Part shown: piece after piece, positions 1 through 64,000 of the stretch | How the letters are laid out: each line of letters opens with the position of its first letter | Position numbering within the stretch: the stretch's first letter is position 1 | Source of the DNA: Acidobacteriota bacterium | GTDB taxonomy: Bacteria; Acidobacteriota; Vicinamibacteria; Marinacidobacterales; Marinacidobacteraceae | DNA: 64,000 nucleotides | Assembly (NCBI GenBank): GCA_022828085.1 | Contig: JAJEIY010000088.1 | Location: 1 to 64,000, forward strand | Direction: 5' to 3' | Notes under the pieces: generated by a model | The model's input: only the letters and a program-made list of their open reading frames with translations | Told to the model about the DNA's origin: nothing | Database searches by the model: none | Translations under genes and position numbers: made by a program

Positions 1-72
1 GGTTCATCGAACGGACCTCCGGGCGTTAGCAGCAGGGTTCAGGGGGTAACCGGGCTCGGCGGGACGGCACCG

Positions 73-279
73 CCGGCTTTGAACGCCGGTCTTCGACCGG
101 CCCGCGCGGTGCTCCGCACCGCGCACGTCGTGACGCCGACCCGCGGCATGGCTCTCTCCTTCGGAGCCGATCGGAAGCGAGGGCACGTCCTTGTCCCGGC
201 GTCCCATGGGAGCGAACAGCGACACGTCGCCTGCGGCCCTTCGGGCCGCGTGCCGGTCGGAGACCGGCGTTCCAAGCCG
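73..279. repeat. Inverted pair of palindromic repeats at the window edge
   Basis: The interval 1-302 holds no convincing gene. Two copies of a palindromic repeat face each other. The left copy (73-126) has a core reading roughly TTGAACGCCGGTCTTCGACC, followed by a second hairpin GCGCGGTGC-TCC-GCACCGCGC. The right copy (233-279) is the reverse complement of the core, preceded by the hairpin GCGGCCC-TTC-GGGCCGC. The same core occurs at 19.4 kb and 20.0 kb in this window, so it is a dispersed family. About 105 bases between the two arms show no recognisable content. Confidence 0.75.
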
Positions 280-302
280 TTTCCGCGATCGGGTCGGCCG
301 AC

Positions 303-1502
303 CTAGACGAACAAGGCCTTCACCCGCTCGGCCACCACGGCGTCCTGGCCGGGGCGGAGCATCCACGTCGAGATGCGGAGTTGTCCTTCTCCCGAGCGGG
401 AGACCGCGATCGGCGGATCTCCATCGAGGAGACGGGCGACCGCGTCCTGCGACGTCACGCCCAGATCGCCCTCGTTCCAGTTCACCACCACGTGGGGGAC
501 GTGGTTGGCGATCTCCGGCACGTGGGTCTCGCACGAGAGACCGCTCACGCTCCCCAGGACCTGTGAAATCAGCTCCGCGCGAGCGTCGAGTTCGCGCCGC
601 TCCGCGTCGTGGTCGAGGGAGACGTAGCGCTCGACCGCCGCCACCAGGCCGACAAGCTCCTCCTTGCCCACCTTCATGCCGCGGCCGATGCCGCCGAACG
701 GGCTGATGGCCTTGCGCGCCGCCTGGATCAGGTCGGGACGTCCGAGCAGGAGTCCCGTGGCCTGCGGACCCATCAGCCCCTTGCCGCCCGAGAAGGCCAC
801 CATGTCGAAGCCCTCTTCGACGTAGGTGTGGAGGCGCTCCGGAGGCGGGATGTCGGCGGCGGCGTCGTTCATCGTCGGCACGCCGTGCGCCCGCGCCACC
901 TCGATCCACTCGGCGCGGCCGATCTCGCCTCGAGGATCGGCGAAGTTCAGGAAGAACATCATGGCCGTGCGCTCGCCGATCGCCGCTTCCAGCTCCTCCC
1001 GGGTCTCCACCCAGACGATCTTCGCTCCCACGAGTTCCAGCTGGGCCTGGTAGCCGGTGAGGTGGGCCCGCTGCTGGATGACCTCGTTCTTCATCCCGGT
1101 GGTGTCCGGGAGCATCCGCAGCTTCTCGTCGTCGTCGCCGGCGATCGCCGCCGCGGTCCCGCAGGTCATCGCGGAGGCGGCCCCGGCCGAGATCATGGCG
1201 GCCGGTACCCCGATCAGCCGGGCGACGTGGTCGCCCGCGCGTTCCTGGAGTTCGGGCAGCGGCACGAAGTTGCGGGACGCCGCGACCATGGCGTCGGTGA
1301 CCTCGGGCGGCATGAGGGAGCCGCCGAGGACCGTCACGGTGCCGATGCCGTTGATCACCGGCTCGATTCCCAGCCGCCGGTAGACATCCTCCGGCGCCGC
1401 GGAGGCGTCCGGCTCGGATCCGGATCCGCAGGACGCGGCTCCCAGTACGGCGGCGGAGGCGCCGCCCTGCAGCACGCGCCGCCGGGTCATCTTCATGGCC
1501 AT
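303..1502 (-). CDS. Tat-exported SelA-like PLP enzyme
   Basis: This 399-residue protein has the fold-type I PLP architecture of the SelA-related family (the EF_0838/DgaE type of lyase), not true selenocysteine synthase. The PLP lysine is probably Lys241 in FSGGKGLMGPQATG. The N-terminus carries a twin-arginine signal (TRRRVLQGG, residues 6-14) and a lipobox ending at Cys25, so export as a folded lipoprotein is expected. The ATG at 1502 was chosen because TCCTCC on the + strand gives a GGAGG ribosome site 7 bases upstream. It lies 16 bases after an EF_0837-type amidohydrolase gene, the usual partner of this family. The substrate is unknown; aminosugar acids or related amino compounds are plausible. 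Confidence 0.82.
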   Translation of the reverse strand: MAMKMTRRRVLQGGASAAVLGAASCGSGSEPDASAAPEDVYRRLGIEPVINGIGTVTVLGGSLMPPEVTDAMVAASRNFVPLPELQERAGDHVARLIGVPAAMISAGAASAMTCGTAAAIAGDDDEKLRMLPDTTGMKNEVIQQRAHLTGYQAQLELVGAKIVWVETREELEAAIGERTAMMFFLNFADPRGEIGRAEWIEVARAHGVPTMNDAAADIPPPERLHTYVEEGFDMVAFSGGKGLMGPQATGLLLGRPDLIQAARKAISPFGGIGRGMKVGKEELVGLVAAVERYVSLDHDAERRELDARAELISQVLGSVSGLSCETHVPEIANHVPHVVVNWNEGDLGVTSQDAVARLLDGDPPIAVSRSGEGQLRISTWMLRPGQDAVVAERVKALFV

Positions 1503-1518
1503 CGTCTCGTCCTCCCGC

Positions 1519-2841
1519 TCAGGAGAGCCGGTGCAGGATGCCGTCCCACCGCGCATCGCCCTGCCGGCCGTAGTCCGGCGGGAGTTCGCGCCAGTCCTGG
1601 CGGGTCCGGCCGTTCAGGTCCCAGGCGAGCCGGCCGTCCCTGAAGGTCATCTCGCAAACCAGTTTCTCGGTCCCGTCCTGGCGCGCGCCGAAGCTGTCCA
1701 CGAAGCCGAACGCCCCGGCTTCCTTCTTGAGCACCGCGATGTCGGCGATCGCCCCCACGGACAGGTGGCCCAGCTCCTCGCGGCCCATCTGCCGGGCGGG
1801 GTTCCAGGTGGACTGCCGGATCACGTCGTCGAGGGACTCGCCGAGCGCCAGGAACTTGCTCATCGTGGTGACCTGGTCCTGCATCCCGGCGTTCATCGAA
1901 CCGATGTGGAGGTCGGTCGAGATCGAGTCCGCGGCGAAGCCGGCCTCAAGGCACGCCGCGGCCACGCTCCACTTGAAGCTGCCGCCACCATGCCCCACGT
2001 CGAAGACGACGCCCCGCCCGCGGCCCGCGAAGAGACCGGGATTGGGCGTCCCGTCCCCGAGCAGCTCCCGGCGGTTGCCCGAGAAGCAGTGGGTGTAGAT
2101 GTCTCCCGGGCGGAGCTTTTCGCCCAGCAGGGTCTCGAGCGGCCGTTCCGGGTGATCGGTACCGAAATCCACCATCACCGGGATCCCGGCGGCGTCGCCG
2201 GCGCGGACGGCCTCCTCGACCGGGTACCAGTCCGGCGCCGCGTAGTGGGCGGCCTTCACGCCGACGATGACGTCGGAGTGCTCCCGCGCGAGGGCCGCGG
2301 TCGGGTCGGCCTGCATGTCTTCGAGGTCCTGCTCGATGGCGCCGCCCCGCATCCCGTGACCGACGATGTTGGCCAGCGCGAGGACGCGCGTCCGGCTCCG
2401 GCTGATGATCGTCTCACGGAACGTCTCGAAGTTCCGCCAGCCGGCGCAGCCGGCGTCCAGAACGGTCGTGACCCCCGAGCGGAAGGTGTGGCCGTCCGGG
2501 TAGAGGCTGTTGTCCCCGGCGTAGGACCCCGGCTCGTTCGTGCCCGCGAACACGTGGACGTGCAGGTCGATCAGCCCGGGCGTCACGTAGAGACCCCCGC
2601 ATTCGACGACCTTGAACGCCCGTCCGGGATCGATGCCCTCCCCGACCGCCGCCACCCTGCCGTCGTGCACGGCGACGTCGCGGACCGCGCTCAGCCCGTT
2701 CCGCGGATCGATCAGGTGTCCGCCCTGCAGCAGCAGGTCGAACTCGGGCTCGCTGGCCGAGCGGGCGGAACAGGCCAGCGTGAACGCAGCGGACCCGGCC
2801 AGGAACTCCCGGCGTGAGAGCCCGCTCCGCGACCGCTTCAT
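1519..2841 (-). CDS. Tat-exported amidohydrolase/deacetylase (EF_0837-type)
   Basis: This 440-residue metal-dependent hydrolase belongs to the amidohydrolase superfamily. The metal-binding strand-1 motif GLIDLHVHV lies at residues 89-97, and a late Asp motif STDLHIGS is present. The N-terminus has a twin-arginine signal (SRREFLAG, residues 9-16) and a lipobox-like TLAC with Cys24, which suggests a periplasmic or membrane-anchored enzyme. Family members next to SelA-like genes are annotated as probable deacetylases or dihydroorotase-like hydrolases; the substrate here is not known. It is transcribed upstream of the SelA-like gene and just downstream of the amidase, almost certainly in one operon. 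Confidence 0.85.
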   Translation of the reverse strand: MKRSRSGLSRREFLAGSAAFTLACSARSASEPEFDLLLQGGHLIDPRNGLSAVRDVAVHDGRVAAVGEGIDPGRAFKVVECGGLYVTPGLIDLHVHVFAGTNEPGSYAGDNSLYPDGHTFRSGVTTVLDAGCAGWRNFETFRETIISRSRTRVLALANIVGHGMRGGAIEQDLEDMQADPTAALAREHSDVIVGVKAAHYAAPDWYPVEEAVRAGDAAGIPVMVDFGTDHPERPLETLLGEKLRPGDIYTHCFSGNRRELLGDGTPNPGLFAGRGRGVVFDVGHGGGSFKWSVAAACLEAGFAADSISTDLHIGSMNAGMQDQVTTMSKFLALGESLDDVIRQSTWNPARQMGREELGHLSVGAIADIAVLKKEAGAFGFVDSFGARQDGTEKLVCEMTFRDGRLAWDLNGRTRQDWRELPPDYGRQGDARWDGILHRLS

Positions 2842-2850
2842 CGGACCGCG

Positions 2851-4326
2851 TTACTCCCGCCAGGGGTAGGGCGGCCGCCGCCGGTGCCAGTCGGTCTCGC
2901 GCTGGAACGCCATCCCGAAGTCCAGCACCGCCTGGTCGTCCATCGGCGAGCCCACGATCTGGAGCGACAGCGGCAACCCGTCCTCATCGAACCCGCAGGG
3001 GACGGCGAGGCCGGGGTGGCCGACCAGGTTCGCGATGTAGTTGAGCCGCGGCGTCGCCCCGCTGACGTCGTCCGGCGGCTCCCACTCGTTCCGCGCCGGG
3101 ATCGGCCACCCGTCCTGTACCACCCGGAGCGCCGCCCCGTTCGGCCAGGTCGGAGCGATCACGGCGTCGTAGCGGGAGACGATCTCGTCGGCCTCGCGCA
3201 CGAGCTGGTTGCGGATCCGCTGGGCGGTCAGGTAGTCGGCGGCGGGGAGCATCCGGCCCGCCATCCAACCGGCGCGCCGGTCCTCGTTGAACGAGAACAT
3301 CTCGGCGGCGCGCCCGTCGTCGAAGAGGGACCTGAAGTTGGTGCCGCTCTCCACGGTGACGATGGTGGTGAACAGCGCCCCGGTGGGGAAGCGGGGCAGT
3401 TCGATGTCCTCGATTTCCACTCCCACCGCCGCGAACACGTCCAGCGCCTCCTGAAAGACCCGCCGGGTCGTCTCCGACTGGGAGAGCAGGAACTCGGGGC
3501 GATGGACGCCGAGCCGCCGGCCGCGCATCGAACCCGGGTCCGCCCGGAAGACGAAGGGGCGGTCCGCCGTCGAGGTGTCCCGGGCGTCCCGGCCGGCGAT
3601 CACCTCCAGCACGTGCCCGCAGTCCTCCGCGGAGCGGCCCACGGGGCCGATCTTGTCGAGGCTCCAGGAGAGCGCCATGCAGCCGAACCGGCTCACCCGG
3701 CCGAAGGTCGGACGGAGCCCCGAGGCTCCCACCGCGGACGCCGGAAAGACGATGGAGCCGCCGGTCTCGGTGCCGATCCCGAAGCCGATCAGGCCCGCGA
3801 CCGCGGCCGAAACCGTCCCGCTGGACGAACCGAAGCTGGTGCGGTCCAGCTTCCAGGGGTTGAGCGCCGAACTCGTGTTGCCGCCGGCGAACTCGCCGAG
3901 CGAGTTCTTGGCCATCATCACCGCCCCGCCTTCTTCCAGCCGGTCGATCACGGCGGCGTTCCGATCGGGAATGCGGTCGCGGAAGATGCCCGACCCCCAG
4001 GTGGTGCGGATGCCGCGCGTGTCCAGCAGGTCCTTCACCCCGTAGGGAAGCCCGTGCAGGATGCTGCGCGGGTCGCCGGCCGCCAGTTCCCGGTCGGCGC
4101 GTTCGGCGGATTCGAGGGCGTGGTCGCGGGCGATCGTGACCATGGTGGCCAGCTTCCCCTGGTGGTCTTCGCGCGGTTCACTCGGCAGTTCGAACGGGGG
4201 AACGTCCAGCTCCTCCGCGCGATCGAGGTACGCCCGGGTGAGTTCGACGGAGCTGAACGATCCGTTCCGGAGGCCCGCCGCCAGCTCCGAGACGGTCAGG
4301 AAAAAGGTGGATTCGTCGATTGCCAT
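2851..4326 (-). CDS. Amidase signature family hydrolase
   Basis: This 491-residue protein has the Ser-cisSer-Lys machinery of amidase-signature enzymes. Lys98 is in GLPYGVKDLLD, the cis-Ser is about residue 169 in FGSSSGT, and the nucleophile is Ser191 in GTETGGSIVFPA. These enzymes hydrolyse linear amides. The ATG at 4326 lies 2 bases after the stop of the 91-aa gene upstream; a TTG at 4332 would overlap that stop. No signal peptide is visible in this protein, although the neighbours all carry Tat signals. Its gene ends 9 bases before the amidohydrolase gene. The substrate is unknown; the context suggests amide cleavage in the same pathway. Confidence 0.9.
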   Translation of the reverse strand: MAIDESTFFLTVSELAAGLRNGSFSSVELTRAYLDRAEELDVPPFELPSEPREDHQGKLATMVTIARDHALESAERADRELAAGDPRSILHGLPYGVKDLLDTRGIRTTWGSGIFRDRIPDRNAAVIDRLEEGGAVMMAKNSLGEFAGGNTSSALNPWKLDRTSFGSSSGTVSAAVAGLIGFGIGTETGGSIVFPASAVGASGLRPTFGRVSRFGCMALSWSLDKIGPVGRSAEDCGHVLEVIAGRDARDTSTADRPFVFRADPGSMRGRRLGVHRPEFLLSQSETTRRVFQEALDVFAAVGVEIEDIELPRFPTGALFTTIVTVESGTNFRSLFDDGRAAEMFSFNEDRRAGWMAGRMLPAADYLTAQRIRNQLVREADEIVSRYDAVIAPTWPNGAALRVVQDGWPIPARNEWEPPDDVSGATPRLNYIANLVGHPGLAVPCGFDEDGLPLSLQIVGSPMDDQAVLDFGMAFQRETDWHRRRPPYPWRE

Positions 4327-4328
4327 GG

Positions 4329-4604
4329 TCAACCGCGTCGGAAAACGGTGAGCGGCGGTTCGTCGGGATCGAGCGGGAACTCCCTGAGCGTCCGCTGGAC
4401 GCCGATCATGTTCTCTACCGCCCGGCGGAGCCGCTCAAGCTCCGTGGGGTCCTCGTAGATCCCCCGGGGCCCCTGGTGGTCGAGCAGAGTGCCCACCGTT
4501 TCGGCGGAGAGTTCGCCGGTGTCCTCGACCTCGGCGCACGCCTGTTGCCACAGCGCGCCAGCGGTGGACGCTGCGGCCAGCGCGGCGAAGTCGCGGCGGC
4601 GCAT
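4329..4604 (-). CDS. Small Tat-signal protein next to amidase
   Basis: This 91-residue protein has no function I recognise. It starts with a clear twin-arginine signal (MRRRDFAALAAAS), followed by a possible lipobox at Cys23 (WQQAC). The mature part is short, acidic and predicted helical (ERLRRAVENMIGVQRTLREF), ending in a proline-rich tail. The gene sits directly before the amidase with a gap of 2 bases, so the two are translationally coupled. The pairing suggests a small accessory subunit that carries the signal for a signal-less amidase, but this is inference. It starts 9 bases after the stop of the aminotransferase gene. Confidence 0.7.
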   Translation of the reverse strand: MRRRDFAALAAASTAGALWQQACAEVEDTGELSAETVGTLLDHQGPRGIYEDPTELERLRRAVENMIGVQRTLREFPLDPDEPPLTVFRRG

Positions 4605-4613
4605 AGTCGGGGG

Positions 4614-5978
4614 TTACAGGCTGTTCATCGCCTCCGCGATGTTGTCGAGCGCGACCTGGATCAACTGCCGCGACGTGCCGAGGTTCATCCGAACCCAGCC
4701 CTCGCCGCCCGGGCCGTAGTTCGACCCCGGGTTGGTGTAGACGCCGGCGTTCTCGACCAGCCAGCGGACCACGATGTCTTCCGGCGTCACCTCGTCCTCC
4801 TCGGTCTCGGTGGCCGCCGCGGCCTTCTCCGCCGCGCCGATCGCTTCGGCGACCTGCGACACGTCCAGCCAGGCAAGGTAGGTGCCCTGCGCCTTGCTGT
4901 ACTTGACCTGCGGCACCTTCTCGCGGAGATACTGCTCCACGAGGTCGTGGTTGCCGTCGAGGTAGACCAGTAGCTGGTCGAGCCAGTCCGCGCCGCCCCG
5001 GAGCGCCGCATGGTGCGCCACCACGCCGAGCGTGTTGGTCTGCGCCATGTGCTGATCCTGGACCTTCTGGAAGTACTCGGGATTCGTGGAATGGAACCAG
5101 GCGACCTTCATCGCGGCGAGGCTGAAGGTCTTGCTTCCCGACTGGAAGGTGACGCTGTTGTCCACGACCGCCTTGTCGGGCAGGGTGGCGAAGGGGGTGT
5201 ACTTCTGCCCCTTGGTGACGAAGTCGCAGTGGATCTCGTCGGCCAGCACCACCACCCGGCGCTCGAGGCACAGTTGCCCAAGCCGCATGAGGTCTTCCGG
5301 CGACCAGCAGTTTCCGGTGGGGTTCTGCGGGTTGCAGAGGATCAGCGCGTCGGTCTCCTGCGAGATCCGGGACTCGAGGTCATCGAAGTCCAGCCGGTGG
5401 ACCCCGTTGTCGATGATCAGCGGGCTCTCCTCCGCGAGGGTGTGGGACTCGCGCAGATCGGTGTAGAAGCCGCTGTAGGTCGAGGTCGTCAGCAGCACCC
5501 GGCTGCCGGGCCGCGCGAACGCCTTGAGCGCCGCGATCAGCGCCGGGTGGACGCCGTCGGAGAGCGCCATCAGATCGGGATTGATCTCCAGCCCGTGGCG
5601 CGTCCGGTTCCAGTCGAGGATCGCCGGGAAGAAGTCCTCGGGCATCTTGAGGTAGCCCCAGTTCTCGTGCTTCACCCGGTCCATCAGGGCCTCGGTGATC
5701 GCCGGGGCGCACCTGAAGTCCATGTCGGCGACGCCCATCGCCACCTGGATGTTCTCCGCGCCGTGCCGCTCGATGATGGTGTCCCACTTGGCGCAGTCGG
5801 TGCCGATCCGGTCGTAGGGGGTGTCGAAGTCGAACCGGCCGTTCCCGTCCTGGACCGCCGCGGCTCCCGCCGTCGCCGGGTGGAGCAGCGAGGTTCCCGA
5901 CGTCGCCGCGCCCGCGAGCGCGGTCGCGCCGGCGCCCTTCAGAAACGCCCTGCGGTTCAACCAGATTCCTTCTGACAT
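4614..5978 (-). CDS. Tat-exported MalY/PatB-like PLP enzyme
   Basis: This 454-residue fold-type I aminotransferase resembles the MalY/PatB cystathionine beta-lyase group. The motifs are NPQNPTG (216-222), LADEIH (245-250) and the PLP lysine Lys283 in FQSGSKTFSLAAMK. A twin-arginine signal (NRRAFLKGAGA, residues 8-18) is followed by an Ala-rich hydrophobic stretch, so export with bound cofactor is likely. The ATG at 5978 is supported by AAGGAG 7 bases upstream; longer forms are not. It is the first gene of the minus-strand cluster and diverges from the M14 gene at 6101. It could act as a C-S lyase or as an aminotransferase; the sequence does not decide. Confidence 0.85.
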   Translation of the reverse strand: MSEGIWLNRRAFLKGAGATALAGAATSGTSLLHPATAGAAAVQDGNGRFDFDTPYDRIGTDCAKWDTIIERHGAENIQVAMGVADMDFRCAPAITEALMDRVKHENWGYLKMPEDFFPAILDWNRTRHGLEINPDLMALSDGVHPALIAALKAFARPGSRVLLTTSTYSGFYTDLRESHTLAEESPLIIDNGVHRLDFDDLESRISQETDALILCNPQNPTGNCWSPEDLMRLGQLCLERRVVVLADEIHCDFVTKGQKYTPFATLPDKAVVDNSVTFQSGSKTFSLAAMKVAWFHSTNPEYFQKVQDQHMAQTNTLGVVAHHAALRGGADWLDQLLVYLDGNHDLVEQYLREKVPQVKYSKAQGTYLAWLDVSQVAEAIGAAEKAAAATETEEDEVTPEDIVVRWLVENAGVYTNPGSNYGPGGEGWVRMNLGTSRQLIQVALDNIAEAMNSL

Positions 5979-6087
5979 GGATTCACTCCTTCGTTCGGGT
6001 TCCTCTGGACCGTGCCCCGGTTTGCCTGAAACGCCACGCTGACAGGCACGAAACGGCACGTCCTTCCGGCGCTGGCGGGCTGGCCAC

Positions 6088-6093
6088 TATAGT
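6088..6093 (+). promoter_or_regulatory. Possible -10 element before M14 gene
   Basis: TATAGT lies 7 bases before the TTG at 6101. If used, transcription would begin at or beside the start codon, giving a leaderless message; no Shine-Dalgarno sequence is visible there. No good -35 is seen. Confidence 0.3.
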
Positions 6094-6100
6094 CGGTTTC

Positions 6101-8593
6101 TTGCGCTTCCGTCTGCCCCGCGTTTGCGGTCTGCTGGGCCTCCTCGCCGCGGCGTCGCCCGGGTTCGCGCAGGTTCCGTCGCCGGAGGATGTCCTCGGTT
6201 TTCCGATGGGAGGTTCCGTCACCGACTACGGCGGGCTCTACCGCTACCTCGACGCCATCGAGGAGTCGCCCCGGCTCCGGATCTCCAGCTTCGGCGAGAC
6301 CTTCGAGCGCCGGGAGCTGCTCCTGCTGACCATCAGCTCGCCGGAGAACCTCGCCCGGCTGGAGGATATCCAGCGGGATACCCGGCGGCTCGCCGATCCG
6401 CGCGGGCTCGCCGCGGACGAAGCCGAGGCGATCGTTGCGCGCACCCCCGCCGGGGTCTTCCTCAACTACGGGAACGACGGCAACGAGTCCGCCGCTTTCG
6501 AGGCGGCGCTCTGGATGGCGTGGGAGCTGCTGTCCGGCCAGCACGACGCGTTGCTCGAGGACCTGGTGGTGTACGTCGTGCCCGCCTCGAACCCGGACAG
6601 CCACGAGCGCTTCGCGGCCTGGTTCAAGGCGACGGCCCGCTGGCCGGACGGCGACCCGGACCCGAACGCGGTCGAGCACCGCGCCCCGTGGGGCCTCTCG
6701 ACGAACAACAACCACTACCAGATCAACCTCAACCGGGATTCGGTCTGGAGCACTCAGCCCGAGAACCGGGCGCTTGTCCGGCTCTATCTCGACACCCGTC
6801 CGATGGTCTTCGTGGACCACCACGGCGAGACCGACTCGTTCATCGGACCCTGGATGGCCGAACCCCTCCACACCGTGCTCACCGGGAACCAGCGCGACTG
6901 GCTCGTGGAGTACGGGCGGGCCATGGCGGCGGACTTCGCGTCGGAGGGATTCCCCTACGCGCCGTGGGAGTTCGGGCAGTTCGACCCGGGCTACTGGGAC
7001 ACGCTGCCGAACTTCACCGGCTCGATCGGTTTCACGCTGGAGACCACCGGGGGCGGCTGGCGGGGGTTGCGTCTGGCCCGCGCCGGGGGCGGCGAATACA
7101 CGCTGCGGGACGGCATCGAGCAGCACCTGATCGCCGGCCGGAGCGTGCTGGCCGTGACCGCGGCCCACCGGGAACGGCGGCTCCGCGACTACCTCGATTA
7201 CCGGCGGGAGGCGCTGAACGAGGGCGAGCGTCCCGGTGGCTGGCTGCTCTCGGGGTCGTCCGATCCGGCGCGCCTCGACGCCGTGCGCGGCGTCCTGCTC
7301 CGGAACGGCATCGAGGTGCGCGAAACGTCATCCGAGGTGACGGTGCGCGGCGCCCGGCCCATGTTCCCGCGCAGCGGGCCGGCCGCCGAGATCACGCTTC
7401 CACCCGGGAGCCTCGTGGTGCCCGGCGCCCAGCCCGAAGGCCGGCTGCTCCAGGTGCTGCTCGAGCAGGACGCGCGCTTCAGCGAGGAGTTCCTCGACTA
7501 CGTGGACGAGCATCGCGAGCGCCGCTCCGATCCGTCCTTCGGGCATCCGGACATCTGGACGAGCGCCGACGCCTTCTACGACATCACCGCCTGGTCAGCC
7601 CCGCTCACCTACCGGCTGGATGCCTGGACGGTCGGCGCGACCGACCTGCCGCCGCCCGACGCCTCGGAGGCCCTGTCCCTGGAGGACGCGGTCGCCGATC
7701 CGCCGCCCACGGAGGGAGAGTTCCGCAACCAGGACGCGGAGTACGGGTTCCTGATCGCGGGGGGCACCGATCACGCGATCCGCGCCGCCGCCTGGCTCCT
7801 TGAGGCGGCCGTCCCCTTCCGGGTGGCCACCGCGGCATTCGAGATCGGCGCCGAGAGCTTCGGCCGCGGGGCCCTGCTGGCCTTTGCCGGCGAAGCTCCG
7901 GATGTTCCGGCACTCCGCGCGGGGCTCGCCGAGCTCGCCGCGGCCGGAGCGCATGTCCTCGGAGTGGACGATCCGCTGACCGCGTCCGGCCCCCATCTCG
8001 GATCCGATCAGTTCGTGCAGGTCGCGAGGGGGAGGGTCGCCATGGCGATGGGCGGCCCGGTGCGCCCGTCCGCCTACGGCAGCCCCTGGTACCTCTTCGA
8101 GCGCCGGTTCGGCCTCGGGTTCACCGCGCTCTCCTGGGACCGGCTGGCCGCCACCGATCTCCGCGACTACCGGGTCCTCATCCTTCCGGACGGCAGCTAC
8201 CCGGACCCCGGTAGCGACTCACGCGCCGGGCGGATTCTCGACCACCTCGAGGAGTGGACGAACCGGGGCGGTGTGCTCGTCGCCATGCGGGGCGCGTCGG
8301 CATGGCTCGCCGGCGAGGATGTTGCCTGGACCCGGACCCGGCTCAAGCCCGGGTTCGCCTCGAAATCGGCCTTCATGACGGACGGCGGCCGCCCCGATGA
8401 TCCCTCACCGGATCCGGAAGAAGTCGGGCAGCCCACCGAGGCGATCCCCGGCGCCATCCTCCGCGCCCTTCCCAATCCGGAGAGCTTCCTCAGCTTCGGC
8501 TACGAGGAGCCGTTCCCGGTGATGGTCTGGTCGAGCCTGGCTTTCGAACCGGACCCCGGGATCGCGGTGGCGGCGCGCACACCAATTCCATGA
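6101..8593 (+). CDS. M14 zinc carboxypeptidase-like protein
   Basis: This 830-residue secreted protein has an N-terminal signal peptide (hydrophobic 8-20, cleavage near FAQ) and an M14 carboxypeptidase-like domain over about residues 40-350. The usual His-x-x-Glu zinc motif appears as Asp126-Gly-Asn-Glu129 in NYGNDGNESA, and a conserved VDHHGE follows at 238-243. The Asp in place of His is unusual and may alter or abolish catalysis. The rest looks like the C-terminal extension common in this family, but the protein stops soon after a segment that usually continues further, so the 3' end may be lost. The TTG start is the only one that preserves the signal peptide. It diverges from the aminotransferase cluster. 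Confidence 0.75.
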   Translation: MRFRLPRVCGLLGLLAAASPGFAQVPSPEDVLGFPMGGSVTDYGGLYRYLDAIEESPRLRISSFGETFERRELLLLTISSPENLARLEDIQRDTRRLADPRGLAADEAEAIVARTPAGVFLNYGNDGNESAAFEAALWMAWELLSGQHDALLEDLVVYVVPASNPDSHERFAAWFKATARWPDGDPDPNAVEHRAPWGLSTNNNHYQINLNRDSVWSTQPENRALVRLYLDTRPMVFVDHHGETDSFIGPWMAEPLHTVLTGNQRDWLVEYGRAMAADFASEGFPYAPWEFGQFDPGYWDTLPNFTGSIGFTLETTGGGWRGLRLARAGGGEYTLRDGIEQHLIAGRSVLAVTAAHRERRLRDYLDYRREALNEGERPGGWLLSGSSDPARLDAVRGVLLRNGIEVRETSSEVTVRGARPMFPRSGPAAEITLPPGSLVVPGAQPEGRLLQVLLEQDARFSEEFLDYVDEHRERRSDPSFGHPDIWTSADAFYDITAWSAPLTYRLDAWTVGATDLPPPDASEALSLEDAVADPPPTEGEFRNQDAEYGFLIAGGTDHAIRAAAWLLEAAVPFRVATAAFEIGAESFGRGALLAFAGEAPDVPALRAGLAELAAAGAHVLGVDDPLTASGPHLGSDQFVQVARGRVAMAMGGPVRPSAYGSPWYLFERRFGLGFTALSWDRLAATDLRDYRVLILPDGSYPDPGSDSRAGRILDHLEEWTNRGGVLVAMRGASAWLAGEDVAWTRTRLKPGFASKSAFMTDGGRPDDPSPDPEEVGQPTEAIPGAILRALPNPESFLSFGYEEPFPVMVWSSLAFEPDPGIAVAARTPIP

Positions 8594-8691
8594 GGTTCCG
8601 AGGGTGAGGAATACGTGCTGATCAGACCACCCAGACAGGCACGGAGATTCCCGGGGCAGCGGCTGACCGCCGGCCCCTGACGGTCCCGTCG

Positions 8692-9180
8692 TCAGGGCTC
8701 GTCGAGTTCCGCAGCCGAGAGGCCGACCTGCACGATCCGCCGCTGATCCACGCCGGCGACGCCGACGTACCGGAAGACCGCACCGTCGAGCACCCGGGGC
8801 GCGGCGCCCTGCACAACCCCGGTCTGGTCCCCGGTCAGGAGGGCCGCGAACGGCGCGGCCTGCGAATCCGCCGCCGGATCGGTAGGGAACGTGAAGTCCA
8901 CACCCTCGACGTTCGTGAACGCGATCTCCCCGTTCTCGTCACTCACCCAGAACTCGGAAATGATGGTCTCGTCCGCGATCCGGCTCAACACGGCGTTGAT
9001 CGCGTCGCGATCCATCCCCGCTTTCAGAGCGGCGTCCACGAAATGGGCCGTGAGCGTGGCCTCGGCCACCATGTGTTTCGAGACAGCGTCGTTCGCCGCC
9101 GGCTGCTTCATCCCCATCGCTGCACCTCCAACCAGAGCAAGTGCCGCCACTGAGGCGGCCGTCCATCGCAACATTCTCAT
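8692..9180 (-). CDS. Secreted Cache-like sensor-domain protein
   Basis: This 162-residue protein has an N-terminal signal or membrane segment (residues 5-21). The soluble part resembles a single Cache-type extracytoplasmic sensing domain: a long helix, then EFWVSDENGEIAFTNVEG and a terminal strand VDQRRIVQVGLSA. No signalling output domain is attached. The ATG at 9180 has GGAGA about 8 bases upstream. It follows the HD/DoxX genes on the same strand only loosely. It could be a free ligand-binding protein for a membrane partner elsewhere. The Cache assignment is by pattern and is moderate. Confidence 0.6.
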   Translation of the reverse strand: MRMLRWTAASVAALALVGGAAMGMKQPAANDAVSKHMVAEATLTAHFVDAALKAGMDRDAINAVLSRIADETIISEFWVSDENGEIAFTNVEGVDFTFPTDPAADSQAAPFAALLTGDQTGVVQGAAPRVLDGAVFRYVGVAGVDQRRIVQVGLSAAELDEP

Positions 9181-9241
9181 ATTTGGTTCTCCGAGTCTCC
9201 GCAAGGTTCGCGGGGCGAGCGCGCCCCGAGACGCGCGAGGA

Positions 9242-9811
9242 TCAGGGATCGAGCTGCCGTCCGGTGATCCCCAGTTCCTCGGCGTGGGGTTTCAGCGCGC
9301 TCACGATGAAGTCGATGTGCTCGCCGAGATCCACGCCGAGAAGCTCGGCGCCGAAGCGGCACTCGTGCCGTTCCACCTTCGCCGCGAACCGCTTGTCCTT
9401 CAGCTTCTTCTTGACGCTGCGCGCGCCCAGGGTCGAGATTCCTTCGGGGCGCACCAGGCAGCACGCGACGATGAAACCGGTGAGTTCGTCGCAGGCGAGG
9501 AGGGCCCTGTCCATGGGTGACTTCCACTCGACGCCCCATTTCGTGTAGTGGCCGGAGATCGCGTAGGCGATTTCCTCCTCGCCGCGCTCCCGCAGCCACG
9601 CCACGATCCGGTTCGGATGGTCCTCCGGCCACTTCTCGTAGTCGGCGTCGTGGAGCATGCCGGCGACGCCCCACACCTCGGGATCCGCATCCGGTCCGCC
9701 GTAGCGCCCGGCGGCCGCGCGCATCACCACCTCCACCGCCCGGGCATGCTTCTGGAGCGAATCGGTCTCGCACCAGGTGGTCAGGTGCGCCCAGGCCTCG
9801 TCCCGCTTCAT
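9242..9811 (-). CDS. HD-domain phosphohydrolase-like protein
   Basis: This 189-residue protein is an HDIG-type HD domain, with His22 in KHARAVEVVM and His54-Asp55 in AGMLHDADYEKWP as metal ligands, then a conserved ISGHYTKWG. Such proteins hydrolyse phosphate esters of nucleotides or related compounds; the substrate is unknown. The start ATG at 9811 overlaps the DoxX stop by four bases (ATGA), so the two are translationally coupled. No signal peptide is present, so it acts in the cytoplasm. Confidence 0.8.
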   Translation of the reverse strand: MKRDEAWAHLTTWCETDSLQKHARAVEVVMRAAAGRYGGPDADPEVWGVAGMLHDADYEKWPEDHPNRIVAWLRERGEEEIAYAISGHYTKWGVEWKSPMDRALLACDELTGFIVACCLVRPEGISTLGARSVKKKLKDKRFAAKVERHECRFGAELLGVDLGEHIDFIVSALKPHAEELGITGRQLDP

Positions 9812-10212
9812 GCGGATTCCCTTCCGCCCGGCGGACAGCAGGTCTCGATGCTCCACTTGCCGGGGCCCGCGGTCGCGAGGAAGAGGAACACGAAGCAATA
9901 GAGCGCCGCCAGTTCCCCGTCGTTCTGGATGGGAAGCCATCCGTCCGGCTGATGGCGGTAGAAGTAGGCGACCGCCATCTGGCCCGATGCCAGGAACGCC
10001 GCGAGCCGGGTCCGGTAGCCGACGAGGACCAGCGCACCGGTCACGAACTCGACGATGCCGGCGGTGTTGTAGAGCCACGCCGGGGAGTAGGGCGTGCCCT
10101 CGCCGAGCAGGAAGTACACCGCCACCACACCGTGGCACAGGAACCCGAATCCGGCCACCATGCGCAACAGGGCGTGGGCCGTTTCCCGATGCGGGGAAAG
10201 GACCGTCTTCAT
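9808..10212 (-). CDS. DoxX-family membrane protein
   Basis: This 134-residue integral membrane protein has four hydrophobic segments: about 14-36, 46-66, 71-87 and 101-115. The pattern is typical of the DoxX/SURF4-like family (GFGFLCHGVVAVYFLLGEG, then GIVEFVTGALVLVG). DoxX proteins are linked to respiratory or thiol-redox functions, but the precise role is unclear. GGAGAGGG precedes the ATG closely. It lies 12 bases downstream of the PQQ dehydrogenase gene and overlaps the HD gene, so it may assist electron transfer from the quinoprotein; that is inference. Confidence 0.75.
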   Translation of the reverse strand: MKTVLSPHRETAHALLRMVAGFGFLCHGVVAVYFLLGEGTPYSPAWLYNTAGIVEFVTGALVLVGYRTRLAAFLASGQMAVAYFYRHQPDGWLPIQNDGELAALYCFVFLFLATAGPGKWSIETCCPPGGRESA

Positions 10213-10224
10213 GGGAACCCTCTC

Positions 10225-12177
10225 CTATTCGTCCGGAAGCGCGAGCGCCACGAACTCGGCCGGGTGGTCCGGCGCGCCGACCGCGACCACGATGAACTGA
10301 CGCCCGTCCACCTCGTAGCTCATGGGAGTGCCGGACTGGTTCGCCGGCAGTTCGAACTCCCAGAGGATCTCGCCCGTCGCCTTGTCGTGCGCCCGGAACA
10401 TGGGGCCGCCGGTGCCGAACGCGGCGAACATGCCGGACCCCTCGCCCGCGAAGAGCAGCGTCTTCGTCACCAGCAGGCCGCCGCGGTCCGCCTGGCCGGT
10501 CCGCCCCAGCTCGACCCCTTCGAGCGCGGGATGCTCCCGGATCCACTCCGGCGTGTCGCTGTTGGGGACCTGCCAGAGGATCTCGCCGCGGTTCAGGTCG
10601 AGCGCTGTGATGAGCCCCCACGGGGGTTTCAGCAGCGGCAGGCCCTGCGGCCCGCCGCCCTCGGGGAGCCGGATCTGCCGGCGCGTGCCCTGAACGAAGT
10701 CCATGGTCGAACGTTCGGGATCGTTCTCGAGCCCGAGCACGTTCACGTCGAGGCCCGAGGACACGTACACGATCCCGGTCTCCGGGTCGGCGGCGACGCT
10801 CGGCCAGTTCGCCCCGCCGAGCGCCCCCGGCACCGTCAGCGTTCCCCGGTTCCCCCGCGGCACCATCACCGTCGGCGGGGTGAAGAGCGGACCGAGCGTG
10901 TAGAACCGCGCGATCTGGAGCGCCTGTTCCTTGAGCTCCGGAGTGAGGTCGATCAGGTCGTCCTCGCTCACCCCCTGCCGTTGGAAGGGCGGCGGCTTCG
11001 TTGGGAACGGCTGGGTCGGCGCCGTCTTTTCGCCCGGCACGGTGGACGCCGGCATGGGACGTTCTTCGATCGGCCAGACCGGCTCGCCGGTGCGGCGGTC
11101 GAGCACGAAGGTGAACGCCTGCTTGGTGACCTGGGCGAGCGCGGGGATCTCCCGGCCGTCCACGGTCAGGTCGAGGAGCACCGGGGCCGTCGGCAGGTCG
11201 TAGTCCCAGATCGGGTGGTGGACGGTCTGGTAGTGCCAGCGCCGCTCCCCGGTCGCCACGTCGAGCGCCACGACGCTCTGGGAGAACAGGTTGTCGCCGG
11301 GACGGTGACCCCCGTAGTAGTCCCCGGTCGGGGCCTCGGTCGGCAGATAGACCAGCCCGAGCTCGGGGTCGGCGCTCATCCAGGCCCAGACGCCGCTATT
11401 CCCGGTGTACCGCCAACTGTCGTTCTCCCAGGTGTCGTTCCCGAACTCGCCCTCGCGGGGAATCGTGTGGAAGGTCCAGAGCAATTCCCCGCTCCGGACG
11501 TCGTACCCCCGCACCGGGGAGGGCGAGTTCTCCGGGGAAGGCGGAGCGCCGCCGCTCACCAGCGCCGCCCCGACCACGACAACGTCCCCGACCACGGTCG
11601 GCGGCGAGCCGGAGCCGATCGCCGCGGTCTCGAGATCCACCTCGCGCCCCAGATTGCGCCGCAGGTCCACCATCCCGTCGAGGCCGAAGCCCGGGATCAG
11701 CCGGCCGGTGTCCGCGTCGAGGGCCACCAGGCGGTACGCCGGGGTGACCAGGAACACCCGCGCCGTCTCGCCGTCGCTCCAGAAGGCGACGCCTCGCCCG
11801 GAGGTCTGCCGGGGCGCCGACTCCCCACGCTTGCCCTCGTCGAGACGGTAGGTCCAGAGCGTCTCCCCCGTCGCGGCGTCGATCGCCACCGCCACCCGCC
11901 GGGCGCCCGCGGTGGCATAGACGACTCCGTCGAGCATCAGCGGCGTGGCCCGGAGATTGAGATCGGGCCGAGGTCCGAAGTTGCGTGACGTCCAGCGCCA
12001 CACGATCTCCAACTGGTCCACGTTGCCGGCATGGATCTGGTCGAGCGGGGAGTAGCGGGTCGATGACAGGTCCGCCGCGTAGTGCGGCCATTCCGCGGGG
12101 TCGCGGTCCTGCGCGAGTCCCGAACCGGCGGCGACCCCGAGCGCCGCCGCGACCCCGATCAGCCTCCGGAGTACCAA
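10225..12177 (-). CDS. PQQ-dependent dehydrogenase (membrane/periplasmic quinoprotein)
   Basis: This protein of about 650 residues has a signal peptide and an eight-bladed quinoprotein propeller. The N-terminal mature part reads AEWPHYAADLSSTRYSPL, a hallmark of PQQ glucose/alcohol dehydrogenase relatives. Repeated Trp-rich blade motifs follow (GETLWTYRL, GELLWTFHTI, GEPVWPIEERPMP). It probably oxidises an alcohol or sugar in the periplasm and passes electrons to quinone or cytochrome. The start is uncertain: TTG at 12177 overlaps the upstream stop by 19 bases and gives a normal signal peptide. No PQQ biosynthesis gene is in the window. Neighbours are a second PQQ-type propeller enzyme upstream and DoxX downstream. 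Confidence 0.85.
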   Translation of the reverse strand: MVLRRLIGVAAALGVAAGSGLAQDRDPAEWPHYAADLSSTRYSPLDQIHAGNVDQLEIVWRWTSRNFGPRPDLNLRATPLMLDGVVYATAGARRVAVAIDAATGETLWTYRLDEGKRGESAPRQTSGRGVAFWSDGETARVFLVTPAYRLVALDADTGRLIPGFGLDGMVDLRRNLGREVDLETAAIGSGSPPTVVGDVVVVGAALVSGGAPPSPENSPSPVRGYDVRSGELLWTFHTIPREGEFGNDTWENDSWRYTGNSGVWAWMSADPELGLVYLPTEAPTGDYYGGHRPGDNLFSQSVVALDVATGERRWHYQTVHHPIWDYDLPTAPVLLDLTVDGREIPALAQVTKQAFTFVLDRRTGEPVWPIEERPMPASTVPGEKTAPTQPFPTKPPPFQRQGVSEDDLIDLTPELKEQALQIARFYTLGPLFTPPTVMVPRGNRGTLTVPGALGGANWPSVAADPETGIVYVSSGLDVNVLGLENDPERSTMDFVQGTRRQIRLPEGGGPQGLPLLKPPWGLITALDLNRGEILWQVPNSDTPEWIREHPALEGVELGRTGQADRGGLLVTKTLLFAGEGSGMFAAFGTGGPMFRAHDKATGEILWEFELPANQSGTPMSYEVDGRQFIVVAVGAPDHPAEFVALALPDE

Positions 12178-13334
12178 ATCCGGTAGATCGCGCCCGCGCG
12201 GTCGTCGGAAACCAGGATGTCGCCGCCGGGAAGTTCGAGGACGTCCACGGGGCGGCCCCAGGGCCGTTCCTCCGGCTCTCCGATCCAGCCGGTGACGAAG
12301 TCCTCGTAAGCGGTCGCCACGCCGTCCTCGTTCCGCACCAGGGTCAGGCGGTAGCCGATCCGTTCGGTCCGGTTCCAGGAGCCGTGCTCGGCGACGATCG
12401 CCTGGTTGCGGTACTCCTCGGGAAACTGGTCGCCCCGGTAGAAGGTCATCCCGATCGCGGCCACGTGGGGGCCGAGCTTCTGGGTTGGCGGCTCGAACTC
12501 GTCGCAGGACCGGTCCCGGCCGTACCAGGGGTCGCTCACGTCCCCGGCGTGGCAATAGGGGTAGCCGAAGTGCTGTCCGGCCTCGGTGAGGATGTTCATC
12601 TCGCCGGGCGGGTTGTCGTCCCCGAGCCAGTCGGGGTTGTTGTCGGTGAACCACATCGCTCCGGTCTCGGGATGCCAGTCGAACCCGACGGACATCCTCA
12701 CCCCGCGCGCCGCGACCTCCAATCCGGAACCGTCGGGCTGCATGCGGGCGATGGAGGCGAAGAGCGGATCCTCCGACGCGCAGCGGTTGCAGGGCGCCCC
12801 CACCGGGACGTAGAGCATCCCATCGGGCCCGAAATCGATGAACTTCCAGCCGTGGTGACGCATGTCGGGGAGGTCGTCGGTCACCACCCCCGGTTCGCCG
12901 GGATCCGAAAGTCGCGACTCGATGTCGTCCAACCGGAGGATCCGGTTCACCTCGGCCACGAAGAGGTTGCCGTCTCGCATCGCCACCCCGTTCGGCATGA
13001 AGAGGCCTTCGGCGAGGGTGTGGAGTTCATCGGCCTCCCCGTCACCGTCGTTGTCGCGCAGCGCGTACACCCCGCCTGACGCTTCGCGGGTCCCCACGAA
13101 GATCGTCCCGTTCTCTCCCCGGGTCAGCGAGCGGGCGCCGGGCACCCGGCCCCAGACGGCGATCTCGAAACCGGGAGGCAGCGAGAGCCGTTCCAGCGGG
13201 AGCGCGGGCGGCCCGCCCTGGGCCTGGGCGACCCCGTCGCCCGAAGTCCCGGGACCGGCCCCGGAACATCCGAAGCCGGCGAGCATGATCAGGGAGAAGC
13301 CGGCAGCCGCCAGCCGAGCGGGGTGAGTGCGCAT
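12159..13334 (-). CDS. PQQ-dependent sugar dehydrogenase-like lipoprotein
   Basis: This 391-residue protein starts with a lipoprotein signal (LAGFGC, Cys23) and carries a six-bladed soluble-GDH/sorbosone-dehydrogenase-type propeller. Typical stretches include PNGVAMRDGNLFVAEVNRI, FGPDGMLYVPVGAPCN, and the late PVDVLELPGGDILVSDDRAG. Family members oxidise aldoses or sorbosone with PQQ, although many relatives are uncharacterised. Cys-rich GAPCNRC is typical of the subgroup. The gene begins 5 bases after the serine hydrolase stop, with no own Shine-Dalgarno, so translation is probably coupled. Together with the following gene it makes a two-enzyme extracytoplasmic oxidation unit. Confidence 0.85.
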   Translation of the reverse strand: MRTHPARLAAAGFSLIMLAGFGCSGAGPGTSGDGVAQAQGGPPALPLERLSLPPGFEIAVWGRVPGARSLTRGENGTIFVGTREASGGVYALRDNDGDGEADELHTLAEGLFMPNGVAMRDGNLFVAEVNRILRLDDIESRLSDPGEPGVVTDDLPDMRHHGWKFIDFGPDGMLYVPVGAPCNRCASEDPLFASIARMQPDGSGLEVAARGVRMSVGFDWHPETGAMWFTDNNPDWLGDDNPPGEMNILTEAGQHFGYPYCHAGDVSDPWYGRDRSCDEFEPPTQKLGPHVAAIGMTFYRGDQFPEEYRNQAIVAEHGSWNRTERIGYRLTLVRNEDGVATAYEDFVTGWIGEPEERPWGRPVDVLELPGGDILVSDDRAGAIYRIWYSGG

Positions 13335-13339
13335 CGGCG

Positions 13340-14944
13340 TCAGTTTGCCGCGTCGGCCCGGGGGATCGCCTCGACGAGCATGCCCAGCGCGTTCTGGAGC
13401 GCCCGGTTGGCGCTTCCGTCGAGGGAGCCCTCGTAGAGCCCGAGCCGCGCGATCACCATCTCGTGCTCGGGGACGATGATCGTGCTCTGGCCGCCGGCTC
13501 CGGCGAAACTGAACGTGCTGTTGGGGAGCGCGGGGAAGCGCTTCTCGCCGCCGCGCGGCGGGTTGTTGATCCAGATGAGCCCCCCGTAGATGGGCCGTCC
13601 GTCCGCCTCCCAGGAGGGCGCCACCGAGGTCGCGAACTCGACGAACTCCTCGGAAAGCACCCGCTCTCCGTTCGGGGCCATCCCGCCGTCCAGATAGAGC
13701 TGGCCGAGCCGGGCCCAGGCCCGTCCACTGCCGAAGCCGTAGCCGTTCAGCAGGAAGTTGCCGTGCGGGTCGGCCTCCGCGACGAACCGGTTGGCGCCGA
13801 TCGGGTCGAAGAGGTGCTTCTGCGGGAACTGGTGGTAGTTCTCGCCGCGGCCCTCGACCCCGAGCCGCACGATGTGGTTCGTGAGGATCGGATCGCAGTT
13901 CCGGTACCGGCCGACGGTGTTGGGCGGCCACTGCGGGGCCCGCTGGGTGGCCCAGACGTGGGAGTCCACGGTGCTGGTATAGAGGTAGAGGTGATCCGGA
14001 TAGCCCATCGTCGCCAGGTCCCACTCCGGATCGCCGGCGTTGAGGCAACGGAGTCCGCTGGACATCTGCAGGATGTCCTGGATGCGGATGGTGCCGCGCA
14101 CGTCGTTCGGATCCTCGTGCCACGCGTCGATCGGAGCGAGTTGATCGAGCGTGTAGACGCCCTGGGTGATCAGGACCCCCGCCAGGGTCGCCGACAGGCT
14201 CTTGTTCATGGACCAGCTCTCGAGCGGCGTGTCCTTGGTGATGCCGTCTTCCTCGCGGTAGCGTTCGGCCACCAGTCGGCCGCGGTGGAGGACCACGAAG
14301 GCGAGCGTCATGGCGCCTTCCTCGAAGGCCGCGTCCACGGCGGCCTCGAGCTTCTCGGCGTCCACGTCTTCCGGCAGCGGCTCGTCCGGGAGCACGTCAC
14401 CCATCGGCCAGGGGTCGTCCTGGTTCACCGTGGAGGTCACCGGAACTGTCTCGTAGAACGGGGCCTCCTCGCCGATCGGGAGCGTGACGCAGCCCTGGTC
14501 GCCGTGGAGGACGGCCGTCCTGGTGACGCCCGTGTCGGTGGTGATGTGGACCTTCTGGCCCTCCATGTCGACCTCGCGCCCGGGGAGCCGGTCGCGATAC
14601 TGGTACCGGGAGGTGAAGCCACCGATCTGGTGCTGGGCGGCCTCGAAGTCGAGCCCCGTGAGGAAGACCGCCGAGCACAGCACCTTGGCGAATCCGGACG
14701 CCTCGTGCTCGATGAACACGTCGGGATCGAGGAACCCGCGCGGCGGGTGCTCGCGCTCGGTGTCGAGTTCGTACTGGGAGGAACGGAAGACGAGACACTC
14801 GTTGAGGCTCATCTCATCCGTGCAGGGCTGCTCCATGAACGGTTCGTCCCCGCCCCCCGCGCAGCCGAAGGCGGCCGCGAGCAGGAGTGCGGCGGTGAGC
14901 GTAAGCGCGGGATGCCGCCGCAGATTCGTCAACTGATGATTCAT
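13340..14944 (-). CDS. Lipoprotein serine hydrolase (class C beta-lactamase fold)
   Basis: This 534-residue protein has a lipoprotein signal (AAAFGC, Cys28). A penicillin-binding/beta-lactamase-like domain covers about residues 195-530, with the SxxK nucleophile motif SMNK at 245-248 and Tyr-Arg-Asn at 347-349. The segment between residues 30 and 190 is not part of that fold and is rich in conserved-looking Cys (41, 50, 90, 151); I do not recognise it. GGGAGGAG precedes the ATG at a good distance. It heads the minus-strand run containing the two PQQ-type dehydrogenases. An esterase, amidase or peptidase role is more likely than antibiotic resistance. Confidence 0.82.
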   Translation of the reverse strand: MNHQLTNLRRHPALTLTAALLLAAAFGCAGGGDEPFMEQPCTDEMSLNECLVFRSSQYELDTEREHPPRGFLDPDVFIEHEASGFAKVLCSAVFLTGLDFEAAQHQIGGFTSRYQYRDRLPGREVDMEGQKVHITTDTGVTRTAVLHGDQGCVTLPIGEEAPFYETVPVTSTVNQDDPWPMGDVLPDEPLPEDVDAEKLEAAVDAAFEEGAMTLAFVVLHRGRLVAERYREEDGITKDTPLESWSMNKSLSATLAGVLITQGVYTLDQLAPIDAWHEDPNDVRGTIRIQDILQMSSGLRCLNAGDPEWDLATMGYPDHLYLYTSTVDSHVWATQRAPQWPPNTVGRYRNCDPILTNHIVRLGVEGRGENYHQFPQKHLFDPIGANRFVAEADPHGNFLLNGYGFGSGRAWARLGQLYLDGGMAPNGERVLSEEFVEFATSVAPSWEADGRPIYGGLIWINNPPRGGEKRFPALPNSTFSFAGAGGQSTIIVPEHEMVIARLGLYEGSLDGSANRALQNALGMLVEAIPRADAAN

Positions 14945-15074
14945 CGATCGTCTCCTCCCGGCTGCGGGAAAGGGTGCCGAAGCCGCTCATTCCGCGCGTG
15001 GCCGGACCCGCGATTGTATGGCCGCAGCTCGGCGATGGATGGGTGCGGATACTCTGCCGGCTGCGCTCCGGCCC

Positions 15075-17348
15075 ATGATCCGCGAACCCGCGCTCCATCG
15101 CCCCCACGTCGTCCTGGTGGGCGGGGGCCATTCCCACGTCCAGGTCCTCCGCCGGATGATGATGCGTCCATGGCCCGAGGCGCGGGTGACGGTGGTGCTC
15201 GACACGCCGGTCGCCGTCTATTCCGGGATGGTGCCCGGGTTCGTCGCCGACCAGTATCGGGCCTCGGAGCTCGAGATCGACGTGGTCCCGCTGGCCCGGC
15301 TCGCGGGCGCCGAAGTCGTCCTCACGCCCGCGGTGGGGGTGGACCCGCCGGACCGGCGAATCCGGCTCGAGGAACGCGCTCCCCTCGCCTACGATTTCGT
15401 GTCCTTCGACATCGGCAGCACCGTCGCCGGACTCGACCTGCCCGGCGTCCGGGAGCGAGCCCGCGCCACCCGGCCGATTGCGCGCCTGGTGCGGGAGATC
15501 GGGACGCTCTCGGCGTCCTTTCTCGCCCATGCCGCGGACCGGCCCTTCGAGGTGGTGGTCGCCGGGGGAGGGGCCGGCGGCATCGAGCTGGCGTTCACCG
15601 TCCGGGAGCGGCTGCTGGCGGCGGCGCGCCGGGCCGGGGTCGAGCGCGCGCTCCGGATCACGCTGCTCCAGGCGCTTCCCGAGGTCCTCACCGGGTTCCC
15701 GCCCTCGCTGGCGGTCCGGACCCGGCGCAATGCCGCCGCGCGCGACATCTCGATTCGCACCGGCGCCTGGGTCGCCGCCGCCGAGGACGGCGGGGTCCGG
15801 CTCGAGACCGGCGAGGTCGTTCCCGCCGATTCCCTCATCTGGGCGGTGGGAGCCGGCAGCCTGGACGTCTTTCGCGATTCGGGGCTGCCCCTCGACGAGC
15901 ACGGTTTCGTGCTCACCCGCCCGACGCTCCAGACCCTGGGCGACGACCGGATCTTCGGGGTGGGGGACTGCGCGACCCTCGAGGACTGGCCGGCGACCCC
16001 GAAGGCCGGGGTCTACGCGGTGCGGCAGGGGCCGTTCATCGCCGACAACCTGCGGCGGGTGGTCGCCGGCCGACCGCTGCGGCGCTACCGGCCGCAGCCC
16101 GATTTCCTCACCCTCCTGAACCTCGGGGACGGCCACGCGCTCGGAGCGAAGTGGGGAACGTCCTTCGAGGGCCGCTGGGTGATGGACCTCAAGGACCGGA
16201 TCGACCGGAAGTTCATGCGGAAGTTCCAGGTGCTCGACGACGGCGGCGGGACTACCAGCGAGTTCTCCCGGATGGACCGGACCGCGATGGAGGCGATGGT
16301 GTGCGGGGGCTGCGCGGCGAAGGCGGGCCAGACCACCCTCGACCGGGCGCTCGGCCGCCTGCGGGCGGAACTCGGCGCCGGCAGCGCGAACGGCAGCGTT
16401 CGCCTCGGTCTCGACCAGTCCGACGACGCCGCCGCCTTCGCAACGCCGCGCGGTGACGTGGTCGTCTCCAGCGTGGACTGGTTCAAGGCGTTCAGCGGCG
16501 ACCACTGGCTGAACGGGAAGGTCGCCGCGGCGAACGCTCTTTCGGATCTCTTCGCCACGGGCGCCGAACCGCGGTACGCGATGGCGCTCGTCAACCTTCC
16601 CGAGGACGAAACCCCCGAAGCCGGCGCGGAGACGCTCTACCAGCTCCTCGCGGGCGCCCGCTCGCTGCTCGACGAGCACGGAGTTGCCCTGCTGGGCGGC
16701 CACACCACGGTCGGTCCCGAGTTGACCGTCGGGTTCTCGGTGGAAGGGCACCCGATCGGAGAACGCCTGCTGACCCTGGACGGCCTCGAGGCTGGCGACG
16801 GGCTCTACCTGACCAAGCGGCTCGGCAGCGGCGTGGTGCTGCGCGGTGTCATGCTCGGCCAGGGACGCGGTGCGTGGCTCCAGGCAGCCACGGCCCAGAT
16901 GGTGTGTCCCAACCGGAAGGCGGCCCGGGCCGCCGTCGGGGCGGGACTGCGCGCGGCTACCGACGTGACCGGCTTCGGCCTCATGAACCATCTGGCCGAG
17001 ATGCTGCGGGCCAGCGGCTTGGCGGCGGAGCTGGATGTCTCCGCGCTCCCGGCGCTGCCCGGCGCCGAGGAGCTCCTCGGTTCCGGCCTCCGCAGTACCG
17101 CGCACGAGGCGAACCGCAGGATCGCGAAGGCGGTCCGGATCGAGGCCGAGGCCTCGCGGCATCCCCGTCTCGAGCTGCTCTTCGATCCGCAGACCGCGGG
17201 GGGTTTTCTCGCCGGGGTGCCCGAGGCCCGGTCCGACGACTTCCTGGGCCGGCTCCGGGACGCGAACGTGGAGGCGGTCCGGATCGGGACCGTGGTTCCC
17301 CGCCTGGACGACGGCGCGGTGGCTACGATCGGTTGTCGATCGTCATGA
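15075..17348 (+). CDS. FAD/NAD(P)H oxidoreductase fused to selenophosphate synthase (SelD)
   Basis: This protein of about 757 residues is a two-domain fusion. Residues 1-370 form an NDH-2-like FAD-dependent oxidoreductase, with a dinucleotide motif VVLVGGGHSH at 12-21 and a second one, VVVAGGGAGG. From about residue 400 to the end lies SelD, with active-site Cys410-Gly-Gly-Cys413 and Lys416 (CGGCAAK), DQSDDAA, and a C-terminal GGFLAGVPEA. SelD makes selenophosphate from selenide and ATP; the fused flavoenzyme probably supplies reduced selenium. The catalytic position is Cys, not Sec. An ATG at 15018 is possible, but the homologous start lies near 15075. The stop overlaps dapF (ATGA). Confidence 0.93.
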   Translation: MIREPALHRPHVVLVGGGHSHVQVLRRMMMRPWPEARVTVVLDTPVAVYSGMVPGFVADQYRASELEIDVVPLARLAGAEVVLTPAVGVDPPDRRIRLEERAPLAYDFVSFDIGSTVAGLDLPGVRERARATRPIARLVREIGTLSASFLAHAADRPFEVVVAGGGAGGIELAFTVRERLLAAARRAGVERALRITLLQALPEVLTGFPPSLAVRTRRNAAARDISIRTGAWVAAAEDGGVRLETGEVVPADSLIWAVGAGSLDVFRDSGLPLDEHGFVLTRPTLQTLGDDRIFGVGDCATLEDWPATPKAGVYAVRQGPFIADNLRRVVAGRPLRRYRPQPDFLTLLNLGDGHALGAKWGTSFEGRWVMDLKDRIDRKFMRKFQVLDDGGGTTSEFSRMDRTAMEAMVCGGCAAKAGQTTLDRALGRLRAELGAGSANGSVRLGLDQSDDAAAFATPRGDVVVSSVDWFKAFSGDHWLNGKVAAANALSDLFATGAEPRYAMALVNLPEDETPEAGAETLYQLLAGARSLLDEHGVALLGGHTTVGPELTVGFSVEGHPIGERLLTLDGLEAGDGLYLTKRLGSGVVLRGVMLGQGRGAWLQAATAQMVCPNRKAARAAVGAGLRAATDVTGFGLMNHLAEMLRASGLAAELDVSALPALPGAEELLGSGLRSTAHEANRRIAKAVRIEAEASRHPRLELLFDPQTAGGFLAGVPEARSDDFLGRLRDANVEAVRIGTVVPRLDDGAVATIGCRSS

Positions 17349-18226
17349 ACGTGAATCCGGCGCCTCGCTTCCTCTCCTTCGTGAAGATGTCCGGCGCGGG
17401 GAACGACTTCGTGGTCGCGGACAACCGGGATGGCTCCATCGCCGAGGAAGACAAGGCCGGACTCGCCCGGCGGGCGTGCCGCCGCAAGATCGGGATCGGG
17501 GCCGACGGCCTGATCCTGATCGAGCGCGACGGGGGGCAGGACGCCGACTACGTGATGCGGTACTTCAATGCCGACGGCAGCGAGGGAGAACTCTGCGGCA
17601 ACGGGACCCGCTGCGCCGCGGTCTTCGCCCGGGAGATCGGGGCGGGTGGAATCTCGCAGCGGATCGCTACGCCGGCGGGGGTGCTGCGGGCCGACATCCT
17701 GTCTGGTTCGGCCGCCGCGGCGACGGTGCGGGTGGCGATGGCGAAGCCGAGTCCGATCCGCCGCCTCCGGCTGTCCGACCTCCCCGGCGGCGAGGCCGAC
17801 CTGTTCGCGTTGGAGGTCGGCGTTCCGCACGCCATCGAAGTCGTCCCGGACGTCGGAGTCGTGGACGTGGACCGCCGGGGCAGCGCGATCCGGAGGCATT
17901 CCGTTTTTCCGGCCGGCGCGAACGCCAACTTCATCGCGCTGGACGAAGGTTCGGGAGAGATCCGGCTGCGCACCTTCGAGCGCGGCGTCGAGGCCGAGTG
18001 TCTAGCGTGCGGGACGGGAGCCACGGCGGCCGTCACGGTGGCGCACCGTCTCTTCGGTTGGCCGGCGGCCGTCCCCGTCCGGGTGGCGAGCGGCGACCTG
18101 ATCCAGATCGACTGCGCCGGGGAGGCGCCGCTGATGGAGGGCCCGGTCACCCGGGTCTTCGAGGGCGCTTTCGGTCTTGTCTCCGGGCCCACGGCCCCCC
18201 GGGCGGAGCAAGCCGCAGGCCGATGA
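17345..18226 (+). CDS. Diaminopimelate epimerase
   Basis: This 293-residue protein converts LL- to meso-diaminopimelate for lysine and peptidoglycan synthesis. The two catalytic cysteines are visible: Cys84 in GELCGNGTRC and Cys222 in CLACGTGAT. The N-terminal FVKMSGAGNDFVV is diagnostic. The ATG at 17345 overlaps the selD stop by four bases. The central region (about residues 110-170) is diverged compared with enterobacterial DapF, but all key elements are present. meso-DAP use agrees with a Gram-negative type envelope. Confidence 0.93.
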   Translation: MNVNPAPRFLSFVKMSGAGNDFVVADNRDGSIAEEDKAGLARRACRRKIGIGADGLILIERDGGQDADYVMRYFNADGSEGELCGNGTRCAAVFAREIGAGGISQRIATPAGVLRADILSGSAAAATVRVAMAKPSPIRRLRLSDLPGGEADLFALEVGVPHAIEVVPDVGVVDVDRRGSAIRRHSVFPAGANANFIALDEGSGEIRLRTFERGVEAECLACGTGATAAVTVAHRLFGWPAAVPVRVASGDLIQIDCAGEAPLMEGPVTRVFEGAFGLVSGPTAPRAEQAAGR

Positions 18227-19308
18227 CGCGGTTCGGCGCCCGCCGTCCGCTCCTGGCCGCCGCGTTCGTCTTCGGAGTCGTGGCCGCCGGCTGCGACGAA
18301 GGTTCGGACGGCCCGTCCACCTCGCCGACGGCTCCGGACCCGGCTCCCGCGCCCACCGCGCCGCCCCCCGTTCGCTGCGCCGAGGAAGGGCGCGTCCTCG
18401 AGTTCGGATTCTTCGCCTCCTACGACCCGATCAGTTACCGAGGTGATCCCGACCCGGAAGCGCCGGCCTTCGACGAGCACCGCGGCTACGAAGCCGATCT
18501 CATGAGCGCGCTCGAGGCGATGGACGGCGCCGGCCTCTCCTTCAACCGCCGCGGCATCGACGTCTGGCCGGGAATCTGGCTGCTTCCGGCCACCCCGGAG
18601 TTCGACCTCGTGGGAGGTGGCATCACGATCCTGGAGGAACGCACCCGGGACGCGTCCGGCGCCCCCGCGGTCGCTTTCACGTCGGGTCACATCGTGTTCC
18701 GCCACTCGCTCCTCGTGCGCGGCGCCGACGCCGCGACCCTCCGCGAATACAGCCATCTGACGAACGAGGCTCGCGTCGGCGTCTCGGTGGAGACGACCGG
18801 CGAGTCGCGCTTCCTGCAGATCGTCGGACTTGTCGATGACGGCGGGGTGCTGCTGGCGGGGACCAGCGTCACCACCCCCGAAGGGATCGTCGTCGCGGAC
18901 GGCACCGAGGCCTTTCGCATCGCCGCGGGCGGGTCGTCCGCGAACCTGGCCGGACGCAGCCACCTGGAGCCCCCGTCTCCCGGCTATCCGCAGGTCGTCT
19001 TCTTCGGCGCCGAGTCGCCCCGGTCGGAGCAACTGATGGCGCTGGCCACCCGGGGAGTGGACGCGCTGGCGGGCGACGAGATCGGGAACCGCGTCGCGGA
19101 AGCGGCCTCCGACGGCTTCTTCGTGGTGACCGCCCTCGACACGGAGGTCGAGCTCGGCGGATTTGCCCTCGACCAGAGCGAGGAAGCTCTCCTCGCCTGC
19201 CTCGACGACAAGCTGGACTACCTCACCGACGAACGGGACATCGGCTACGCCGAGTGGCTGGACAACCCCTCGGTGTTCCTGGAACGCGCCGAGGCCTGGT
19301 CACCGTAG
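18223..19308 (+). CDS. Orphan solute-binding lipoprotein (SBP family 3-like)
   Basis: This 361-residue lipoprotein (AAGC lipobox, Cys24) has a Pro/Thr-rich linker and then a periplasmic-binding-protein type II fold: GYEADLMSALEAM, then FDLVGGGITILEERT, and a long C-terminal lobe. This is the pattern of family 3 (amino-acid type) binding proteins. No permease or ATPase gene accompanies it. Its ATG overlaps the dapF stop (ATGA), so it is translationally coupled to dapF. It may bind an amino acid or act as a sensor; the ligand cannot be read from sequence. The inverted-arm repeat element starts 13 bases after its stop. Confidence 0.75.
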   Translation: MTRFGARRPLLAAAFVFGVVAAGCDEGSDGPSTSPTAPDPAPAPTAPPPVRCAEEGRVLEFGFFASYDPISYRGDPDPEAPAFDEHRGYEADLMSALEAMDGAGLSFNRRGIDVWPGIWLLPATPEFDLVGGGITILEERTRDASGAPAVAFTSGHIVFRHSLLVRGADAATLREYSHLTNEARVGVSVETTGESRFLQIVGLVDDGGVLLAGTSVTTPEGIVVADGTEAFRIAAGGSSANLAGRSHLEPPSPGYPQVVFFGAESPRSEQLMALATRGVDALAGDEIGNRVAEAASDGFFVVTALDTEVELGGFALDQSEEALLACLDDKLDYLTDERDIGYAEWLDNPSVFLERAEAWSP

Positions 19309-19323
19309 GGGCGCAAACGGCCT

Positions 19324-19448
19324 GGAACGCCGGCTTCAGCCGGCACGCGGGCCGCAGGGCCGCAAGCGCGCAGGGCTCCACCTCCCGATCGCGCCACCGG
19401 CTTGGAACGCCGGTCTCCGACCGGCACCGCGGCGCTCCGCGCCGCGCA
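19324..19448 (+). repeat. Left inverted arm with two palindromic cores
   Basis: The arm contains a first core with hairpin GCCGGCT-TC-AGCCGGC, a linker ending GCGCCACCGGCTTGGAACG, and a second core with hairpins GCCGGTC-TCC-GACCGGC and GCGGCGC-TCC-GCGCCGC. It is the reverse complement, with scattered changes, of 19966-20092. Confidence 0.8.
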
Positions 19449-19484
19449 CGTCCTGACCCTGGGCGCCCAGGTGGCGTGCCGGCT

Positions 19485-19920
19485 TGGAACGCAACTCCCC
19501 GCATTCACGGGGCCGGGGAACGGAAGCTCCCCGCAATGGCGCAGTGCGGGGAGCCGGTGGGCGTCAGCTATCCGCATTCGGGGAGCCGGCGGGCGTCAGC
19601 TATCCGCATTCGGGGAACCGGTGGGCGTCAGCTATCCGCATTCAGGGAGCCGGTGGACGTCAGCTCCCCGCATTCGAGCAGCCGGTGAGCGCAAGCTACC
19701 CGCATTCGAAGCGCTGGAGGGCGTCAGCTATCCGCATTCAGGGAGCCGGAGGGCGTCAGCTATCCGCATTCAGGGAGCCGGAGGGCGTCAGCTATCCGCA
19801 TTCGTGGAGCCGGTGGGCGTCAGCTATCCGCATTCGTGGAGCCGGTGGCCGTCAGCTACCCGCATTCGGCCTGCCGGCGGGGGCAAGCTCCCCGCATTCG
19901 CGGAGCCGGTCGCGAGAGTT
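19485..19920 (+). repeat. 32-bp tandem repeat array (about 12-13 units)
   Basis: Units such as GGTGGGCGTCAGCTATCCGC recur every 32 bases: the CGTCAG position falls at 19562, 19594, 19626, 19658, 19690, 19722, 19754, 19786, 19818 and 19850, with degenerate units at both ends and one 9-base insertion near 19535. There are no unique spacers, so this is not a CRISPR array. The period is not a multiple of three, and open frames through it are by-products of missing stop codons. Confidence 0.9.
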
Positions 19921-19965
19921 CCCCGGGCCAGGAGACAGAACGATTCCGCAGGTCCGCGCCGCGCC

Positions 19966-20092
19966 GTGCGCGGTGCGGAGCACCGCTGTGCCGGTCGGAG
20001 ACCGGCGTTCCAAGCCGGTGGCGCCATCTGGAAGTGGAGGCCGACGCGCTCGCGGGGCTGCGGCCCGCGTGCCGGCTGAAGCCGGTGTTCCA
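19966..20092 (-). repeat. Right inverted arm with two palindromic cores
   Basis: This is the reverse complement of the left arm: hairpin cores GCGCGGTGC-GGA-GCACCGC, GCCGGTC-GGA-GACCGGC and GCCGGCT-GA-AGCCGG in mirrored order, with the same linker between them. It ends about 40 bases before the stop of the methyltransferase gene. Confidence 0.8.
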
Positions 20093-20132
20093 AGCCGGCG
20101 GCGCCTTCGCGGCTGTTGGCCGACTTACGCGG

Positions 20133-20729
20133 TCAGCCGCGCCGCCGCCCGATCCACCGTGGCACCGCCGACTGGTACTCCCGGTAGGCGTCGCCGTGGT
20201 GCGAGAGCAGGTATTCCTCCTCCAGCCGCACCTGGACCTTGATCCCGATCCAGGCGGCGACCAAGGCGCCGAAGCTGAGGGCGTTGGGCGCCACCAGGAA
20301 GAACCCGCCCACCCCCGTGAGCAGACCGAGATAGATGGGGTTTCGCGACCACGCGAAGAGCCCGTGACGGACGAGGGCCGTCTTCTCCGAAGCATCGATT
20401 CCCATCCGGAAGGAAGCGGACATCTGGGCCTGGCCGATACCGATCCACCCGATCGCGATCGCGGCGACGATGGCGCCGGTCCGGTGAACGGCCTCGGTCT
20501 CGAGGTACTGGATGGGGACCAGCCACGGCTTCACGCCCGGCGCGAAGGCGTACATCAGAGCGATGAGCAGCCAGGTCCCGATGCTCGCCTTCAGAACCCG
20601 GCCCGTCAGCCCGTACACCGAGTCGTCCGCCTTCAGCTTCACCGGGTTGATCCCGGTTCTCCGGCGAACCAGCACCGCCCGCACCACGGTCATCCCGTAG
20701 AAGGTCAGCAGCAGGACGAGCAGCGTCAT
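20133..20729 (-). CDS. Isoprenylcysteine carboxyl-methyltransferase-like membrane protein
   Basis: This 198-residue polytopic membrane protein has the C-terminal SAM-methyltransferase signature of the ICMT/PEMT group: HGLFAWSRNPIYLGLL, then EEEYLLSHHGDAYREY. There are about five hydrophobic segments. Bacterial members methylate lipids or unknown small molecules; the substrate cannot be assigned. It is the last gene of the minus-strand selA-thiSG-nth run and starts 8 bases after the flavoenzyme stop. Its 3' end abuts the composite repeat element. Confidence 0.8.
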   Translation of the reverse strand: MTLLVLLLTFYGMTVVRAVLVRRRTGINPVKLKADDSVYGLTGRVLKASIGTWLLIALMYAFAPGVKPWLVPIQYLETEAVHRTGAIVAAIAIGWIGIGQAQMSASFRMGIDASEKTALVRHGLFAWSRNPIYLGLLTGVGGFFLVAPNALSFGALVAAWIGIKVQVRLEEEYLLSHHGDAYREYQSAVPRWIGRRRG

Positions 20730-20737
20730 CGATCGGT

Positions 20738-21778
20738 TCAGGAGCAGGCGCGCCGCAGGGCGTCCAGGCCGCCCGGCGCGGGGTTTCCCCCCTCATCGAC
20801 CGGCGGCGACACGATCAGGGTCGTGACCCCCGCTTCCCGGTAGGCGGCCATCCGCTCGGCGATCCTCGCCTCCGGACCGACGAGGCAGATCTCGTCCACC
20901 AGCCCGTCGGGCACGGCCGCCGCCGCGTCGTCCTTTTTCCCGTCGAGGTAGAGGTCCTGGATCGTCTTCGCCTCGGCCTCGTAGCCGTAACGGCACGCGA
21001 GCTGGTTGTAGAAGTTGCGCTTCCGCGCCCCCATGCCGCCCACGTAGAGCGCGATCCCGGGCCGCAACCGGTCGCGAAGGCGGGACAGATCGTCGCCGAG
21101 GGCGCAATCCACCATCGGAGCGACGTCGAGCGGCGACGGGAGCTTCCGGCTCGCGGCGCCGGCGGCGAGCGCGGGACCCCAGACATCGCCGGCCTGGTCC
21201 GGCGAATAGAGGAACGGGAGCCAGCCGTCTGCGATCTCCGCGGTGAGCGCGGTGTTCTGCGGACCGATCGAGGCGACGTAGATCGGAATCCCGGCGCGGT
21301 GCGGCCGCAGCATGAGCTTCAGCGGCTTGCCGAGTCCGGTGCCGCCCGGCATGGGGAGCCGGATGGACTCCCCGTCGTACTCCAGCTTCCGCTCGCGGCG
21401 AAGGATGCCCCGGATGACTTCGACGGTCTCGCGGGTCCGGGTCACCGGCTTCGCGAACGGGACCCCGTGCCACCCCTCCATCACCTGCGGACCGGAAACG
21501 CCCAGGCCCAGGATCAGCCGTCCTCCGCTCAGCATGTCGAGCGTGGCCGCGGTCTGCGCCAGGAGCGCCGGGGTGCGCGAGCCGATGGGCAGGATGGCGG
21601 TGCCGAGCGCGACCCGTTCGGTCCGGGCGCCGATCCAGGCCAGCAGGCTGACCCCGTCGGAGCCCCACGCCTCGGACACCCAGACCGAGTCGAACCCCGC
21701 GACCTCCGCCCGTTCGGCGAGCGCCACCGGGTCCGGTGAACCCTTCGTCAGGTAGCCGAGTTCGAGGCCGAGGCGCAT
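20738..21778 (-). CDS. LLM-class F420/FMN-dependent oxidoreductase
   Basis: This 346-residue protein is a TIM-barrel luciferase-like monooxygenase-family enzyme. The N-terminus LGLELGYLTKGSPDPVALAE and the segment GRLILGLGVSGPQVMEGWHG are typical of F420-dependent members of the family. The C-terminal stretch carries the ADGWLPF motif and a late AGVTTLIVSP strand. Cofactor choice between F420 and FMN cannot be settled here. Its start overlaps the upstream stop by one base (TGATG). No partner flavin reductase is nearby. Confidence 0.85.
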   Translation of the reverse strand: MRLGLELGYLTKGSPDPVALAERAEVAGFDSVWVSEAWGSDGVSLLAWIGARTERVALGTAILPIGSRTPALLAQTAATLDMLSGGRLILGLGVSGPQVMEGWHGVPFAKPVTRTRETVEVIRGILRRERKLEYDGESIRLPMPGGTGLGKPLKLMLRPHRAGIPIYVASIGPQNTALTAEIADGWLPFLYSPDQAGDVWGPALAAGAASRKLPSPLDVAPMVDCALGDDLSRLRDRLRPGIALYVGGMGARKRNFYNQLACRYGYEAEAKTIQDLYLDGKKDDAAAAVPDGLVDEICLVGPEARIAERMAAYREAGVTTLIVSPPVDEGGNPAPGGLDALRRACS

Positions 21779-22254
21779 CAGGCTGGTTCCTCGCGCAGCC
21801 AGCGGGCGAGCGCCTTGTCCGGATCGGCGATCTCGTCGACGGACGAGTACCAGTTGGCCTCCCAGCCGATCTCCGGCAGGCCGGTGAAGAGCATCAGGTT
21901 CAGCGGGTACTTCTCGCTGTCCGTAGAGCGCCGGAAGTCGTCGCGGAACAGGAACACCGGCTTCCGCCAGGCAATCGCCATCCCGAGTTCCACCATGACC
22001 CCCTCGTCCGGGGGACAACCGTTCACCACCCCGAAGAATCCATCGGCGTTCCGCACGTCGCTGAGATCCGCCTGGCCGATCCGGTATGCCCAACCGGGGG
22101 CGGCCCGATCCACCTGATTGTTGCGGGCGAAGGGTTCCCAGACCTCGGCGCCCAGCGCTTCCAGCGCGCGGACCAGCTCCTGGAGCGGTCCCGCCCGCTG
22201 TCCTTCCGAGAAGCCGTACGGATTGGCCAGATAGAGGGTCTTGCGCGGATTCAT
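21778..22254 (-). CDS. Nucleoside 2-deoxyribosyltransferase-like protein
   Basis: This 158-residue protein has the Rossmann-like fold of nucleoside deoxyribosyltransferases: LYLANPYGFSEGQR at the N-terminus, NADGFFGVVNG (Asp71), and DEGVMVELGMA with the probable catalytic Glu89. The family cleaves or transfers N-glycosidic bonds of (deoxy)nucleosides, or of damaged nucleotides. The ATG overlaps the nth stop (ATGA), so the gene is coupled to a DNA repair enzyme; a role in nucleotide clean-up is possible but is inference. Confidence 0.8.
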   Translation of the reverse strand: MNPRKTLYLANPYGFSEGQRAGPLQELVRALEALGAEVWEPFARNNQVDRAAPGWAYRIGQADLSDVRNADGFFGVVNGCPPDEGVMVELGMAIAWRKPVFLFRDDFRRSTDSEKYPLNLMLFTGLPEIGWEANWYSSVDEIADPDKALARWLREEPA

Positions 22255-23015
22255 GCGGAGGCCGGCCGCCCGGCGCGCCGCCGGCCGGGAGTCCGGACGC
22301 GCCCCGGCGGCGGCTCGACACCGTTCTTGGGACACATGCTCTCCAGCGTGCACTCCCGGCATTTCGGATTGCGGGCGTCGCAGACCGCCCGGCCGTGCAG
22401 GATGACGCGGTGACTGAAGTTGGTCCATTCCCGGCGCGGGACGAGCGCCATCAGACGCTGCTCGGTGTGTGAAGTGTTCTTCCTGGGCGCGAGGCCCAGC
22501 CGATGCGAAATGCGGAACACGTGGGTGTCCACCACCACGCCTTCGTTCTTCCCGAACCAGGTGCCGAGGACGACGTTCGCGGTCTTCCGGGCGACGCCCG
22601 GCAGCGTCAGGAGGTCGTCCATGTTGTCCGGCACCTCGCCCCCGAAGTCGTCGCGGATCCGCTGGCAGGCGCCCATGATGGAGCGGGTCTTGTTCCGGAA
22701 GAAGCCGGTCGAATGGATCATCTCCTCCAGCTCGTCCGGGTCGGCGTCGGCGAGGTCATCGGCCGTCGGGTAGCGGGCGAAGAGCGCCGGGGTCACCATG
22801 TTCACCCGGCGGTCGGTGCACTGCGCCGAGAGGATGGTGGCGACCAGCAACTGGAGGGCGGAGTCGTGCAGCAGCGCACACTCGGCCGCGTTGTACTCCT
22901 TCGCGAGCGCCCGGACGATCCGTCCGGCGCGCCGCCGGAGGGCCCTCTCCGCGGCCTGGCTGTCCGGAGTCGCCTCGCTCCGTGCGGCCCGGGCCTTCCT
23001 GGAGGCGGGCGGCAC
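22251..23015 (-). CDS. Endonuclease III
   Basis: This 254-residue base-excision repair glycosylase/AP-lyase has the helix-hairpin-helix-GPD motif LPGVARKTANVVLG with catalytic Lys144 and Asp163 in VVDTHVFR. The four iron-sulfur cysteines are Cys212, 219, 222 and 228 with the canonical C-x6-C-x2-C-x5-C spacing. It removes oxidised pyrimidines. A GTG at 23015 that overlaps the thiG stop (TAGTG) was chosen; it gives a basic N-terminal extension of about 25 residues. The C-terminus is also basic and longer than usual. Confidence 0.93.
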   Translation of the reverse strand: MPPASRKARAARSEATPDSQAAERALRRRAGRIVRALAKEYNAAECALLHDSALQLLVATILSAQCTDRRVNMVTPALFARYPTADDLADADPDELEEMIHSTGFFRNKTRSIMGACQRIRDDFGGEVPDNMDDLLTLPGVARKTANVVLGTWFGKNEGVVVDTHVFRISHRLGLAPRKNTSHTEQRLMALVPRREWTNFSHRVILHGRAVCDARNPKCRECTLESMCPKNGVEPPPGRVRTPGRRRAGRPASA

Positions 23016-23806
23016 TAGGCGAGCGGCGCGTCCGCCGGGGGCGAGGACGCGGTGGCGTAACGGCGGCGGGGCATCCGTCCCGCGAGCCACGAGAGCCGCC
23101 CGGCCTCGACGGCCAGCTTCATCGCCCCGGCCATCTTCACCGGCTCCCGGGCCGCCGCGACCGCGGTGTTCAGGAGCACGCCGTCGGCGCCCAGCTCCAT
23201 CGCCACCGTCACGTCGGACGCGGTGCCCACGCCGGCGTCCACGATGACCGGCACCGAGACCGCTTCGCGGATGAACGCGATGTTATTGCGGTTCTGGATC
23301 CCGAGACCGGAGCCGATGGGGGCTCCCAGCGGCATCACCGCGGCGGCGCCGGCCTGCTCGAGCTTCTGGGCGACCACCACGTCGTCGCTCGTGTAGGGAA
23401 GCACCACGAATCCGTCGGCGACCAGTTCCCGGGTCGCGATCAGGAGTTCCTCGTTGTCCGGATAGAGCGTCTTCCGGTCGCCGATAACCTCGAGCTTGAT
23501 CCAGTTCGAGAGTCCGGCCTCGCGGGCGAGCTGTGCCGTGCGGACCGCTTCCCGGGCGGTGAAGCAGTCGGCGGTATTCGGGAGCAGCGTGTAGCGGTCG
23601 CGGGGGATGTAGTCGAGCAGGGTCTCCTCGGCGTCGAGGTCCACCCGCCGGACGGCGACCGTCACCATCTCGCACCCGGAAGCGGCGTGACAGTCCCGCA
23701 TGAGCGGAAGCGACGCGTACTTGCCGGTGCCGAGGATCAGGCGGGACCCGAAGGTGTGCCCGCCCAGCGAGAGCGGGGCGTCTTCGACCGGGGCCACTTC
23801 AGCCAC
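23015..23806 (-). CDS. Thiazole synthase ThiG
   Basis: This 263-residue protein forms the thiazole phosphate of thiamine from deoxyxylulose phosphate, dehydroglycine and ThiS-thiocarboxylate. The Schiff-base lysine is Lys104 in [10 protein letters not shown]. Other family marks are LILGTGKY and [15 protein letters not shown]. The start GTG at 23806 overlaps the thiS stop by 8 bases; a GTG at 23797 is also possible. It sits between thiS and nth in a tightly packed minus-strand operon; other thiamine genes are not in the window. The C-terminus (last 20 residues) is an extra tail. Confidence 0.94.
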
Positions 23807-24050
23807 CGCCGACGAAACTCACGATTTCCACCCGGTCCCCCGGCTTCAGCGCGGTGGTCTCCTGATCGGCGCGGCGCACGAGGTTCCCGTTGAGTTCGAC
23901 GGCGACCGGGCGGCTCAGGAGTCCGAGCGTCTCGAGGGCGCCGCGCACCGACGCCGGCTGCGGCACCGCACGCTCTTTCCCGTTGATGAACAGGATGCCG
24001 GCCGGGTTCACGGGAGCCGCTGGGCCGGGTCGTTCGCTCTCGGGAATCAT
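23799..24050 (-). CDS. Sulfur carrier ThiS
   Basis: This 83-residue ubiquitin-like carrier ends in Gly-Gly-Gly, the C-terminal glycine being the site of adenylation and thiocarboxylate formation. [17 protein letters not shown] and [12 protein letters not shown] match the family. It is about 17 residues longer at the N-terminus than usual, so a later start is conceivable. The gene overlaps thiG by 8 bases and follows selA by 39 bases. No TPP riboswitch-like structure is visible in that short gap. Confidence 0.9.
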
Positions 24051-24089
24051 GCGGTGGTCCGGGAAGGGTACTTTGTGGATGGGCCGGAT

Positions 24090-25526
24090 TCAGCCCTGGC
24101 AATCAGCCCCATCCACAAGCGATTCGAGGGCGGCCAACAGCTCGTCGTTCTCGTCCGGCGGAACGGTGCGCAGGTCGAGGAGCACGCGGTCGTCCACGAT
24201 GCGGCCGACCACCGGGGGCTCGTTCCGGAGGAGCCGCCGGCGGACCGCGTCCGCCTCGCTTCCGGTGCGGGAGAGAGCCAGACAGCGGGTCGGCAGACCC
24301 GCTCCGGGGGCCGCTCCGCCCCCGATTCGCGAAGTCTCGTCAACCACTTCGACAGTCCAGCCGGCGGCAGGCTCGAGGGAGTCGCGCAGACGTTCCGCGG
24401 CGGCCACAATCTCCTCGAGCGGCCGCGCGATGGCGCGGATCACCGGGATCTCGCGGCTCGCGCGTCCGGTCAGGTGGCTCCAGAGCGTCGCCTGGAGTCC
24501 GGCGATGGCCATCTTGTCGGGGCGCAGCGCCCGCGCCAGCGGATTCCTGCGACAGGCGCGGATCGCCTCCGGCGTCCCCAGCAGGATTCCCGCCTGCGGC
24601 CCTCCGAACAGCTTGTCTCCCGAGAAGATGACGAGGTCGGCGCCCGACGCGACCCGATCGGCGAGGGTCGGTTCGTCCCCGGCGCCGTCCACTCCGAGTT
24701 CCGTCAGCGGTTGCAGGTTGCCGCTGCCGAAGTCCTCGATGACGGGGATCTTGAACTCCGCCCCCAGCGAAACAAGGTCGGCGGTGGACGCCGCCTCGGT
24801 GAAGCCGACGATCCGGAAGTTGGACTGATGCACCTTGAGCAGCGCGCCGACCTCGCCTTCGTTCCCCGTGATGGCCCGGCGGTAGTCGTCGATGCGCGTC
24901 CGGTTGGTCGTTCCGACTTCGACGAGCCGGGCGCCGCTCTTCTTCAGGATGTCGGGAATCCGGAAGGAGTCCCCGATCTCGACCAGCTCCCCCCGGGACA
25001 CCACCACGTCCTTCCCGGCGGCGAGGGTGTCGAGCGCGAGCAGGACCCCACCGGCGGCGTTCCCGGTGACGGCCGACGCCCTCCCCGGAAACATGGCTTC
25101 GAAGAGGCCGCCGAGGTGTGCCTGGCGGCTCCCCCGGGCGCCGGACGCGAGATCGAACTCGAGGTCGGAGTAACCGCTCGCGGCGCGGAAGACCGCCTGC
25201 GCGGCGCGCTCGGAGAGGGGCGCCCTCCCCAGGTTCGTGTGGACGACCACGCCGGTCGCGTTGATCACCCGCCGGAGTTCCGGCCCGGCGGCCCGGTCGA
25301 GCCGCGACTCCACGGCCGCGGCGAGCCACGTCTCCGGATCGCGCGAGAAGCCTGCCGGAACGGCCGCCGCGCGCACGGCCCGGCGAAGGTCCGCAATCTC
25401 CGTGCGGAGAGCGGCGGTAACGAGCGGTCTCCCGAAGCTGTCGGCGAGGTTCCGGAAGCGCTCCGTCTCGAGAAGCCTCCCGACCGCGGGAAGCTGCGCG
25501 AGGGCTTCTGACTGGCTTTCGGACAC
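24090..25526 (-). CDS. L-seryl-tRNA(Sec) selenium transferase
   Basis: This 478-residue PLP enzyme converts Ser-tRNA(Sec) to Sec-tRNA(Sec) using selenophosphate. Length and motifs fit true SelA: an N-terminal LPAVGRLLE domain, INATGVVVHTNLGRAPLS, and the PLP lysine Lys305 in FSGDKLFGGPQAG. It is clearly different from the SelA-like protein at 303-1502. The GTG at 25526 is the best start; there is no Shine-Dalgarno. It is first in the minus-strand operon and diverges from purH. With SelD at 15-17 kb it implies selenocysteine synthesis. Confidence 0.95.
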   Translation of the reverse strand: MSESQSEALAQLPAVGRLLETERFRNLADSFGRPLVTAALRTEIADLRRAVRAAAVPAGFSRDPETWLAAAVESRLDRAAGPELRRVINATGVVVHTNLGRAPLSERAAQAVFRAASGYSDLEFDLASGARGSRQAHLGGLFEAMFPGRASAVTGNAAGGVLLALDTLAAGKDVVVSRGELVEIGDSFRIPDILKKSGARLVEVGTTNRTRIDDYRRAITGNEGEVGALLKVHQSNFRIVGFTEAASTADLVSLGAEFKIPVIEDFGSGNLQPLTELGVDGAGDEPTLADRVASGADLVIFSGDKLFGGPQAGILLGTPEAIRACRRNPLARALRPDKMAIAGLQATLWSHLTGRASREIPVIRAIARPLEEIVAAAERLRDSLEPAAGWTVEVVDETSRIGGGAAPGAGLPTRCLALSRTGSEADAVRRRLLRNEPPVVGRIVDDRVLLDLRTVPPDENDELLAALESLVDGADCQG

Positions 25527-25620
25527 GGAATCGGGGCGCCGCGATGCGGGAATCCGGCGGCGGCTCCCAAGAGTACTCGTGGGTCCCGCGCCCCTGTTAG
25601 CATCCGCCGCCTTCCGGCCC

Positions 25621-27204
25621 ATGAGTGATTCGCAAGACCCCACCCACCACCCCCGCCGAGCCCTGCTGAGCGTCAGCCGCAAGGAGGGGCTCGACGCCTT
25701 CGCCCGGGGGCTGGTCGAGCGCGGTTTCGAGATCGTGGCCAGCGGCGGTACGGCGCGTTTTCTCCGGGACTCCGGCATCGCGGTACTGGAGGTTTCCGAG
25801 GTCACCGGACATCCCGAGATCCTCGACGGCCGGGTCAAGACCCTGCACCCGCGGATCCACGGGGGCATCCTCGCGCGGCGCTCGCGTCCGGACGATCTCG
25901 AGTCGCTCGAGTCGCTCGGCATCCGGCCCATCGACGTGGTCGCCGTCAACTTCTATCCCTTCGAGGAAACCCTCGCCCGGGGAGCCGGGGACGACGAGCT
26001 GCGGGAGAACATCGACATCGGCGGCCCCTGCCTGGTGCGCGCGGCGGCCAAGAACTGGCCCGACGTGACGGTGGTCGTGGACCCCGGCGAGTACCCGGCG
26101 GTGCTCGCCGCGCTCGACGATCCCGACCCCGGCGTGGGCCACGCGCTGCGCCGCCGGCTGGCGGGGGAGGCGTTCGCCGCGACCGCGGCCTACGACAAGG
26201 CGGTTGCGGGTTCCTTCGCCGGAGACGGCGCCGGGGAGGATTTCCCCGAGCGGGTGTCCCTGGAGTTCGCGCGGGTCGCCGAACTCCGCTACGGCGAGAA
26301 CCCGCACCAGACGGCCGCGCTCTATCGCGATCCGGGAACCGGGCCCGCCGGAATCCCGGGCGCCCGAAAGCTCCACGGCAAGGAGCTGTCCTACAACAAC
26401 ATCCTGGATCTCGATGCCGCCGTGCGGCTGGTCGCCGACCTGGCGAACTCCCGTGGCGCCGGCGAAGCCGCCGCGGCGATCATCAAGCATTCGAACCCGG
26501 CCGGCGCCGCGGTGGCGGACACGCTGCTGGAGGCGTACCAGGCCGCGCGGGCGACCGATCCGGTGTCCGCCTTCGGCGGCATCGTGGCGCTGAGCCGCGA
26601 GGTGGATCTGGACACCGCGAAGGAGATGGCCTCGACCTTCCTGGAGGCCATTGCCGCCCCCTCCTTCCATCCGGACGCCTTCGCCCGGCTCCGGCGCAAG
26701 AAGAACCTCCGGCTGATCGAGATGCCGGACCTTCGCGGTTTCGCGCCCGGAGGGCGCTACTTCGCCCGGGTTGCGGGCGGACTGCTGGTTCAGGACTGGG
26801 ACCGCGGCGACGAGGAATCCGCGTACCGGGTAGCCACCCGCCGGGAGCCCTCGGAGGTCGAATGGGAGGGCCTGCGGTTCGTCTGGCAGGCCGCGAAACA
26901 CGTGAAGTCGAACGCCATCGTGGTGGGGCGGGGCAGCGCGCTTGTGGGGGTGGGCGCCGGCCAGATGAGCCGGCTCGACTCCTGCCGGCTGGCGATCGAG
27001 AAGGCCCAGTCCTCGGTCGAAGGCGCCGTCGCGGCGTCGGACGCGTTCTTCCCGTTCGCCGATGGACTCGAGGTGCTGGCCGACGCCGGGATCACCGCGG
27101 TGATCCAGCCCGGCGGCTCCGTCAGGGACCAGGAGGTCATCGACGCGGCCGACGCGCGGGGTCTGGCGATGGTCCTCACCGGCGCCCGCCACTTCCGGCA
27201 CTGA
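25621..27204 (+). CDS. Bifunctional AICAR transformylase / IMP cyclohydrolase
   Basis: This 527-residue protein catalyses the last two steps of purine synthesis. The N-terminal MGS-like cyclohydrolase domain (about 1-200) shows GGTARFL and TLHPRIHGG. The transformylase domain has RYGENPHQ and IKHSNPAGAAV. The length is normal. The ATG at 25621 lies 94 bases from the divergent selA start. It is followed by a hairpin repeat with a T-run that may be its terminator. Confidence 0.96.
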   Translation: MSDSQDPTHHPRRALLSVSRKEGLDAFARGLVERGFEIVASGGTARFLRDSGIAVLEVSEVTGHPEILDGRVKTLHPRIHGGILARRSRPDDLESLESLGIRPIDVVAVNFYPFEETLARGAGDDELRENIDIGGPCLVRAAAKNWPDVTVVVDPGEYPAVLAALDDPDPGVGHALRRRLAGEAFAATAAYDKAVAGSFAGDGAGEDFPERVSLEFARVAELRYGENPHQTAALYRDPGTGPAGIPGARKLHGKELSYNNILDLDAAVRLVADLANSRGAGEAAAAIIKHSNPAGAAVADTLLEAYQAARATDPVSAFGGIVALSREVDLDTAKEMASTFLEAIAAPSFHPDAFARLRRKKNLRLIEMPDLRGFAPGGRYFARVAGGLLVQDWDRGDEESAYRVATRREPSEVEWEGLRFVWQAAKHVKSNAIVVGRGSALVGVGAGQMSRLDSCRLAIEKAQSSVEGAVAASDAFFPFADGLEVLADAGITAVIQPGGSVRDQEVIDAADARGLAMVLTGARHFRH

Positions 27205-27223
27205 CGGCCTGCGGGGGGCCCCT

Positions 27224-27285
27224 TTCACACTCTCCCCCCGATCGAGCGGGAAGCGAACGGAGTTCGCTGCCATCAGTCTTTTTCC
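27224..27285 (+). terminator. Repeat hairpin with T-run after purH
   Basis: The stem AGCGAAC-GGA-GTTCGCT (27252-27268) is followed by GCCATCAGTCTTTTT, which looks like an intrinsic terminator. The whole 60 bases closely resemble 32624-32682 downstream of prs, so it belongs to a dispersed family. Confidence 0.55.
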
Positions 27286-27333
27286 GCCTTCAGCGGGGCG
27301 TCTCTTCCGGTGGCAGAGATAAATTCCCGGTTC

Positions 27334-29361
27334 ATGTACCGGATGGCCCTGTGGGTACTGCTGGCGCTTCTCGTGGCGTTCTCCGCGAGAACCGACGGCG
27401 CCCAGGAACCCGTTCCCGCCGAGGAGGCCCCGGAGCAGGCCGAGGCCGAGGACGCGGTTGACGATCCGGTCGCGGTCGATCCCGTCGCCGAGGCCTACCG
27501 GGTGTTCGGCGAGGGCCGGTTCGCGCAGATGTCCGGCGAGCGTGAGGAAGCGATTGCCGCCTACCGGCGGGCGGCCGAACTCGATGTCCAGGCGGTCGAT
27601 CCGCTCATTGAAATCGCCAACCTCAGCCTCTCCGCCCGCGACCTGGAGGCCGCCGAAGCGGCCGCCGCGGAAGCGGTGGAGCGGGATCCGGACGCGGCCG
27701 CCGCCCACCGGGCGCTCGGCGCCGTGTACTTCCGCCGCCTCCGGTCGGGAGACGATCCCGAAGCCGCGGAGCGCGCGGTCGCTTCGTTGGGCGAGGCGGT
27801 CCGCCTCGATCCCGAAGACCTGCGGAGCCGGTCCGAGCTGGCTCGTCTGCTCGCCGCCATGCAGCGCGGTGAGGAAGCGGCCGTGCACCTGCGCGAGATC
27901 GTCCGCCGCACCCCGGACGCTTTCGTCGAGCTGCTGCTGCTCGCGCAGCTCCGTCTGAGCGCCGGGGACCGGGAGCAGGCGTTCGACTACCTGCTGCAGT
28001 CGCTTCGCATCGAACCGCGGCAGCCGGATGCGCGTGAAATGGTCGACGACCTCCTGCGCGATGGCGAGATCCCGGGCCGGTCGCCCGTGGAGGCCCTCAC
28101 CGAAGTCGTTGCGCTCTACGAGAAGGGGTCCGCCGACCATCCCGACGATCAGCCACTCCGGTTGTCCCTGGCGGACGGCCTGGCCCGCCTGGGCCGCCTG
28201 GACGCCGCCGCCGAGGCCTTCGAAAGGATCCTCGCGGCGGAGCCCCGGAGCGAAATCGCCCTCATGGGTCTGGCGATGGTGCGGAGGCAACAGCGTCAGC
28301 TCGAGGAAGCGGAAGCGGCCCTGGTGCGGCTACTGGAGGAGAACAGCCGGAGCGTCCCGGCGAGACTGGCGCTCGGCGGCGTCTTCGCCGCCCGCTGCGA
28401 GTACGCCCGGGCGGCTGAGGAGTTCCAGACTCTGGTGTCGCTTCCCCGGGACTCCTACGGCTCCGGCCGCCGCCGGGAAACGCTCGCCCGGCTTGCGCAG
28501 ACGCTGGAGCAGATCGGCGAGTACGAGGAAGCGTACGACGCGCTCCAGGAAGCCGTCCGGCTTGCCGGGGACAGTGTGGAGGCTTTCCGGTATCGGGTGG
28601 CCCTCGTGCAGAACCGGCTGGCGTCGGGCCAACCGGACGAGGCCGCAGAACTGATCGAAGCGCTGATCGCGGATCGGCCCGGGGAACCGGGCCTGTTGGC
28701 GCTCCAGGCCCGGGTGCTGAACGCGGGAGGCCGCAGCGACGCCGCGCTTGGAATCCTCAGGGCCCTGGTGGCGGAGTACCCCGAGACCGGAGGAGTGGTG
28801 CACGCGCTGGTTCGCCATCACGTCGCAAGGGGAGACTTGCCGACGGCGGAGCGGATTACCCGCGGCTGGCTCGAAGAGCGGGCGGACGACGCCGACTTTC
28901 GATTTCAGCTCGGCGCCCTGCTCGAGCGGCAGGGAAAGCTCGAGGAGGCAGAGGCGGAGTTCCGCCGGGTGATCGCCGCGGAGCCCGACCACGACCTCGC
29001 GCTCAACTACCTCGGATACATGCTCGCCGATGGGACGGATCGGCTGGAAGAGTCGGAGGAATTGATCCAGCGGGCCCTGGCGGAGGATCCGTACAACGGT
29101 TCCTACCTGGACAGTCTGGGCTGGGTGCAGTTCCGGCAGGGCGACCTGAACCTGGCGGAGCCGAACCTGCTTCGGGCCCGGCAGTGCATGCCGGAGAACA
29201 GCGTGGTCCTGGACCACCTCGGCGACCTTTACCGGGCGAAGGGAAACACCGAGGAAGCGGTCCGCTTCTGGCGGATGGCTCTCCAGCACGACGGCGACCA
29301 GGAACTCGAACGAGAGGTGATCGCCCGAAAAATCGAGGAAGCCGGTAACGATCCGGACTAG
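27334..29361 (+). CDS. Secreted tetratricopeptide-repeat protein
   Basis: This protein of about 675 residues has a signal peptide, an acidic Ala/Glu-rich spacer, and about 14 tetratricopeptide-like repeats spanning nearly the whole length (for example AEFRRVIAAEPDHDLALNYL, then DSLGWVQFRQGDLNLAE). TPR solenoids act as protein-binding scaffolds; outer-membrane or secretion-linked roles are common for exported ones. A GTG at 27310 is an alternative start. The position before a LolB-like gene and ispE suggests a link to envelope lipoprotein handling, which is inference. Confidence 0.85.
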   Translation: MYRMALWVLLALLVAFSARTDGAQEPVPAEEAPEQAEAEDAVDDPVAVDPVAEAYRVFGEGRFAQMSGEREEAIAAYRRAAELDVQAVDPLIEIANLSLSARDLEAAEAAAAEAVERDPDAAAAHRALGAVYFRRLRSGDDPEAAERAVASLGEAVRLDPEDLRSRSELARLLAAMQRGEEAAVHLREIVRRTPDAFVELLLLAQLRLSAGDREQAFDYLLQSLRIEPRQPDAREMVDDLLRDGEIPGRSPVEALTEVVALYEKGSADHPDDQPLRLSLADGLARLGRLDAAAEAFERILAAEPRSEIALMGLAMVRRQQRQLEEAEAALVRLLEENSRSVPARLALGGVFAARCEYARAAEEFQTLVSLPRDSYGSGRRRETLARLAQTLEQIGEYEEAYDALQEAVRLAGDSVEAFRYRVALVQNRLASGQPDEAAELIEALIADRPGEPGLLALQARVLNAGGRSDAALGILRALVAEYPETGGVVHALVRHHVARGDLPTAERITRGWLEERADDADFRFQLGALLERQGKLEEAEAEFRRVIAAEPDHDLALNYLGYMLADGTDRLEESEELIQRALAEDPYNGSYLDSLGWVQFRQGDLNLAEPNLLRARQCMPENSVVLDHLGDLYRAKGNTEEAVRFWRMALQHDGDQELEREVIARKIEEAGNDPD

Positions 29362-29434
29362 CGGGAGAGCCGGCCCGGTTTCTCCGCGGCCTCCGCTCGG
29401 TCACTCGTGTCGCGCCGCGGCGCTGCGATTCGCG

Positions 29435-30223
29435 ATGGCCGGCGGCCTCGCCGCTTCCGTGGGTTGCGCGGCCCGGGCGATCCGGGTTCCGGCGGCGCCC
29501 CTCGACGAGACCGCGGCGGTGCGGCTGCTGGACGAGACGGCCAGGCTGGCCGCGGGCGTGCGGCGGTATCAGGCCGTCGTGAGTCTTCGCGGAGAGGGTG
29601 AGCGCGGCCGCTTCTCGGGACGCCTGCTGGTGGTGTTCGCCCGTCCGTCCGGCGGCCAGGACCCAGAAGCCGTCGAGGCGATGCGTCTGGAACTCTTCGC
29701 TCCCGTAGGCGGCTCCCGCTGGACGCTCGTGGCCAGCCCGGGCGAGGCGCGCCTCGTGGTGCCCGGGGAGAGGGCGTTTGCAGAAGGAAAGGAATTGGAG
29801 GAATTCACGGGACCGCTGCTGGGCGTTGCCGTGGGGCGGGAGGCGATTGCCGCCCTCCTGGTGGGGAGCGGCGCTCCGGTCGGCGGGTCGGAGAACCTCC
29901 GGTCGCTTCCGGCGAACGGGTCTGCGGTCCTCGGGAATGGGGCCGAGATCTGGTGGGACGATCCGGCGGAGGGCGGCCAGGTGCGGCGCGTCGTGGCCCC
30001 GGGTTACGAGGCCCGCTATCCCGGCCGCTACCGGCGGCAGGGACGCCAGGTGCCACGCCTGGTCGAGGTCGAGTCCGAGCGCACGCGCGCCACCCTGACG
30101 ATCGAGGAACTCGAGGTCAACACCTCCCTGCACCCCGATTCCTTCGAGGTAAGGACGCCGCCCGGCTACCGGCGGGCGGAGGTCCGCGAACTGAGCCGGG
30201 CCTCGAGGCTGCCGGAGCGATAG
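29435..30223 (+). CDS. LolB/DUF4292-like lipoprotein
   Basis: This 262-residue protein has a very short N-terminus ending in SVGC, a likely lipobox, so the true start may lie slightly upstream (CTG at 29423). The body resembles the LolB/LppX-type lipid-binding half-barrel: ARLAAGVRRYQAVVSLRGEG, then a core where lipoprotein ligands would bind. In many bacteria lolB directly precedes ispE, tRNA-Gln, prs, L25 and pth, exactly as here. The role in inserting lipoproteins into the outer membrane is inferred from that order and the fold pattern. Confidence 0.65.
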   Translation: MAGGLAASVGCAARAIRVPAAPLDETAAVRLLDETARLAAGVRRYQAVVSLRGEGERGRFSGRLLVVFARPSGGQDPEAVEAMRLELFAPVGGSRWTLVASPGEARLVVPGERAFAEGKELEEFTGPLLGVAVGREAIAALLVGSGAPVGGSENLRSLPANGSAVLGNGAEIWWDDPAEGGQVRRVVAPGYEARYPGRYRRQGRQVPRLVEVESERTRATLTIEELEVNTSLHPDSFEVRTPPGYRRAEVRELSRASRLPER

Positions 30224-30226
30224 ACG

Positions 30227-31210
30227 GTGACTCTTCCGGATCCCACTGCCCGCCGCCTGGGAATCAGAACGCCCGCCAAGGTCAACCTGGGTCTGCGGAT
30301 CCTCTCGCGCCGGCCTGACGGATACCACACGGTCCGCACCCTGCTCGCCGCCGTCGATCTCTGGGACACCCTCACGTTCGAACCGGGCGGAGAGGGACTG
30401 CGGCTGGAATGCGACAGTCCCTCGATCCCCGCGGACCAGACGAACCTGGTTCTCCGATCCGCGTCGCGGCTCGAGGAGCTGCTCGGCCGGCGCCTGCCGG
30501 GCGCGCGCATCCGCCTCCGCAAGCGGATCCCGGCCGGCCGCGGGCTCGGTGGAGGGAGCTCGAACGCGGCGGCCGCGCTCGTCGGTCTGAACCGACTGTT
30601 CGGGCTCGGCCTCAGCCGCCGCGTGCTGCACCAGGTGCTGACCGGGGTCGGAATGGACGCGCCCTTCTTCCTCTACGGGGGGCTGGCGCTCGCCACCGGG
30701 CGTGGCGAGCACGTCTTCCCGCTGGCCGACGTGGCGGAACTGCCGCTCGTCCTGCTGATTCCGGAGTTCGGCGTTTCCACCCCGGAGGCCTATCGCGGTC
30801 TGCCGAAGCCGTCGGCGGTTCCTCGCCGAGAGAATGGGCCCGAACGGACCGATAGTCTGGTACGGTTTCTCGCGTCGGGTCCCTCGGGGCCCCAACTCAG
30901 TGGCAAGCTCCTCGCCGGATGCTTTCCGAACGACCTCGAACGGTCCACCGTGCTGCAAACGACCCGGCCTCCCGACGCCATTTCGCGGATGCGGAGCGCC
31001 CTCAAGGCGGCCGGAGCCCTGGAGACGGCCATGTCGGGAAGCGGCTCGGCGGTGTTCGGCGTCTTTGCCGGCCGGGAGCAGGCGGCAGACGCGGTCTCCC
31101 GCCTCTCGGAGGCTAACCTTCGGGCAATCGCGACCCGCACGATCACCCGTAGCGAACACCGGGCGGCCCTCCTGGGGAACTGGCCGGATGGGGCGTGGCC
31201 GAGGGGATAG
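30227..31210 (+). CDS. 4-diphosphocytidyl-2-C-methyl-D-erythritol kinase
   Basis: This 327-residue GHMP kinase of the MEP isoprenoid pathway shows TPAKVNLGLRI at the N-terminus, the ATP loop IPAGRGLGGGSSNAAAAL near residues 101-118, and a C-terminal MSGSGSAVFG. The GTG at 30227 follows the lolB-like stop by 3 bases. Its last 22 bases lie inside the tRNA-Gln gene, so the C-terminal residues are dictated by the tRNA sequence. IspDF encoded at 39 kb serves the same pathway. Confidence 0.93.
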   Translation: MTLPDPTARRLGIRTPAKVNLGLRILSRRPDGYHTVRTLLAAVDLWDTLTFEPGGEGLRLECDSPSIPADQTNLVLRSASRLEELLGRRLPGARIRLRKRIPAGRGLGGGSSNAAAALVGLNRLFGLGLSRRVLHQVLTGVGMDAPFFLYGGLALATGRGEHVFPLADVAELPLVLLIPEFGVSTPEAYRGLPKPSAVPRRENGPERTDSLVRFLASGPSGPQLSGKLLAGCFPNDLERSTVLQTTRPPDAISRMRSALKAAGALETAMSGSGSAVFGVFAGREQAADAVSRLSEANLRAIATRTITRSEHRAALLGNWPDGAWPRG

Positions 31211-31260
31211 GCGCCGGGTTTTGGTTCCGGTCTACGAGGGTTCGAATCCTTCCGCCCCAG
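31189..31260 (+). tRNA. tRNA-Gln (UUG)
   Basis: The 72-base cloverleaf has acceptor TGGGGCG pairing with CGCCCCA, anticodon loop TTTTGGT (anticodon TTG) and T-loop GGTTCGAATCC. CCA is not encoded. The 5' half overlaps the end of ispE. Confidence 0.95.
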
Positions 31261-31345
31261 CCCGCGGTACCGGTGATCGGTTCGTGATTCCCCGACGCGT
31301 GCGCTCCCCCTGGCGCCTTCGCTCGGCGCCCCCTGCTCGATCGAC

Positions 31346-32338
31346 ATGACCGAATCAGCCGGCGATCGCCAGTGCCGGAGCCGGACCCACGGTTTCGCGG
31401 GCGAACTGAAGGTGATGGGGGGCTCCTCCAATCCGGACCTGGCGGACGCGATCGCGCGGAACCTCGGCGTTCCCCTCTGCGAGGCGTCGCTGGACCGTTT
31501 TCGCGACGGCGAGGTCCGCTTCCAGATCAAGGACAACGTCCGCGGCGCGGACGCTTTCGTGATCCAGTCCACGTCGCCGCCCGTCAACGAGAACCTGATG
31601 GAACTCCTCATCATGGTGGACGCGCTCAAGCGGGCGTCGGCGGCCCGGATCAATGCGGTGATCCCCTACTACGGCTACGCGCGGCAGGACCGGAAGGATC
31701 GCCCCCGGGTCCCGATCTCCGCGAAGCTGGTGGCCGACCTGCTGACGGTCGCCGGGGTGCACCGGGTCATCTGCATGGATCTCCATGTCGGCCAGATCCA
31801 GGGGTTTTTCAATATTCCGGTGGACCACTTGTACGCGACTCCGGTGGTGCTGGACCATTTGCCGAGCCTCGATCTGGACCGGCCGGTGGTCGTTTCGCCG
31901 GATGCCGGGGGCGTGGAACGGGCCCGCGCCTACGGCAAGAAACTCGGAGTCGGCATCGCGGTCATGGACAAGCGGCGCGGCAGCGACAACGAGGTCGAGA
32001 CCATGCACGTGGTGGGAGACGTGCGCGGGCGGCCCGCGGTGATCGTGGACGACATCGTCGATTCCGCCGGGACGCTCGTCCGCGCCGCGGAAGCGCTCCA
32101 TGAGGATGGGGCTACCCGGGTGCTCGCCGTCTGCACCCACGCGGTGCTTTCCGGACCCGCGGTGGAACGGATCCGAAACGGTCGGCTCGAGCGCCTGATC
32201 GTCGGAGACACGATTCCCCTCGCGCCCGAAGCGCGGGCGCCGGGCAGCAAGATCGAGGTCCTTTCCGTGGCTTCGCTCTTCGCCCGGGCCATCGAGAGCG
32301 TGCACGGGGAGGACTCGGTCAGCTCCCTGTTCGTCTGA
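31346..32338 (+). CDS. Ribose-phosphate pyrophosphokinase
   Basis: This 330-residue enzyme makes PRPP from ribose 5-phosphate and ATP. It has the class I loops: [26 protein letters not shown] and the PRPP-binding [13 protein letters not shown]. The N-terminus carries about 15 extra residues before [13 protein letters not shown]. It lies between tRNA-Gln and L25, a conserved arrangement. A large hairpin follows within 15 bases of the stop and could end transcription. Confidence 0.96.
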
Positions 32339-32348
32339 CAACGTCAAG

Positions 32349-32431
32349 CGCTTCAAGCAGGGGGGCGCCGCAGACGAGAGTCAGGGCCGACAAGGCCAAG
32401 GCTCGGAAGCGGCGCCCCCCTTCTTGAAGCG
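32349..32431. repeat. 23-bp inverted repeat after prs
   Basis: CGCTTCAAGCAGGGGGGCGC (32349-32371) is mirrored by 32409-32431 with one mismatch over 23 bases; the loop is 37 bases. It may terminate prs transcription or be a small mobile palindrome. There is no T-run. Confidence 0.7.
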
Positions 32432-32492
32432 CCCGGCGCTTCGCGCCGCAGTGCCGCAAGTGCGGCGAGAGCCGCACGCAGGCCCCGGAGCG

Positions 32493-32532
32493 GGAGGGGT
32501 TGGGGCCGGGGAACCCGGCTTCCAACCCCTCC
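32493..32532. repeat. Long perfect hairpin
   Basis: An 11-bp outer stem (GGAGGGGTTGG / CCAACCCCTCC) encloses a 6-bp inner stem (GCCGGG-GAA-CCCGGC), separated only by a small asymmetric bulge. Nothing else in the surrounding sequence explains it. Confidence 0.8.
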
Positions 32533-32608
32533 TGGCTCGGGAACCGCAACTCCCTCGCGCGCTGGCGCGCACTGCGGCGAGTTCCGATTTGTCGTTGTCT
32601 TCTTGTGA

Positions 32609-32682
32609 AAGGGGGGTTCCCCCTTGCACACTTTCCCCCGAAATCGCGGGCAGCGAACCAAGGTTCGCTGCCATCAGTCTTC
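32609..32682. repeat. Double hairpin repeat, sister of the purH one
   Basis: AAGGGGG-GTT-CCCCCTT (32609-32625) is followed by a perfect 11-bp hairpin GGCAGCGAACC-AA-GGTTCGCTGCC (32649-32672) and ATCAGTCTT. The stretch 32624-32682 matches 27224-27283 with few changes. Confidence 0.75.
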
Positions 32683-32884
32683 ACTCGTCCAGAACGGAAC
32701 TGACAGAGAACGGGCCGGCGGCTGGGAACGCCGGACAGTCCTCCCGGTGGGGGCGCCCAGACCGGTACGCGCCGCGCAGATCGCAACGCTCACCGGCCTC
32801 AGGGCGCCGCCGGCTTGGGATGTTGAGCTACGACCGGAGGACGGGCCGGCGTTCCTTTATCGTCGCGCGACTCCGTTTACGGAC

Positions 32885-32893
32885 TGCTAAACT
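32885..32893 (+). promoter_or_regulatory. Possible extended -10 upstream of L25
   Basis: TGCTAAACT reads as an extended -10 element (TG-N-TAAACT). A convincing -35 is missing. It would start a message with a leader of about 180 bases before the L25 gene. Confidence 0.35.
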
Positions 32894-33078
32894 TCCGCGC
32901 CCTGCATTGCCGCTGAGGGGTGGATGGCGCTCGGGCGACATCCACCAGACTTCTTGGGTCGCACTCCCCCGGAGCCCGCCGAGAAGGACCTTCGAGGATG
33001 ACGCCGCCTGCGTCCCCTCTTCCCGTTCCCGGGCCTCCGCGCAACCCTGTCCATCACCAACAACCCCACGCACACTCC

Positions 33079-33699
33079 ATGGCTCAGCTCTCGATTCCCG
33101 CGAGTTCCCGCACCTCCGTCGGCAAGGGGCCGAATCGCCGCCTGCGGGCAGCCGGGATGATCCCGGCCGTCGTTTACGGCGGCCCCGCGGGCTCCCGTCC
33201 GCTCGCTGTCTCACCGCGCCACGTCACCGACATCGTTCGGTCTCCGCGCGGGGTGAACACCATCTTCTCGCTCGAGATCGACGGCGAGGAGAGCGTGGAG
33301 CAGGTGATGATCCACGACTATCAACTGCATCCGCTCGACCATTCGGTCCTCCACGCGGACCTCATGCGGGTGGATCCGGAGAAGGCCTCGGACTGGCACG
33401 TTCCCGTCCATCTCGAAGGCGAGTCGGTGGGTGTCAAGCGCGGCGGCCATCTCGACTTCATCACCCGATCTCTCGCCGTCAGTTGCCTGCCGCACGACAT
33501 TCCGGAGTCCCTTCCCCTGGCCGTCGGCGAACTGGATTACGGCGACACCGTCCGGGCGGGGGACATCGACCTGCCGGAGGCGCTCACCCTCGCGACGGAG
33601 CGCGACGTGGTCATCGTGCATATCTCTCCCCCGAAGGGAACGGATGAGCCCGAGCAGGAAGACGAGAGTGAAGAAACCGAAGAAGAACCGGAAGAGTGA
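33079..33699 (+). CDS. Ribosomal protein L25 (general stress protein Ctc type)
   Basis: This 206-residue two-domain L25 binds 5S rRNA with its N-terminal domain (RRLRAAGMIPAVVYGG) and carries the TL5/Ctc C-terminal domain, ending in a strongly acidic tail (about the last 20 residues are Glu/Asp rich). The ATG at 33079 matches the family start; no Shine-Dalgarno is visible. Upstream codons in frame extend to 32920 but look non-coding. It precedes pth, as in many bacteria. Confidence 0.93.
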   Translation: MAQLSIPASSRTSVGKGPNRRLRAAGMIPAVVYGGPAGSRPLAVSPRHVTDIVRSPRGVNTIFSLEIDGEESVEQVMIHDYQLHPLDHSVLHADLMRVDPEKASDWHVPVHLEGESVGVKRGGHLDFITRSLAVSCLPHDIPESLPLAVGELDYGDTVRAGDIDLPEALTLATERDVVIVHISPPKGTDEPEQEDESEETEEEPEE

Positions 33700-33840
33700 C
33701 CGGCGGAGCTCCTCTGATCCAGCGTGTTGCCCAGTCCCTTCTCCGAGGCCGCTCGGTGGCCGGCGACCCCGGTGAGCGATCCTCCTGCGGGCGTACCCGG
33801 CGGGACGCCGCATGAGACTCCGGCTCGGGTCGAGGTTCCC

Positions 33841-34407
33841 GTGCAGATCGTGGTGGGGCTTGGCAATCCGGGTGTCCGGTATGAGGGGACCCGGCACAAC
33901 ATCGGGTTCGAGGCCGTGGCCGCGCTCCTCGGAGAACGGTCCGTTCGGAGCCGGCACTTCGACGGGGGCCTCCTCGTCGAGGCCGAGATCGGCGGGCGGG
34001 AGATCGGCCTGCTGCGTCCGATGGGTTACATGAACCGGAGCGGGGGTCCGGTGAGGCGGCTCCTCCAGAGCGAGGGCTGCGCGCCGGACGAGGCCCTCGT
34101 CGTGTGCGACGACTACGCCCTGCCCCTGGGAACGATCAGGACCCGCCGCCGCGGCAGCGACGGGGGCCACAACGGCCTCGCGTCCATCCGGTCCGCGCTC
34201 GGAACGGACGATTTCCCCAGGATGCGCCTCGGGATCGGGAGTCCCCCGGCCGGGGAAGATCCGGCGGACTTCGTCCTTTCGCATTTTGCCCCGCAGGAGG
34301 CCGCGGCTGTGGACGACCTGTTGGAGCGCGCGGTGCGGGCCCTCGAAACCGCGGTCGGGCAGGGGATCGAAACTGCCATGAACCGGTTCAACCGGGCGGC
34401 CGCATGA
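33841..34407 (+). CDS. Peptidyl-tRNA hydrolase
   Basis: This 188-residue enzyme recycles peptidyl-tRNA by cleaving the ester bond. Visible motifs are VVGLGNPGVRYEGTRHNIGF with catalytic His19, PMGYMNRSG, VVCDDYALPLG and GGHNGLASI. The GTG at 33841 has GAGG 6 bases upstream and gives the usual length; a longer reading frame back to 33724 adds 39 non-conserved residues. It is followed by rpsF after 73 bases. Confidence 0.94.
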   Translation: MQIVVGLGNPGVRYEGTRHNIGFEAVAALLGERSVRSRHFDGGLLVEAEIGGREIGLLRPMGYMNRSGGPVRRLLQSEGCAPDEALVVCDDYALPLGTIRTRRRGSDGGHNGLASIRSALGTDDFPRMRLGIGSPPAGEDPADFVLSHFAPQEAAAVDDLLERAVRALETAVGQGIETAMNRFNRAAA

Positions 34408-34480
34408 TGCGGAACCGTCCGCAGATTCCCGCACGGTTCCTTGCGGGGTGCGTCACAGGTGGCGCTGGAGATACCCTCGA

Positions 34481-35173
34481 ATGAGCGAACAGTCGAGTCC
34501 CCAGACGGTGGCTCCGCCCCCATCGGATTCCCTCATGAACGGCTATGAGTTCATGTTCATTCTGGATCCGACCCTTGACGACGCGGCTTCCCTTGCGGTG
34601 GTCGAGCGCGTGGAGGGCATCGTGAAGGGGCAGGGAGGCGACATCGTCAGCCTGAAACCCTGGGAGCGGCGGCGGCTGGCGTACCCCATCGCCGGGCACC
34701 ACGAGGGCCTCTACATCCTCTGTTACTTCGATGCGCCTCCGGCTTCCATCCAGGGCATCGAAAGCCGCGTTCGCCTCGCCGAGGGCGTGCTGCGCTTCAT
34801 CGTGCTGCGGACGGACAAGGAAACCCGCGAGCGGGACCAGGCCGCAGACCTCCGCCGGCGCGAGGAAAGAGCGGCCCGCGCGGCCGCTGCGGCTGCCGAG
34901 GCCGCCGCGAAGGCGGCTGAGGAAGCTGCTGAGGAGGCTGCTCGCGACGCCGCCGCCCCGCCGGCCGCGGAAGAGGCGGAGGCTGCTCGCGACGCTGCCG
35001 CCCCGCCGGCCGCGGAAACGGCGGAGGAAGCTGGCGAGACTGCCGGCCAGCCGGCGGGAGACGCCGCTGTCGAGGCCGACGCCAAGGGAGCGGCCGGCAC
35101 CCCGGAGCCCGACGGAGCCGGAGAGCCGGCGCCACCGGACGGGTCCCCCCAGAATGAGGAGGAGACATCATGA
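34481..35173 (+). CDS. Ribosomal protein S6 with long Ala/Glu tail
   Basis: This 230-residue S6 has a normal core of about 100 residues ([29 protein letters not shown]) followed by about 110 residues of low-complexity Ala/Glu/Pro sequence that contains a repeated [12 protein letters not shown] unit. S6 binds the central domain of 16S rRNA with S18. The tail is far longer than in E. coli. The start at 34481 follows GGAG; ATG at 34535 would match the core start. The stop overlaps rpsR (ATGA). Confidence 0.92.
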
Positions 35174-35415
35174 GCGACAGGCCCACAGCCCCTCGCCGCC
35201 GCCGCCGGCAGACCGTTCGGCGGGTGCGAGTCAATCCGCTGCTGAATGGCGTGGACCGGGTGGACTGGAAGGACGTGGATTTTCTGCGCGAGTTCCTCGG
35301 TGATCGCGCCAAGATCGCCCCGCGGCGCGTATCGCGCGCCGGTGCCCGGGCCCAGCGTCAGATCCGGATCGCCATCAAGCGCGCCCGGCAGATGGCGCTG
35401 CTGCCCTACGAATAG
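35170..35415 (+). CDS. Ribosomal protein S18
   Basis: This 81-residue small-subunit protein has a basic N-terminus, then [19 protein letters not shown] and the end [10 protein letters not shown], which is diagnostic. It pairs with S6, whose gene overlaps it by four bases. Confidence 0.96.
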
Positions 35416-35436
35416 GGGCTGACAGGGGGTAGACCG

Positions 35437-36021
35437 ATGCGCCTGCTGCTGAAACAGCCCGTGGACGCCCTGGGTGAACCGGGCGACGAGGTCAACGTCC
35501 GCCCGGGTTACGCCAGGAACTACCTGCTTCCCCGCCGGATCGCGGTTCCGATCACGGACGAGAACCGCCGGGAGGTGGCTGAAGCGAGAAAGGTCTGGGC
35601 GGTAGAGCGGATCAAGGAACGGGAAGCGGCCGAGGCTCTCGCCCGTTCGCTCGAGGGCCACACCCTCCGTTTCGAGCGCCGGGTCAAGACCGACTCGGAT
35701 GAGCTCTACGGTTCGGTGTCCGTGCAGGACATTGCCAGGCAGCTCGCCGAGGGTGGGTTCGAGATCGCCCGCAACCGCATCATTCTCGGTGGCCCGATCA
35801 AGGTAGCGGGTCAGGCGTCGGCCGTGGTCCGGCTCCACAGCGAAATCGAGGTCGATCTCCCGATCGAGGTCTCCCCGGTCGCCGCCGGGTCCCTCGGAGT
35901 GGAGCCCCTGCCGGACATCCCGACGGAGGTGTCGGCAAAGCGGGCCGCCGAACCCGAATCCGACGATGACGAGGCCGTCTCCGCCGCCTCCTCCGAGGAG
36001 ACGGACGACTCGGAGGACTGA
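35437..36021 (+). CDS. Ribosomal protein L9 with acidic tail
   Basis: This 194-residue protein has the L9 N-terminal domain (LLLKQPVDALGEPGDEVNVR, GYARNYLLPRRIA), the linking helix and the C-terminal rRNA-binding domain, followed by about 25 extra residues rich in Asp, Glu and Ser. The start is 21 bases after the rpsR stop. The extra acidic tail parallels those on S6 and L25 in the same cluster. Confidence 0.95.
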   Translation: MRLLLKQPVDALGEPGDEVNVRPGYARNYLLPRRIAVPITDENRREVAEARKVWAVERIKEREAAEALARSLEGHTLRFERRVKTDSDELYGSVSVQDIARQLAEGGFEIARNRIILGGPIKVAGQASAVVRLHSEIEVDLPIEVSPVAAGSLGVEPLPDIPTEVSAKRAAEPESDDDEAVSAASSEETDDSED

Positions 36022-36110
36022 CCCGCCGGAGCAGCCCGTGGAAGACGTCACGCGGCCCGGTCATGACGGATTCCGGCTGAGCCGCTTCCCTTCCCCAGCG
36101 GAAGTTCCCC

Positions 36111-36293
36111 AGCAGCCTGTGGCAAAACCCACGCGGCGTTCGAGCGGCGATGCATCCCGCCTGAACCGCGCCTCTGCGAGGCGCTCTGCGTTGCGTTTCG
36201 GTCGGAATACGCCCGGTATTCCTCCCTCACGCGCCTTGTCAGCCGGGCGCCTCGCCGCTCTCGGCGCTCACGTGGGTTTCACCACAGGCTGCT
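36111..36293. mobile_element. MITE-like element with 23-bp terminal inverted repeats
   Basis: AGCAGCCTGTGGCAAAACCC (36111-36133, 23 bases) is mirrored at 36271-36293 with two mismatches, and similarity extends inward with a small gap for another 20 bases or so. No reading frame is inside. The termini resemble the CAGCCTGTTGAAAA-type ends of IS1182-like elements, so it is probably a non-autonomous relative. It ends 16 bases before the dnaB start codon. No target duplication is evident. Confidence 0.65.
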
Positions 36294-36309
36294 AGCGAGG
36301 CGTCTGTCC

Positions 36310-37710
36310 GTGCCGGACGAAGCCGTCCGCCTCCCGCACGACCTGACAGCCGAGCGAGCGGTCCTCGCCGCCGTCCTGGTGGACCGTAGTCAGCTCGACT
36401 CGGTGCGGGAGGTCCTGAAGACCAGGGACTTCCTCGATGTTCGCCACCAGCGGATCTTCGAGGCTTTCTGCGAGCTCGACGACGCTCCCGAACTGCGGAA
36501 GATCGATCTGCTGACGGTTCGCGCGGAACTCGAGCGCACCGGAAAGCTGGATGCCGCGGGGGGCGCCGGCTATCTCAGCGAACTGTCGGACGGGGTGGCC
36601 CGGTCTTCGAACGCCGCGGACTACGCCAGGCTCGTTCGCGAACGGGCGCTCAGCCGTGAACTCCACCGTTTCGGCAGCCGCGTCGCGAGCGACGCGATCC
36701 AGAACTCCCCGGGGGAAATCCTCGCCGCGGCCCAGGAGGACCTGTACGCCATTGCGGAGGGGACGTTCGCCTCCGGTCCGGTGCGGCTCGCGGAGGACCT
36801 GAGCCAGCTCGCCGAGGAGGCCGCTCGCCAACGGGAGGGTTTCTCGGGAATCCGCACCGGTTTCCAGGATCTCGACAACCTGATGGGAGGCCTCCGCAAG
36901 TCGGACCTGATCCTGGTCGGGGCCCGCCCCGGAGAGGGCAAGACCAGTCTGGCCCTCAACATTGCCCTGGCCGCCGGCCGCGCCGGCAAGCGGGTGCTGA
37001 TCTTCAGCCTGGAGATGCCCCGCCGGCAGATCGCCACCCGGCTGCTCTTCTCGCAGGCCGAGGTCGATGCCCGGCAGCTCTCGCGTCCCGGACTGCTCAA
37101 CGAGAGGGATCGCCGGCTCATCCAGAACACGCTTCCGATCGTCGCGGGCATGCCGATCTACGTGGACGATTCGAATGTCACGCCGGTCGAACTGCGCTCC
37201 AAGGCGCGCCAGGTGAGCCGCGAGCACGGACTCGATCTGGTCGTGATCGACTATCTGCAATTGATGCGGGCGTCGGAGCCGGGATCCCGGCGCTTCGAAA
37301 ACCGGAATCTGGAGATCGCCGAGATCAGCCGGTCCTTCAAGCTGCTGGCCAAGGAACTCGACGTGCCCATCCTGGCGCTTTCCCAGCTCAGCCGGGCGCC
37401 CGAACAACGGACCGGGGCGCTGGCGGAGCCGCGTCTCTCCGATCTGCGCGAATCCGGTGCGCTCGAGCAGGACGCGGACATCGTGGTTTTCATTCACCGG
37501 GAGTGGAAGAAGAAGCAGGACGGAACCGGGGGGATCGAGACGCCGTCGCCGCCCGTTCGCCGGGTGATCGTCGCGAAGAACCGCAACGGCCCGGTGGGAG
37601 ACGTCCGGCTGGCCTGGCTCGATCGGTACACGAAGTTCCAGAACCTGGACGCCGAGGAGGCGGGCCGGGGCGCCGGCTATCCGGACCCGGACGAGGAAAC
37701 CGGTTGGTGA
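36310..37710 (+). CDS. Replicative DNA helicase DnaB
   Basis: This 466-residue hexameric helicase unwinds DNA at the fork. It has the N-terminal DnaG-interacting domain (LPHDLTAERAVLAAVL), the Walker A GARPGEGKTS near residue 210, and the RecA-like core with LVVIDYLQLM and SQLSRAPEQR. There is no intein. The GTG start lies just downstream of a MITE-like element, which may have changed the promoter or ribosome site. Confidence 0.96.
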   Translation: MPDEAVRLPHDLTAERAVLAAVLVDRSQLDSVREVLKTRDFLDVRHQRIFEAFCELDDAPELRKIDLLTVRAELERTGKLDAAGGAGYLSELSDGVARSSNAADYARLVRERALSRELHRFGSRVASDAIQNSPGEILAAAQEDLYAIAEGTFASGPVRLAEDLSQLAEEAARQREGFSGIRTGFQDLDNLMGGLRKSDLILVGARPGEGKTSLALNIALAAGRAGKRVLIFSLEMPRRQIATRLLFSQAEVDARQLSRPGLLNERDRRLIQNTLPIVAGMPIYVDDSNVTPVELRSKARQVSREHGLDLVVIDYLQLMRASEPGSRRFENRNLEIAEISRSFKLLAKELDVPILALSQLSRAPEQRTGALAEPRLSDLRESGALEQDADIVVFIHREWKKKQDGTGGIETPSPPVRRVIVAKNRNGPVGDVRLAWLDRYTKFQNLDAEEAGRGAGYPDPDEETGW

Positions 37711-37714
37711 GCCG

Positions 37715-39100
37715 GTGCCCAGGCAGTCCAACGTTCGCTTCGCCTGCGTGGAGTGTGGGCAGGACTTCTCCCGTTGGATGGGGTACTGCCCGTCCTGTTC
37801 CTCCCGGACCCCGCTGGTCGAACACGAGGCCCCGCCGGAGGGTTCCGCCGGAGGGCGCTGGCGCGGGTTCGCCGCGGCGGCGGGCGCCGGAGCCGCGGCG
37901 CCGGTTTCCTGGAGCGAGGTAGACACCCGGAGCGCGCCCCGCCGTCCGCTCGGCATTCCGGAACTCGACCGCGTCCTCGGCGGCGGGGTGGTACCCGGCT
38001 CCGCCGTCCTGGTCGCGGGAGAGCCGGGCGCGGGGAAGAGCACCCTCCTCCTTCAGTTGGCCGCCGCGGCCGCCGGCGCCGGAGACCCCGTGCTCTACGT
38101 CAGTGGGGAGGAATCGGAGCACCAGCTCAAGCTCCGCGGCGAGCGGCTCGGTCTCGAGCCGGACTCGCTCCTCCTTTTCTCGGAGACGAGCATGCCCCGC
38201 ATCCTCGACGCGGCGCAGGCCGCGGAACCGAGGCTCCTGGTGCTCGATTCCGTACAGTGCGTCCACTCGCCGGAGATCAGCGGGGCCCCGGGGACCGTCA
38301 CCCAGGTCCGCGAGTCGGCTGCGTCGCTCGTACTGTTCGCCAAGTCGACCCGGGTGCCCGTCTTCATCATCGGACATGTCAACAAGGACGGCGCCATCGC
38401 GGGCCCCCGCACCCTCGAACACATGGTGGACACCGTGCTGCACTTCGAGGGGGACCGGAGGCAGTCGCACCGGCTGCTCCGCGCCGTCAAGAACCGGTTC
38501 GGCGCCGCCGGCGAACTCGGGGTGTTCGACATGACCGGCCAGGGCCTCGTCCCGGTTCAGAATCCCTCGGAACTGTTCCTCACCGGGGGACCCCCGAAAC
38601 CCGGGTCGGCCGTCGTCTGTACGCTCGAGGGAACGAGGCCCCTCCTTGCCGAGATCCAGGTGCTGCTCGCGGAGAGCCCGCTCGCCTATCCCCGGCGCGT
38701 CCCGGTGGGGTTTGACAGCGGCCGGCTCGCGGTGCTCCTGGCGGTCCTCGAGACGGGAGGAGGCGGTGGACTGCTGCGCAGCGACGTTTACGTATCGGTG
38801 ACCGGCGGCCTCTCGGTGAACGAGCCGGCCGCCGACCTCGGCCTCCTCGCGGCGGTGGCTTCCCGGCGGCGGGGAGTCCCGGTGGCGCCGGGGACCGTTT
38901 TCATCGGTGAGGTCGGCCTCTCCGGAGAGGTGCGGCCGGTCCATCAGGCGGGGGTGCGCCTGCGCGAGGCGGCGCGTCTGGGGTATCGCCGCGCGGTGCT
39001 GAATCCAGGGAAGGCCCGCGCCGCCGAACGGCCGGCGGGCATCGATCTCGTCGCGGTCGAAACCCTGGACGAGGCGTTGGCCCAGGCGGGTCCGTCGTAA
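37715..39100 (+). CDS. DNA repair protein RadA
   Basis: This 461-residue RecA-like ATPase promotes branch migration in recombination. It has the N-terminal zinc finger with Cys11, 14, 25 and 28, the Walker A GEPGAGKST near residue 105, the RadA-specific KNRFGAAGE motif and a Lon-like C-terminal domain. GTG at 37715 starts 4 bases after the dnaB stop. Confidence 0.96.
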   Translation: MPRQSNVRFACVECGQDFSRWMGYCPSCSSRTPLVEHEAPPEGSAGGRWRGFAAAAGAGAAAPVSWSEVDTRSAPRRPLGIPELDRVLGGGVVPGSAVLVAGEPGAGKSTLLLQLAAAAAGAGDPVLYVSGEESEHQLKLRGERLGLEPDSLLLFSETSMPRILDAAQAAEPRLLVLDSVQCVHSPEISGAPGTVTQVRESAASLVLFAKSTRVPVFIIGHVNKDGAIAGPRTLEHMVDTVLHFEGDRRQSHRLLRAVKNRFGAAGELGVFDMTGQGLVPVQNPSELFLTGGPPKPGSAVVCTLEGTRPLLAEIQVLLAESPLAYPRRVPVGFDSGRLAVLLAVLETGGGGGLLRSDVYVSVTGGLSVNEPAADLGLLAAVASRRRGVPVAPGTVFIGEVGLSGEVRPVHQAGVRLREAARLGYRRAVLNPGKARAAERPAGIDLVAVETLDEALAQAGPS

Positions 39101-39127
39101 CCGCCGGTGGCAAGGGAGCGGATCGCC

Positions 39128-40357
39128 ATGCGGGTCGGCGCGGTCGTGGTCGCAGCCGGATCCGGCACCCGGTTCGGCGCCGGGGCCGCTCCCAAGCAGT
39201 TCCAGCCGGTCCTCGGTCTGCCGCTGGTCGTTCATTCCGTCCGCGCGGTACTTGCCTCGGAAAGGGTGGCGCGGCTGGTGGTAGTGCTGCCCGAGGAGGG
39301 ATTCGAATCCTGGCAGGCGGACCTCCGTCCTTATCTGGGTCCGGAAGAGGGCCGGGTCTCCTGTTGTCCCGGCGGGGCTTCCCGGCAGGAATCGACTTCG
39401 CGCGGACTCGACGCGCTCGACGCACGGTTCGAGGAAGAAGAAGGCGCGGTCGCGGATCTCGTCGCCGTCCACGACGGCGCGAGGCCGGCGCCGCCGCAAT
39501 CCCTCGTCGAAGAAGTCATCGAGGCGGCCCGCCGCCACGGCGCGGCGATCCCGGGGTGCCGCCCGCCGGACACGCTCTGGCGGGTGAGCGGCGACGGGAA
39601 CGTGGAGGCCCTGGTGGACCGGGAACAAACCGTCGTCGTCCAGACACCGCAGTGTTTCCGGCGGGGCCTGCTCAGGGAGTCGCTTGCCCGGGCGGAGGAA
39701 GCCGGACTCAGCGGGACCGACGAGGCATCGCTGGTGCGGGCCGCGGGACATCCCGTGCGGGTGGTCGAGGGGAGCCCACGGAACCTGAAGGTGACCCGTC
39801 CGAGCGACCTCGAAGTCGCGCGAACCTTTTTGGGCGGAGCCTCCGGGATGCCGCGCCTCGGGTTCGGCTTCGACGCTCATCGCTTCGGGACGCGGGGAAC
39901 CCTCCAGCTCGGGGGAATTGCGTTTCCGGGCGTTCCCGCGCTGGAAGGGCACTCCGACGGGGACGCCGTCCTGCATGCCCTCACCGACGCAATCCTCGGC
40001 GGGGTGGCCGGGCCGGACATCGGGGCGCTCTTCCCGTCGTCCGATCCGGAGCTTCGGGGCGCGGCGAGCGAACGGTTCGTGCGGCGGGCGCTCGAGGTGG
40101 CCGCCCGCGCCGGCTACGGACCGGGCCAGGTGGACCTCACCATCATCGCCGAGCGTCCCCGCCTCGCTCCGCGGATCGAGGAGATGCGGCAGCGCCTCGG
40201 CGACCTGCTTGGAATCGCCCCCGGCGCGGTGGGTCTCAAGGCCACGACCACCGACGGCATGGGCTTTACGGGACGGGGCGAGGGGCTGGCGGCGAAGGCC
40301 CTCGTCCGCCTCGACCCATGGCCGCGAGACCCGGAACCCGCATCTCCCCCGGGATGA
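39128..40357 (+). CDS. Bifunctional IspD/IspF (MEP pathway)
   Basis: This 409-residue fusion joins IspD (about 1-235: VVVAAGSGTRFGAGAAPKQF, VHDGARP, QTPQCFRR) with IspF (about 240-395: LGFGFDAHRFG with metal ligands, EGHSDGDAVLHAL, TTTDGMGFTGRGEG). It therefore carries out cytidylyl transfer and cyclisation in isoprenoid synthesis. GGGAG precedes the ATG at 39128 by 9 bases. The stop overlaps the next gene by four bases. Confidence 0.95.
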   Translation: MRVGAVVVAAGSGTRFGAGAAPKQFQPVLGLPLVVHSVRAVLASERVARLVVVLPEEGFESWQADLRPYLGPEEGRVSCCPGGASRQESTSRGLDALDARFEEEEGAVADLVAVHDGARPAPPQSLVEEVIEAARRHGAAIPGCRPPDTLWRVSGDGNVEALVDREQTVVVQTPQCFRRGLLRESLARAEEAGLSGTDEASLVRAAGHPVRVVEGSPRNLKVTRPSDLEVARTFLGGASGMPRLGFGFDAHRFGTRGTLQLGGIAFPGVPALEGHSDGDAVLHALTDAILGGVAGPDIGALFPSSDPELRGAASERFVRRALEVAARAGYGPGQVDLTIIAERPRLAPRIEEMRQRLGDLLGIAPGAVGLKATTTDGMGFTGRGEGLAAKALVRLDPWPRDPEPASPPG

Positions 40358-41190
40358 CCCGCCAGGAGAAGCGCCGTCCGGCGCGGGAGGGCGGCCCCCG
40401 GGACGAAGTTCGCGAGGAACGGGCCGCGACCTGGGTCTTCGGCCCCGCCCGGGTGGAGGAGACGCTGCAGGGCATCCCGAACCAGGTCCGGCGCGTGCTG
40501 GTGCGGACGGGGCGGCTGCAGAGCCGCCATCAGGCCCTGCTCAAGATCGCACGGGCCCGGGGCGCCCCGCTGCAGCGGGTTCCGAATCAGGTCCTCGACC
40601 GGATCTCGGAGGGCGCTCGCCACCAGGGGGCGGCCTGCGAGGTGTCGCCGGTGCGATGGTTGGCGCTGGGGGACGTCTTGTCGCTGGACCCGAAGCCGAG
40701 TCGCCTGCTGCTGCTCGATCGAATCGAGGATCCCCGGAACTTCGGCGCCCTGGTCCGCGCGGCGGACGGCGCCGGAGTGGATGCGGTGCTCGTTCCGCGG
40801 CGCGGCGCGGCCCCTCCCTCGCCCGTCGCCATCGCGGCGTCGGCAGGGGCCATCGCCCGCGCCCGGCTGGTTCGGATCCCGGGCGCCGCGAGTGCCCTGC
40901 GGGCGCTCAGGGCTCACGGGTACTGGACCGTTGGCCTCACGCCGCGGGCGAAGGTGCCCTGGCACGAGTTCGACTGGACCCAGCCCACCGTCCTCGTCGT
41001 GGGGTCCGAGGGCCGGGGTCTCGCCGCCGGAGTGTCGAAGGAGTGCGAGGTCCTGGTCTCCCTGCCGCAACTGGGTTCGGTCCGTTCCCTGAACGTTTCC
41101 GTGGCCGCCGGGATCGTGCTCTACGAGGGGGTGCGCCAGCGCGCTGGTCGGTCTGGGGATGGGGCGCCTGACGATGTTGACCATTCGTAG
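40354..41190 (+). CDS. 23S rRNA 2'-O-methyltransferase RlmB-like (SPOUT)
   Basis: This 278-residue TrmH-family methyltransferase has an N-terminal substrate domain (ATWVFGPARVEETL) and the knotted SPOUT domain with LLLDRIEDPRNFGALVRAAD, VVGSEGRGL and LPQLGSVRSLNVSVAAG. It probably methylates G2251-equivalent ribose in 23S rRNA. The ATG overlaps the ispDF stop. It ends 92 bases before the tRNA promoter. Confidence 0.9.
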   Translation: MTRQEKRRPAREGGPRDEVREERAATWVFGPARVEETLQGIPNQVRRVLVRTGRLQSRHQALLKIARARGAPLQRVPNQVLDRISEGARHQGAACEVSPVRWLALGDVLSLDPKPSRLLLLDRIEDPRNFGALVRAADGAGVDAVLVPRRGAAPPSPVAIAASAGAIARARLVRIPGAASALRALRAHGYWTVGLTPRAKVPWHEFDWTQPTVLVVGSEGRGLAAGVSKECEVLVSLPQLGSVRSLNVSVAAGIVLYEGVRQRAGRSGDGAPDDVDHS

Positions 41191-41282
41191 CCAAGGCGGC
41201 TGGAGAGGACCGCGCGCCACCCGCCGGCTGGTCGGCGCGGCGCCTGCCGGCTGGCGCGCGATGCCGGCTTCCGGTTTCGCAG

Positions 41283-41312
41283 TTGACACTCGTACGCGCG
41301 TGCTCCTATACT
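41283..41312 (+). promoter_or_regulatory. Sigma-70-type promoter for the tRNA-tuf operon
   Basis: TTGACA (41283-41288), an 18-base spacer and TATACT (41307-41312) lie 20 bases before tRNA-Thr. This is one of the best housekeeping promoter matches in the window and fits a highly expressed stable-RNA operon. Confidence 0.85.
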
Positions 41313-41331
41313 CAACCGTTCGCCGGTGCAC

Positions 41332-41404
41332 GCTGGCGTAGCTCAGGAGGCAGAGCAGCTGATTTGTAATCAGCCGGTCAAGGGTTCAAGTCCCTTCGCC
41401 AGCT
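41332..41404 (+). tRNA. tRNA-Thr (UGU)
   Basis: The acceptor GCTGGCG pairs with CGCCAGC; the anticodon stem is GCTGA/TCAGC with loop TTTGTAA, anticodon TGT. CCA is not encoded. Confidence 0.96.
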
Positions 41405-41551
41405 CCGGATCGGGCCAGACCGCATCGGACCGGATCGCGCTGGGTCCGGAGGGACTGATCCGGGCAACCCAATCCGGGAAACAGTCCGGATCGGCCGGTT
41501 GATTATCACTGAGGTTGCTTGCCGTCTCGTGAGCGGCGGAGTTTCCCGGGC

Positions 41552-41635
41552 GGAGTGGTAGCGAAGCGGCCAAACGCAGCAGGCTGTAAACCTGCCGGCT
41601 TTACGCCTTCGGAGGTTCGAATCCTCCCCGCTCCA
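41552..41635 (+). tRNA. tRNA-Tyr (GUA)
   Basis: This is a class II tRNA with a long variable arm. The acceptor GGAGTGG pairs with CCGCTCC; the loop CTGTAAA gives anticodon GTA. The CCA end follows at 41636-41638. Confidence 0.95.
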
Positions 41636-41815
41636 CCACCTCTTCCGGAGTTTCCCCACCCGAACCCACCCACTGCTTTGACCACCGACCACGGCTCACT
41701 CCGGCCCGCTACGACGCGGTTGTGCGCACGCCCTGGCGTCCTCGTCCCGGCGGACGGGGCCAGCGCGGCCCTTCGCCCGGTTCGTCCGCCGTCGCCGGTC
41801 CCTTCATTCCATAAC

Positions 41816-41888
41816 GCGGGAGTAGCTCAGTTGGCAGAGCATCAGCCTTCCAAGCTGAGGGTCGCGGGTCCGAATCCCGTCTCCCGCT
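41816..41888 (+). tRNA. tRNA-Gly (UCC)
   Basis: The acceptor GCGGGAG pairs with CTCCCGC; the loop CTTCCAA gives anticodon TCC. Encoded CCA follows at 41889-41891. Confidence 0.96.
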
Positions 41889-41978
41889 CCATGCCGGCGC
41901 GGTTCGTGTTGTCCCGGAACCGAAGCCGGTCCGCCGGCGCGGTCCGGAACCGCACCATCGGCCCCCGCCCTCGTCTCC

Positions 41979-42050
<72 letters not shown>

Positions 42051-42120
42051 CCACTCTCGCCCCCGTCCCCCTGGGGACGATCTGAATCTCAGGTCTCGCA
42101 GCACACAAGGAGAAGACCAG

Positions 42121-43308
42121 ATGGCCAAGGAGAAGTTCGAACGCACCAAACCTCACGTCAACGTGGGGACCATCGGTCACGTGGATCACGGCAAGACGAC
42201 CCTGACCGCAGCGATTACGAAGGTCCTCGCCGCCGAAGAGGGCGGAAGCTTCAGGAGTTTCGATTCGATCGACAACGCTCCGGAGGAACGGGAGCGGGGC
42301 ATCACGATCGCCACCGCCCACGTCGAGTACGAGACCACGGCGCGCCACTACGCGCACGTGGACTGCCCCGGCCACGCCGACTACATCAAGAACATGATCA
42401 CCGGCGCCGCCCAGATGGACGGCGCGGTACTGCTGATTTCCGCTCCGGACGGCCCCCAGGCGCAGACGCGCGAGCACATCCTGCTCGCCCGCCAGGTCGG
42501 AGTGCCCCGGATCGTCGTGTTCCTCAACAAGGTGGACATGCTGGACGACGAGGAGCTGCTGGAGCTCGTGGAACTCGAAGTCCGGGAGCTGCTTTCCTAC
42601 TACGACTTCCCCGGCGACGACATCCCGATCATCCGGGGCAGCGCGCTCAAGGCGCTCGAATCGGACGATCCGGCCGACTGGGAACCCGTCCGGGAGCTGA
42701 CGAAGGCTCTTGACGAGTACGTGCCGGTGCCCGAGCGGGCGATCGACAAGGACTACCTGATGCCGATCGAGGACGTCTTCTCGATCTCCGGCCGCGGCAC
42801 CGTGGTGACCGGCCGGATCGAGCAGGGCAAGGTGTGCGTCCAGGACGAGGTCGAGATCGTCGGGATCCGGGAGACCCGGAAGCGGGTGGTGACCGGAGTC
42901 GAGATGTTCAAGAAGCTGCTCGACGAGGGTGAGGCCGGTGACAACGTCGGAATCCTGCTGCGGGGAACCGATCGCCGGGACGTGGAACGCGGGATGGTGC
43001 TCGCCAAGCCCGGTTCCATCACGCCCCACACCAAGTTCCGTTCCGAGGTCTATGTCCTGTCCAAGGAAGAGGGGGGACGCGAAAAGCCGTTCAAGAGCGG
43101 TTACCGCCCGCAGTTCTATTTCCGGACCACGGATGTGACCGGCACCGCCACCCTCCTGGGAGATCAGGTGGTGGCCATGCCGGGAGACAACATCCAGCTC
43201 GAGGTGGAACTGATCACCCCGATCGCCATGGACCGCGGACTCCGCTTCGCGATTCGCGAAGGTGGCAGGACGGTCGCCTCCGGGATGACCACCGAGATCC
43301 TGGAGTAG
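42121..43308 (+). CDS. Elongation factor Tu
   Basis: This 395-residue GTPase delivers aminoacyl-tRNA to the ribosome. It shows [14 protein letters not shown] (about 16-29), [20 protein letters not shown] and VFLNKVDM, followed by normal domains II and III. AAGGAGAAG precedes the ATG. It is cotranscribed with the four tRNAs upstream, the order seen for E. coli tufB. Only one tuf is in this window; the str operon at 55-59 kb lacks one. Confidence 0.97.
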
Positions 43309-43410
43309 GCGGCGAGAGCGGGAAACGGTCCTCTCGCGGACGGCCTGAGTCGTCCGTGGGAGGGCCATCCTCGAATCATCCGAGTGGAGTAGAACCGACG
43401 GGAAAACGGC

Positions 43411-43575
43411 ATGGCTCGCGAAAAGAAACGGCAGATCGTGACGCTGGCATGCACGGACTGCAAGCGGCGTACGTATTCGACGACGAAGAACCGGGCAACC
43501 CATCCGGGCCGGATGGAGCTGCGCAAGTTCTGCCGTTTCTGCCGGACGCACATATTGCATCGGGAGACGCGTTGA
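43411..43575 (+). CDS. Ribosomal protein L33 (zinc-binding type)
   Basis: This 54-residue protein has four cysteines in two C-x2-C pairs (Cys14/17 in ACTDCK and Cys41/44 in CRFC), so it is the zinc-containing form. The basic content and end HILHRETR match the family. It lies between tuf and tRNA-Trp, its usual place. Confidence 0.95.
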
Positions 43576-43593
43576 CTACTGTGAGGGGTGCGA

Positions 43594-43666
43594 AGGCCAG
43601 TAGCTCAATTGGCAGAGCACCGGTCTCCAAAACCGGGGGTTGGGGGTTCGATCCCCTCCTGGCCTG
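43594..43666 (+). tRNA. tRNA-Trp (CCA)
   Basis: The acceptor AGGCCAG pairs with CTGGCCT; the loop CTCCAAA gives anticodon CCA. Encoded CCA follows at 43667-43669. Confidence 0.96.
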
Positions 43667-43711
43667 CCATCCCCACGTTCCCTCGAGACATCCCCGGCCG
43701 AGGCTCTCATC

Positions 43712-43921
43712 GTGACGGTGCTCGAAAGGATCGGCTCGGCCCGCACTTTCCTCGGGGAAGTGAGGGGAGAACTGGACAAGGTCACCTGGCCGACCCGGGA
43801 CGAGGTCCGCGGCACCACCATCATCGTGCTCATCACGGTCTTCTTCTTCGGGTTCTATCTCTACGGCCTGGACGTGGTGATGTCGTACATCTCGGCCTTC
43901 ATCACGAACCTGATCGGGTAG
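43712..43921 (+). CDS. Preprotein translocase subunit SecE
   Basis: This 69-residue single-span membrane protein stabilises SecY. It has the short-form pattern: amphipathic FLGEVRGELDKVTWPTRDEV, then one transmembrane helix (about 38-58). GTG at 43712 was chosen; an upstream in-frame extension runs into tRNA-Trp. It precedes nusG by 4 bases. Confidence 0.94.
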   Translation: MTVLERIGSARTFLGEVRGELDKVTWPTRDEVRGTTIIVLITVFFFGFYLYGLDVVMSYISAFITNLIG

Positions 43922-43925
43922 TTCC

Positions 43926-44453
43926 ATGGCCAGAGAGTGGTTCATCGTGTCGACGCACTCCAAGTTCGAGGAGAGCGTGAAGGAAGCCCTGCGCCATCGC
44001 GCCAACGCGTACGGACTCGGGGAGCAGATCGGCGAGATCCTGATCCCCACCGAGAAGGTCGTGGAGATGCGTGGCGGGCGCCGGGTGGTGACCACCAAGC
44101 AGGTCTACCCCGGCTACGTGCTCGTCAACATGGAGATGAACGCCGACACCTGGCAGGTCGTCAAGAACACCGACAAGGTCATGGGGTTCGTGCCGCCGCA
44201 CAAGCCCCAGCCGATGCCGGAGGACGAAGTCGTCCGGATTCGCGAACAGATGGACGACGCGAGTCAGGCGCCCAAGCTGCGGCACACCTTCCAGACGGGC
44301 GAATCGGTCCGCATCATTCACGGCCCCTTCAACGGCTTTCAGGGGGTCGTGGACGAAGTCCAGCCGGATCGCAACAAGGTGAAGGTCATGGTCACGATCT
44401 TCGGGCGCTCGACCCCCGTGGAACTCGAGTTCCTCGAGGTGGAAAAGGTCTGA
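43926..44453 (+). CDS. Transcription termination/antitermination factor NusG
   Basis: This 175-residue factor binds RNA polymerase and couples it with Rho or the ribosome. It has the NGN domain ([30 protein letters not shown]) and a C-terminal KOW domain ([20 protein letters not shown]). The length is standard. It is transcribed with secE and the L11 operon. Confidence 0.97.
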
Positions 44454-44484
44454 CCGGCCGGAGTTCCGATCGGAGAAACATGCG

Positions 44485-44904
44485 ATGAAGAAAGTGCTCG
44501 CGGTCGCGAAGATCCAGTTGCCCGCCGGCAAGGCGACCCCGGCGCCGCCGGTCGGACCCGCGCTCGGACAGCACGGCATCAACATCATGGACTTCTGCAA
44601 GTCCTTCAACGCGAAGACCCAAAACGACCCCGGCATGATCATTCCGTGCGTCGTCACGGTCTATCAGGACCGGTCTTTCAGCTTCATCACCAAGACACCG
44701 CCGGCCGCCGTGCTGCTGAAGCGCGCCGCGGGAATCGCGAAGGGATCCGGTGAGCCCAACCGGATGCGGGTGGGCAAGGTATCGGTCAGTCAGGTGGAGG
44801 AGATCGCCCAGATCAAGATGAAGGACCTCAACGCCGTCGACATCGACGCCGCGCGGCGCATCGTCGAAGGGACGGCCCGCAGCATGGGCATCGAAGTGGC
44901 CTGA
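44485..44904 (+). CDS. Ribosomal protein L11
   Basis: This 139-residue protein binds the GTPase-associated region of 23S rRNA. The N-terminal [20 protein letters not shown] and the C-terminal [17 protein letters not shown] are diagnostic. CGGAGAAA precedes the ATG. It begins the L11-L1 pair. Confidence 0.97.
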
Positions 44905-44937
44905 GGGTTCGGAGACAACAGATCAGGAACGCGAATC

Positions 44938-45627
44938 ATGGGAAAGAAGTACCAGGCGGCGAAGACGACGGTCGCGGATTCACAGCCGGAGACGCTGGGC
45001 GAAGTGTTCAAGACGCTCAAGAGCGCGAGCTTCGCCTCCTTTGACGAGACTGCCGAGATCGCCATGCGGCTCGGGGTGGATCCGCGGCACGCCGACCAGA
45101 TGGTGCGCGGTTCGGTGGTCCTCCCGCATGGACTTGGAATCTCGCGCCGCGTCGTGGTGATCGCTTCGGGCGAGAAGGCCAAGGAGGCCGAGGAAGCGGG
45201 CGCCGACGAGGTCGGCGGAGACGACATGGTGGCCCGCATCCAGGGTGGCTTCCTGGACTTCGAGGCGGTGGTGGCGACGCCGGACATGATGCGTTCGGTC
45301 GGGAAGCTCGGGCGGATCCTGGGACCGCGGGGACTGATGCCCAATCCCAAGTCCGGAACCGTCACGTTCGACGTGGCGAAGGCCGTCCAGGAGATCAAGG
45401 CCGGCAAGGTCGACTATCGGGTGGACAAGACGTCCAACATCCACGCTCCCGTGGGGAAGCTCTCCTTTTCCGATGACCGGCTCGTGGAGAACACGCTGGC
45501 CTTCGTCTCGGCCGTGGTTCGCTCGAAGCCGGCGGCAGCCAAGGGCCGTTACATCCGGAGCGTCGCCATCAGCTCGACGATGAGTCCCGGCCTCCGCATC
45601 AGTCCTTCATTGGTCGGAGCCAAGTAG
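44938..45627 (+). CDS. Ribosomal protein L1
   Basis: This 229-residue L1-stalk protein shows [20 protein letters not shown] and the signature [18 protein letters not shown]. In other bacteria it represses its own operon by binding mRNA near the L11 gene; no such site was analysed here. Confidence 0.97.
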
Positions 45628-45664
45628 GCCGGAGCAACCGGAGATCAGGGAAAGGGTCGGAACG

Positions 45665-46201
45665 ATGCAACGTATGGAGAAGCAGGAAGCGGCCACGTCG
45701 CTCGCCGCCCTGCTCAAGGCGCAGACCGCGGTGTTCTCCTTCGACTACCGGGGCCTTTCCGTGGCGGAAGTCACGGATCTGCGCCGCCGGGTCCGCGAAG
45801 CCGGCGGCAAGTACCGCGTCGTGAAGAACAGCACGGCGAAATGGGCCTTCGAGGAGGCCGGCATCTCCGGACTGGACGACCAGCTCGCCGGGATGACGGG
45901 TCTTGCCTGGAGCGAGGACGATCCCGTCGCCCTGGCGAAGGTTCTCCACGAGGGGACCAGGGACTTCGCCGCTTTCCAGTACAAGGGCGGGGTCGTTTCC
46001 GAACAGCAGGTCGATCCGCAGCAGTTCGAGGCACTGGCGAAGCTGCCGGGCCAGGAGGCTCTTCGCGGTCAGCTCGTCGGCGTCATTGCGGCGCCCATCC
46101 GGAACCTGATGAACGTCCTCGAGGGAGTTCCGCGGAAGCTCGTGCTCGTGCTCAAGGCAGCCGAAGAGAAGGCCGCCGCCGGCGGGGATGCCGCCCCGTG
46201 A
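45665..46201 (+). CDS. Ribosomal protein L10
   Basis: This 178-residue stalk base protein shows FSFDYRGLSVAEVTDLRRRV and KYRVVKNSTAKWAFEEAG, with a C-terminal helix that binds L7/L12 dimers. AGGGAAAGGG lies ahead of the ATG. The gap to L1 is only 37 bases, shorter than the E. coli leader. Confidence 0.96.
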   Translation: MQRMEKQEAATSLAALLKAQTAVFSFDYRGLSVAEVTDLRRRVREAGGKYRVVKNSTAKWAFEEAGISGLDDQLAGMTGLAWSEDDPVALAKVLHEGTRDFAAFQYKGGVVSEQQVDPQQFEALAKLPGQEALRGQLVGVIAAPIRNLMNVLEGVPRKLVLVLKAAEEKAAAGGDAAP

Positions 46202-46302
46202 CCCTCAACCGATGGCATCGGACCCCGGCGCTCGCCGCCGGTCGGTCGTTGTCACGCACTTTGCCCAATTCCGATTCAAGGCGTAAGGAGTAGATGCCCA
46301 CC

Positions 46303-46683
46303 ATGTCGACAATCAGCCAGCAGGACGTTGTCAACCACATCAAACAGCTCACCGTGTTGGAGTTGTCCGAACTCGTCAAGGCGCTCGAAGATGAACTTGG
46401 AGTCTCCGCTGCGGCCGCCATGCCGGTGGCAGTCGCGGCCGGCGGCGGCGATGCCGCGCCGGTCGAGGAACAGACGGAGTTCGACGCCGTACTCACGGAG
46501 ACCGGCCCGAACCGGGTCCAGGTCATCAAGGCGGTTCGGGAACTGACGAGTCTTGGCCTCCGGGAGGCCAAGACGCTCGTGGAAGAGGCTCCGAAAGCGG
46601 TCAAGGAGGCCATTCCCATAGAGGAAGCCAAGGCGATCCAGGAGCGATTCAAGGAGGTCGGCGCGACGATCGAAATCAAGTAG
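46303..46683 (+). CDS. Ribosomal protein L7/L12
   Basis: This 126-residue stalk protein has an N-terminal dimerisation domain ([20 protein letters not shown]), an Ala-rich hinge and a C-terminal factor-binding domain ([20 protein letters not shown]). ATG at 46303 lies 12 bases after GGAG; ATG at 46294 is only 3 bases after it and would add three residues. Confidence 0.96.
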
Positions 46684-46741
46684 ATCGGGGTGCGTCTCCT
46701 TTGCCCATTCCTTTCCCCCGGTTTCGCCGCGCCCCGCGCCC

Positions 46742-46769
46742 GGCTGATGGCGGAGCACCGCCATCAGCC
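46742..46769 (+). promoter_or_regulatory. Hairpin between rplL and rpoB
   Basis: A perfect 12-bp stem (GGCTGATGGCGG / CCGCCATCAGCC) with loop AGCA sits in the 184-base gap. There is no T-run. In E. coli this gap holds an attenuator and an RNase III site; a similar role is possible. Confidence 0.6.
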
Positions 46770-46867
46770 CGCGACAGCGGCGCTCCGGGCTATCTCCCGA
46801 CTCCATCGGGGCGCCGCCCGGCGGCCCCGCGTCGGGTGTCTCGTGGCAACGCGAACAGGCCGTCCTC

Positions 46868-51091
<4,224 letters not shown>

Positions 51092-51129
51092 TCGGTAAAC
51101 ACCAACAGCCAGCTATCGAGAGGGACGAA

Positions 51130-55470
<4,341 letters not shown>

Positions 55471-55503
55471 GGGCGTCTCTCCGGGCGCCCGCAGGCACGT
55501 TCC

Positions 55504-55536
55504 GGCCGCGGCCGCCGCCACCGGCGGCGCGGCCGT
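55504..55536 (+). terminator. GC-rich hairpin after rpoC
   Basis: CGGCCGCGGCCGCCG pairs with CCGGCGGCGCGGCCG, allowing one bulge, and TTCGGATTT follows. It could terminate the rpoBC message. The T-run is weak, and the next promoter begins 8 bases later. Confidence 0.5.
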
Positions 55537-55543
55537 TCGGATT

Positions 55544-55573
55544 TGACAGCTACGCGCGTCAGCGCGTAAAATC
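55544..55573 (+). promoter_or_regulatory. Promoter of the str (rpsL-rpsG-fusA) operon
   Basis: TTGACA, a spacer of about 18 bases and TAAAAT lie about 170 bases before rpsL. It is a strong housekeeping match directly after the rpoC hairpin, so the str operon probably has its own start. Confidence 0.75.
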
Positions 55574-55624
55574 CTTCGTCCGCTACGCGCCCAAAACGCA
55601 TTTTTCGAGCGTCGTGGACGTCAT

Positions 55625-55642
55625 CGTTTCCCTCGGGAAACG
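55625..55642 (+). other. Small hairpin in the rpsL leader
   Basis: CGTTTCCC-TC-GGGAAACG is a perfect 8-bp stem within the untranslated leader. It may be regulatory, but no known motif was recognised. Confidence 0.4.
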
Positions 55643-55744
55643 GCCGCCGATCGCCTCTTGCGAGCCCTGACGGGTGGGCGGTGCACGTCCCAGTTTCCCT
55701 TCCCCTTTGGGGGCCCAGCATTTTCCTTCGGACCCGATCTCCCC

Positions 55745-56119
55745 ATGCCCACCATTCATCAGCTTGTCCGCCGTGGACGGAAGCGCGTGGCCCCGGCCAC
55801 CGACTCGCCGGCGCTTCAGCGGTGTCCACAGCGAAGGGGAGTGTGCGTGCGGGTCTTCACCATCAACCCCAAGAAGCCGAACTCGGCCCTTAGAAAAGTC
55901 GCCCGGGTGCGGCTTACCAACGGGATCGAGGTCACGACCTACATTCCGGGGGTGGGGCACTCCCTGCAGGAACACTCCATCGTGCTGCTGCGGGGCGGCC
56001 GGGTGAAGGACCTTCCGGGGGTGCGGTACCACGTGATCCGTGGGGCCCTTGACGCCACCGGAGTGGATGGACGAAAGAACGGCCGGTCCAAGTACGGAAC
56101 CAAGCGGCCCAAGAGCTGA
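55745..56119 (+). CDS. Ribosomal protein S12
   Basis: This 124-residue decoding-site protein shows [34 protein letters not shown] and [11 protein letters not shown], which holds the Asp that is methylthiolated in E. coli. At the usual streptomycin positions the residues are Lys (in KKPNSALRK) and Lys (in RVKDLP), as in sensitive strains. No Shine-Dalgarno is visible before the ATG. Confidence 0.97.
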
Positions 56120-56156
56120 CCGGTAGAGCTGCCACTTACCCAAGAGAGATTCGGAG

Positions 56157-56627
56157 ATGTCCAGACGCCGCGACGTGCCGAAGCGGCAACCCGCTCCGGA
56201 TGCCCGCTACCAGAGCGCGCTCGTCTCATCGTTCATCAACAAGGTGATGCTGGACGGGAAGAAGTCCACGGCCGAGTCGATCGTGTACGGGGCTTTCGAC
56301 CGCATCAAGGACAAGACGGGCGGCGAGCCGCTGACGACCTTTCGCGAGGCCGTCCAGAACGTCAAGCCGACCCTTGAGGTGAAGAGCCGCCGGAAGGGTG
56401 GCGCGAACGTCCAGGTGCCGTACGAGGTGCGTCCCGAGCGGCGTACATCGCTGTCCCTGCGCTGGATCGTGGGGTACGCCCGGAAACGGCCGGAGAAGAC
56501 GATGGCGGAGAAGCTGGCGGGCGAACTGCTCGACGCCGCTCAGAATCGCGGTGGGGCCATCAAGAAGCGGGAAGACACCCACAAGATGGCGGAGGCGAAC
56601 AAGGCCTTCGCCCACCACCGCTGGTAA
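56157..56627 (+). CDS. Ribosomal protein S7
   Basis: This 156-residue head-domain organiser shows [38 protein letters not shown] and the C-terminal [14 protein letters not shown] precedes the ATG closely. A gap of 238 bases separates it from fusA; that gap holds a GGAGG site without a usable ATG but no gene I can support. Confidence 0.97.
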
Positions 56628-56865
56628 CCGCCCCATCCATCGGCAAACAACAAATCGGAGGAACCGCCATTCAGGAAGCGAGCACGATTTCGCCCAATGA
56701 AATCGACTGCTGAGTCCAGCCCATTCGGGTCCCTCCGGCCCGGTGAGACGAACTCGATCCGTTTGTCATCGCGCGCGAATCGAACCGCCGGCACGTCGGA
56801 CTCTCTTCCCCAGTTCTCGTCTCCCGTCAGATCACCCTCCCCAGACCCGTCACCCTCCAGTTCCC

Positions 56866-58938
56866 ATGTCCCGCAAAGTCGCCCTCGCCGATACCCGAAA
56901 CATCGGGATCATGGCGCACATTGACGCCGGGAAGACGACCACCACCGAACGCATCCTCTACTACACGGGCGTCACCTACAAGTTGGGGGAGGTTCACGAG
57001 GGAACCGCGACGATGGACTGGATGGAACAGGAGCAGGAGCGCGGGATCACGATCACCTCGGCCGCGACGACCTGTTTCTGGAAGGACCACCGGGTCAACA
57101 TCATCGATACGCCCGGACACGTGGACTTCACCGCCGAGGTGGAGCGGTCGCTTCGGGTTCTCGACGGCGCGGTGGCCGTGTTCTGCGCGGTCGCCGGCGT
57201 AGAGCCGCAGTCCGAGACGGTCTGGCGGCAGGCCGACAAGTACGGCGTGCCCCGGATCGCCTTCGTGAACAAGATGGACCGGGCGGGCGCCGACTTCGGG
57301 CGGGTCGTGAAGATGATGGAGGATCGCCTCGGAGCCCGGGCGGCGGCGATACAGCTCCCGATCGGGGCGGAGGACGCTTTCGAAGGGGTGGTGGATCTCG
57401 TTCGGATGAAGGAGATCCGCTATCACGGGGATGTTCTCGGCGCCCGCTACGAGGAGACCGAGGTCGCTCCGGAGCGCCTCGAGGAGGCTCGCCTCGCTCG
57501 GGAGTCGCTGATCGAGAAGATCTGCGAGTGCGACCTGGAGGCCCTCGGGATCTGGGATGAGAAGGGAGATCTCACCCCCGAGGAGTGTGCGGCGGCGCTG
57601 CGCCGTTCGACGGTCGCGCTGCAGCTGGTGCCGGTGCTCTGTGGATCCGCTTTCCGGAACAAGGGCGTCCAGCCCCTTCTGGACGCGGTCGTCGCCTTGC
57701 TGCCCGCGCCGACGGACGTGCCGTCGATCACGGGCACCGCGTCCATAACCGACCCGACCCCGGCCGTCCGCGACGCGCGGGACGACGCACCCTTTGCCGC
57801 GCTGGTCTTCAAGGTGATGACCGATCCCTTCGTCGGCCAGCTTTCCTTCTTCCGCGTCTACTCGGGGGTGCTCCGGACCGGTGACACGGTCCTCAACTCC
57901 ACCCGCTCGGTCCGGTCGCGGGTCGGCCGTCTCCTGAAGATCCACGCCAACAAGCGCGAGGAGATCAAGGAGGTCTACGCCGGGGACATCGCGGCGGTGG
58001 TGGGTCTTCGGAACGCGAGGACCGGGGAAACGATCTGTACGCCCGCCGCTCCGGTGGTTCTCGAAGCCATGGAGTTCCCCGAGCCGGTCATCTCCCGGGT
58101 CATCGAACCGGCAACGAAGGCGGATCAGGAGAGGCTCTCCGGAGCGCTCGGGAAGCTGACCCACGAGGATCCGACCTTCCGGGTGACGACCGATGCGGAG
58201 ACGGCGCAGACCATCATCAGCGGGATGGGAGAGCTGCACCTCGAGATCATCGTGGACCGGTTGCTCCGCGAGTTCCAGGTGGGCGCGGTGGTGGGTCAGC
58301 CGCGGGTGGCCTACCGCGAGACCATCCGCTCCTCCACCAAGACCGAAGGGCGTTACGTGCGGCAGACCGGCGGCCGGGGTCAGTACGGCCATGTCCGGAT
58401 CGAGGTCTTCCCGAATCCGGTCGAGCCGTTCGAGTTCGTCAACGACATTGTGGGCGGGTCGGTGCCGCGCGAATACATCCCGGCAGTCGAGGAGGGGGCT
58501 CGCGACGCCCTCGCCGCCGGGCCCCTCGCCGGCTACCCGGTAACCGGCGTCACGGTGCGTCTCTACGACGGCACCTTCCATACCGTGGACAGTTCCGAGC
58601 TCGCGTTCCGCATCGCCGGCTCCATGGCGGTCAAGGACGCGCTGCGCCGGTGCTCGCCGGTCATCCTCGAGCCGGTGATGAAGGTCGAGGTCGTGACTCC
58701 CGACGACTTCACCGGAGAGGTGATGGGCGACCTGAACGCACGGCGCGCCCGGATCAGCGGCCTTTCGATGCGGGGAAACGCCCAGGTCGTGGAAGCGCTG
58801 GTGCCGCTGGCCGGGATGTTCGGTTACGCCACGGACATCCGGTCCGCCACCCAGGGTCGGGCGACCTACACGATGCACTTCGGATCCTACGAGGAGGCCC
58901 CGGAGAGCGTCATGGCGGAGGTCATGGCGAGCGCCTGA
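56866..58938 (+). CDS. Elongation factor G
   Basis: This 690-residue translocation GTPase shows [20 protein letters not shown] (about 15-34), [20 protein letters not shown] and [10 protein letters not shown], with domain IV and the C-terminal [20 protein letters not shown]. The ATG at 56866 matches the family start; the frame stays open upstream to 56743, but that part is not conserved. No Shine-Dalgarno is seen. Confidence 0.97.
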
Positions 58939-58976
58939 GCGCGCGTGACGGGGACGCCTGACGAGGACTTCAACCG

Positions 58977-59309
58977 ATGAACGAAAAGATCCGTATCCGA
59001 CTCAAGGCGTTCGACCACCGCCTGCTGGACCAGTCCACGAGCGAGATCGTGGAGACGGCGAAGCGGACCGGCGCCACGGTGGCCGGACCGATTCCGTTGC
59101 CGACGGTCAAGAACCGCTACACCGTTCTTCGTTCTCCGCACGTGGACAAGAAGTCCCGGGAGCAGTTCGAGCTCCGGACGCACAAGCGGCTCCTGGACAT
59201 CCTGGGGTCCACTCCGACGACGGTCGATGCGTTGTCACGGCTGGATCTTCCGGCCGGAGTTCACGTCGAGATCAAGGCGATGGTCGCCGGCGAGCCGCAG
59301 GCCAAGTAG
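58977..59309 (+). CDS. Ribosomal protein S10
   Basis: This 110-residue protein shows [20 protein letters not shown] and [20 protein letters not shown]. It is slightly longer than usual at the C-terminus. It is also NusJ/NusE, a partner of NusG and NusB. It follows fusA by 38 bases without tuf between them and heads the S10 operon. Confidence 0.97.
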
Positions 59310-59335
59310 GGAACCGAAAGCGTGGAGGAAGGGCG

Positions 59336-59965
59336 ATGAACGGGCTGCTGGGCACGAAGCTGGGGATGGCCCAGCATTTCGGGGACGACGGCCGGGTGAT
59401 TCCCGTCACCCTGATTCGCGTGGGCCCCTGCGTCGTCGTACAGAAGAAGACGGCGGCGGCGGATGGCTACGAAGCCGTCCAGGTCGGCCTGGAACGGCTG
59501 AGCGGCCCGGGAAGCCGCCCCGCCCGCAACCGGGCGCTCGCCGCCCGGCTGCAGGCCGCCGGAGCTCCCTCCGCCTCGGTGCTGCGCGAGTTCCAGGCGG
59601 ATGCGGGCGAGGACCTGGAGATCGGCTCCCGGCTCGGCGCCGAGGTGTTCTCTCCGGACGACGTGGTCCGGATCACCGGAGTCAGCAAGGGCAAGGGCTT
59701 CGCCGGAGTGATGAAGCGGCACGGCTTCCACGGCGGGCCGAAGTCGCATGGCTCCAAGTTCCACCGCGCTCCGGGCGCGATCGGGATGTGCGCAACCCCC
59801 TCGCGGGTGCTCCCCGGCACCCGGCTTCCCGGCCAGCACGGCCGGGAGCGCGTGACCGTCCGGAACCTCCGGGTCGTTCGGGTGGATGCGGAGGAGAACG
59901 TGGTGGCGGTACGGGGCGCCGTCCCCGGCCCTCGCGGCGGGACCGTCGAGATTCGCAAGGCCTGA
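59336..59965 (+). CDS. Ribosomal protein L3
   Basis: This 209-residue peptidyl-transferase-centre protein shows LLGTKLGMAQHFGDDGRVIP, the extended loop GPKSHGSKFHRAPGAIG and PGTRLPGQHGRERVTVRNL. GGAGGAAGGGCG precedes the ATG. The Gln that is methylated in E. coli (GQHG context) is present. Confidence 0.97.
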   Translation: MNGLLGTKLGMAQHFGDDGRVIPVTLIRVGPCVVVQKKTAAADGYEAVQVGLERLSGPGSRPARNRALAARLQAAGAPSASVLREFQADAGEDLEIGSRLGAEVFSPDDVVRITGVSKGKGFAGVMKRHGFHGGPKSHGSKFHRAPGAIGMCATPSRVLPGTRLPGQHGRERVTVRNLRVVRVDAEENVVAVRGAVPGPRGGTVEIRKA

Positions 59966-60024
59966 CGAGAGCGACAACCGGGACAGGACCACCGACCACA
60001 AGAACCGGAGCAGGAAGAACGAAA

Positions 60025-60726
60025 GTGACCGTGGCAGAGCAAGAGGCGCTTCCGACGGAAGGCGTACCCGAGGCCGGAGATTCTGCGCGGCGCGCCACCC
60101 CCGTGGTCGCCCGTGATGCAGAAGGCGGCGAGGTGGAACTCGATCCGACGGTCTTCGGGGCGCCGGTGAAGCCGGGCCTCCACTACGACGCCGTCCGCCA
60201 GTACATGGCCGGACGGCGCGCCGGGACCCACGCGACGAAGAACCGCGCGCTGGTTGCCGGGGGCGGCCGCAAGCCGTGGCGTCAGAAGGGCACCGGAAAC
60301 GCGCGGGTCGGCAGCCGCCGCACCCCCTTGTGGCGGGGCGGCGGGACCGTGTTCGGACCGCAGCCTCGCGACTACAGCTATCGGTTGCCGGGACGCATGC
60401 AGCGCGGCGCGCTCCGCTCCGCGCTCTCGCTGTGCGCGACCGAAGGGCGGTTGCGCGTCTTCGAGGACTTCGGTCTCGAGGGCCCCTCGACCCGCGCGGT
60501 GCTTCGGCGCCTGGGCGAGTGGGATTCGGCGGCCGGACGCGTGCTGATCGTGGAGACGGCGCCGTCGGACGATCTCTACCTGTCCACGAGGAACCTGCCG
60601 GCGGTCGAGGTGGTGTCGGTGCGGGCGCTTCACTGCTACGAGGTGCTCAAGGCGAAGACCGTCCTGATTCAGCGCTCCGCGCTCGCCTCGCTCTCCGAAA
60701 AGCTGTCCGAAGCAGGGGGCCGATGA
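60025..60726 (+). CDS. Ribosomal protein L4
   Basis: This 233-residue protein shows the extended loop THATKNRALVAGGGRKPWRQ and KGTGNARVGSRRTPLWRGG that reaches the peptide exit tunnel. The N-terminus is about 25 residues longer than in E. coli. GTG at 60025 with AGGA upstream was chosen; GTG at 60031 is an alternative. It overlaps rplW by four bases. Confidence 0.94.
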   Translation: MTVAEQEALPTEGVPEAGDSARRATPVVARDAEGGEVELDPTVFGAPVKPGLHYDAVRQYMAGRRAGTHATKNRALVAGGGRKPWRQKGTGNARVGSRRTPLWRGGGTVFGPQPRDYSYRLPGRMQRGALRSALSLCATEGRLRVFEDFGLEGPSTRAVLRRLGEWDSAAGRVLIVETAPSDDLYLSTRNLPAVEVVSVRALHCYEVLKAKTVLIQRSALASLSEKLSEAGGR

Positions 60727-61013
60727 TGGAAGCCGACCGCGTCATCCTCGAACCGCTCACCACCGAAAAGGCGGAGCGCCTCCGGGAAACCCAGAACGTC
60801 GTCGCTTTCCGCGTGAGCCCGAAAGCCAACAAGATCCAGATCCGCCGCGCCGTCGAGCGCCTGTTCGAGGTGGAGGTCAAGGACGTCCGCACGTCCAACT
60901 TCACGGGCAAGAACAAGCGGTGGGGCCGTTTCGTCGGGCGGCGTCCCAACTGGAAGAAGGCGTACGTGACCCTCGAAGAGGGCCACGTCATCGAGATCTT
61001 CAAGGGCGTGTAA
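60723..61013 (+). CDS. Ribosomal protein L23
   Basis: This 96-residue exit-tunnel rim protein, a docking site for trigger factor and SRP, shows ILEPLTTEKAERLRETQNVV and VKDVRTSNFTGKNKRWG. The ATG overlaps the rplD stop (ATGA); a second ATG follows at once. Confidence 0.95.
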   Translation: MMEADRVILEPLTTEKAERLRETQNVVAFRVSPKANKIQIRRAVERLFEVEVKDVRTSNFTGKNKRWGRFVGRRPNWKKAYVTLEEGHVIEIFKGV

Positions 61014-61024
61014 GAGGCGCGTAA

Positions 61025-61858
61025 ATGGCGATCAAGAAATCCCGGCCGACCTCCCCCGGACGCCGGTTCCACACCGTCCAGACGTTCGAGGAACTCACGA
61101 CCACCACGCCGGAGAAGCGGCTGACCCGAGGAAAGAGCCAGCGTGGCGGGCGGAACACCGCCGGGCGCATCACGGTCCGTTTCCGCGGAGGCGGCCACAA
61201 GCGGCGCCACCGGGAGATCGATTTCCGGCGGGCGAAACCGGGCGTGCCCGGACGGGTGGCTTCCATCGAGTACGACCCGAACCGCTCGGCCCGGATTGCG
61301 CTTCTCCACTATCTCGACGGAGACAAGCGATACATCCTGCACGCCGTCGGGATGAAGGTCGGGGATGTGGTGATGGCGAGCGACAGCGCCGAGATCGCGC
61401 CCGGAAACATGCTCTGCATCGACCGCATTCCGCTGGGCGCCACGATCCACAACGTCGAGCTCCGGCCCGGCGGCGGCGGCAAGATGGCTCGCAGCGCCGG
61501 GGCGTTCGTGCAACTCGTCGCCAAGGAGGGGCGCTACGCGCAGGTGCGCCTTCCCTCCGGCGAGGTCCGCAAGGTGCTGCGCGAGTGTCACGCCACGATC
61601 GGCCAGGTCTCCAACGTGGACCACGAGAACGTCAAGCTCGGCAAGGCCGGCCGCAAGCGCTGGCTTGGACGCCGGCCGCACAACCGGGGAGTCACGATGA
61701 ATCCGGTGGATCACCCTCACGGCGGCGGTGAAGGCAAGAGTTCCGGAGGACGTCACCCGGTGAGCCCGTGGGGCGTGCCGACCAAGGGACACAAGACCCG
61801 CAACAACAAGCGGACCGACTCGATGATCGTCCGCTCCCGCCGCCGCCGCAGAAGGTAG
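61025..61858 (+). CDS. Ribosomal protein L2
   Basis: This 277-residue protein is needed for subunit joining and peptidyl transfer. It shows [20 protein letters not shown], the conserved [20 protein letters not shown] with the essential His, and a very basic C-terminus. The start lies 11 bases after rplW. Confidence 0.97.
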
Positions 61859-61914
61859 AGCGAGGAATCCCCACAGCACCAGGATCGGAACAGGGATCAG
61901 AAAAGGACCAGAGA

Positions 61915-62199
61915 ATGCCGCGTTCGATTCAAAAAGGCCCGTACATCGAGGAAAGCCTGATCCGGAAGGTCGAGGACGCGCATCTCGCGCGCCGGCAGAC
62001 GATCATCAAGACCTGGTCACGGCGCTCCACGATCGTTCCGCAGATGGTGGGTCTGACCTTCGCCGTGCACAACGGCCGCAAGTTCATTCCGGTCTATGTG
62101 ACCGACAACATGGTGGGCCACAAGCTCGGTGAGTTCTCGCCGACGCGGACCTTCAAGGGCCACAAGGTGAAGTCCGAGAAGTCGAGGGCACGCCGATGA
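61915..62199 (+). CDS. Ribosomal protein S19
   Basis: This 94-residue head protein shows [19 protein letters not shown] and [29 protein letters not shown] precedes the ATG. The order rplB-rpsS-rplV-rpsC is canonical. Confidence 0.97.
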
Positions 62200-62227
62200 G
62201 ACTCTCCTCGCGGACGGGGGTGACGCC

Positions 62228-62587
62228 GTGATCGAAGCGGTTGCCCGGGCGACGGCTGTCCCCGGTTCGGTTCAGAAGGCGCGGCTCGTCCTCGACCTCA
62301 TTCGCGACAAGCCCGCGCCGGACGCCATCTCGGTGTTGCAGAACACGAATCGCGCGCCGGCGCCCATCATCGAGAAGGTGTTGCGGTCGGCCATCGCGAA
62401 TGCCCAGACGAAGGCCCTCAGCGAGGCGAAACGGATCGATGAGGACAAGCTCATGGTCTCCGAGGCGTTTGCCGACCAGGGACCGGCCCGGGCGATCGCC
62501 CGGAGCGGCCGGAGGGCCCGCATCCGTCGCATCCGGCGGCGAACCACCCACTACACGATCCGCGTAACCGCGATCGAAGAGGAATAG
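62228..62587 (+). CDS. Ribosomal protein L22
   Basis: This 119-residue tunnel protein shows [20 protein letters not shown] and the C-terminal loop [23 protein letters not shown] at 62228 was chosen; it lies 28 bases after the rpsS stop. Confidence 0.95.
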
Positions 62588-62589
62588 GT

Positions 62590-63288
62590 ATGGGTCAAAA
62601 AGTACACCCGCACGGCTTCAGGCTTGGATACAGCAAGACCTGGCGCTCCCGCTGGTTCGCGGACAGCGCTTACCGGGACTCGCTGCACGAAGATCTGAAG
62701 CTGCGGCGCCTTCTCAAGCGCCGCCTGTACCACGCGGGTATCTCGCGGGTGGAGATCGAGCGGCCGGGCAACAAGCTCAACATCTACATCCACACCTCGA
62801 GGCCCGGAATCATCATCGGGCGCAAGGGGACGGAAGTGGAGAAGCTGACGCGGGATCTCCGCAAGCGCACCGGCAAGGAAGTCCACATCCGGCCTCTCGA
62901 AGTGATCAAGCCGGAGCTCGACCCGCAGCTGGTCGCCGAGTCCATCGCGCTCCAGCTGGAGAAGCGGATCGCGTTCCGGCGCGCGATGCGGAAGGCGGTC
63001 GAGAACACCATGCGGAACGGCGCCAAGGGCGTTCGCATCCGGTGCGCCGGGCGGCTCAACGGCGCTGACATCGCCCGGGCGGAGTGGTACCTGGAGGGAC
63101 AGCTCCCGCTCCACACGCTGCGGGCCGACATCGAGTACGGGCTCGCCGAGGCCTTTACGACCTACGGTCAGATCGGGGTCAAGTGTTGGGTCTATCGGGG
63201 CGTCAGCGACGCGGTGAGCCGGTCCGGGCGCCCGGAGATCCCCATGAAGCCATCACCCTCCGGCTCCGAAGAGGCAAGCGCCGGTTGA
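62590..63288 (+). CDS. Ribosomal protein S3
   Basis: This 232-residue mRNA-entry protein has the KH domain with [20 protein letters not shown] and the C-terminal [12 protein letters not shown]. It starts 2 bases after the rplV stop. The tail is Ser/Pro-rich and short. Confidence 0.97.
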
Positions 63289-63319
63289 GCCCTGAAAAGG
63301 ATTCGGGAGGAGAAACGCC

Positions 63320-63742
63320 ATGCTGATGCCGAAGAAGACCCGGTACCGGAAGCAGCAGCGCGGCCGCATGCGCGGCAAGTCCTGGACGGGGCAGACCGTG
63401 GCGTTCGGAGACTTCGGGCTCAAGACGCTGGAGCCGGGATGGATCACGAACCGCCAGATCGAGTCGGCGCGGGTGGCCATCACCCGCTTCATCAAGCGGA
63501 CCGGGCGGGTCTGGATCCGCATCTTCCCCGACAAACCGCTGACCAAGAAACCCCAGGAGACCCGGATGGGCAAGGGGAAGGGCGGTCCCGAGGGATGGGT
63601 CGCCGTGGTGCGGCCGGGACGGGTCCTCTTCGAAATGGAGGGCGTCAGCCGGGACCAGGCCATCGAGGCGATGCGCCGCGCGGGCCACAAGCTCCCGGTG
63701 CGGACGCAGTTCGTCGGCCGCTTTGAGGAGGAATCGTCGTGA
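63320..63742 (+). CDS. Ribosomal protein L16
   Basis: This 140-residue protein, near the A-site tRNA, shows [20 protein letters not shown] and the [20 protein letters not shown] region. GGGAGGAG gives a strong ribosome site. An ATG two codons later is an alternative start. It overlaps rpmC (GTGA). Confidence 0.97.
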
Positions 63743-63969
63743 AGGCCGCCCGGGTCCGTGAGCTGACCCACGACGAACTCGTGAGGAAGCAGCAGGAAAC
63801 GACGCGGGAGCTGTTCGATGCCCGGCTCGAGGCCGCTACCGGTCAGCTCGGTCACACGCACAAGGTCAAGTTGCTGCGGCGCGAAGTCGCCCGGCTCCAG
63901 ACGATCATGAGGGAGCGCGAGCTCGAGATCGGGACCGATTCCCCGGGGAGCGGCGCCTCGGATTCCTGA
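63739..63969 (+). CDS. Ribosomal protein L29
   Basis: This 76-residue two-helix protein shows [20 protein letters not shown] and [13 protein letters not shown], with a short Ser/Gly tail. GTG at 63739 overlaps the rplP stop by four bases. Confidence 0.95.
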
Positions 63970-63995
63970 GGCCGGTGAATACAAGAAGAAACGTC

Positions 63996-64000
63996 ATGCC
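63996..64000 (+). CDS. Start of the next gene, probably rpsQ (S17)
   Basis: An ATG lies at 63996 with AAGAAGAAA before it, at the expected distance after rpmC. Only five bases are inside the window, so identity rests on the conserved S10-operon order alone. Confidence 0.35.

Follow-up and report, generated by a model that had tools for sequence, protein, structure and literature searches.

Introduction

Bacterial tandem repeats of fixed length and variable sequence have, to our knowledge, no accepted explanation. In a 2021 study, only 20-21 and 52 nt are represented among such constant-size repeats, which are non-coding with periods that are not multiples of three, comprise several same-length families per genome with short words common to families, and vary in copy number between relatives, the 52-nt class being mainly from Firmicutes (Subirana and Messeguer, PMC8161180). 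REPINs and RAYT/REPtrons are a different type of pertinent system and feature high-copy intergenic palindromes, inverted doublets of these enclosing a short hairpin spacer, and a RAYT gene with such palindromes on its flanks (Bertels and Rainey PMC3116915; PMC3733652). TIRYT/TIRtron repeats, as far as the available text of the second of these goes, involve tyrosine transposases of Acidobacteria with inverted repeats on their flanks, and repeat families are formed by some of them (PMC3733652). One partial precedent for an array within inverted ends is the BrickBuilt MITE of Porphyromonas gingivalis, a spacer-free tandem array, intergenic and of narrow host range, with short IS5-type ends and a single 23-nt unit, dispersed as leader-array-tail copies (PMC4596501). 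The literature searched yielded no 32-nt repeat class linked to REPs.

The locus considered here can be compared with each of these. It is in a 64,000-nt stretch of DNA, termed the window, from an Acidobacteriota bacterium (GCA_022828085.1, contig JAJEIY010000088.1, positions 1 to 64,000 of the forward strand), whose genome is designated G000. All the listed properties of constant-size repeats are shared, but the period is 32 rather than 20-21 or 52 nt, the host is from Acidobacteria rather than mainly Firmicutes as for the 52-nt class, and the arrays are physically associated with REPs, of which there is no mention in the available part of PMC8161180. The high-copy intergenic palindromes, their inverted doublets and a RAYT flanked by them are as in REPINs; however, in contrast to those of PMC3116915 and PMC3733652, the REPs here lack GTAG and have two hairpins per unit, and inside the doublet lies a long tandem array where those systems have a short hairpin spacer. 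Tandem arrays are present here and are not described in the available account of TIRYT/TIRtron repeats (PMC3733652). In contrast to BrickBuilt, the arms are REPs and the unit sequence differs by locus (PMC4596501), and dispersal of array together with inverted ends in the BrickBuilt manner was not found for the window composite. The first-pass annotation of this DNA was nevertheless too strong in calling the layout non-standard, as in BrickBuilt, too, inverted ends enclose a minisatellite (PMC4596501).

Layout of the locus and identity of its arms

A convergent intergenic gap is filled by two inverted arms with a 32-nt tandem array between them. On one side a gene for a predicted 361-aa lipoprotein with no Pfam match (18223-19308, + strand, the start being estimated from protein length) has its stop, at 19308, about 2 nt ahead of the left arm, and on the other the convergent gene, whose product is isoprenylcysteine/phospholipid methyltransferase-like (20133-20729, - strand), has its stop at 20133. 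Inverted arms, each of two palindromic cores joined by a linker, had been claimed beforehand and are present, slightly longer than described: the left (19310-19450, +) and the right (19965-20105, -) are 141 nt each, 88% complementary, and about 514-515 nt apart. Each comprises two tandem REPs about 30 nt apart plus linker, the arm repeat being GGCTTGGAACGCCGG...CCGGCAC and a second hairpin, with its two tandem copies 80 nt apart. A covariance model places REP 1 of the left arm, with two hairpins, at 19318-19367 (+) and REP 2, with two perfect hairpins, at 19398-19449 (+; 73.6 bits; DNA fold z -3.4). In the right arm REP 2 is at 19966-20017 (-; 72.4 bits; DNA fold z -2.9) and a partly decayed REP 1 at 20048-20097 (-; 52.6 bits). 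Between the arms, an isolated REP head, GCCGGCTTGGAACGC, without hairpins (19478-19492, +), runs straight into the first unit of the array (19493-19938, +), whose approximately 13 units, degenerate at the edges, are of subfamily a1 (CCGGTGGGCGTCAGCTATCCGCATTCGGGGAG). The linker from array to right arm (AGAACGATTCCGCAGGTC..., 19939-19964) is recognisable in genome G004, which has arms without an array at this position.

That the arms are ordinary RAYT-type REPs follows from covariation in their hairpins, their genomic copy number and the presence of the same repeat beside a RAYT. Both hairpins are kept by compensatory changes in aligned copies (96% of cells paired, with 39 double changes, vs 21-39% paired in a control with partners slid 1-3 columns), and the arm model matches at least 150 copies in its own genome, with 207 matches in 1.24 Mb of it. 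The sole Y1/RAYT gene of that genome, at G000:C83 (L033; NF047646, 94.9 bits, the profile cut-off being 80 bits), has REPs of the arm type on both sides, and the window arms match them; a suggestion that the arms are of the REP-associated (TnpA_REP) kind, to be checked by seeking a transposase flanked by the same arms, is thus borne out. RAYTs are present in 10/10 family genomes examined, including two from other genera. The GTAG tag of classical REPs is absent, the hairpin foot being GGCTTGGAAC. The window arms are therefore ordinary dispersed REPs, and their two inward-facing pairs are in REPIN-like order around an interior of about 500 nt of array plus linker in which the array folds no better than shuffles. 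A plain REPIN for comparison, an unremarkable pair of inverted REPs lacking an array, is at 74-126 (+) and 229-279 (-) of the window. In some REPs (window 32719-32781, L096, L073, L081) a short sequence, either CCAGTCCTCCCGGTGGGGG or the reverse of it, is inserted in the loop of the first hairpin.

The 32-nt array

The claim that a 32-bp tandem array of different sequence lies between the arms was also sound. Tandem Repeats Finder reports 19547-19910 as period 32 with 11.4 copies, 84% matches and 0% indels, and lag-32 self-similarity extends over about 19488-19938, giving about 11-13 head-to-tail units. A blind scan of every lag from 12 to 80 in 60 own-genome stretches plus the window (1.24 Mb of 3.57 Mb) found four regions for lag 32 vs a mean of 0.14 for other non-multiple-of-3 lags, the mean being computed with lags 31-33 and 64 left out; lags 53 and 64, also non-multiples of 3, gave two regions each. 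Within the third or so of the genome that was scanned, no tandem period other than 32 is strongly over-represented among those not divisible by three, and with at least 150 genomic matches to the arm model neither component is a product of chance. Separately, two arrays of 53-nt period are present at G000:C49 (112.2-112.8 kb and 113.3-113.8 kb; L181 8226-8760 and 9318-9752), the first built on TATCGACCGGA with a REP just upstream, facing it.

The four lag-32 regions are the window, C7 at 49.3 kb, C90 at 83 kb and C69 at 37 kb, and C29 and C1 have further known copies. Sequence differs by locus, with a1 in the window, a3 at C7, a3 passing in phase into a6 at C90, and a6 at C69, while congeners add a2 (GATATCGATGGGTGCAGCCGCCCGCCGGCCCC), a4 and a5. 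One dominant non-coding repeat length with several sequences in one genome is thus shown by the period-32 arrays of C49, C7, C90 and C69. Mixed arrays keep phase, both in the change from a3 to a6 at C90 and in an a1-a3-a1 array in G004. Pairwise unit similarity between subfamilies is weak, and only a joint frame test is convincing for a 32-nt frame common to all six. In that test, for which consensus units were picked by eye, 8 of the 10 subfamily pairs not involving a1 align best in one register (p<1/1500), where random genomic 32-mers given the same treatment in 1500 trials yielded a mean of 0.9 and a maximum of 5 pairs. Thirteen of the 32 columns are at least 5/6 identical across the six subfamilies, the null maximum being 11.

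What the array does is a separate matter from how it arose. It may be a set of protein-binding sites for a nucleoid scaffold or regulator, with a period of three helical turns under selection and the REPs mere site markers, a reading regarded as unlikely overall though the most credible of those set beside the favored account given below, with which it is compatible, as it concerns array function. Across 256 a1 units, the blocks CGG, AGCT and CCGCATTC are about 90-99% conserved and the positions interspersed with them 40-75%; the array folds no more stably than shuffled sequence does (z +1.0, +1.7) and gives no sign of base-pair covariation; and the same idea has been proposed for 52-nt repeats (PMC8161180). 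However, subfamily sequences differ at the same site, so that a single protein must tolerate them, and rare (recent) variants are not clearly depleted at conserved relative to variable a1 positions, leaving selection and shared ancestry not separated. A potential hairpin of the array unit (GCTCCCCG-CATT-CGGGGAGC), perfect-looking in a few units, was discarded on the same lack of covariation and the same folding scores, and no Rfam match to the array region was found even at E 1. A coding repeat or CRISPR-like locus can in effect be dismissed. Open frames do cross parts of the array, but 32 is not a multiple of three, TGA-bearing units occur, no spacers intervene between units, and Rfam finds nothing; the array sequence itself contradicts it.

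Association of arrays with REPs

Every period-32 array met by the blind scan touches a REP or an isolated REP head: that in the window has REPs on both sides and a fused REP head, the array at C90 a REP head and a REP, that at C7 a fused REP head, and that at C69 a REP 31 nt away. By comparison, a random intergenic position is within 30 nt of a REP with a probability of about 0.05, and within 90 nt, 0.12, figures that use approximate gene calls and are to be read with the provisos that an array has two edges and that the window, being the finding itself, is not independent. Orientation is also uniform. Across the genus, the hairpin side of the REP is toward the array in 12/12 distinct site-array combinations with a REP within about 160 nt (the window, C29, C1, C7, C90, C69, G003 C37, G002 C91, G004 C77, site A a2, G002 site B and the C31/C40 site), a count compiled by hand from REP-model matches. 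Several arrays start at a truncated REP head without hairpins. The pairing of 32-nt arrays with REPs is real and recurrent.

Could the two nonetheless be accidental neighbors, REPs and arrays both piling up in convergent gaps and REPs inserting independently beside arrays? Most REPs have no array, the arrays of L124 and L125 have no nearby REP, and these sites also gather integrase islands, IS21-like fragments and small genes, all of which would suit such coincidence. Against it stand several loci at which arrays are fused to isolated REP heads, the uniformly inward orientation, and REP adjacency well above the intergenic background, which make it improbable. The first-pass annotation had allowed that the composite might be accidental if the arms were ordinary dispersed REPs inserted independently, and ordinary dispersed REPs they are, or if arms and array never occurred together elsewhere, which they do, both at other loci and in congeners. 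An array is, however, not obligatorily tied to REPs, given L124 and L125 and that several other arrays run into contig breaks.

Orthologous sites

Throughout, the assemblies are drafts and the named genomes MAGs, in which assembly may have collapsed copy numbers and joined some sequences wrongly. Comparison of empty and filled versions of the window site, which the earlier annotation had proposed, reveals a range of alleles. G001 is near-empty, with about 20 bp between flank matches; G004 has the inverted arms and right linker with the array absent; and in G002, G005 and G006 the site is occupied, in the opposite orientation, by a REP head joined to an array of another subfamily, a2. G003 (C39) and G007 (C34) share the composite, shortened by 4 and 3 units, and their edge units match those of G000; the distance between arms is 387 and 419 nt, respectively, which differs from the 515 nt of G000 by 4 x 32 and 3 x 32. 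In both, inserted DNA interrupts the second hairpin of REP 1 in the left arm (G003:C18:1-3268 with C39:1-580, L100 and L035; G007:C94:1-172 with the C34 end, L101 and L034). The G003 insert opens with a gene for a tyrosine integrase (398 aa; Phage_integrase, Arm-DNA-bind_3), G004 C48 (L043) has a similar island end, and a REP hairpin may serve as attachment site for inserted islands.

Genomes also differ at a second site (G000 C31, G004 C40, G005 C191 and others), with plain REPINs, head-array-REP alleles and array-only alleles in alternation. The REPIN of G005 is a plain one, G007 has a REP head, array units and a reverse REP with outer boundaries equal to those of the G005 REPIN, and other congeners have array plus REP, or array alone. 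Site B (G000 C29) has a1, a4, remnants or nothing, depending on the species. Arrays are also accompanied by other sequences. Genes for small coiled-coil proteins (105-148 aa) with one apparent membrane segment are beside or inside arrays in five congeners (L094, L098, L130, L131, L046, L038); several share an upstream motif, CTTCGACTTTTCCACATTG, and their only matches are weak and CCDC90-like. End fragments GGCGACATCTAAAACTGGGCCAC, which we take to be IS21-like, interrupt or border arrays at L038, L039, L043, L045 and L046.

The proposal that the composite is one non-autonomous unit, with a RAYT or other transposase recognising the outer REPs and moving arms and array together, was not supported. 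In its favor are the arms inverted at its two ends, the intact RAYT that the genome has, the near-empty site in G001 and a second arm-array-arm layout at C90. However, no whole arm-array-arm unit was found at a non-orthologous place in the own genome or in congeners, the only other copies of the whole composite being the orthologues in G003 and G007; array loci elsewhere have different arms, other linkers and other array subfamilies, and often just one arm; and G004 has arms without array at the very same site. Movement of the composite as a whole is accordingly rated as quite improbable.

Distribution

Among named genomes the array pattern is mainly in Acidobacteria MAGs (JAJDUD, JAJEFG, VXNL, JAPPGX, JAJDVI) that, from isolate labels, would be of sponge origin. 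It was not found in the two RAYT-bearing genomes of other genera among the ten from the family, and the 32-nt minisatellite superfamily has so far been seen only in one genus. With regard to a phage or plasmid origin, viral contigs, plasmids and phages gave no match. In Gastranaerophilales MAGs (L049, L051, L057, L060, L069), short arrays built on another 32-nt unit (CTAAAATGCGGACAGCGCCGCCTGCTTCGCTG) are dispersed, but this unit aligns with a1-a6 no better than chance and was rejected as a relative, and a Pseudovibrio match outside Acidobacteria is not an array. The end of a contig from a Gammaproteobacteria MAG (L064; VYDD01000414, 1-70) consists of two a1-type units beside an antitoxin-like gene, which may be due to misbinning or transfer.

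Origin of the arrays and significance

On balance, the favored account is that of a REPIN-like element in a convergent gap, with a 32-nt minisatellite in its interior, the composite having probably been assembled locally and inherited rather than transposed whole. The REPs would have spread by ordinary RAYT-mediated dispersal. The array starts, as the loci above show, at a REP head stripped of its hairpins and occupies the hairpin side of the REPs. Its interior gains or loses whole 32-nt units with both edges fixed, as orthologue comparison shows, and the simplest cause would be slippage of units or their unequal exchange. The simplest account is a local one, in which REP heads inside REPINs would be the places where arrays originate or lodge, with whole-unit changes coming later.

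The same length with different sequences beside REPs across the genus points to an unexplained rule fixing repeat length. Retention of 32 while sequence varies by locus is probably due to in-register recombination of units together with a constraint on length, perhaps imposed by a DNA-binding protein that reads three helical turns per unit, a tentative suggestion in both its parts. Possible causes of the length are, in order of preference, a protein spanning three helical turns, in-register recombination, and production by the REP machinery. The last, in which 32-nt arrays are REP/RAYT products with units added in 32-nt steps from the REP head left after cleavage, is a very doubtful proposition. 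If it were true, the fixed length would reflect the enzyme complex and the variable sequence local templates, a new repeat-generating process that might explain other constant-size repeat classes.

A 32-nt class that belongs to another phylum, and whose position and orientation are tied to REPs of the RAYT type, provides a concrete handle on the fixed-length question, with RAYT presence, REP heads and array length being comparable across complete genomes and testable in vitro.
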